Virus record (IMG/VR): IMGVR_UViG_3300042691_015649
Coordinates: 1 to 27,529 of that record
Strand: one strand, 5' to 3'
DNA length: 27,529 bases
Source: a virus
In this document: positions 1 through 27,529 of the stretch, piece after piece
Layout of the letters: every line of letters starts with the position of its first letter
Numbering within the stretch: position 1 is the stretch's first letter
Notes under the pieces: model-generated
Database searches by the model: none
What the model was told of the DNA's origin: nothing
Seen by the model: only the letters and a program-made list of their open reading frames with translations
Made by a program: the position numbers and the translations under genes

Positions 1-127
1 CAGACACAGACATTTCTGTTCCTTGAACCAGCGGCACAAAATAACCGCTCTGCTGTCCAGTAGTCCAAGCAGGAGATGGAGATGTAGCCAATATTGCTGA
101 GTTGCTTTTGAAGATAAAATTGCTCAT
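1..127 (-). CDS. Tail-region protein, N-terminal 42 residues only (runs off left edge)
   Basis: An ATG at 127 opens a frame that stays open to the left edge, giving 42 residues starting MSNFIFKSNSAIL and containing a Ser/Pro/Trp-rich stretch (SPSPAWTTGQQ). Its start overlaps the stop of the upstream gpM-like gene in an ATGA arrangement (124-127), which suggests translational coupling. Its place directly after a tape measure, a tube-like and a gpM-like gene suggests another tail-tip or fibre component. Too little is present to assign a family. Confidence 0.7.
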   Translation of the reverse strand, partial: MSNFIFKSNSAILATSPSPAWTTGQQSGYFVPLVQGTEMSVS

Positions 128-1071
128 TGATCGTTAGGAACTATCCCTAGTGGATCTTCCACTATTTCAATTTCCAATGTGTGTGAATTGTTGTAGTTCC
201 AAGTGTGTTGCCACGATGGACAATAGTATACTTTCAATCTATTGTAAACAGAAGAAGGTGTGTGATAAAATCTTCTATAGCCGAATTTATTTTCCAAAAA
301 GTGGAAGATGGCTTTTGCTTTTTGATCGTCAATGTTTTCAAACTTATATTGCCAATTTACTAAAGAAATATTGCGCGAAGAATTTACTTTTTGGATGAAA
401 GAGTTTTTGAAATCTACGGTATCGACGCGCATTTTAACATCATTCTGAATGCCAACATCTGGCTCAAAAAAGAATGATTGACTCCACCTTGCCGAAGAAC
501 CCGTTGGTCCATCTATTGAAGTGCTACTTGCTGTGTGATCTTCCGTGCAGTAATAAAAATTGTTTAATTTATTGCTATTGACTCCAGAATACAATATATC
601 ATATTTTTTGAAATTTTGTCCATTTGACCAAGTCTTGTAGCTTGTATTGATATAAGACATTCCAGACCAGTTGAGAATAGAAGAAGCTTGAAATACTTCC
701 AGAGAGAATGCTACTTCATAGTGTTGTTTGTTGATATGGTTGACAGCATAATTGTCGCATACACCACTAACTTTCTTATAGAAATCAGAAGGATCATCAA
801 ACTCGATAAATTGTTCGCCACTTTTTAATTCTAAAAATCGCACCAATTGTTGAGCTTTGTTTTCGGGCAAGTCGTATCTTAAATCAAACTTAGCGTTCAA
901 ATTATTCACCGACATAGGCATCATATTATAGAAACCATTTTGTGTTTCATACATATTGTTGCGCGAGGTAATTGATACTCTTGATCCATACGCTGGAAAC
1001 TCAGAGCCTAATGACGCGAGCGGACTTATTCCACTAATATTACCTGTTGTTCTGTCGTAAAAGCTGCTCAT
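124..1071 (-). CDS. Minor tail (tail-tip) protein with two gpM-like domains
   Basis: 315 residues. The C-terminal part (about 215-310) resembles the lambda gpM minor tail family: FLENKFGYRRFYHTP followed by LKVYYCPSW and a final beta strand LEIEIVEDP match the gpM pattern of FLEEHGGWKSFLWTP, an IKVTCAKW strand and a closing strand. The N-terminal part (about 25-130) has the same plan: FLELKSGEQFIEF, then GVCDNY and VAFSLEVF. The gene is therefore an internal duplication. Between the copies (about 140-205) lies a Trp/Tyr-rich segment (KTWSNGQNFKKYDILYSG, then FYYC and ARWSQSF) that resembles small carbohydrate-binding CBM5/12-type modules. In lambda, gpM joins the tail-tip complex at the end of the tape measure, which fits this position. 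It overlaps both neighbours by ATGA junctions. The fold match is inferred from motif reading by eye. Confidence 0.7.
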   Translation of the reverse strand: MSSFYDRTTGNISGISPLASLGSEFPAYGSRVSITSRNNMYETQNGFYNMMPMSVNNLNAKFDLRYDLPENKAQQLVRFLELKSGEQFIEFDDPSDFYKKVSGVCDNYAVNHINKQHYEVAFSLEVFQASSILNWSGMSYINTSYKTWSNGQNFKKYDILYSGVNSNKLNNFYYCTEDHTASSTSIDGPTGSSARWSQSFFFEPDVGIQNDVKMRVDTVDFKNSFIQKVNSSRNISLVNWQYKFENIDDQKAKAIFHFLENKFGYRRFYHTPSSVYNRLKVYYCPSWQHTWNYNNSHTLEIEIVEDPLGIVPNDQ

Positions 1072-1856
1072 GAATGACCAATATAGTTAAGTGTTAATTT
1101 TACGCCACCGTCTGCCGAAGAAGCTAAAGTTTCGCCAACCAATGATGCATTTGGTATGGTGAGTTGTTGAATTGTTTGCGCGTTGTCTTTTGACTTTACA
1201 GTAAAAGTTACTGTTTTGTTCTGTCTTCCTGATAAAAAACCACTTGCGTTTTGCAAGAAAGCATCATCAACGTCAATCTGAACGGATGCGTTAAACTCGA
1301 TAACTCGATCAGTAATTACTTCTGCGGGAAGAATTGATCCAATTTTATAAAGCGGTTCTCTCCCAATCTTTAATGAGTAATCAAAACCAACTACTCTATT
1401 GGTAGTAGAATTGTCGCACGATAAAGATATTGATCCTTGATTGGGTATGTATATTGTTGGAGCTGCTACTGAACCCGAATGGTTGATGCCGCTTCGCATT
1501 TCTCCATAAACAGATAAAGAAGCATTAGTTGACGGCACAGTTCCCACAGCGCAATTGACACTATATTCGGTCAAGAATCCACTATTAAAGCCGTAAGCTT
1601 GACCATTGTAGTTGATGCTTCCGCTGGTTGGGTTGGAACCTGTAAGAGAGAGAATCGGATCGTTATAAATCAAATATCGCGAAAATGTCACCTGCTTTTG
1701 AGTATCTCCAGCGACCATTGTTTGCGCTGTAGACAATCCCAAAAATCTTGAAACTGTTGGAGACTGAGAATACGAGATATTTACGTTTTCAACTCCAAGC
1801 AGCTCTTGCCCAGAGATGAAAACCTTATTCTCGTAGTTGTTTAATAAATCAAACAT
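1068..1856 (-). CDS. Second tail-tube-like protein (paralog of the tail tube protein)
   Basis: 262 residues. It matches the tail tube protein encoded at 14949-16058 in ordered blocks: FLTEYSVNCAVGTVPSTNAS against YLTDYSIELAVGSIPTATVS, then YSLKIGREPLYKIGS against LSLPLGRTPIERLGS, then a C-terminal beta segment (KTVTFTVKS against QDIIISVKK). It is shorter because it lacks about 100 residues of loops and terminus. It starts one base after the tape measure stop (TAATATG) and ends in an ATGA overlap with the gpM-like gene. Distal tail proteins and tube proteins share a fold, so a role as the first ring or adaptor at the tail tip is plausible. That role is inference; the paralogy is visible. Confidence 0.7.
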   Translation of the reverse strand: MFDLLNNYENKVFISGQELLGVENVNISYSQSPTVSRFLGLSTAQTMVAGDTQKQVTFSRYLIYNDPILSLTGSNPTSGSINYNGQAYGFNSGFLTEYSVNCAVGTVPSTNASLSVYGEMRSGINHSGSVAAPTIYIPNQGSISLSCDNSTTNRVVGFDYSLKIGREPLYKIGSILPAEVITDRVIEFNASVQIDVDDAFLQNASGFLSGRQNKTVTFTVKSKDNAQTIQQLTIPNASLVGETLASSADGGVKLTLNYIGHS

Positions 1857-1857
1857 A

Positions 1858-4800
1858 TTATCTTCTCAGCGATCCTCCAATTCGTTTTTCGTCGTTGATG
1901 ACTTGCAGCACCGCATCTTTGATCTGGCGAGCAAGTTGTTGACGGTTTGCAGACGCATCTTGTGAACCTTCTTGAGTGGTTTGACCAGATGGTGCTACAT
2001 TGATTGTGATATTTCCAGCAGCACTAGAATCAGAAACCTTAATCAGCTCATCAAGTTTTGCCAAAAGTTTTTCATTGAGTTCTTTGCTTGTTTCTTCTGA
2101 AGTGATGGAAGTTCCACCAGCATTCATGGATTGAAGATTTGGTGCGCCGATGCTTTGAACGGCAGAGCGATTCATTACAAACTCTCCACCAGAAAGCATC
2201 GCTGGAACTGTGTCAATGCCAGAAGTAGAGGGAATCATGCCACCAATCGCCTTGAATAATGGCGCAACTGCTCTTATCCGCGAACTGTTTACTTGTCGAT
2301 TGGTTTCTATGATGTCCTGTAGCTCTTGATTAGATCTATTTTTCATTAGAAACGATGCTCTTTCTGGAGGCATTTTTAATTCATTTGTTAATGTTTCATA
2401 AACAGCCCTTCTTCTGCTCAATTCTATATCAGCCAATGAAAGATTAGATTCTGGAAGATCAGGAAATCTCACTTGCCTTTTGTCAGCCTCACTCATTTTG
2501 CTCGCTGCTCCTCTAGACATCGAAGCATTTTGTCTAGTAGTCGAAAAACGCCCAAGTTCTGGAATAATCGTCGCTCTTTTTGCTCCAGAAAAATCCAATG
2601 CATCTATTCCACCAATATAACCAGCGAATTTAGGATCAGACTGCATTAGTGAAATTAGTTGCTTATCATTTGATATTTGCGATAGTTTAAATTGATTGGC
2701 TGCACCAGTAAAATTACCCGTTAAACCTTTTCCAACACCACTAAACAAATTATTAAGACCGCCAACTTGTTGACCAAGAACTTTTCCACCAGTAAAAATA
2801 CCTTTTGCTCCAGCCAATAAAGATTGACCTATTGTTGCCCCACCAGCTTTAGCTGCTCCAAATGCAGCTTTAGCCCCAGCTCCCGCAGCTCCAAGGACTG
2901 GACCTAACGCAGCGCTCGCAGCCAGCATGATAAGTTGATTTCTAAAGGCTTTCTTTTGTGCTTTTTCTTGTTTTTTCGCTTCTTTTTCAGCATTATACTG
3001 TTGCAGATATAAATCAAACGCTTGTCCTTTGGCTGATTGAGTTGCTTCGAACATTGGAGAATTTCTCATTCCAGAAACAGAAAGTTGAGAACTCTCTGGT
3101 TCAAGAGAGATTGCTTGGTAGCCTGACTCGTTTATGATTTGATCAAATACTCCAGATGTGCCACTTTGTGTAGCGAAATCCAAAAGGTTTCTTTTTCCGC
3201 TGATTGCACCTTGACCAAAAGTTCCTGGGGTATAGAAGTTTCCTTGTGGACCTCTTTGCACCGTTCCACCTTTAGCATATCCAGAGAGCGTACCATTATT
3301 GATGGCTTCTAAGAATTGTGGACCATATTTTGCGACAGCTCTCTTATTGACAACATATTCGCCGCCCATAAGCATTGCTGGAACATCGTCTTTAGAGCCA
3401 GAGCCACCAGTTACTTTGCCGCCAGAAGCAAACATGTTAGAAAAGAATGCTGCTAATCCACCGCTTGGTGCGCCACCACCAGATGGAACGCTTCCACCAA
3501 CAAGCTTGTCAACCAAGTTGCTCATCATTCTTTGATTGATCATTTTAACGAATTCATAAGCAGCTGAGCGCAGACCATCTTTAAGATCTGTTGTTCCTTC
3601 TATAGCTCCCATGATTCCTTCAATCATGTTGTTTTTAAATTGAACAGAGCCATCGACAATTGCTTGATTGATGTTTAATGCTCTTTCTTCATCGGTTTTG
3701 GTATATTCTTCGGCAAAGAGTTGTCCAAGACCTTTGTTTTGGCGCTGTCTAGCTATTCTAGCTGCTTCAGCTGGAGCTTGACCACTTTGTTGTCTTAATG
3801 TTTCAATATCGTAATTACCTTGAAGAATTTCTTTTCCAGATATTGAGGTAAGTTGTTGTAGCTTGATGTCTTCGATTTTTTGATCAATGATTTGAGAAGA
3901 ATCAAGCAGTGAGCGTCTAAACATTTCTAAAGCGTTAATAACAGGAGGAATAGCTCCAGCCGTTTCTCTATCGGCTTTCGCCGCTGCTTTAGCAGCTTCA
4001 CTTGAAACATCAAATTGTTCAAACATTTTATTCATGTTTTGAATGAATTTATTTAAATCTTCTGTTTTTTGTTTTTCATCTCCTGGAGATGTTAAGATAA
4101 CAGTTTCAGCGAGATTCTTCAATTCTTCTTTGGTTGTAGCTTGATTAATTTCTTGATTAAATTTCTTCCTATTTTCTGGAGTTATTAATTTATTTGCTTG
4201 GATCAATTCTTCACGCAATTGAGTAATAATTTTTTCTTTTTCCAAACCCTGCTCTAAAGCAACGGTATTCTCCTTAATTGCAGCGATTTGTTGGTCAATT
4301 TGTCGAACTTGTGAATCTGACTTTCCAAGCTTCGAAGACTCCAATGCTCTTATTTGCGCTGCATCAGCATTAATAGATCGAGTAGTTGCAATTTCACTAC
4401 GGAAAGACTGAGCCTCTAGCGCTCTTTTTGAAGCTTGGCTAATCAAATCAAGTTGACGAGCTTGTTCTTTATATTCGCCTGTTTGTTGTTGAGTTAATGT
4501 TAAATTGTCTTTTTTAATTTTATTCTCATCAAACAATTTATCCAATGTTATCTTTAGTGCATTTTTTTGTTGTTCATTTAATCCTGAATTTTGCTCCAAC
4601 AATTGACTTGTCTCTTGAAGAAGCGAATTTATTACTTCTCTTTTTTGGAGATCTTCTGCGCTTAAACCATTAAGTTTTTCCTGTAATTTTTGAGCGTCTT
4701 CAGATGCTGCTGTAATTTTTTTAGCTTGTGATATTTGCTCTTGTATTAAGTTCGCGGCTCCATCTTGAAGCTCGCGATCAATTTCACGTAGTGCGATTTG

Positions 4801-7800
4801 ATCTTGTATATTACGCAAAGATGTTTCACTCAAGTTTCCAAGTTCTTGCCCTTTTAATAATTGTTGTCCCAATATGTCATTTTCAAAACTGCGGGCTTTA
4901 GCAATAGAAAGAGCTATAGCATTTTTTAATTTGTCTTGAACTATACTTGTTTTGGTTTGTTCAATAGCTTCTTTTTCCTCAGTTGCTTTTTGCTCGTCAG
5001 CTGATGATAATTGTTTTTTTATATTTTCTATATTAGCTTGTTTTATTTTAGGATCAGAAATTGATTTACTAAAAAATTCATTCAAAGTTTCATCTACTCC
5101 AAAACTAGAAGCAATATCTTCTTGAGATAATTTAGATTTCAAAAAATCAATAGCTTGCGATGGAGATGTTTCTGAAGATATTTTACTTATACGATCAGTA
5201 ATAAATTTTAATAGCTCTTCTCCTTCTGATTCTGTAACTTCTAAACCAGATAAAGCAAACTCTTGAAACTTGTTGTATATTTCATCATAATTCACTCCAA
5301 CTCCTAGACCTTGAGCAATTCCCGATTTTATATCTTCATTTAGCTGCATAGAAAGCCCACCTATACTTGCGGTAGCCAATGTTCTTCCTTCCTTGTCTCT
5401 TATTTTTCTAGCCCCCGAAATTAAATCATCTGCTCTTTTTTCTACAGCTCTTTTTTGAACTGGATTTAATGTATTAAGATTAACTGCTGCTTTTCCAGCT
5501 GCTTCTGCTAATTTTAAATTTGCTTCTGCGGCCTTTTGCAAGCCAATATTATTAGAATCTTGATATTTTGCAAATTCATTTAAAGCGGTATAAGCTCCAA
5601 CGGCAACAGCTCCATAGATACCTAATTTACTAGCAAATTTGCCAAATCCTTTTTCTGCTCCACCAAGAGCTTGTGATAAGCCCTGCCCAGCAAAAACGAC
5701 CGTAGATGCTGAGCTTGCTACCTCTCCAAAACTATTAGCAAATTTTGCAAATCCATTAGTTGCCCCTTCGGTCGCTCCAGTCAAAGCTGTCATAGCTCCT
5801 TGAACCGCAAAAATAACCCCAAGCATATCCCTGCCTCCTCCAGAATTTTGAGATGCTTTTTTATTTTCAGCCCTATCTTGCTTTAATTGTTGAGCTTTTT
5901 GGTTTCTGGCAGATATTTCTTTTTCATAAGCATCAATTAATCCTGCGCCTTGAATTTGTAATCGCTTTTGTTGCGATGCATTTAGTGTCAAGCCATTTGC
6001 AAAATTTTGCATTGCGCTCATTGCTTGAGTATAGCTCATATTATTTTTACGCATTTCAAGAGCTATTCTCTTTAATTCGTCATTAAATTTTGAAACTTCA
6101 GAACTACCTCTGATCGAAGAAGATGGAACTGTAACTTGTCCTATTTGCGGTGCGTAATTCGGTACAAATCCACCAGCAGCACCATACATCATTGGATTTG
6201 CTCCTTCTCTTCTGGCTCGGCTAATACCTTGAAATCCACCAGCTGGTTCATCACGACGATTAGCAACCATCAAACCCATAGGGTTTGCCGCATTCTTCAG
6301 CGCAGGACTCTTATCAATATAAATTTGTGAAGCAGGGACACCAGCAGCCATTTCGCGACCTACTGCTGCTTGGAGTGGATTGGCGAAGTTGGGAAGGAAG
6401 CCGCCAGCAGCATTATCTCTTTTATATTTTTCAATCTGTGCCAATAGCTGTTGATAATATTTTGGATATGCAGCTTGCATTTCTGGATCTGCTATCAGAG
6501 CTTTTTCAAAAGCTTGTCTGTGTTTGTTTTTTGCTGGTCTCTTCAACTCCGCTGTAAAAAACTTAGCGTCAGACGGTTTCATTTTAGTTAAACCAGAAGC
6601 CTCTACTGAATCTACCACACCATCTCCCAAATATTGATCAATCAACAGCTTGATAGCAGCTTGTCCCAATCCTTTGGCAATTTGCAACGCTGTAAATTTA
6701 CCCCCACGATTAGATGGTCCTCCAGCAAAATTAGGAATAAAACCACCAGCAGCTGTTGCTGTTTGTTGAGATTCTTTTTGTAAAATTGATCCAATTATTG
6801 ATCTTGCTGGATCAGAAACCTTAGTTAATCCAGCATCAATTATTCCTATTCTAGCACCTTTAGAAGCCATTTGCTTCAATACAGAGAGCGCTCCAGTAGC
6901 ATCCTGTGGATAATTTTTTAATTCTCTTATTTCTTTTGCGGCACTTTCATTAACAGTGTAATTAGAGCCATGCAAATCTCCAATTGACAAGCCTTGAGTT
7001 TTTAATGCGTTAAACAGGACAGTCGATCCAAACATTCTTGCGACATCTCCGCCCACTGCATTTCGTGCTAATTGGTCAGAAACAACCTCCTTGCGAATAG
7101 CTTTTTTGCGGATAGAATCTTGAAATTTCGAAAGATTTTTTGGTCCAAAGACAGCTGGTATTTTTACATACTTGCTTAAATATTCCGCGACCAACCACTC
7201 AGCCTGAGCCGCTTGACTAAAGCCATCTTTGACAAATTTCTTAACTCCAACTTCGACACCATCCTTGTTACCCAATCTATAAAAAGTTCCTTGAAGACCG
7301 CTCCCAATTTCTCTTGATTTAGAAACAAAATTAGGGATGAAGCCACCAGCAGCATTCGCGGCTTTTTGTGCTTTAGAAAGATCAAATGCTCCTTGGCTCC
7401 GCAAAGATTTAACTGCGCTTGAACCATATTCAGAATCATTAAAAATCTTTTTAATAATACCCTGAACTTGTTTTGACGAACTAAAGTTTTTCTCACCGCC
7501 TCTTTTTGCCTCACCTCTTTTAGCATTTACGCCAAATACTTTTCGCAATGCTTCTGGATTTTGGAAATCAAATGGCCTGTTCTGTTCGCCAGAACCGAAC
7601 AAAGATTCTAAATTTGCAAAACTATTAAGAGCCACCTTTCCAGCAGCTTCAAACAGGTCGCCTTGCGCAGCTGGTGGCAGTAGCTGTTGCTTTCTGGAAG
7701 CATCCAAGGATTGCAATTTGCTAGAAAATTCTCCACCGCTTGCTGGATCAAAAGTTTCTCCATAAAGTCTATACGCAAGTTTTACAATACCATCCGAAAA

Positions 7801-10800
7801 TAATTCATTAACATCTGCTCGTAAAGACTTCAAATCTCTACCGCTTGGTGTATTGGATGTTTTAATACCAGCCAGTTTGATGTATTTGTTTTTATCAATA
7901 GGCGGCGACTTATCTTGATTAAAGAATGGTATCTCGCCAATTTGCATTGACGTATCTAATGAACCTTGACCTTTGCCAAATCTTGGCGATACCAGAAGGA
8001 TTCCTCCAAGAGCATCAGCGTTAAGATTGAAGAATCCTTTTTCTTCTATCTTTTTTTCTTTAATTTGTTGATTAGCGACAGCTTTCGATTGTGTTCTGGA
8101 TAGAACATTTTTGATTTGAGATCCATAGCCGCCAGTTCCATCTGGAAATTGATAAAAGTCTTTTACTGGGTCTTTATATTTTTGAATTTCGTCAGCATAT
8201 TTTCTCACTGTTTCGGCATTAAACTTTGGCGCGAAGTTTGGAATAAAACCTCCAGCAGCATTTACCAATCTTTCTGAAAAATTCAAACTTGTATTTAACT
8301 TGGTGTCAGATGGAATTATTAATCCAACCTTTCCAGTTATACGATCAGTCTTCTTATTTACTATAGAAGCTTTTGACAAAAAAGAGTTTGCATATTTTCT
8401 AACAATTTCATGAAGATTTTGAGACTTTTTAGTTTTAACCTCATTATCTCCGCTTAAATCAAAAAATGCATTTCTATCATTAATTTTTTGACCAGTTAGT
8501 TTTGATGCATCTATTTCTCCAAGAACTCCTTTAACTTTACCTTGCAGACTTAACCATGTTTTTTGATTAGCTTTTGTGTCATTTGGATCTAAAGTCGCAT
8601 TTTTAATTTGATTTTCAATTCCTTGAACAGCGGAAGGATCTGCTCCACTACTCAACCATTGTTTTTTGTAAAAATCTAAAGCAGCAACATCAATTTCTTT
8701 GCCAGTACTTATTCCAAATTTTTTAAAAATATAAGGGACTTTTATCTCATTTTTTGAAAAATCTGTTTTGCCAAGTATGCTATTAGCTCTTTTATTGTAT
8801 GATGAAATATTGTCATCTTGCCTAATGACATTAATAATGCTTTTGAATTGATCATACGGGTCTGCGTTAATCGCATTCTTTAGTTTTGCATAAGGCTTTT
8901 TAGAAAAAGATTCTGCTGTAGTGAAACCTGTTTCAATAATTTCTTTTTTATTTTTATTCGCAAAATTTGGAACCAATCCTCCAGCCGCATTGATTTTCTT
9001 TGCTCCCGATGGCAATCCCATCGACTGCACCATGCGTCTATTAAACACAGCAGACCCACCACTTCCATTAAAATTCGGTACAATATACTCACCAGTATGA
9101 GCGACCATCGTTCCCTTTTTACCACCACCGAAATTAAAGTTTGGCATCACGACTGGCTTATCACCTGCGCGAGCGCCACCTACTCCTTGTCTGATTGCTT
9201 TGCTTTCTTTGGCAACTGCTGGCATATAGCCGTCAGCACTATTACCAACGCGCAAACCAGAACCAGTTGCTCTAGCTCCGACATTATAAAGTGGTGCTGC
9301 TAATCCAGAGGAAATATTCGCACTTCTACGAAGAAGAGCTTCTTGTTCAACTAATGCGCCAGTAATCACTCTCAGCTGTGCAGCTCTATTACCCTCCAGC
9401 GCAAACAACTGCTGTTGAAGGTTTACGTTCTTTGCTAAAATTTGAGAGATTGCTCCCTCGACATTCTGAACTTCTTTAGCTGCCTTACCAATTCCAAAGA
9501 AAGCTTTCAAGCTAGCAAATCCAAACTGCACCAAATCTTTTGAAAGTTTAAGGATAATAGCTCCGAATAAAGCCAATCCAGGTCCAGCTAAAAAGCTTCC
9601 AAGACCCTTGACAAGTCCACGAACCAAATTGCCCAATCCACTTTCTTCGCCTAAAACTTTTTGAATTCCTTCGAGCAAGTTATTGAAAAATCCCAAGACA
9701 TTCTTTAAGCTGTCTGTTACGCCAATTTCACCAAGTTTCGCGCCAAGCTGTTCAGCATTTACGGCAACTTTGTTCAATAAAGCGGCGAGCGTTTGATTTA
9801 AGATGATATTTTTTTGGTATGCAGAGTTACCAGCTTCACCTGCGACTTTTAACGCTCCAGCCGTCACAGACGCTTCAGACGATAAATCTTTCAATGCCGA
9901 CAAAAGTTTATCCAACTGGAAAACGCCGCCAAGTTTTTCGGCAATGTCAGCTTGCTCAATTTGAGAAAAGTTATTTAATTGTCCAGCAAGATTTTCTAAA
10001 ATTCGTAGCGCTGGCAATACATTTCCTTGAAGGTCGGTAACTGCAACGCCCATGTTCTGCAAATCAGAAAGAACGTCTTTTCTTTGGATTCTCGCGAAAA
10101 TTGTTTTAAAGCTGTTGCCGATAACAGCGCCACCTCTAGCAGTTGTCTGCTGAACTGCCGTAATAACTGCCGCCAATTCATCAAATGAAACTCCTGCTTG
10201 TTGAGCAACAGAAGCAGAACGCTTAACGCCTTCGATAATATCTCTTTCCGATACTGCGTATTTTTGAGAAACAGCAACAACTTTATTAAGAATCTCTGCT
10301 GTTGTGATTCCAGACTTCTGGAACGAGTTGAATGCAGCAGTCAAACCCTCAACAGACTGCGCAGCATCCAAACCAGAAAGCCGCGAAAGAATCAGAGCGT
10401 CATTCAATCGAGCGAGTGTATCTTCTGCACTCAAACCTTGACGAGCTAATTCCAATGCACCACTAGCAACTTCATCAAACGATTTGCCAGTATTTTTTGC
10501 TACATTGAAAATTTGCTGTCCAAACTTATCAAGTTCAGCACCGCTTTTATTTAAAACAGAATTGATTTCTGTAAGACTTTTTTCTACTTTGATCGTGCTG
10601 GTAAGAAGTCCAGACATAGCTTTGGAAACACCAGCGATAATACCAGCAGAAGCTCCGAACGCCAAAACACGGGCATTTGCTGCTGCCATGGATTTAGTGA
10701 ACTCATCTGCTTGACCAGTAATTCTACCCAATGGTTGGCTCAACGCATTAATTTGCCTTGAATTCGTCCCCAAATTGATTTGCGCGGAGCTGCCAACACG

Positions 10801-10869
10801 CTTCATTGCAGCGGCAATACTTTGCTCCAATCCGACTTGAGTAACTTGTATTTGAATAGACTGTGACAT
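1858..10869 (-). CDS. Giant tail tape measure protein with embedded cargo-like domains
   Basis: 3003 residues. The tape measure fills the tail tube, sets tail length and is ejected during infection. Residues about 70-290 match the TP901-type phage tail tape measure core (ARVLAFGASAGIIAGVSKAM and SFDEVASGALELARQGLS). Hydrophobic stretches occur near 430-460 and in the Ala/Gly-rich stretch near 2650-2720. Residues about 1576-2450 are Gln/Glu/Lys-rich and largely helical or coiled. Six close copies of an AAGGFIPNFA-type decapeptide start at residues 627, 870, 1172, 1372, 1486 and 1563 and delimit unrelated segments, among them a kinase-like segment and two PD-(D/E)XK-like ones, listed separately. 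A second repeat (VPAML.GGE.V.N) lies near 2496 and 2888, with a relative near 590. The start is supported by AAAGGAG two bases before ATG, the clearest Shine-Dalgarno-like site in the window. At 0.15 nm per residue the full length would give about 450 nm, less if the cargo is globular. Confidence 0.93.
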   Translation of the reverse strand: MSQSIQIQVTQVGLEQSIAAAMKRVGSSAQINLGTNSRQINALSQPLGRITGQADEFTKSMAAANARVLAFGASAGIIAGVSKAMSGLLTSTIKVEKSLTEINSVLNKSGAELDKFGQQIFNVAKNTGKSFDEVASGALELARQGLSAEDTLARLNDALILSRLSGLDAAQSVEGLTAAFNSFQKSGITTAEILNKVVAVSQKYAVSERDIIEGVKRSASVAQQAGVSFDELAAVITAVQQTTARGGAVIGNSFKTIFARIQRKDVLSDLQNMGVAVTDLQGNVLPALRILENLAGQLNNFSQIEQADIAEKLGGVFQLDKLLSALKDLSSEASVTAGALKVAGEAGNSAYQKNIILNQTLAALLNKVAVNAEQLGAKLGEIGVTDSLKNVLGFFNNLLEGIQKVLGEESGLGNLVRGLVKGLGSFLAGPGLALFGAIILKLSKDLVQFGFASLKAFFGIGKAAKEVQNVEGAISQILAKNVNLQQQLFALEGNRAAQLRVITGALVEQEALLRRSANISSGLAAPLYNVGARATGSGLRVGNSADGYMPAVAKESKAIRQGVGGARAGDKPVVMPNFNFGGGKKGTMVAHTGEYIVPNFNGSGGSAVFNRRMVQSMGLPSGAKKINAAGGLVPNFANKNKKEIIETGFTTAESFSKKPYAKLKNAINADPYDQFKSIINVIRQDDNISSYNKRANSILGKTDFSKNEIKVPYIFKKFGISTGKEIDVAALDFYKKQWLSSGADPSAVQGIENQIKNATLDPNDTKANQKTWLSLQGKVKGVLGEIDASKLTGQKINDRNAFFDLSGDNEVKTKKSQNLHEIVRKYANSFLSKASIVNKKTDRITGKVGLIIPSDTKLNTSLNFSERLVNAAGGFIPNFAPKFNAETVRKYADEIQKYKDPVKDFYQFPDGTGGYGSQIKNVLSRTQSKAVANQQIKEKKIEEKGFFNLNADALGGILLVSPRFGKGQGSLDTSMQIGEIPFFNQDKSPPIDKNKYIKLAGIKTSNTPSGRDLKSLRADVNELFSDGIVKLAYRLYGETFDPASGGEFSSKLQSLDASRKQQLLPPAAQGDLFEAAGKVALNSFANLESLFGSGEQNRPFDFQNPEALRKVFGVNAKRGEAKRGGEKNFSSSKQVQGIIKKIFNDSEYGSSAVKSLRSQGAFDLSKAQKAANAAGGFIPNFVSKSREIGSGLQGTFYRLGNKDGVEVGVKKFVKDGFSQAAQAEWLVAEYLSKYVKIPAVFGPKNLSKFQDSIRKKAIRKEVVSDQLARNAVGGDVARMFGSTVLFNALKTQGLSIGDLHGSNYTVNESAAKEIRELKNYPQDATGALSVLKQMASKGARIGIIDAGLTKVSDPARSIIGSILQKESQQTATAAGGFIPNFAGGPSNRGGKFTALQIAKGLGQAAIKLLIDQYLGDGVVDSVEASGLTKMKPSDAKFFTAELKRPAKNKHRQAFEKALIADPEMQAAYPKYYQQLLAQIEKYKRDNAAGGFLPNFANPLQAAVGREMAAGVPASQIYIDKSPALKNAANPMGLMVANRRDEPAGGFQGISRARREGANPMMYGAAGGFVPNYAPQIGQVTVPSSSIRGSSEVSKFNDELKRIALEMRKNNMSYTQAMSAMQNFANGLTLNASQQKRLQIQGAGLIDAYEKEISARNQKAQQLKQDRAENKKASQNSGGGRDMLGVIFAVQGAMTALTGATEGATNGFAKFANSFGEVASSASTVVFAGQGLSQALGGAEKGFGKFASKLGIYGAVAVGAYTALNEFAKYQDSNNIGLQKAAEANLKLAEAAGKAAVNLNTLNPVQKRAVEKRADDLISGARKIRDKEGRTLATASIGGLSMQLNEDIKSGIAQGLGVGVNYDEIYNKFQEFALSGLEVTESEGEELLKFITDRISKISSETSPSQAIDFLKSKLSQEDIASSFGVDETLNEFFSKSISDPKIKQANIENIKKQLSSADEQKATEEKEAIEQTKTSIVQDKLKNAIALSIAKARSFENDILGQQLLKGQELGNLSETSLRNIQDQIALREIDRELQDGAANLIQEQISQAKKITAASEDAQKLQEKLNGLSAEDLQKREVINSLLQETSQLLEQNSGLNEQQKNALKITLDKLFDENKIKKDNLTLTQQQTGEYKEQARQLDLISQASKRALEAQSFRSEIATTRSINADAAQIRALESSKLGKSDSQVRQIDQQIAAIKENTVALEQGLEKEKIITQLREELIQANKLITPENRKKFNQEINQATTKEELKNLAETVILTSPGDEKQKTEDLNKFIQNMNKMFEQFDVSSEAAKAAAKADRETAGAIPPVINALEMFRRSLLDSSQIIDQKIEDIKLQQLTSISGKEILQGNYDIETLRQQSGQAPAEAARIARQRQNKGLGQLFAEEYTKTDEERALNINQAIVDGSVQFKNNMIEGIMGAIEGTTDLKDGLRSAAYEFVKMINQRMMSNLVDKLVGGSVPSGGGAPSGGLAAFFSNMFASGGKVTGGSGSKDDVPAMLMGGEYVVNKRAVAKYGPQFLEAINNGTLSGYAKGGTVQRGPQGNFYTPGTFGQGAISGKRNLLDFATQSGTSGVFDQIINESGYQAISLEPESSQLSVSGMRNSPMFEATQSAKGQAFDLYLQQYNAEKEAKKQEKAQKKAFRNQLIMLAASAALGPVLGAAGAGAKAAFGAAKAGGATIGQSLLAGAKGIFTGGKVLGQQVGGLNNLFSGVGKGLTGNFTGAANQFKLSQISNDKQLISLMQSDPKFAGYIGGIDALDFSGAKRATIIPELGRFSTTRQNASMSRGAASKMSEADKRQVRFPDLPESNLSLADIELSRRRAVYETLTNELKMPPERASFLMKNRSNQELQDIIETNRQVNSSRIRAVAPLFKAIGGMIPSTSGIDTVPAMLSGGEFVMNRSAVQSIGAPNLQSMNAGGTSITSEETSKELNEKLLAKLDELIKVSDSSAAGNITINVAPSGQTTQEGSQDASANRQQLARQIKDAVLQVINDEKRIGGSLRR
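6800..7325 (-). other. Protein-kinase-like domain in tape measure (residues about 1183-1357)
   Basis: The segment between the third and fourth decapeptide repeats carries the ordered hallmarks of a kinase fold. A glycine-rich loop REIGSGLQGTFYRLG (Gly1189-Gly1194) is followed by a strand VEVGVKKF with Lys1210 in the place of the VAIK lysine. A catalytic-loop-like SIGDLHGSNYTV has Asp1298 and Asn1303. A DFG-like IGIIDAGLTKV has Asp1345 but Ala in place of Phe. The length (about 170 residues) is short for a eukaryotic-type kinase and closer to compact RIO, ABC1 or aminoglycoside-kinase-like forms. All metal and ATP residues appear present, so activity is possible but unproven. Confidence 0.6.
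7495..7680 (-). other. Second PD-(D/E)XK-like segment in tape measure (residues about 1064-1125)
   Basis: Between the second and third decapeptide repeats, QGDLFEAAGKVAL places Glu1074 in a helix. RPFDFQNPE gives Asp1101 after a strand, and RGEAKRG gives Glu1120-Ala-Lys1122. The order helix Glu, strand Asp, ExK again fits the PD-(D/E)XK nuclease plan, with an Asp to Glu distance of 19 residues. The match is weaker than for the preceding segment because the ExK strand is very basic and glycine-flanked. Confidence 0.35.
8425..8535 (-). other. PD-(D/E)XK-like segment in tape measure (residues about 779-815)
   Basis: Between the first and second decapeptide repeats the protein reads GVLGEIDASKL, then FFDLSGDNEVKTKK. 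Glu785 lies in a predicted helix, Asp804 follows a hydrophobic strand, and Glu810-Val-Lys812 forms an ExK. This spacing is the usual layout of the PD-(D/E)XK nuclease fold. It is a motif reading only; the flanking residues are not recognisable. Confidence 0.4.
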
Positions 10870-10911
10870 GGCTCCTTTTTCCTACAAAGGATTACACTAA
10901 AAGTCTATGAT

Positions 10912-11883
10912 CTAGCCCATTAATTCTATCAATTGATCCATATTCATTACGCCGCCGCTTTTGGCAATTTCATCAGAAAGGCTAACTTTTCTGGCGCTTG
11001 GGTCGATAGCTTCCAAGTCTTCTTTAGTAGCGCCAAAAACTGCCGAAGCGCCCTTTTCAGTATTGACATAGCTTTTGGTATCTTTGTTCTTCTTTCTATC
11101 AACGAAGTCCAAAATTGCCTGTGGATCTTGTTTCATTGTTTCGGGAATGTCTTCGTTATATTGGAAGATGTTGAAGAATATTCGGGCATAGATCGCTAGC
11201 TTTAATTGATAAACAGAAAGTTCAATAATCGGTTTTCCGTAGAATGCCGACACATCTTCTGTTTGCGACATATACATGTTAAAGAAGTCCCGCAATACTA
11301 CATGTTGTATGTTGTTTTCATTTAGCCTACGACTAATGTAATCGTTCTCTCTCACAAAAAACTCAACCTCTTCTTCTGATAAATTAGCGAATTGCTCATC
11401 TGTGAAAAAATGACGCGAACACTCTTGATCATCATAGATCAAATAGCGAATAAATTCCTCATTGGATCGCTGAGAACCGTAGCGTTCAGATGTCTTTCCT
11501 ACAAGTTCTGCTTTTTTAGTAAACAAGAAATGAAGCTCTTTTTGCTTAGTGTCTATGGTTTCTTGTATATGTTTTTTCTGAGACGGCAAAAATGAGTTTC
11601 TTTTCGCTCCACGCAATCCCTCAAGCTCTTGTTCAAGGTCAATAATTTTACGATCATCGTCATCACTCCACAAACCATCTTCACGCAAAGAATCGAGCAT
11701 CTCCTTCTCTGAAGGGATGCCCTTTGATTCTGCAATTGATTTGTATTTGTTGTAAAATCTGTGGATGTAACGCTGATCTCGAATAGAGAAATGTTTAATG
11801 TATACAGTCTTGCCTTTAAAAGTTATGTCTGTATAGCCATCAAATATTTCTCCAACGATTCCAATGTATTCCTCTTCAGTCAC
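10912..11883 (-). CDS. Probable tail assembly chaperone-like protein, paralog of next upstream gene
   Basis: 323 residues starting at GTG (11881-11883), two bases after the stop of the upstream gene. An in-frame TGA at 11893-11895 rules out a longer start and there is no ATG alternative nearby. The stop is TAG. The protein is acidic and helical with charged coiled-coil-like stretches at about 75-125. It resembles the upstream 253-residue protein: TVYIKHFSIRDQRYIHRFYN against LTVKLKKPSRRELEDAELEF, then KGIPSEKEMLDSLRE.GLWSDDD against KGILTKAMLAKKYSDTGGLMSEDD. The position directly before the tape measure is that of tail assembly chaperones (lambda G and GT). Function rests on position; no known family is recognised. 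Confidence 0.6.
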   Translation of the reverse strand: MTEEEYIGIVGEIFDGYTDITFKGKTVYIKHFSIRDQRYIHRFYNKYKSIAESKGIPSEKEMLDSLREDGLWSDDDDRKIIDLEQELEGLRGAKRNSFLPSQKKHIQETIDTKQKELHFLFTKKAELVGKTSERYGSQRSNEEFIRYLIYDDQECSRHFFTDEQFANLSEEEVEFFVRENDYISRRLNENNIQHVVLRDFFNMYMSQTEDVSAFYGKPIIELSVYQLKLAIYARIFFNIFQYNEDIPETMKQDPQAILDFVDRKKNKDTKSYVNTEKGASAVFGATKEDLEAIDPSARKVSLSDEIAKSGGVMNMDQLIELMG

Positions 11884-11885
11884 AA

Positions 11886-12647
11886 TTAGAGTTCATTGTT
11901 TTCAACCCGCTTCATAAGATCGTCGAAAGATTCTTTATCAGAAGCCTGATTGAAGAACCAGAACGCCAAAATGGTTGCGGCTTTTTTAGTAATCAAGAAA
12001 TAGAGCGAGTCATCGGATTCTTCTTTCTTATAATACTCAGTGAGTCTATCTTCGAAATCTCCTGCCCCGAAATAAGGTGACGGATTCTCGTCATCAACTC
12101 CTTGAACATAAGTCAGCATAATGACATACCAAAGAATAAGTCGATTCTGAGCTTTAACGTCAGCAGTATGATCAAACAAAGCTTGATAGTTGGATTCTGT
12201 TTCGACGATTTTGCGACGAACAACTTGAAGTTCTTGAACAATTTCTTCTACTCTTTTGCTTTGTTTTTCCGTTTTGTTTTGAATGATTTCAAGACGAGAA
12301 TACTCAGACTGCAATTCAAAAATCTTTTTATAATTATCTACCAGCTCTTGAGCATCATCTTCGCTCATAAGACCACCAGTATCACTATACTTTTTCGCCA
12401 ACATCGCTTTTGTGAGAATGCCTTTTTTAATGCACTTGCTCATTTCAACGCTGAACTCAAGCTCCGCATCTTCTAGCTCACGACGAGACGGCTTTTTCAG
12501 CTTAACTGTAAGAGGTTCTTTTTCCTTAACTTTTTTAGTTACGGTAATCTGTTCTCCAGTTTTCTTGTCTGTTTTAGTAGAGCTAACTTCCTTTTCGACT
12601 TCTCTATCAACAGAGAAACTATACAATTCTTTAAAACCTTTTTCCAT
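11886..12647 (-). CDS. Probable tail assembly chaperone-like protein
   Basis: 253 residues. The N-terminus (about 1-50) is Lys/Glu-rich, the middle (about 100-150) has a coiled-coil character, and the C-terminal third contains aromatic helices (LILWYVIMLTYVQ and ILAFWFFNQ). It shares its plan with the downstream 323-residue protein (see that entry). It starts five bases after the stop of the 95-residue gene and has no Shine-Dalgarno site. Lambda makes its two chaperones by a -1 frameshift; here two separate full-length paralogs are encoded. I see no slippery site at the junction, and the -1 frame is closed by a stop at 11893-11895. Confidence 0.55.
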   Translation of the reverse strand: MEKGFKELYSFSVDREVEKEVSSTKTDKKTGEQITVTKKVKEKEPLTVKLKKPSRRELEDAELEFSVEMSKCIKKGILTKAMLAKKYSDTGGLMSEDDAQELVDNYKKIFELQSEYSRLEIIQNKTEKQSKRVEEIVQELQVVRRKIVETESNYQALFDHTADVKAQNRLILWYVIMLTYVQGVDDENPSPYFGAGDFEDRLTEYYKKEESDDSLYFLITKKAATILAFWFFNQASDKESFDDLMKRVENNEL

Positions 12648-12652
12648 AGTTG

Positions 12653-12940
12653 TTATTTAAATATAAAGGAAACGCAATAATTTTCCATTTCGTCGGCAAA
12701 ATTTCTGAGAGATTCGTTGCCTCCGTCAAGTATTCTTTTACGAATCCAATTCAGCTTATCAGCTGTGAAATGGTTTGCAGCGCTAATAACAGAATGATAT
12801 TCTTCTGGAATTAGTTCATAAAGTTTGTTATAATGAAAGTCGTGATCAGCTTTCATGTCCTCCAAAATTTTCAAGTAATTCTTGAATAAAGCGGTGACTT
12901 CTTTCTTATGCTGCCTCAATAGGTGATGGTTAGCGTCCAT
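12653..12940 (-). CDS. Small helical protein of unknown function
   Basis: 95 residues, rich in His, Lys and Glu, predicted mostly helical, with no signal peptide or membrane segment. I do not recognise the family. It is the first gene of the minus-strand tail unit, facing the divergent plus-strand unit across 41 bases, and is followed after five bases by the chaperone-like gene. This position between the tube and chaperone genes suggests a small tail-assembly factor. That is inference from context only. The leader is AT-rich (TTAAATAGATAAA before ATG) without a Shine-Dalgarno site. Confidence 0.6.
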   Translation of the reverse strand: MDANHHLLRQHKKEVTALFKNYLKILEDMKADHDFHYNKLYELIPEEYHSVISAANHFTADKLNWIRKRILDGGNESLRNFADEMENYCVSFIFK

Positions 12941-12981
12941 TTTATCTATTTAATAATAGAAAAAAAAGTGTAAATTTCAAT
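12941..12981. promoter_or_regulatory. Divergent intergenic region, likely promoters for both strands
   Basis: These 41 bases separate two divergent genes and must hold the start signals for the plus-strand block if transcription does not enter from further left. The region is almost entirely A/T. It contains TATTTAATAATAG (near 12947-12959), which can be read as a -10-like element on either strand, and GTGTAA (12968-12973) eight bases before the ATG at 12982. No promoter consensus is matched convincingly. Confidence 0.45.
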
Positions 12982-13440
12982 ATGCCAAGTCTAATTAATC
13001 AAAAACTCATGGATCAAGTCAGCTTGAGGCTCGCTGATTTGCATGATACCTTTTCTCGCGAGATTACTGTTTATAAAAATGCAAAAAGAGTAGCAATTGC
13101 AAGCTCTCCTACATTTAACTCGATTTATGGCAACTCTGGAGCCACAAACACTTCAGAATATCAAACAGTATCTGCGACATTCATGGCGCGAGTTTATTAC
13201 CTAAAAATGGACGAAGAGTTTTTGTCCAATAATTCTGCTGACACAGATCCTCAAAACAAAATCATCATGCCAAATGGATCTGTCAAAATTGTTGTCGATC
13301 CCAGAGGCTATTTGTTTATTAAAGAAGCTCGCAAGGTTGAATTTGACGGCATTACATTTTCTATCCGCAGTGATGGCAATCCCATTGGATTGTTTAGTAA
13401 TCAGTATTATGAATTTCTTTTGACACCTATTGACGAATAA
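12982..13440 (+). CDS. Probable head-closure (neck) protein
   Basis: 152 residues. An N-terminal helix (LINQKLMDQVSLRLADLHDTF) is followed by a beta-rich body (VSATFMARVYYLKMDE, SVKIVVDPRGYLFI, YYEFLLTPI). The size and architecture fit the small head-closure or stopper proteins that sit between the connector and the tail. It is the first of five plus-strand genes, and its stop overlaps the next start by one base (TAATG at 13438-13442). The family assignment is from position and shape, not from a recognised motif. If the plus block is flipped, this gene falls directly after the connector-like gene, where a head-closure protein is expected. Confidence 0.45.
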   Translation: MPSLINQKLMDQVSLRLADLHDTFSREITVYKNAKRVAIASSPTFNSIYGNSGATNTSEYQTVSATFMARVYYLKMDEEFLSNNSADTDPQNKIIMPNGSVKIVVDPRGYLFIKEARKVEFDGITFSIRSDGNPIGLFSNQYYEFLLTPIDE

Positions 13441-14042
13441 TGAAAGTTGGCAAGCCCATAATCCCTCAATCTGTTCTTAAAAAAGCTCGCAAAGATTCTG
13501 CGAAAGTTTTGAGAGCGCAAGTTGATGAAGCAATTCAGAGAGAGTTTAACGTCATCAAAGAACAAATGATTCGTGAATTTTTAAACTTGCCTATTACACA
13601 AGAAATCATGGGAGGCTCTGATTCGACAAACATTTCTGGTACGCTTGGTGGTTATGGAAATCTTTTCAGCTTTATTGGATTTGAAAAATCTGATAAACCC
13701 ATTGATCCTATTTTAGATCTGTTGGAATCTTCATCAATCACTGTTCGCGAAGGTGCTGATCATCTCGCAACAATTACTATTCCATCTGCTGCATCTATTT
13801 TCAGTGTAACACCAATGCCGTGGGCATCGGGACGAAGCTGGGCTAAAGGCATTGAAAGTGGAATCTCTGGACTTGGATTTTACATCAATAAATCTGGCGT
13901 TGGAAGATCTACAGCTGGTATTCAAACTAGTAAAAAAATTAAAGGTGGCACTTTCAAACGAACCCAATACATATCGACCTTTATACAAAAATACATCAAA
14001 CAATTTTCTTCCATTCAATCTTCACAACTAAATCTTAAATAA
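13440..14042 (+). CDS. Probable tail-completion or neck protein
   Basis: 200 residues. An N-terminal helical basic stretch (VLKKARKDSAKVLRAQVDEAI) is followed by a mixed alpha/beta body and a basic C-terminus (KKIKGGTFKRTQYISTFIQKYIKQF). I do not recognise a family; HK97 gp10-like tail-completion proteins have similar length and position. The start overlaps the upstream stop by one base, and the next gene begins three bases after the stop, so the three neck genes are tightly linked and probably translated together. Confidence 0.45.
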   Translation: MKVGKPIIPQSVLKKARKDSAKVLRAQVDEAIQREFNVIKEQMIREFLNLPITQEIMGGSDSTNISGTLGGYGNLFSFIGFEKSDKPIDPILDLLESSSITVREGADHLATITIPSAASIFSVTPMPWASGRSWAKGIESGISGLGFYINKSGVGRSTAGIQTSKKIKGGTFKRTQYISTFIQKYIKQFSSIQSSQLNLK

Positions 14043-14045
14043 TTA

Positions 14046-14894
14046 ATGATCGAACAATTCCAACACAAAGCAACGAACTCTTTCATGCTGTGGTTTGACA
14101 ACTACCTGCTAAAAAAGGGACAAGCCTATTCTAATAAGAGTGGCTCATTCTATTACTATGCCGATGATCGCCTAGATGATCGCTTCAAGGCTTTTGGCAG
14201 TCCATATAAACAATGGGTGAATGATTCATCTATCGCTGGAGCCACGATTCCATCTGGAGTTCATGTTGGCGGAACTTTTCAGCCGCGAAGTTCTTCGCTT
14301 CTTTTAGATTTTACCAATGGTCGTGCATTGATTAGTGGTGTAGCGTCTACAGCATCTGTTTCAGGTTCTTTCGCGGTGAAGGATTTCAACATCTACTTTA
14401 CCAATGATGGAGAAGAGGATTTGATTGTAGATAAAAAATATACGCCCAATTCTCGCATTTTTTCGGCGGCTGCATCTTATATCGAACCATACGATAATGT
14501 CGTTCCCGCGATTTTCTTATCTAGTCAATCAATCAACAATTCACCATTCTCTTTTGGCGGCGAAGACACGACAAAAATTCAAATGAAAGCGGTTATCATG
14601 GCAGAAAACTCTTATCAACTTGATGGCGCACTTTCCATTTTTGCAGATAGCTTTAATGAGACTTTCCCATCAATTCCATTTTCTGGCAATCCTACAACTG
14701 AGTATGGAGATATTAAGAATGGTTTTTATTCTTATAATTCATTAAAAAATCAATACGCTGGAGAACCACTTTTCTTCGTTGAGGATGTAGTAACATCAAA
14801 GCTTAGTGACAAAGCGAGAAAGTCTTTGGCGAATGATTTATTCATTGGATTTATTGATTTTGAAATTCACCAGCAAAGGTTTCCTCGTCTTTAA
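14046..14894 (+). CDS. Probable tail terminator or neck structural protein
   Basis: 282 residues, rich in Ser, Asn and aromatics, with many predicted beta strands (SSSLLLDFTNGRALISGV, IQMKAVIMAENSYQL). It is not recognised as a known family. Its place directly before the tail tube gene is that of the tail terminator, but it is larger than lambda gpU (131 residues), so other virion roles are possible. The 54 bases that follow (14895-14948) contain long T-runs but no hairpin, so I do not call a terminator there. They form the leader of the tube gene. Confidence 0.45.
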   Translation: MIEQFQHKATNSFMLWFDNYLLKKGQAYSNKSGSFYYYADDRLDDRFKAFGSPYKQWVNDSSIAGATIPSGVHVGGTFQPRSSSLLLDFTNGRALISGVASTASVSGSFAVKDFNIYFTNDGEEDLIVDKKYTPNSRIFSAAASYIEPYDNVVPAIFLSSQSINNSPFSFGGEDTTKIQMKAVIMAENSYQLDGALSIFADSFNETFPSIPFSGNPTTEYGDIKNGFYSYNSLKNQYAGEPLFFVEDVVTSKLSDKARKSLANDLFIGFIDFEIHQQRFPRL

Positions 14895-14948
14895 TTTTTT
14901 TTTCTCTTTTTTTTATTATTGATGTAAACAAAGTAAAGATAAACACTT

Positions 14949-16058
14949 ATGGCAAGAAATCGAATCATTTATCAATCGGAAGGTGTATACATCAGCAAAG
15001 AAGCTACCTCTACAGGTAGTGGTGATCACGCCCAGCTTTCTCGCGTTCAGTCCGCGAACTACAATTTCAACATCGCTCGTCAGGACGTTAACCAATATGG
15101 TGAGTTGGCTCGTATCGACTCTATCGTGCTGGAATCTCCTACCGTGTCTTTCGACATGAGCTACTACATTACTGATGGCGCGAATGAAGCTGCCCTTGGT
15201 TTCTATGTGGCGACTGGCGCTCAAGCATTTTCGCAGTTCCCCTCGGGTCACGTTCAAGACGGTAGCGGAAGAAATCTTTATGTTGTAACTAGTAATGAAG
15301 GTACAGACCTTAACAACTTCAGTGGAGCATCCAGCTTGAGTGGTAAAGGTTGCATTGGCGTAGGTAACGCTTATCTTACTGATTACTCGATTGAATTGGC
15401 AGTCGGTAGTATTCCTACCGCTACAGTGAGTTTTGAAGGCTCTAACATGAACGCTTTCACATTCAGCGGAACTAACTCTGGAACAATCGCTGCTATTAAT
15501 CAAGAATCTGGTACCGCACTTAATTCGGTAATCCGCCTTAAAGAGCCAGACAGCTTTACTGGTGCTGGCGTTGTTACAGCTCTTCGCCCAGGTGATGTTA
15601 CAATCAACTTTGGTACTTGGAGTGGTAGCGGCTTGATTTCTAAACTTGGTGGTAATGATGGCGCTCACCTTCAAAGTGCTAGCTTGTCGCTTCCTCTTGG
15701 TAGAACTCCTATTGAGCGTCTTGGTTCGAAATTTGCTTATGCTCGTACGGTTGACTTCCCAGTGACTGCTACTTTGACACTCAATGGCGTTCAAAACGAA
15801 GTTGCTGGTGGCAATCTTGTCGATTTGGTCAACGCCAATCCAAAACAAGACATCATCATTTCTGTTAAAAAGCCAGGAACTGATACTCTTGCTGTTCAAT
15901 ACGTTATCAAACGTGCGCAGCTTGATTCTGCTAGTATCTCTAGCTCGATTGGCTCGAACAAAACTGCCGACTTTACGTTCTCAACTCAAATCGGTGGTGC
16001 TAATGATACGGACAATGGTATTCAGATGAGCGGCAGCTTCGCAACTGCCCCTTTTTAA
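14949..16058 (+). CDS. Major tail tube protein
   Basis: 369 residues in the zero frame. It is Ser/Thr/Gly/Ala-rich and beta-rich, with no long hydrophobic segment, as expected of a tube-ring protein. A central block (YLTDYSIELAVGSIPTATVS) and a later block (LSLPLGRTPIERLGS) recur in the second tube-like gene next to the tape measure. Codon use looks biased towards a restricted set of codons: the antisense strand is stop-free over almost the whole gene, a by-product also seen opposite the capsid gene, consistent with high expression. The last codons GCC CCT TTT before TAA form a slippery site and the -1 frame continues to 16135 (separate entry), giving a possible 395-residue long form. The leader is A-rich without a Shine-Dalgarno site. 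Confidence 0.75.
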   Translation: MARNRIIYQSEGVYISKEATSTGSGDHAQLSRVQSANYNFNIARQDVNQYGELARIDSIVLESPTVSFDMSYYITDGANEAALGFYVATGAQAFSQFPSGHVQDGSGRNLYVVTSNEGTDLNNFSGASSLSGKGCIGVGNAYLTDYSIELAVGSIPTATVSFEGSNMNAFTFSGTNSGTIAAINQESGTALNSVIRLKEPDSFTGAGVVTALRPGDVTINFGTWSGSGLISKLGGNDGAHLQSASLSLPLGRTPIERLGSKFAYARTVDFPVTATLTLNGVQNEVAGGNLVDLVNANPKQDIIISVKKPGTDTLAVQYVIKRAQLDSASISSSIGSNKTADFTFSTQIGGANDTDNGIQMSGSFATAPF

Positions 16059-16135
16059 TTAGCCCTTCTGAACCTCCAGAGCCACCAACTCCAACTTATA
16101 TTAATCCATTTGACATTGTTGGTGCGTTTGCATAA
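16049..16135 (+). other. Candidate programmed -1 frameshift and C-terminal extension of tail tube protein
   Basis: The heptamer CCCTTTT (16049-16055) matches X XXY YYZ in the zero frame (C CCT TTT) and lies directly before the TAA stop at 16056-16058. After a -1 slip the frame reads LISPSEPPEPPTPTYINP and then FDIVGAFA before TAA at 16133-16135, 26 added residues with a proline/glutamate linker. The +1 frame is closed at once by TAG at 16060-16062. The extension fills the space up to the terminator, and the nearest ATG lies past it, so a separate gene is unlikely. Tail tube proteins of phages SPP1 and PSA are known to have longer forms made by frameshifting (+1 in those cases). Confidence 0.65.
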
Positions 16136-16189
16136 AAATTAAAAAAAGGGGGTTCTGGAAACAGAACCCTCTTTTCATTCAGAAGGGCT
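16061..16189 (+). repeat. Perfect 12-bp inverted repeat enclosing a terminator
   Basis: AGCCCTTCTGAA at 16061-16072 is the exact reverse complement of TTCAGAAGGGCT at 16178-16189. The arms enclose 105 bases that hold the frameshift extension and the terminator hairpin. The left arm starts five bases after the slippery heptamer, the usual distance for a stimulatory structure. In RNA the arms could pair only on transcripts that read through the terminator. Confidence 0.7.
16144..16175. terminator. Rho-independent terminator after the tail tube gene (bidirectional)
   Basis: GGGTTCTG (16150-16157) pairs with CAGAACCC (16162-16169) around a GAAA tetraloop. Pairing continues outward through a G-T pair, a G-C pair and an A-tract facing a T-tract (CTTTT), giving up to 14 paired positions. 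A-rich and T-rich flanks make it work in either direction. It lies nine bases after the stop of the frameshifted tube form. Confidence 0.85.
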
Positions 16190-16223
16190 TAAAGCCAAAA
16201 CACTTACTAGAAAAACAAAAAAA

Positions 16224-17180
16224 ATGCCAATCACAATAAGCTATAACGAATTTACAACACAAACAGGCGATATGCCTTCTGGTGCATCTCAACCATATCA
16301 GTATAGTGGTATTAAATCTGCTATTTCTGATTTAGATGCAGATGATAGAACAATTATTTTCACGAATCTTCCAAGTGGATTAGAAGTAGTTCAAACATTA
16401 AGTACCGAACCATTCGATAGTGTTTTTATAGATATTGCTCAATATGATGATTATATTTTAATGAAGCAGCTCAATGATCAATGGCAATCAAGCGGTGTAT
16501 ATTCTGGATTTGCTGTCGCTTATACTTCTGGAGGCTTTTGGGCGGCTGGAGAGATTAATGGCAATTCTCCAGGTACAATATTAACTGGAGCAGGTAATGA
16601 AAATTCTTCTATTTTAGATATTTCTTTTAATGGAATTGACTATATGAATACTACTTTTACTAGAACGGAGCCAGAAGAATTTACGTCCATCTCTCTAGAA
16701 AGAGGCAAAAAATATACGCTTGATGGTGATGGTTCTTTATTTTATCTACATTCGAATTCACAAGTTAACTTTTATCAAAATGAAAACTATAGCTGGTACC
16801 CAGTGCTAGTTGAGACTTCCGTTATTAACTCTGGTATTGTCATCACTGGACTTTCTTTTAATTCAGTTGCATCTTCTGTAAATCTTCCTCAGAGTGGAAT
16901 TTTTGAAGTTTACTGGAGTGGCGATCAACTAAACTATGCAGAAAGAAGCACCCTAATCGCTCCAGCGCCATTTCAAAGTTCGAGTTTAGCAGAAGGATAT
17001 GGATGGAACGCTACATACGCAAATGAGAATTTTAGTTCATACAATATCCTATCCAATAATTCTGGAAATACTGGGACGGCTGCTATTCAATTAAATGCAG
17101 CAGCTACCAATGGAGAGCAATTTACAGATCTAATTATTCCGCTGAGAAAATTGTACGTCACATTTACTGACAATCCATAA
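16224..17180 (+). CDS. Unknown probable virion protein isolated between two terminators
   Basis: 318 residues, Ser/Asn/Gly/Tyr-rich, low in charge and probably beta-sandwich in nature (RTIIFTNLPSGLEVVQTL, TFTRTEPEEFTSISLERG). There is no signal peptide and no recognised family. The composition resembles surface-exposed phage decoration or fibre-like proteins. It is the last gene of the plus block, preceded by the 16144-16175 terminator and followed by the 17187-17215 terminator, so it looks like an independently transcribed moron-like unit or one served by read-through from the tube gene. The leader AAAAACAAAAAAA directly before ATG has no Shine-Dalgarno site. Confidence 0.5.
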   Translation: MPITISYNEFTTQTGDMPSGASQPYQYSGIKSAISDLDADDRTIIFTNLPSGLEVVQTLSTEPFDSVFIDIAQYDDYILMKQLNDQWQSSGVYSGFAVAYTSGGFWAAGEINGNSPGTILTGAGNENSSILDISFNGIDYMNTTFTRTEPEEFTSISLERGKKYTLDGDGSLFYLHSNSQVNFYQNENYSWYPVLVETSVINSGIVITGLSFNSVASSVNLPQSGIFEVYWSGDQLNYAERSTLIAPAPFQSSSLAEGYGWNATYANENFSSYNILSNNSGNTGTAAIQLNAAATNGEQFTDLIIPLRKLYVTFTDNP

Positions 17181-17186
17181 TTCATT

Positions 17187-17215
17187 AAAAAGGCGCTGTT
17201 TTCACAGCGCCTTTT
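17187..17215. terminator. Bidirectional terminator between convergent genes
   Basis: GGCGCTGT (17192-17199) pairs perfectly with ACAGCGCC (17204-17211) around a TTTC loop, flanked by AAAAA and TTTT. It lies six bases after the plus-strand gene ending at 17180 and 22 bases beyond the end of the minus-strand connector-like gene, so it serves both. Confidence 0.9.
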
Positions 17216-17237
17216 CTCTTTCTACGTCTTTACGCTT

Positions 17238-17717
17238 TTACAGAAACGTGTTATAATCAGCAATGGTTAATACACCATCTACTTCTAATCCGCCCAACTG
17301 CAAAGGCTCTGACTGATACATGTTGTACTGATGAGCGAGCTTATCAATCTTAGTTTCGCAGTCATCTGCCAAAGACTTGTATACTTTTGACACTTCGTTC
17401 TTATTGGTAAATGTAACGGAACTATTGCCGTCTCTAAGAGACAAAATATCAGATCCATTAGTGTTTCCTACTAATCCCTTCAAAGCATTGCGCGATTGTT
17501 TGCGATAATAGTTAGCCATATACATCTCTTTATAGATCGCTTGAGACTCTTGATCTAGTGCAGCACTTACACCGCTATAAGACGTATTAATGCGCGTGTT
17601 TAATAGCCCCAAATTAGCGCCAAGCCATGCTTCAATATATGAACGTGGCACGATGCCAGTATCACTGTCAAATTCTGTCTGAAATATTTTGGTTGCTAAA
17701 CCACTTAATGTACTCAT
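17238..17717 (-). CDS. Probable head-tail connector (adaptor) protein
   Basis: 159 residues, mostly helical (QESQAIYKEMYMANYYRKQS and NEVSKVYKSLADDCETKID) with a short acidic C-terminus. The size, helical character and position two genes after the major capsid gene fit head-tail connector adaptors of the HK97 gp6 or SPP1 gp15 type, which bind under the portal ring. The assignment is from position and composition. It is the last gene of the minus-strand head operon before the convergent terminator. GTGTAA lies eight bases before the ATG, as it does in front of the 12982 gene. The upstream gene ends 14 bases earlier. Confidence 0.5.
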   Translation of the reverse strand: MSTLSGLATKIFQTEFDSDTGIVPRSYIEAWLGANLGLLNTRINTSYSGVSAALDQESQAIYKEMYMANYYRKQSRNALKGLVGNTNGSDILSLRDGNSSVTFTNKNEVSKVYKSLADDCETKIDKLAHQYNMYQSEPLQLGGLEVDGVLTIADYNTFL

Positions 17718-17731
17718 GTATTCTTTTACAC

Positions 17732-18187
17732 TTAGTTATTGAGCAGCTTCAATAATTCTTTATGCTTAGGATTGTTGTGGTCGATAACAAACGACTGTAC
17801 AGCTGTAGGCATAATATTGCGGCGACTATTGCGCGTGTAAGCAGTAAACTCTCTAATAAGACTCTGCTTTAATACGGGCTTTTCGTGGTATGGATTAGTG
17901 CCAATTTTGAGCGCAAGTTTTTGCATATCTGACAGAGACATTTCAGCCAGATTCTGTTCAAAGATTTCTAGCTCATTCGTTCCGAAAGGACTGATTTCAC
18001 TCACCCCCAACATAACTTCCAATTGACGCATTTTATCAGTGAACTCTGGAGTACCAATAAGTCCAGATGCTTTCATTTCTTCAATCTCTTGAATGAGTGT
18101 TTTTTTAGGAGTGCTGGCAATTGATTCAGATGCGTTTTCTTGAATCATTCCATTAGCTTCTTCCATGATTTTTTTCTTTCTAGCCAT
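17732..18187 (-). CDS. Small unknown head-region protein
   Basis: 151 residues, helical and charged, with a Lys-rich start (MARKKKIMEE) and a short repeated flavour of Met/Leu/Glu helices (LIQEIEEMKASGLIGTPEF). No known family, signal peptide or membrane segment is seen. It lies between the capsid gene, from which two terminators separate it, and the connector-like gene. It therefore needs its own promoter or read-through; its leader contains AATATTTAAAT about 20 bases before ATG. It could be a head-completion or minor capsid protein, but nothing in the sequence proves it. Confidence 0.55.
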   Translation of the reverse strand: MARKKKIMEEANGMIQENASESIASTPKKTLIQEIEEMKASGLIGTPEFTDKMRQLEVMLGVSEISPFGTNELEIFEQNLAEMSLSDMQKLALKIGTNPYHEKPVLKQSLIREFTAYTRNSRRNIMPTAVQSFVIDHNNPKHKELLKLLNN

Positions 18188-18228
18188 ACTTTATGGTAAC
18201 ATTTAAATATTAATTTTAAGCAAAAAAA

Positions 18229-18268
18229 TACCCACCCTGGTGCGCATCGTTGAGAGGCGTGGTGGGTT
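18229..18268 (-). terminator. Second of two tandem terminators after the major capsid gene
   Basis: On the minus strand ACCCACC (18267-18261) pairs with GGTGGGT (18236-18230) around a 24-base loop, followed by ATTTTTTTG. The U-tract is strong but the loop is long, so this hairpin is less certain than its neighbour. Confidence 0.55.
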
Positions 18269-18273
18269 TTTTG

Positions 18274-18299
18274 AAAAGCTGGGAGGCGAACCTCCCAGC
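18274..18299 (-). terminator. First terminator after the major capsid gene
   Basis: GCTGGGAGG and CCTCCCAGC form a perfect 9-bp stem (18278-18286 with 18291-18299). On the minus strand the loop is TTCG and the stem is followed by TTTTC. It starts nine bases after the capsid stop codon and would attenuate or end the abundant capsid transcript. Confidence 0.8.
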
Positions 18300-18308
18300 C
18301 TGAATCTA

Positions 18309-19451
18309 TTAGGCGAGACCAGAGACGATCTTGCCAACCAGAGCGCGGGTATCAAGCACCATGCGACCTTCTTCCATCGAGCCGAAGTAGCCGATTTTCT
18401 TCTGACGGACGCTGTATTGATCGTCAGCAGTCAGAGAGAACTCCGAACCATTTTCCGAATCAACTGCGACAGCGCGAATCAGGGACTCACGACCACGGTC
18501 AATACCGATGATGATTTCTTCAGCAGCGCCATCAAATGCAGCAGAGTTACCACCAGCAGCGTTGGTGAAGGCAGTCGAACCAGCAACGGTGTCGAAGATG
18601 GTATTGAAGCGTTGACCACGACCCAACTCATTGATTTCCATGATAGCCACACCATAAAACTCAGGAATACCTGCGGAGTTATAGATAGCAGTTCTCATGT
18701 CTTCAGGAGCGGCAATACCATCAGTGCCAGTGCCACCAGCAGGGGAAGCTTTGGTGTTGATTGGATTGTATGCCATACCGCGAAGCTCTTGCACAACTTC
18801 TGGGGATACGATGATGTCGGTCAGACCACGACCTTGACGAGCATCGGGAGTACCACCAAGCCAAGAGGTGTTGATACGCTTAGCGAGCGTGAACAGTTCG
18901 TTCAGGTCTGCCAAGAGGAAACGACCATTGGTGTTGGCACGTTGAACGTGCTTCTTGCCGTTGGTTTGAGCGTTGGCGAGAGCGCCAAGCAACAGGTTAG
19001 CCGAAGTCTTCTCTTGCTTCAGAAGAATTTCTTGAGCGAGGCGAGTGAAGGTTTTGCTGATCACATCCAAGCGGCTCTTAGCAGCATAGCGCTTATCAAA
19101 GCTCAGTGCGGAGTCAAGAGTGTAGGTGTGAATCTTCATTTCAGAAACAGTTGGAAGCACTTGGTTCTGAGGAAGACCACCAGCAGCGCTTTGGCTGTAA
19201 ACTTCGATATAGTCTTCTGCATTGACATCGTAGTAGAGGTCAAGCGGAATGCTAGGATTGTCATCGGCATTGAATTGCAGAGTGGTGAACAAGTTGCTCA
19301 GCGTAGGAGCATTGTTGATCACTTCAGCCAACACAGGACCGATAAACTCAGCGAGTGCAACTTGGGCTTCAGTCGCGATAGCGCGATTTTTCGAAGCCAT
19401 AGCTTTGACAAGCTCGATTTGTTCAGGAGTTCTTTTAAGGGTAATTTTCAT
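18309..19451 (-). CDS. Major capsid protein, HK97 fold
   Basis: 380 residues. An N-terminal helical arm leads into a segment matching the E-loop and spine helix (KRYAAKSRLDVISKTFTRLA, then LLKQEKTSANLLLGALANA), an A-domain with GLTDIIVSPEVVQELRGMA, and a C-terminal region with GRGQRFNTIFDTV, IIIGIDRGRESLIRAV and RQKKIGYFGSMEEGRMVL. The order and length fit HK97-fold shell proteins. It has no N-terminal scaffold-like delta domain; a separate scaffold is encoded upstream. Its codon use is more GC-rich and uniform than that of the neighbours, leaving a 410-codon antisense frame with no stops, consistent with high expression. It starts 22 bases after the decoration gene and ends just before two terminators. 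The leader lacks a Shine-Dalgarno site. Confidence 0.85.
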   Translation of the reverse strand: MKITLKRTPEQIELVKAMASKNRAIATEAQVALAEFIGPVLAEVINNAPTLSNLFTTLQFNADDNPSIPLDLYYDVNAEDYIEVYSQSAAGGLPQNQVLPTVSEMKIHTYTLDSALSFDKRYAAKSRLDVISKTFTRLAQEILLKQEKTSANLLLGALANAQTNGKKHVQRANTNGRFLLADLNELFTLAKRINTSWLGGTPDARQGRGLTDIIVSPEVVQELRGMAYNPINTKASPAGGTGTDGIAAPEDMRTAIYNSAGIPEFYGVAIMEINELGRGQRFNTIFDTVAGSTAFTNAAGGNSAAFDGAAEEIIIGIDRGRESLIRAVAVDSENGSEFSLTADDQYSVRQKKIGYFGSMEEGRMVLDTRALVGKIVSGLA

Positions 19452-19473
19452 GTGATTATTATTCTAAGTTAAA

Positions 19474-20109
19474 TTATTGACCCAAGAAAACAATGGCATA
19501 CGAGCCAGTCAAGGGATCGGAAAGGTTTGCGGTTGAAACGCTAGCTGTGCGTGAGCCAGTAGCCAAAACCGTGCCGACTTTCTGTGCGTCAGTATTAGCG
19601 CAGCCAGTGACTTTACCACTAACGCCGCTAGGAAGTTTGAAGCCAGAACCAACAGCTGGAACAGAGCCAGCGAAAGCAGAAGCAGCAAGCGTAAACACAC
19701 CACGGCTAGCAACAGGAACTGCTTGACCAGGAAGCATACACATCAGCTCTTCAGCTTTTTGTGGGTAGTAGAGAAGTTTCTCACCGTTTTCGTCAGTCTT
19801 TGCAGTTTGACGAAGAGTCATGCCAACAAGAGAGTCGCCAGAGGTCGCTGGTTTCAGCGAGAGGGAGACGCGAGGATATTGGTTAACTCCAACATGTGGG
19901 TAATTGGTTTTGCCGAGATAGGAGTCATAAGCGCTGTCATACACGATAGTATCGAGATTGAGGTTGCCAGATTCCACGGTAACGAAAACGCCAGCATCGC
20001 CATTGCCGCTGTCGGTAACAGATTCATTAATGAATCCAGTACCCATAGCGAACATGTTGATGACATCAGTTTCGTTATATTGTCTGAATGGTAGGGTTCT
20101 AAGTGCCAT
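19474..20109 (-). CDS. Probable capsid decoration (cement) protein
   Basis: 211 residues, beta-rich, Gly/Ser/Val/Thr-rich, with an N-terminal LPFRQYNETDVINMFA segment and a C-terminal TGSYAIVFLGQ. The place between scaffold and major capsid gene is the standard place of decoration proteins such as lambda gpD, but this protein is about twice that length. Like the capsid gene it is relatively GC-rich and uniform in codon use, consistent with a high-copy virion protein. It starts 34 bases after the protease-scaffold stop in an A-rich leader (CAAACAAATAT before ATG). The function is inferred from position and composition. Confidence 0.6.
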   Translation of the reverse strand: MALRTLPFRQYNETDVINMFAMGTGFINESVTDSGNGDAGVFVTVESGNLNLDTIVYDSAYDSYLGKTNYPHVGVNQYPRVSLSLKPATSGDSLVGMTLRQTAKTDENGEKLLYYPQKAEELMCMLPGQAVPVASRGVFTLAASAFAGSVPAVGSGFKLPSGVSGKVTGCANTDAQKVGTVLATGSRTASVSTANLSDPLTGSYAIVFLGQ

Positions 20110-20143
20110 ATATTTGTTTGATTAGATTGTTGTTTGTTTGAGA

Positions 20144-20833
20144 TTAGGAAATTACAATGTTTTCTCTGCTAAATGCATTAGCAAATTTTTCTTTGAAAGA
20201 AACGGGTTGTTGCGATTGAGCTTCGTTATTGTTTGGAAGAGTGGTTTCGGAAGCTTTAGCATTGTCAAGAGCTTCTTGAGCCAGTTCTTCTGCGGTTTTG
20301 GTTTCCGAAGCATTCGAAACGGAAATTTTCTTAGCAACTTCTTCGTCGATACGAGCTTGAATTTGTTTTTCGAAAGCTGCTTTAGCTTCTTTGTTTTTGT
20401 GTTTCCACATAACGGCAAGTTTGTCTTTATAAGCAGCAAAAGCTTCTTCAGTAGGAGCGAGTTCTTTCAGATCGGAAGCCAAAACTTGGCGATCTTCGTC
20501 GTCAAGCTCATAACCCTGATCAATTACTTCCATACGGGAATTGAAACGGGCAACAGCTTCTTCTTGTTTCTGGAAAGCTTCAAACTCTTGAATTTTTTCA
20601 ACAGCGGCTTTAAGTTCGTCCTCAACTTTTTTGACGGTTTTTTTCATATCCTCTTTTTCCTTAGCCATATCTTCTTTTTCTTTTTCGGCTTTGGCGGCAG
20701 ATTCACGATATTCTTCGTCTTTCTTTTTGATTGCTTCCGCAAAGGTCTGCGTCATGTTAGCAACAGCCTCTTCAGAGAATTTCTTCTCAACAAGGAGACC
20801 TTTCAGTTCAGCAAGAATTTGTTCAATATCCAT
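20144..20833 (-). CDS. Nested scaffold protein from internal start
   Basis: Codon 293 of the protease-scaffold gene is an ATG (20831-20833) that opens exactly where the scaffold domain begins (MDIEQILAELKGLLVEKK), giving 229 residues. Its leader AAAAAACAAAAAAGAAACTAAT is A-rich like the leaders of the true starts in this window. Lambda C/Nu3 uses the same arrangement to make excess scaffold. The domain boundary and leader are visible; internal initiation is inferred. Confidence 0.6.
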   Translation of the reverse strand: MDIEQILAELKGLLVEKKFSEEAVANMTQTFAEAIKKKDEEYRESAAKAEKEKEDMAKEKEDMKKTVKKVEDELKAAVEKIQEFEAFQKQEEAVARFNSRMEVIDQGYELDDEDRQVLASDLKELAPTEEAFAAYKDKLAVMWKHKNKEAKAAFEKQIQARIDEEVAKKISVSNASETKTAEELAQEALDNAKASETTLPNNNEAQSQQPVSFKEKFANAFSRENIVIS

Positions 20834-21709
20834 ATTAGTTTCTTTTTTGTTTTTTACATCATCATTTCGTAAATGGGAAATAAAAGCATTATTTTTTTTA
20901 GAAAAAATGTTATTTTTAATATCGAAATATGCTTTTACATCTCTTTTGTCTTTGAAAGTGATATTATTAGTTGTTGCATTTTCAGAATACAAACCTTTTA
21001 CATCGGCTGCTGGCTTAGTAGTAAAGCCGATACCAAGTGGGAAGATTTCTCCTTTAAGCAGTCTATATACTTTAGTTCCATCTTTCATTGATCCATCGCC
21101 GCCATAGGCTCTAAGCATCGGTTTGATTTCATTAAAGTGTTTGGGATCAATGCGCTCAGCTTCTTTCATGTTTCTGCTTCCGACCAAAATGTCGTATTCA
21201 CTGAAACCAATTTCCCAGCTAGCAGAAATAGCTTCGTGTAGAGTGTCGAGTTCATCAACCGATCTTTCAATCAATTTGACAAAGTCTTTGTTTACAGATT
21301 TATAAACAACAGCTCCCAAAGCAATATTAAAAGGATCTTTTATATCGCGAGCCTCTTCTGCTGAAATCATTTTGTTCGAATTATTATATTCGCTGAATCC
21401 AGCGTTGATAATATGTCCGACAATGTTTTCTTTGTTGTGTTCGATATTAGTAGGCTTATGTCGAAAGTTTTGAATCACTTGTGCCGCCAATGCCGAATCA
21501 ATGCCATCGTCATTTTTATTGAATTGATTAACTACCGCCGCATTAAAAGCAACACCCAACAAGTCAATGTTCTGTGAAAAGTCAATATCTTGCGGCAACA
21601 AAGAACGTAAATTCTTGAGTGACGCTTTTGAAATAAACGACTCTTCTTCTTGCGTATAAGCAAGAATCGGTGAATCAAAAGAAGTTGTGTATAGATAATT
21701 TTTTTTCAT
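20144..21709 (-). CDS. Prohead protease fused to scaffold
   Basis: 521 residues. The N-terminal half (about 1-250) fits the T4 gp21/HK97-type prohead serine protease: His91 in the PTNIEHNKENIVGH motif, and a Ser in HEAISASWEIGFS (Ser162 or Ser164) as the likely nucleophile. A linker rich in Lys and Asn (about 265-292) joins a coiled, highly charged scaffold half (about 300-440, for example EKEKEDMAKEKEDMKKTV). The scaffold half ends in a short basic-aromatic C-terminus (FKEKFANAFSRENIVIS) typical of capsid-binding scaffold tails. The protease would remove the scaffold after shell assembly. It starts one base after the portal stop (TAATATG). An internal start at 20833 probably makes free scaffold (separate entry). 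Confidence 0.8.
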   Translation of the reverse strand: MKKNYLYTTSFDSPILAYTQEEESFISKASLKNLRSLLPQDIDFSQNIDLLGVAFNAAVVNQFNKNDDGIDSALAAQVIQNFRHKPTNIEHNKENIVGHIINAGFSEYNNSNKMISAEEARDIKDPFNIALGAVVYKSVNKDFVKLIERSVDELDTLHEAISASWEIGFSEYDILVGSRNMKEAERIDPKHFNEIKPMLRAYGGDGSMKDGTKVYRLLKGEIFPLGIGFTTKPAADVKGLYSENATTNNITFKDKRDVKAYFDIKNNIFSKKNNAFISHLRNDDVKNKKETNMDIEQILAELKGLLVEKKFSEEAVANMTQTFAEAIKKKDEEYRESAAKAEKEKEDMAKEKEDMKKTVKKVEDELKAAVEKIQEFEAFQKQEEAVARFNSRMEVIDQGYELDDEDRQVLASDLKELAPTEEAFAAYKDKLAVMWKHKNKEAKAAFEKQIQARIDEEVAKKISVSNASETKTAEELAQEALDNAKASETTLPNNNEAQSQQPVSFKEKFANAFSRENIVIS

Positions 21710-21710
21710 A

Positions 21711-23708
21711 TTAAACTAATCCGCTTGAGTGATACAGTAGTGCCGCAGAATAATCATCGTCGATTTCGAATTCCGCAGCCGCTTCTAATACTTCTGGCAA
21801 AGTAGACAAAGAGGCAATCGCCTCAAAGTCCTTTACACAAGAAGATGCGACTTCAGCCCAACTTTCTAAATTGCTTGAAACAATAACGGTTTCACACAAC
21901 TTATTCACCATTTCCTGTTGATTATCAGATAGTGTTTCCAACGATAGCGATGCTTTCAATTCGCTTTCGATAGATGCATGAAGTTCTTCGATCTTACTAA
22001 CAATGCCGCGAATATTTTTTACTGATACTTTAGCTTTTGCCAATGGAATACCAGTTGTTCCTTCTGGACGACCAGCAACTTTTGGAGTCGCATTAATTGG
22101 TCCTGAATCTGTAGTATCTTTGGGTTCTGGCGGTGAGATTGTTGGAATGCCACCGACGATTGGATTGTAGTAACCTTCTTTTCGCTGCGAAACAAATTCT
22201 GGCTGAGATGGCGCAATATCTTCTGATTTTGGAAACTCTCCAGTATGGAACATGTCAATACCTTGTTGTGGAGTGATGATGCCAAGCTCCATCAAACGAG
22301 TTGTTACGCGCATGAGCTGCGTTTTGTCTCTAATATCAATGTCTCTAAACTTGGCAGTAGGATATTTTTTCAAGCCAAGAGTTTTAGCGATTCTTTTAAT
22401 TTCGGGCTGCAAGAAATCATTCAAGAACGCATTTCTAGCTTCTTTAAGTCTGTCCAAAAAGATTTCGGCTTTAACTTCTGTAGAGCTATACTTCTCTTCT
22501 CCGACAATAATGTTTTGCAGTCCTTGTTTAATGTCTTCATTGAGAACTTTATACTTTTCTGGACCAAGAACCTTGTTTAAATCTGGGATAACGAAATCAG
22601 CTTTCGTGGTATAGTCAGAAACAAGAACTCGACCAACACTTTCGTTCTTGAAGAGTTTTTGCATTGCTACCAAATTGTTTTGATTGATGCCGCCTTTGTC
22701 TGGCTCAGCGCCCATAGTAATCAATAGAATGACATTCTCAACAGTGCGAGTAATTGCCTGATCCATTTTCTTCAATTCGAGCTTGGCGTTAATGTCTTCC
22801 AACACTGGGTAGCCAAATGGAATTGCGAACGGCTCGTAGTCTTGTTTTTTGTAGAAAACGAAAATGATTTTGTTTGGATCGAGTTTGATTTTCAAACCAT
22901 TCTGATAATAAGCTCCTTTTTGAATATCTTGTCTAACATTGTCTGGCAAACCATTAAGAGTTTCGCGGTCTTCTTCAGAAACTGGATTCTGCAAGCGAGC
23001 CAATTCGTATTCAGACAAGATTTTTTCATAAGCTCCCGTCTCGAAGCTCGATCCTCGTTTTGCTACGATGTCAAAAGGATTGAGAAGGATGTATCTAACA
23101 GGAACTTTACTAGAGGTGGGTTGTTCATCAGCGATTTGCTGAATCAACTTGGTGAAATCTCCTGTTTGGATTGTGCCATCTACGCGATAAAAGAAAATGT
23201 TTCCACTGCGATAGAATTCTCTAAAGAATTGATCTTTCAAGTGCCACAATTTGATTTTTTTAAACCATTGATTGAAGAAATCGCGGCTCTTTTGCGAGCC
23301 GCCTTCAAGATACAGCTCAGTATTGGAAAACTCTGACATAATGTCGATAGAGTTTCTGAATACAGCAACATTGGCATAAGCTTTTTGGCACAGTTCGATT
23401 GCCTCGCGCACATTGACACCGTCCATAGCATAGCTATAAGGCAAAAGCCCATTGCGGATGCTGCTAAAGCGATCATGAGTTCTTGAGGTAGCTGCTCTAT
23501 TGCGACGACTGCCGCTACGAGAAGAGCTATCTACGCGAGAATACTCATCATTTGCGAACGAAGTGTTCAATGATGCCTCTGCGACATAAAAAGGCTCGCC
23601 GCATAGTTCTGGCTCATAGTCTTCATGAGCTTGTGACATGATTTTTATTGGCGATTTTTCGAATTTTTTCCAATAATCAGATTTCTTGTTGTAATGTCGC
23701 TTATCCAT
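21711..23708 (-). CDS. Portal protein
   Basis: 665 residues. The portal forms the 12-fold ring at the packaging vertex. The core matches large portal proteins: an early helix region (VREAIELCQKAYANVAVFRN), a wing region with FFREFYRSGNIFFYRVDG and VPVRYILLNPFDIV, the helical stem (DQAITRTVENVILLITMGAE), and a crown-side helix set (RLKEARNAFLNDFLQPEIKRIAKTL). Long N-terminal (1-85, Ser/Arg-rich) and C-terminal (about 510-665, Pro-rich then helical) extensions are present. It lies between terminase (43 bases away) and protease (one base away). GTGTAA occurs nine bases before the ATG. The stem and helix assignment is by pattern, not by structure comparison. Confidence 0.85.
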   Translation of the reverse strand: MDKRHYNKKSDYWKKFEKSPIKIMSQAHEDYEPELCGEPFYVAEASLNTSFANDEYSRVDSSSRSGSRRNRAATSRTHDRFSSIRNGLLPYSYAMDGVNVREAIELCQKAYANVAVFRNSIDIMSEFSNTELYLEGGSQKSRDFFNQWFKKIKLWHLKDQFFREFYRSGNIFFYRVDGTIQTGDFTKLIQQIADEQPTSSKVPVRYILLNPFDIVAKRGSSFETGAYEKILSEYELARLQNPVSEEDRETLNGLPDNVRQDIQKGAYYQNGLKIKLDPNKIIFVFYKKQDYEPFAIPFGYPVLEDINAKLELKKMDQAITRTVENVILLITMGAEPDKGGINQNNLVAMQKLFKNESVGRVLVSDYTTKADFVIPDLNKVLGPEKYKVLNEDIKQGLQNIIVGEEKYSSTEVKAEIFLDRLKEARNAFLNDFLQPEIKRIAKTLGLKKYPTAKFRDIDIRDKTQLMRVTTRLMELGIITPQQGIDMFHTGEFPKSEDIAPSQPEFVSQRKEGYYNPIVGGIPTISPPEPKDTTDSGPINATPKVAGRPEGTTGIPLAKAKVSVKNIRGIVSKIEELHASIESELKASLSLETLSDNQQEMVNKLCETVIVSSNLESWAEVASSCVKDFEAIASLSTLPEVLEAAAEFEIDDDYSAALLYHSSGLV

Positions 23709-23734
23709 TACTCTATATTACACAAAAAAGTCCA

Positions 23735-23746
23735 AAAGTTAACTTT
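23735..23746. repeat. 12-bp palindrome between terminase and portal genes
   Basis: AAAGTTAACTTT is a perfect palindrome in the 43-base gap, and AAAAGTTAA occurs again nine bases further on (23747-23755) overlapping the terminase stop. It could be an operator-like site or chance in AT-rich DNA; it is too short and unstable to be a terminator. Confidence 0.35.
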
Positions 23747-23751
23747 AAAAG

Positions 23752-26700
23752 TTAATCAACAAACATTGGGACAAATGTAGCTTGAACAGATGCCTCTGGT
23801 GTCGCCATCATGTCGAAGTAGATGTTCATTAACCAATTGCCAAGAACCAAAGCTGAATAAGAGTCTTTTCTTGCCTTGTCAGCGTTACGCTGTTTCTTGA
23901 GGTTATATGGTAAATCAAATGATTGGGAGCCATTTGCTGTAGTTGATACTTGTATAAGTGCGCATTGGACTTTCGTGGCATCAATTGTGTCTTTCAAATG
24001 CTCAATTAGGTCGATTTGTTTGGCGTATGAGTCGCCTTCATCATTGTATCGCGAGAATGTAATCTCATCAATAGGAATCGCCGCTGACTTTTGCCGCGAA
24101 TAATCGTCATCCAAAGCTGTTCCTGCAAACCAAATCTTTTTATGATCGAAAGCAGATTGAAGCATCTCATTTGCTGATCGAATCCACGATGAACTTGGCT
24201 TTCTAAGTATGCATATCTTCTTTGATTCTACATTGTATTGATTTCGGGCAACGCGCAAATCTGTATTGTAGCTTTGGGGGTCATCAAAATCAACGTCCAT
24301 ACATTGTATTTGGATTCCAGCTTTCTTAAAGATTTCACTTTCGTTGCAGGAGTTGAGAAACTGAACGCCACCGTTATAGTCACCCACAATCATACGAATA
24401 TTAAAGTGGGTATATAAATAATGGAAGTAAACAATATGCTTTTTCAAGTTGGCTCCTGCCAAAGCATACGAATGTACTATAGTTCCACTGCGTTTGTCAG
24501 CATTTAACTTGATAACGTGCATTGCGAAGTCGTCGGAGCCTTCGCTCTCTGACCACGATGGGTCAAATGACAGTATGTATTCGCTGCTTTTATCGCCTAC
24601 TACCTCTACTGATTGACCTTCACCATCAGGAACGGTGCAAGCTGCCATTTTGCTAACCTTAAAGTAACCAGAGCTATCATCTGTGAAGATTGATCCAAAC
24701 TCTCTTTCAAACTGCGCCTCACTCATTGTCGCTTTAGACTGATCTAAAAGGTTTTGATCGTAAAGTTGTTTCGGGGCGCAATCATAGCTCAAGTGCATAA
24801 TCACTCGATGAGCATTATCTTGTTTAGATGGATTGAGAATAAGGTTTTCGTATTGTTGGTAAAGCTTGTATAGATACTCAAACTTATAAGAAGCAGAAGA
24901 AAGACCAATAATCTTGTTATGTGGCCATTTGTGACGTTCTTCTTCAGTCATCTTACCAGCAGCAATCATTTTTGTTTCAAGATCGTAGATCTTTTGACGC
25001 TCTGTAGGATTCTCCACAACTGCCAAGAAAGGAAGAATAACTTCATTAATAATTTTCTCTGGCATCAAAAGAAGCTCGTCAATAATCATTCGCTGGAAAC
25101 GAAAGCCCCGAAGCTTTTCTCCATCGCCAAGAGGCAGAGCAATGATTTTACTACGCCCAATTTCCATAACCCACTGGTCATTGGACTTGCTGACTCTAGT
25201 AATACATTGTGATAAGAATGCCGCTTTTGGACTCTTCGCAATCTCTTCGATCTTGTTAAAGATCATTCGACTCTGACGGAAAGACTTGGATATGATGCCA
25301 ATATAAACACCCTGGTTTAAGATAGCATCCATTGCCGCGAAAATACCCGTAGTGAAAGACTTGGACAGACCCCTCGAATTATGATGCACAATACCGTTGC
25401 CGATATAACACTCTTCATTTTCTACAGTAATATCCACTGATCTTACTTGGCAAGGCGTAATAGTTTTTACCACAGAAAACGAAACCCGCTCTTCTTTAAT
25501 TGAATCAATAATATATTTAGTATCTTCTGACAAACCTTGGAGATTATCCAATTCATTTTGAGAGAAACCTATTCCCCATTGCCCCTTTTTCCCACAGAGC
25601 TTTTCACGTGAACCTTCTTTTTTTAGTAATTGTCCAAATCTTGGTATCAGTTTATTTTGGTAGTTTCTTGAGCTAGATCTATCAATGATTTTTTGAAGAT
25701 TGGATTTTTTATGAGAAACAATAAAGTCTATTTCTGCTTGAAATTTCTTTAAGCTAGAAACGTCATTTGTTAATACTAGATCATAATAAGGCACATCATT
25801 GTGTTGCCCAGAAAGCCTCAAATTAGATTCCACTCCCAAGTTATTTAAAAGCATTTTTACTTGACGCAATAATTGAAGAGATGTGTTTTTTAATCCTACT
25901 TTACTATTGTTTGGTTGAAAAGATGCATATCCATCCGCATCAAATAATCCACCAATTAAAGCGCATAGATTTCCTTTTTCTGTGGCTAAGATTTGATCGC
26001 AGATTAGTTTATCTTTTGATTTTAGAGATTTATCCCAGCCTATTGATTCTAATGCTTTAACCAATTCTCGATTAAATACCGAATACTCGTAGAAATTTAA
26101 ATTAGCGTTGCGTTGACGAGCATACATTTTAAAATCATTAGCTTGTGTAAATTTCAAGATCGCTTCTTGAATTTCATAATTTTCCGAGCAATAGTGAACT
26201 CCATCTTGATTGAGATAACCATCGCCCAAAACATATCCCAGCCAGTAGAATAAGTGCTGCTTGTTTTTGAAATTAAAATCTTTAAAAATATCCTGGTTTC
26301 CCCAGACATCTGTTCCCAATTTTACTGGAACAATGTCTCCTTCTTTAATATTTTGAATCTCTTCAAATTGAAACTGAAAATTTCTGAAAACAAGAGTTTT
26401 ATGTCCAATTTTAGCCTTAAATGAATCGCCAGATTTCAGGGTTATTTCTAGTCCATCTTCCAGTGGGTTAATTCTTTTGTCTGTGACTAAATTGAGCTGC
26501 TCGCGAGAACGAACCATTTCACCAACTTGAATATCTTTAATTTTTTTGAACCCATTTTCAGTTAGTACATATTCATCTTCCGCAAGACACCATATCCCCA
26601 AAAAGTAATCTGTTTCCATCATAGCCTTAATTGCCATGTGCTGGAATGGAAACAATGAAATGCCTGAAATAAGCTCAGAAGTGAATGATGGATTCTCGCG

Positions 26701-26823
26701 CAAGAACTTATACAAAAGAACTTTCGCCTTTTCTTCTTCAAGGAATCCTTTTGTGTCTAGGATTTCTTGGTTTACATTTTCGAATTTCTTATGTAAGATT
26801 TGATGTCCTTTTTCCCACGCCAT
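23752..26823 (-). CDS. terL: Terminase large subunit, interrupted by an intein
   Basis: 1023 residues: exteins 1-78 and 483-1023 (619 residues after splicing) and an intein at 79-482. After splicing the P-loop region reads LGIWSRGLSKSFTTG, an adenine-motif-like LFPFQHMAIKAMM lies before it, Walker B is FQRMIIDELLL (near residue 580) and the coupling motif is GLSSASYKF. The nuclease half has acidic residues in ILSFDPSWSES (near 753), MIVGDYNGG (near 814) and a later DDDYS/IPIDEITF region (near 900-915). It cuts and pumps DNA into the prohead through the portal encoded next. The P-loop has SKS where GKS or GKT is usual. It starts two bases after the ERCC4 nuclease stop, and the leader lacks a Shine-Dalgarno site. 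Confidence 0.93.
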   Translation of the reverse strand: MAWEKGHQILHKKFENVNQEILDTKGFLEEEKAKVLLYKFLRENPSFTSELISGISLFPFQHMAIKAMMETDYFLGIWCLAEDEYVLTENGFKKIKDIQVGEMVRSREQLNLVTDKRINPLEDGLEITLKSGDSFKAKIGHKTLVFRNFQFQFEEIQNIKEGDIVPVKLGTDVWGNQDIFKDFNFKNKQHLFYWLGYVLGDGYLNQDGVHYCSENYEIQEAILKFTQANDFKMYARQRNANLNFYEYSVFNRELVKALESIGWDKSLKSKDKLICDQILATEKGNLCALIGGLFDADGYASFQPNNSKVGLKNTSLQLLRQVKMLLNNLGVESNLRLSGQHNDVPYYDLVLTNDVSSLKKFQAEIDFIVSHKKSNLQKIIDRSSSRNYQNKLIPRFGQLLKKEGSREKLCGKKGQWGIGFSQNELDNLQGLSEDTKYIIDSIKEERVSFSVVKTITPCQVRSVDITVENEECYIGNGIVHHNSRGLSKSFTTGIFAAMDAILNQGVYIGIISKSFRQSRMIFNKIEEIAKSPKAAFLSQCITRVSKSNDQWVMEIGRSKIIALPLGDGEKLRGFRFQRMIIDELLLMPEKIINEVILPFLAVVENPTERQKIYDLETKMIAAGKMTEEERHKWPHNKIIGLSSASYKFEYLYKLYQQYENLILNPSKQDNAHRVIMHLSYDCAPKQLYDQNLLDQSKATMSEAQFEREFGSIFTDDSSGYFKVSKMAACTVPDGEGQSVEVVGDKSSEYILSFDPSWSESEGSDDFAMHVIKLNADKRSGTIVHSYALAGANLKKHIVYFHYLYTHFNIRMIVGDYNGGVQFLNSCNESEIFKKAGIQIQCMDVDFDDPQSYNTDLRVARNQYNVESKKICILRKPSSSWIRSANEMLQSAFDHKKIWFAGTALDDDYSRQKSAAIPIDEITFSRYNDEGDSYAKQIDLIEHLKDTIDATKVQCALIQVSTTANGSQSFDLPYNLKKQRNADKARKDSYSALVLGNWLMNIYFDMMATPEASVQATFVPMFVD
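25378..26589 (-). mobile_element. Intein with LAGLIDADG homing endonuclease in the terminase
   Basis: 404 residues, from Cys79 (CLAEDEYVLTENGFKKI, splicing block A) to Asn482 in GNGIVHHN (block G with His481), followed by Ser483 as the +1 nucleophile. Block B has His141 in KIGHKTLV. Two LAGLIDADG motifs, WLGYVLGDGYL (Asp201) and LIGGLFDADGY (Asp297), mark a DOD-family endonuclease. Insertion is directly before the P-loop, a conserved active-site position as usual for inteins. Departures from consensus: block B has Lys instead of Thr three residues before His141, and block F reads VENEECY with Glu where His is common. Key cleavage residues are present, so splicing is likely. The endonuclease part is more AT-rich than the exteins. 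Confidence 0.92.
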
Positions 26824-26825
26824 AT

Positions 26826-27529
26826 TTATTTAATTTCAAAGTAGTTCATTTCCCCAGCGTCTAAAAAGTATTGAATATCGACGTTCCACATTTTAGGTCC
26901 AAGCATAAGGAGTTTTGGTATTAGTATTTGACTGCTGCTTCTGTTCTTTGCGAACACAAATTGGCAACAGTCACGGAAATCTCTTTGTAGTTCTTTCATG
27001 TTGTGAAAGATATAGTCTAGGTTGAATCGTTTCGGGGCGTACTTATTAATCTCGCGCATCTTATGTAGATCGCTCTCAATCACAATAAATAGGAAGCACT
27101 CCGCTTGCCTACAACGTTGAAGCTCTCTGACGAATCTTTTATACTCCGCTGACAAAGTACTACAAAAGTCAGCAAACGACTTCCTATCCACATACGTATA
27201 CTGAAAGTTCTCTCCTGTGACAGCATAGTCGCCAACATCTAGCTTGAGTGGCGCAGAGTAACGGAACTTGAGTGGTTGCTGCTCTCTCGTATCAATCAAA
27301 ATCTTTACATCTCTGTAATCGTTGTGGAATTCTTGTGGCAAGTTTGAACCGAACATCGGTTTAACGCCACATTCATCGCACACTTTTTTATAGCTGCCAA
27401 AGATACGCTTGTATACTCTAATTGGCGGCAAGTCTGATGTGAATAATTCTGTCGAGCAGGGACCATAATCTAGTTCCTTTTTTTCTATGCGCTTTTTAAG
27501 CAATAAAAGAATATATGCCCCAACTTCTT
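26826..27529 (-). CDS. ERCC4-type nuclease with N-terminal DNA-binding-like module (runs off right edge)
   Basis: At least 234 residues. Residues around KILIDTREQQPLKF, LDVGDYAV and YVDRKSFADF form the ERCC4/XPF nuclease signature (Asp, GD, and the (E/D)RK core, here DRK). CSTLSAEYKRFVRELQRC follows as expected. Upstream, a segment with PPIRVYKRIFGSYKKVCDECGVKP resembles the short FGSW...GL DNA-binding modules found in phage homing endonucleases and related proteins. The frame is open to the right edge: codons before 27503 read EVGAYILLLL with no stop and no ATG. The TTG at 27503 is therefore not a convincing start and the N-terminus probably lies outside. Stand-alone ERCC4 nucleases act on branched or forked DNA. 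Two bases separate it from the terminase, so it may process replicated DNA before packaging; that role is inference. Confidence 0.75.
   Translation of the reverse strand, partial: EVGAYILLLLKKRIEKKELDYGPCSTELFTSDLPPIRVYKRIFGSYKKVCDECGVKPMFGSNLPQEFHNDYRDVKILIDTREQQPLKFRYSAPLKLDVGDYAVTGENFQYTYVDRKSFADFCSTLSAEYKRFVRELQRCRQAECFLFIVIESDLHKMREINKYAPKRFNLDYIFHNMKELQRDFRDCCQFVFAKNRSSSQILIPKLLMLGPKMWNVDIQYFLDAGEMNYFEIK

Follow-up and report, generated by a model that had tools for sequence, protein, structure and literature searches.

Exchangeable enzyme-like modules bounded by decapeptide repeats in the tape measure protein of an uncultured phage

Results

The tape measure gene and its conserved flanks

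The window analysed here comprises 27,529 nucleotides, positions 1 to 27,529 of the IMG/VR virus record IMGVR_UViG_3300042691_015649. One gene on its minus strand encodes a 3003-residue protein, which in profile scans matches PhageMin_Tail in Pfam (9.7e-31), tape_meas_TP901 in NCBIfam (TIGR01760; 1.4e-37) and tape measure families in PHROGs, and is a tape measure protein (TMP) of the TP901-1 / PhageMin_Tail type. A gene for a minor tail protein is located downstream. A TMP threads the phage tail and is expelled toward the bacterium along with the viral DNA. The features of the gene are, in protein order:

1858..10869, minus strand: TMP gene, 3003 residues, no cysteine, four histidines
8989..10869, minus strand: N-terminal core, residues 1–627, conserved family-wide
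8959..8988, minus strand: repeat 1, AAGGLVPNFA, residues 628–637, cassette opener
8260..8958, minus strand: module S1, residues 638–870, nuclease-like PD-(D/E)XK signature GE...D...EVKT
8230..8259, minus strand: repeat 2, AAGGFIPNFA, residues 871–880
7354..8229, minus strand: module S2, residues 881–1172, FE-FDF-DAK family, nuclease-like signature
7324..7353, minus strand: repeat 3, AAGGFIPNFV, residues 1173–1182
6754..7323, minus strand: module S3, residues 1183–1372, predicted minimal kinase domain of RIO/Bud32/ABC1 type
6724..6753, minus strand: repeat 4, AAGGFIPNFA, residues 1373–1382
6412..6723, minus strand: module S4, residues 1383–1486, small domain shared only with L002/L062
6382..6411, minus strand: repeat 5, AAGGFLPNFA, residues 1487–1496
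6181..6381, minus strand: domain S5, residues 1497–1563, IYID...NPMGLMVANRRDEP, conserved, closes the cassette
6151..6180, minus strand: repeat 6, AAGGFVPNYA, residues 1564–1573, cassette end
1858..6150, minus strand: C-terminal part, residues 1574–3003, helical, tape-like

The N-terminal core has a single hydrophobic segment in the hydropathy profile, at about residue 422. In the C-terminal part GGE[YF]V(V/M)N occurs twice, and residues around 2646 are hydrophobic. The core and the terminase match distant phages only, mostly phages of Firmicutes at approximately 23–28% identity, and a tblastn search of 50,697 phage records with the cassette gave no matches. As the original prediction held, the middle region is not tape-like, and its segments are unlike the TMP flanks and one another in composition.

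The repeats are conserved as peptide

Six AAGGFIPNFA-type decapeptides, all found where the original prediction had placed them, divide the middle region with start-to-start spacings of 243, 302, 200, 114 and 77 residues, in agreement with the predicted range of 77 to 302. Most relatives carry such repeats. The core motif x-G-[FYL]-[IVL]-P-N-[FY] occurs 254 times in 65 related TMPs (mean of 0 in shuffled sequences), and single mismatches are absent at the proline and number five at the asparagine, all of them to serine. A scan of genome contigs for the repeat returned one match, a bin contig from a Lake Erken metagenome, and the peptide is not printed in the papers searched.

The repeats had also been proposed as recombination points, and it could be argued that they serve recombination at the DNA level, or are what is left of mobile modules, with the protein motif as a by-product. 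Homology does break at the repeats, as described below, but their codons agree no more than random: the same codon is used at a rate of 0.41 between repeats of the window TMP, compared with 0.45 for random codon choice, and at 0.49 compared with 0.47 across 58 TMPs (p = 0.10). In the peptide, on the other hand, the proline is never and the asparagine almost never changed. Conservation of the repeats lies in the peptide and not in the DNA; since their synonymous codons match no better than expected from codon usage, a role as DNA-level recombination sites is largely refuted and very unlikely.

Modules of the cassette

In searches with the modules of the window against Pfam, PHROGs, NCBIfam and PADLOC nothing significant was found, nor did profile searches of the PDB with S1, S2 and S3 give a match. 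The window TMP has no Pfam polyvalent domain. One continuous fold over the middle region, which would have refuted the original prediction, is not seen: the models give S2 and S3 a fold of their own.

The most complete case is S3, where a glycine loop, VGVKKF with the catalytic lysine, the catalytic-loop motif DLHGSNY..N and the metal-binding aspartate of IDAG are invariant in the sequences of eight relatives. The AF2 model (pLDDT 88.7, pTM 0.84) has as its best Foldseek matches in the PDB Bud32 (PDB code 3enh; 3.2e-5, probability 1.00), Rio2 and the ABC1-like Rv3197. Based on motifs and modelled fold, S3 can confidently be assigned a minimal kinase fold, and it may be an active kinase.

S1 and S2 both show the E...D...(D/E)xK arrangement of catalytic residues of PD-(D/E)XK nucleases. 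Gly147, Glu148, Asp167, Glu173, Val174 and Lys175 are invariant in an alignment of the six members of the S1 family, and Gly190, Glu194, Asp221 and Lys242 in 31 sequences of the S2 family. A restriction-endonuclease-like core fold was not recovered for the predicted S2 model (pLDDT 87.3), for which Foldseek searches of the PDB and BFVD returned nothing at E ≤ 0.001. We tentatively call S1 and S2 nuclease-like, on the residue signature and with an S2 model that matches no solved fold, and do not class them as PD-(D/E)XK nucleases. The enzyme-like motifs of the original prediction are thus borne out for S3, in motifs and fold, and for S1 and S2 at the level of a nuclease signature, the fold match for S2 being the part that failed. 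S5 (about 67 residues) is enclosed by the last repeat pair and has 68 relatives in IMG/VR.

Module exchange among relatives

About 80 related TMPs from uncultured phages were compared; their loci were picked by the repeat or by S5, and the frequencies given here are therefore valid within the family only. These TMPs have in common the N-terminal core, a first repeat at about residue 630, and S5 closing the cassette. Between the first repeat and S5 lie one to seven exchangeable modules, and comparing the domains between copies of the decapeptide, as the original prediction had proposed, revealed 40 architectures in 65 complete cassettes, with lengths from 214 to 2002 residues. A fixed series of segments shared among relatives, which would also have refuted the original prediction, is not observed.

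The joins can be followed in individual pairs. L074 and L081 are 98.0% identical in DNA over residues 1–1226, then carry two unrelated modules, and are 92% identical from residues 1323/1389 onward; all breaks in similarity are at repeats. L105 and L106 differ by a clean extra stretch of about 330 residues between two repeats. The window TMP matches L065 at residues 5–640 (84% identity in DNA), 874–1182 and 1487–1575, with unrelated modules in between. Family-wide, 29.8% of internal homology ends fall within 10 residues of a repeat, compared with 5.8% expected, and in pairs of at least 60% identity 46% are near repeats. These comparisons show that related phages swap modules at the repeats through in-frame joins. 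Because the relatives are all metagenome contigs, the exchange could in principle reflect chimeric assemblies, but the joins are in frame, coincide with repeats and recur across samples in many pairs, and the neighbours of S3 vary among at least seven TMPs, which makes this explanation exceedingly improbable.

The E...D...(D/E)xK signature is present in at least seven module families. Pfam profiles support GNAT (1.7e-4) and DUF7178 (1.4e-17) modules in relatives; an ART-PolyVal match in L061 (1.2e-5) is below the curated cut-off, and L002 has an SLT domain. Single-sequence PDB searches with modules of three relatives gave no match. By eye, further leads among the relatives are ART, zincin, HAD, nucleotidyltransferase and additional kinase modules, of which profiles support ART-PolyVal, alongside GNAT and DUF7178.

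The modules are under purifying selection (dN/dS 0.03–0.34), which for the S2 type is 0.03–0.04. The S2-type family is present in 58 of the 65 cassettes and is the sole module in 24. This selection and near-universal presence, together with an S2 model that matches no known enzyme fold, would agree with the modules being structural or assembly parts of the tail, such as spacers, plugs of the tube lumen or degenerate remains of enzymes, through which length or stiffness would be determined. Against this, conservation in the S1, S2 and S3 families peaks at the catalytic residues, other modules have GNAT and ART-PolyVal profiles, near-identical TMPs swap modules, and a range of 214 to 2002 residues is hard to square with a fixed job. 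A purely structural role is accordingly unlikely. A mixed case, in which the S2 type serves a core TMP function (e.g., DNA handling, or processing of the TMP at entry) and the remaining modules are optional cargo, fares better, since the near-universality of the S2 type is compatible with a core function and with cargo alike. However, the S2 type is missing from seven cassettes, among them L103 and L109, which by eye have ART- and kinase-like modules instead; in others it is replaced by distant subfamilies, and several TMPs carry two. We consider the mixed case possible, if on balance doubtful.

Cysteine content and ejection

The cassettes contain a single cysteine in 37,696 residues, like TMPs in general. 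Cysteine is likewise absent from the TMP-polymerase of P23-45, the virion RNA polymerase of N4 and lambda gpH, and also from some virion proteins that are not ejected, i.e., lambda gpV and the major tail protein of Reynauld. The near-absence of cysteine that the modules share with proven or likely ejected proteins indirectly supports that they travel with the ejected TMP. Lambda TMP has been labelled near the inner-membrane protein ManZ during genome injection (PMC13190303). It is doubtful that folded domains could pass through the tail tube, and unfolding must thus be assumed.

Discussion

A probable modular effector carrier

We consider it probable that the TMP is a modular effector carrier, similar to polyvalent proteins, with an enzyme-like cassette in its middle. 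The N- and C-terminal parts would perform the usual tape-measure work. The central site begins with the repeat near residue 630, ends with S5 and its flanking repeats, and holds a series of small globular domains with GGFIPNF-type linkers between them. In this phage these are two nuclease-like domains (S1 and S2), a predicted minimal kinase (S3) and the small domain S4, and related phages gain, lose and replace modules, the reading frame being kept where they are joined in the linkers. The modules would be packed into the tail within the TMP and leave with it, to arrive, intact or cut at the repeats, at the inner membrane or in the cytoplasm, where they may act early on host proteins, on host or competing DNA, or on defences, in the manner of polyvalent proteins. 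The repeats may be flexible, specifically recognized linkers for packing, threading or processing.

Every module border has a tight G-[FY]-[IV]-P-N-F core, beyond the need of a passive linker, which would agree with protease sites that free the modules separately during or after entry. However, the RNA polymerase domain of P23-45 is found in virions within the full-size TMP (PMC10770324), and the motif also borders S5; release by proteolysis is rather unlikely. More broadly, we tentatively suggest that the motif might be an active delivery element, i.e., a signal for threading, docking or cleavage, and that together with the ban on cysteine it might form a phage-encoded, interchangeable effector-delivery code of the TMP by which many small domains could be brought into a tail and then into the host, perhaps spread over a large group of uncultured phages.

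Comparison with known systems

In the polyvalent proteins that phages and conjugative elements encode, one long polypeptide combines unrelated enzyme domains, including kinases without a C-lobe, ARTs, GNATs and peptidases; they are presumed to accompany the DNA into the cell, and cassette-like variability has been suggested (Iyer et al. 2017, PMC5512222). A relative of the present TMP has a match to the Pfam ART-PolyVal domain, below the curated cut-off, and S3 is likewise a predicted minimal kinase. Here, in contrast, the carrier is the TMP, with one internal site and one separating peptide motif, and the word "tape" is absent from the text of that study. If the proposed reading is correct, phage tails would transport selected enzymes as well as DNA, with the ruler protein itself as their carrier, and polyvalent proteins would extend to siphophage tails.

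In P23-45, gp96 is a TMP fused to a virion RNA polymerase that is active as infection begins (Chaban et al. 2024, PMC10770324). This is also an enzyme within a giant, cysteine-free TMP carried in the virion, but a single N-terminal polymerase found in that phage and close relatives, and not a repeat-bounded exchangeable cassette. The TMP-like effectors of Sle1 type in actinobacterial contractile injection systems (PMC13277306) are related to TMPs, have functional domains that can be exchanged, and are loaded in a particle resembling a tail. They differ in belonging to a bacterial nanomachine and in having a single C-terminal effector domain, and internal repeats have not been described in them. 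Peptidoglycan hydrolase domains also occur in TMPs, for instance in mycobacteriophage TM4 (PMC1796659) and, as the SLT domain, in the relative L002; such an internal enzyme is likewise used at entry, but it is a single, fixed domain that acts on the cell wall instead of a string of unrelated modules.

Domain shuffling is known from phage proteins, and a survey of mosaic proteins noted a mosaic signal in TMPs with no genuine recent case confirmed (Nat Commun 2023, PMC10684548), whereas the present cassettes supply several candidate recent cases and, if interpreted correctly, well-defined TMP domain exchange. They would also form a collection of small domains that lack cysteine, among them kinases, nuclease-like domains and transferases, presumably selected to act on bacteria within minutes of the onset of infection. 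With the repeat one can ask whether it decides which cargo a tail delivers, and a lack of cysteine may be usable as a simple genome-wide marker for long ejected proteins.

Repeat-bounded cassettes in the tape measure protein

The largest gene in the window encodes a protein with a clear tape measure protein (TMP) core, which also matches several PHROG TMP families, and the six decapeptide repeats that the original prediction placed in its middle part are present:

1858–10869, minus strand: TMP gene, 3003 residues
TMP residues 79–415: NCBIfam tape_meas_TP901, profile match
TMP residues 122–315: Pfam PhageMin_Tail, profile match
TMP start residues 628, 871, 1173, 1373, 1487 and 1564: six AAGG[FL][IVL]PN[FY][AV] decapeptides
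TMP residues 638–870, 881–1172, 1183–1372, 1383–1486 and 1497–1563: segments S1–S5 between the repeats

Relatives were collected by scanning IMG/VR with AAGGF(V/I/M)PNFA (58 stretches) and with the S5 domain (68 loci), and by S3 queries, which gave L002/L062 and L063. After duplicate removal the set comprises 82 TMPs, all of them from metagenome contigs and picked via the repeat, S3 or S5. The core repeat motif occurs 254 times in 65 related TMPs, and not at all in shuffled sequences. In relatives whose gene start is present, an alignable N-terminal core precedes the first repeat, which lies at about residue 630. The cassette that begins here is closed by S5, a domain some 67 residues long that is conserved and in most TMPs lies between the last two repeats. 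The distance from first repeat to S5 ranges from 214 to 2002 residues, and the 65 complete cassettes display 40 different orders of module families; the constant segment order that had been set against module exchange is not what the relatives show.

No match to the cassette was found among 50,697 annotated phage records. Among 84,980 species genomes the repeat was matched only in L061; this contig, from a Lake Erken bacterial bin, has the same repeats with ART-PolyVal and DUF7178 modules. The L064 TMP contains two S5 domains (residues 1215–1292 and 2003–2080), both with repeats on either side, which looks like the tandem addition of a second cassette; the L104 TMP likewise has two S5 copies. 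The cassettes of L103 (residues 639–846) and L109 (residues 639–1067) lack the otherwise near-universal S2-type domain and start with a module read by eye as ART-like (YRGM...TTTS...E.EVS).

Module exchange and the role of the repeats

In pairwise comparison, DNA identity between TMP genes ends and restarts at the repeats. Between L074 and L081, identity is 98.0% across residues 1–1226 (repeat at 1219); next come unrelated modules, about 96 residues long in the first and 162 in the second, and identity returns (92%) at the repeats at residues 1323/1389. L105 and L106 are told apart by one additional stretch of some 330 residues with repeats at its borders. The window gene matches L065 DNA at residues 5–640 (84%), 874–1182 (81%) and 1487–1575 (94%), every match ending at repeats; the unmatched parts are S1 against a different nuclease-like module, and S3 with S4 against a different kinase-like module. 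The S3 family itself has varying neighbours (N-S3-S4 in the window, h12-S3-S4 in L062, N-S3-f15 in L063 and P-S3 in L067, where N, P, h12 and f15 stand for neighbouring modules). Of the internal homology ends in all pairs, 29.8% fall no more than 10 residues from a repeat, compared with 5.8% expected for random positions; the share is 46% when identity in the pair is 60% or higher. These figures represent an effect size and not a formal probability, because each pair is counted in both directions and pairs that are related to one another are included.

The repeats had also been proposed as recombination points. At identical residues of different repeats in one TMP, the same codon is used at a frequency of 0.41 in the window repeats (0.45 predicted by codon usage, s.d. 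0.06) and 0.49 in 58 TMPs (0.47 predicted, p = 0.10). Since codon sharing is no higher than codon usage predicts, selection acts on the peptide, which argues against this role. Among the 65 related TMPs, the proline is never the one mismatched position of a repeat copy, and the asparagine is replaced five times, each time by serine. We favour a recognised linker, serving packing, threading or cleavage, because a passive linker requires neither an unvarying proline nor a near-unvarying asparagine and aromatic residue.

Identity of the modules

The firmest module identity is that of S3 as a kinase fold. The eight members of its family, with relatives 32–64% identical to the window copy, all retain G.G, the VGVKKF lysine, E42, IRKE, D.HG.NY..N and ID.G. 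The AlphaFold2 model (pLDDT 88.7, pTM 0.84) gave kinases almost throughout the best 50 Foldseek matches, the top ones being Kae1-Bud32 (3.2e-5, probability 1.00), Rio2 and the ABC1-like Rv3197. Only four histidines occur in the 3003 residues of the window TMP, and one of these, H1300, is the S3 catalytic-loop histidine. With a length of about 190 residues, S3 recalls the kinases of polyvalent proteins, described as devoid of the C-terminal subdomain (PMC5512222).

Invariant positions are limited to G190, E194, D221 and K242 in 31 sequences of the large S2 family, and to GE, D and EVKT in the six-member S1 family. The resulting E...D...(D/E)xK order, shared by families Nc and Nd and in part by Nb (D...(E)xK), is the PD-(D/E)XK nuclease signature. 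The S2 model, a confident one (pLDDT 87.3), had no match among solved and viral structures, and from their sequences S1 and S2 are therefore labelled only nuclease-like. The enzyme-like motifs noted originally in the segments are borne out by motifs and modelled fold for S3, and tentatively by signature for S1 and S2. Modules in relatives include profile-supported GNAT, ART-PolyVal and DUF7178 domains, and P-loop, zinc-peptidase-like (HEASH), HAD-like (DWDGT), nucleotidyltransferase-like and further kinase-like modules read by eye. In increasing order, the dN/dS ratios are 0.03–0.04 (S2), 0.07 (TMP N-terminal core), 0.15–0.20 (S3-type modules) and 0.34 (S1).

In L002 (6827–15979), the C-terminal part of the TMP has an SLT transglycosylase domain (residues 2315–2417, Pfam 2.5e-6); the window TMP has no Pfam match to this domain.

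Cysteine content and delivery

A single cysteine is found in the 37,696 residues of the cassettes. Outside the cassettes the same TMPs have 0.05 per thousand, and other ORFs in the window 6.5 per thousand. Among control proteins, no cysteine occurs in lambda gpH, the TMPs of Lactococcus AM9 and Bacillus Slash, the 3500-aa virion RNA polymerase of N4 or the 5002-aa P23-45 TMP, which includes an RNA polymerase domain. Others, namely lambda gpJ, N4 gp68 and the N4 160-kDa protein, each contain several. Because short tail proteins such as lambda gpV may also be cysteine-free, what counts here is the length of the proteins, together with the large number of unrelated modules that have this trait in common. 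We read the absence as a constraint from tail packing or passage, acting on modules as on the tape. TMPs and the injected virion RNA polymerases of N4 and P23-45 are almost free of cysteine, a trait that could mark long ejected proteins.

TMPs exit the tail and then form or join the entry channel (summarised in PMC10770324), and TurboID fused to ManZ, at the inner membrane, labels the TMP of lambda while the genome is being injected (PMC13190303). The modules would enter the cell together with the TMP, and may act there early in infection. The closest single example is P23-45 gp96; the P23-45 TMP has a functional RNA polymerase that serves the pre-early genes (PMC10770324). Within the open-licence literature, polyvalent proteins (PMC5512222) come closest as a concept; the paper on them does not mention tape measures, whereas the carrier here is a TMP. 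Sle1-type effectors (PMC13277306) are reconfigurable and TMP-like, but belong to a contractile injection system. Where mosaicism in phage proteins has been surveyed, TMPs gave a mosaic signal, but a genuine recent case could not be confirmed (PMC10684548).

Neighbouring genes

Two further genes in the window were noted:

23752–26823, minus strand: large terminase subunit
26826–27527, minus strand: ERCC4-type nuclease domain (Pfam 1.5e-7), adjoining the terminase gene and truncated by the window end

The coding sequence of the terminase seems to be split by an intein that carries a LAGLIDADG endonuclease (Pfam Intein_splicing 1.1e-9, LAGLIDADG_3 4.5e-16).

Follow-up and report, generated by a model that had tools for sequence, protein, structure and literature searches.

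A conserved -1 frame extension at the stop codon of a phage tail tube gene, and a proposed tail-decoration cassette

The closest described systems are phages whose virion proteins are extended by frameshifting, here summarised from the accessible parts of the respective reports. In SPP1, gp17.1 is lengthened by an FN3 domain of 87 residues through a +1 shift at CCCUAA, and the tube contains gp17.1 and gp17.1* at about 3:1 (PMC6316719). In lactococcal 936 phages, a +1 shift at CCC.UAG yields the fusion MTP-TpeX, which adds about 22.6 kDa and occurs in 21 of 90 phages (PMC4759559). The Listeria phages PSA, A118 and A500 extend virion proteins with Ig-like domains, the shift in the major tail gene being +1. 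In T3, T7 and Lactobacillus phage A2, virion proteins are extended by a -1 shift; that of T7 gene 10A/10B depends on a distal element in the downstream terminator, over 200 nt away (PMC5009743).

Here, I describe a locus in which a short peptide, encoded in the -1 frame beyond the stop codon of a tail tube gene, is conserved together with an RNA stem and a separate downstream gene. The window, that is, the whole stretch of DNA that was analysed, is an entire virus record of 27,529 bases.

The tail tube gene and the frame beyond its stop

Three features are needed at the outset.

14949-16058, + strand: major tail (tube) protein of 369 aa, assigned to the T5 pb6/P74-26 double-domain type (ORF, AlphaFold model, Foldseek, VIA-align)
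16049-16058, + strand: candidate slippery site and stop, C CCU UUU UAA, with the invariant core U_UUU (16052-16055) and UAA (16056-16058) (conservation)
16055-16135, + strand: -1 frame extension of 26 codons, a putative linker and C-terminal tag (translation, conservation, motif scan)

Judged by its modelled fold, the first gene encodes a major tail tube protein with a duplicated tube domain (about 360 residues), the match spanning nearly the whole protein. The AlphaFold model, made from a 51-row alignment, has a pLDDT of 77 and a pTM of 0.77; with it, Foldseek gave a best E of 4.6e-12, to T5 tail proteins, and VIA-align gave Z 19.1 for the P74-26 tube (303 residues aligned, rmsd 4.2) and Z 18.7 for the T5 tube (299 residues aligned, rmsd 3.9). 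The window's tube protein has no match in Pfam or PHROGs at cut-offs of 0.1 or 1e-3, and PDB sequence profiles gave weak, implausible matches only; none of 50,697 phage records was matched by the tube or the capsid in tblastn, and among 15 tube relatives there are weak PHROG matches to minor or major tail protein. The last aligned residue of the model, 365, pairs with residue 356 of T5 pb6, whose Ig-like domain, in the accessible text on its structure, faces outward with a domain boundary at 374 (PMC8718954). Residue 365 thus ends just before the Ig-like region of pb6, and the extension would therefore occupy the place of T5's constitutive domain.

A first search yielded 18 tube relatives, and a wider scan 377, of which 80 were kept, with four more in MAG contigs labelled Flavobacteriaceae, Flavobacteriales, Verrucomicrobiales and Neomarinimicrobiota. 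Elsewhere in the window, the tape measure gene (3003 aa, 1858-10869, - strand) holds six copies of an AAGGFIPNFA-like motif over residues ~628-1572, and the terminase large subunit (23752-26823) has an intein-like insert (25378-26589, - strand; residues ~79-482) that starts CLAEDEY and ends VHHN before S. Inspection by eye of the adjacent 253-aa and 323-aa genes revealed no obvious frameshift site between them.

The tube reading frame ends GCC CCT TTT TAA. As the sequence-only reading of this DNA had stated, the -1 frame stays open for 26 codons after this stop, encoding LISPSEPPEPPTPTYINPFDIVGAFA followed by a stop codon of its own, and the +1 frame closes after one codon (within one to four codons across the six loci described next). 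The open frame had been offered there as evidence; such openness is, however, at chance level, for at least 20 open codons follow the stop in 48 of 87 extension-free homologous tube loci, counts which omit 15 duplicate loci and L016 (cut off, without a stop). It is conservation that rules out a chance open frame as the full explanation. Homologous -1 extensions of 20-26 codons occur in six contigs, namely the window, L001, L003, L004 and L005, the last four being among the first 18 relatives, and L035, which was added by a profile scan with the downstream gene; their tubes are 54-94% identical to the window's, and among the wider relatives scanned the extension is confined to these six. Indels within the peptide are multiples of three and none of the six copies contains a stop, so the frame singled out by the sequence-only reading is borne out in relatives. 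Comparison of the four closest members gives 105/129 identical amino acids and 0 stops for the -1 frame; the two remaining frames score 82/123 (15 stops) and 77/123 (45 stops). Five of the six close pairs have a -1 frame pN/pS of 0.16-0.25, the sixth, window and L003, reaches 0.66, and values for the nine distant pairs range from 0.49 to 1.03. The -1 extension is thus real, conserved and under purifying selection.

The same comparisons bear on the notion that the frame is the decaying remnant of a broken, formerly in-frame fused tail. Ig-like tails of phages do occur in or out of frame, according to the accessible part of one survey (PMC5009743), yet the six copies share the out-of-frame junction, lack stops, vary by in-frame indels and have a low pN/pS in most close pairs, and no in-frame tag on the tube was found among the 108 tube rows scanned, duplicates included; a relic is hardly credible.

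Within the peptide, L1, S3, P4, S5 and E6, and later F, G and A, are invariant in the six contigs, and the window and L001 extensions are 83% identical. The proline-rich part, which had been taken for the point of the tail, proves to be a variable linker, the conserved part being the C-terminal F[DGS][IV]xGA[FL].

At the stop codon, the invariant element is U_UUU_UAA: T TTT TAA is found in all six extension loci and in none of the 87 other tube loci. The heptamer CCCTTTT proposed earlier is indeed present at 16049-16055, but as the determinant it is not supported, and it was rejected as an essential motif, since C_CCU_UUU occurs in only four of the six loci (window, L001, L003, L005), L004 having A_CCU_UUU and L035 A_GUU_UUU. 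Since L004 has a stop in its -1 frame 13 nt upstream, a shift there could take place only within the last codons. By itself U_UUU_UAA is insufficient and not diagnostic, because the tube paralog of L001 (L163, gene end at 1602) also ends CTT TTT TAA without a conserved -1 extension. In E. coli, U_UU.U is listed among the more efficient tetramers, given a stimulator, in the accessible text of one study (PMC4066793). The ribosome could slip while UUU occupies the A site, or once UUU has moved to the P site and UAA is next to be read; both routes lead to the identical product and are indistinguishable from sequence. Taken with the conserved peptide, the claim made at first sight, that a programmed -1 shift at the tube stop adds a short tail and not an Ig or FN3 domain, is well supported as a prediction, the tail being of 20-26 residues.

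A long-range RNA stem around the extension

The RNA downstream of the slippery core holds three further elements, each recognised by folding and by pairing across relatives.

16061-16072, + strand: 5' arm of the basal stem (AGCCCUUCUGAA), starting 5 nt beyond the slippery core and doubling as codons for S-P-S-E
16144-16175, + strand: inner hairpin, its loop mostly of GNRA type, covarying in relatives
16178-16189, + strand: 3' arm of the basal stem (UUCAGAAGGGCU), 122 nt past the start of the stop codon

The two arms form a long-range stem of 12 bp, inside which lie the extension codons and the inner hairpin. It begins 5 nt after U_UUU, or 6 nt in L005, where pair 1 is unpaired. Of 72 basal cells, 68 are paired, namely 12/12 in four loci and 10/12 in both L005 and L035. 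The only double change is from U-A to C-G; that changes in the 5' arm are few can be put down to the arm being coding as well. The inner hairpin has 8/8 pairs in all six loci and several double changes. Shuffled 3' arms matched as well as the real arm in 0/500 trials in four loci, 14/500 in L005 and 1/500 in L035, and the fold z-score of the region after the stop, relative to shuffles, is -7.6 in the window, -7.9 in L005, -5.6 in L035 and -8.2 in L004. The S-P-S-E codons are nearly invariant at the nucleotide level, and later codons vary synonymously; because SPSE is absent from the tags of the tube paralogs described below, it is probably kept for the RNA, the tag proper being the C-terminal part. 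The position of the stem fits a stimulator of a -1 shift, and stimulation is what is predicted of it.

Two other readings of this RNA have to be weighed. The extension had been said to end nine bases before a terminator. A strong hairpin does begin 9 nt after the stop of the extension, but "terminator" may be an incomplete name for it, as the hairpin sits inside the longer conserved stem and a simple terminator scan calls it on the - strand only, not on the + strand. The inner hairpin could be simply a terminator: with the U-rich stretch after it, it resembles terminators, and cassette-free sister phages carry a terminator at the same place. That the whole structure acts as a terminator or as an RNA processing signal between the tube gene and the next, with the -1 frame untranslated, is nevertheless very unlikely in view of purifying selection on the -1 peptide and of the in-frame reappearance of that peptide, with synonymous differences, on another protein (see below). 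According to the other reading, RNA polymerase would add a U within the run of T, to the same product. A run of five to six T before AA is present in all six extension loci; that is short for known transcriptional slippage, which moreover would have no need for a conserved stem at ribosomal spacing, and this origin is highly improbable. Ribosomal -1 slippage at the tube stop remains the preferred reading.

The downstream gene and tags on the tube paralog

Three more features concern the surroundings of the extension.

16224-17180, + strand: cassette gene, 318 aa, predicted all-beta, hypervariable, proposed ligand of the tag (homolog in all extension contigs; model pLDDT 69.5)
17188-17215, + strand: intrinsic terminator closing the cassette (terminator scan; the flank shared with the cassette-free L002 resumes at 17186)
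1-127, - strand: tube paralog gene, first 42 codons, its C-terminus lying beyond the window (comparison with relatives)

A gene of one family (309-346 aa) lies directly downstream of the extension in 6/6 contigs and at 0/87 other tube loci, 83 of which have at least 600 nt of downstream sequence; these counts include kin, with 78 distinct ends among the 87 and five of the six extension rows in one clade, so that Fisher p-values overstate independence. When 10 whole contigs were searched with a profile, the gene turned up only in the four that have the extension; scanning again with a broader cassette profile brought no further members. A candidate in L068, with GTAGCCCTTC after the tube stop, was rejected: it lies within an ordinary terminator and is without the cassette gene.

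In the tube tree, L035 stands beside L057, and the window, L001 and L003 group with L002 and L006; the trait needs four changes. L035 and L057 are 94.8% identical in both flanks, between which 84 bp in L057 correspond to ~1.25 kb in L035, a clean replacement that takes in the last tube codons; the alignment of the window with L002 breaks likewise. The sisters L002/L006 and L057, which are without both extension and gene, show that the extension, the stem and the gene are gained and lost together, as one cassette. Between the window and L001, the cassette protein is 39% identical, the tube 94% and the next gene 96%. The cassette protein has no match in Pfam or PHROGs (cut-offs 0.1 or 1e-3). Its model is all-beta, of modest to low confidence; a fold search gave nothing below E 1e-3, and the best structural match, the N-terminal region of the CBA120 tailspike TSP4 (Z 7.9, 89 residues aligned, rmsd 2.7), is within noise and below the tool's trust level. 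The terminator closing the cassette, compared in the window, L001, L002, L003, L004 and L021, has the same stem, but its loop reads TTTTC in the window and L004 and GAAAA in L001, L002 and L003, the pattern that an inversion of the hairpin would leave.

Searching 11 contigs with a profile of the extension returned the six extensions and two further places, the C-termini of proteins of 386 and 390 aa in L003 and L005. These are tube paralogs (BLASTP E 8e-24), positioned after the minor tail gene. The C-terminal half of the extension (YISSFDIVGAFA-like) closes both in frame, in lineage-matched variants: in L003 the tube extension ends PTYISSFDIVGALS and the paralog STYISSFDIVGAFA, in L005 the tube extension ends SFYAEFGIYGAFAPSV and the paralog GAYYEPFSIMGAFAPAF, the two tags of a phage being more alike than tags of different phages. 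In the L003 pair, 6 of 11 same-residue codons differ synonymously, so it is the peptide rather than the DNA that is kept. The shared tag is evidence, drawn from sequence only, that the out-of-frame extension is translated. Paralogs with this tag, here called tag-1, are also present on contigs L174 and L189. When 251 loci (1.68 Mb) were scanned for the motif in all six frames, only these 10 distinct places, six extensions and four paralogs, turned up, each one to four residues before a stop, the shuffled expectation being 0.25 matches and 0.05 near a stop. The linked gene and the recurrence of the tag on the paralog both go beyond the sequence-only reading.

One survey of paralog ends covered 16 of 30 loci, L001, L003, L005 and L035 among them. 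Of the contigs in which both tube locus and paralog could be read, tag-1 is borne by the paralog in 2/4 with the cassette and 0/11 without it (p 0.057). L003 and L005 combine the cassette with a tag-1 paralog, and L001 and L035 combine it with a W-tagged paralog that has a fibre-like gene of its own. This second, W-type ending is LWQNITVNW-like (e.g. SLWQNITVNWSDL). In a survey with 37 of 79 loci read, each W-type paralog with sequence beyond the gene is followed by a fibre-like gene (20/20 rows, 14/14 distinct); one more W-type row stops at the contig edge, and L058 is an additional W-type case with such a gene. The fibre-like genes start MNLGP or similar and have sub-threshold similarity to BppL_N and to an ice-binding beta-roll. 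No such following gene is found after tag-1 paralogs (0/4 distinct) or untagged ones (0/7: L175, L176, L201/202, L203, L145, L147, L148), hence 0/11 against 14/14; this comparison omits L193, an untagged paralog which a gene nevertheless follows, and the group L204/L206/L210/L211/L214, which has another paralog tail, mostly YINESINP, and a different downstream gene in 5/5.

Other observations on these paralogs may be added. The fibre-like gene right after a W-type paralog is of 198-981 aa in L163, L164, L165, L166, L167, L168, L169 and L170. The third ending, YINESINP (L204, L206, L210, L211), goes with a MSKRISDVTEATRID-like or similar gene. In L146, L150, L151, L152 and L154, taken from 43 records picked by length or kinship, the paralog has long C-terminal parts joined to it in frame (~650-880 aa or more for the whole protein), as though these phages fused a ligand rather than docked one.

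The best account, and a fairly probable one on these comparisons, is that of a swappable tail-decoration cassette at the 3' end of the major tail gene, the -1 shift tagging a minority of tube subunits for docking of the cassette protein. Most ribosomes would stop at UAA and yield the plain tube protein; some, presumably a minority, would slip back by one base on U_UUU at the stop, aided by the long-range stem, and add 20-26 residues. The front of the extension would serve as a linker, its SPSE codons doubling as the 5' arm of the stem, and the last ~12 residues as the docking tag. Through this minority of tagged subunits, the cassette protein may be displayed at intervals along the surface of the tail, serving as a decoration or possibly an adhesin. 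In two phages the paralog encoded after the tape measure bears the tag constitutively and would thus hold the same ligand there too. The wider proposal is put forward with a little less assurance, the balance being somewhat in its favour: a two-part, horizontally swappable decoration, in which shifty stop and stem set the dose of the tag, a hypervariable protein docks in trans, and tags are swapped on the paralog to mix ligands rather than fuse adhesin domains.

Alternatively, the frameshift is real and the tag binds something else, such as the neighbouring tube ring, the tape measure or the host surface, the downstream gene being unrelated, co-travelling cargo. Binding of the tag to the cassette protein is indeed inferred, and L001 and L035 have the cassette yet a paralog with another tag; against this stand the strict co-occurrence of extension and gene in six contigs of two lineages, and the pairing of W-type tag and fibre-like gene as a parallel system. 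I regard this alternative as rather unlikely, and docking of the cassette protein as the better account. If the latter is true, frameshifting would set the stoichiometry of a docking peptide, not of an appended domain, and phage tails would carry a modular peptide-tag code by which adhesin-like proteins are exchanged with the tube left untouched. With candidates named for the tag, its partner gene and a second tagged protein, the question of why tubes carry frameshift tails becomes open to a concrete test.

Comparison with known systems

Comparisons made here are limited to what the accessible parts of the published descriptions contain. As in SPP1, a major tail protein would be extended by frameshifting at its stop codon, giving a mixed tube; in SPP1, unlike here, the shift is +1 and the FN3 extension is itself the adhesin, and those parts describe no partner gene or shared tag. 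The 936 phages likewise have a shifty stop ending the major tail gene, an adjoining accessory element and a tail decoration, but the shift is +1 and joins the downstream gene itself to the tube, whereas here that gene would be translated separately. In other words, the tube gene and a shift at its stop are shared with the SPP1/PSA/936 type, and the +1 direction and the folded Ig, FN3 or carbohydrate-binding domain are not.

The Listeria phages and A2 also extend virion proteins by frameshifting, A2 by -1, but the extensions are Ig-like and the Listeria tail shift is +1; a second frameshift case in A2 is reportedly a tail protein. T7 10A/10B, with the slippery sequence G_GUU_UUC, resembles the present locus in a -1 shift in a major virion gene with a distal element; it differs in being a capsid gene, for which the accessible text describes no docking tag and partner gene. 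T5 pb6 has the duplicated tube domain and a C-terminal addition protruding outward at the same position, which in that phage is an in-frame Ig-like domain on every subunit.

A literature search, with most subscription papers outside its reach, found no system like this one. To sum up, extension of a tail tube protein at a shifty stop is already known from SPP1 and the 936 phages; new are the predicted -1 direction on a T5-type tube, the long-range stem, the tag of 20-26 residues, the proposed partner gene acting in trans, and the reuse of the tag on the tube paralog.
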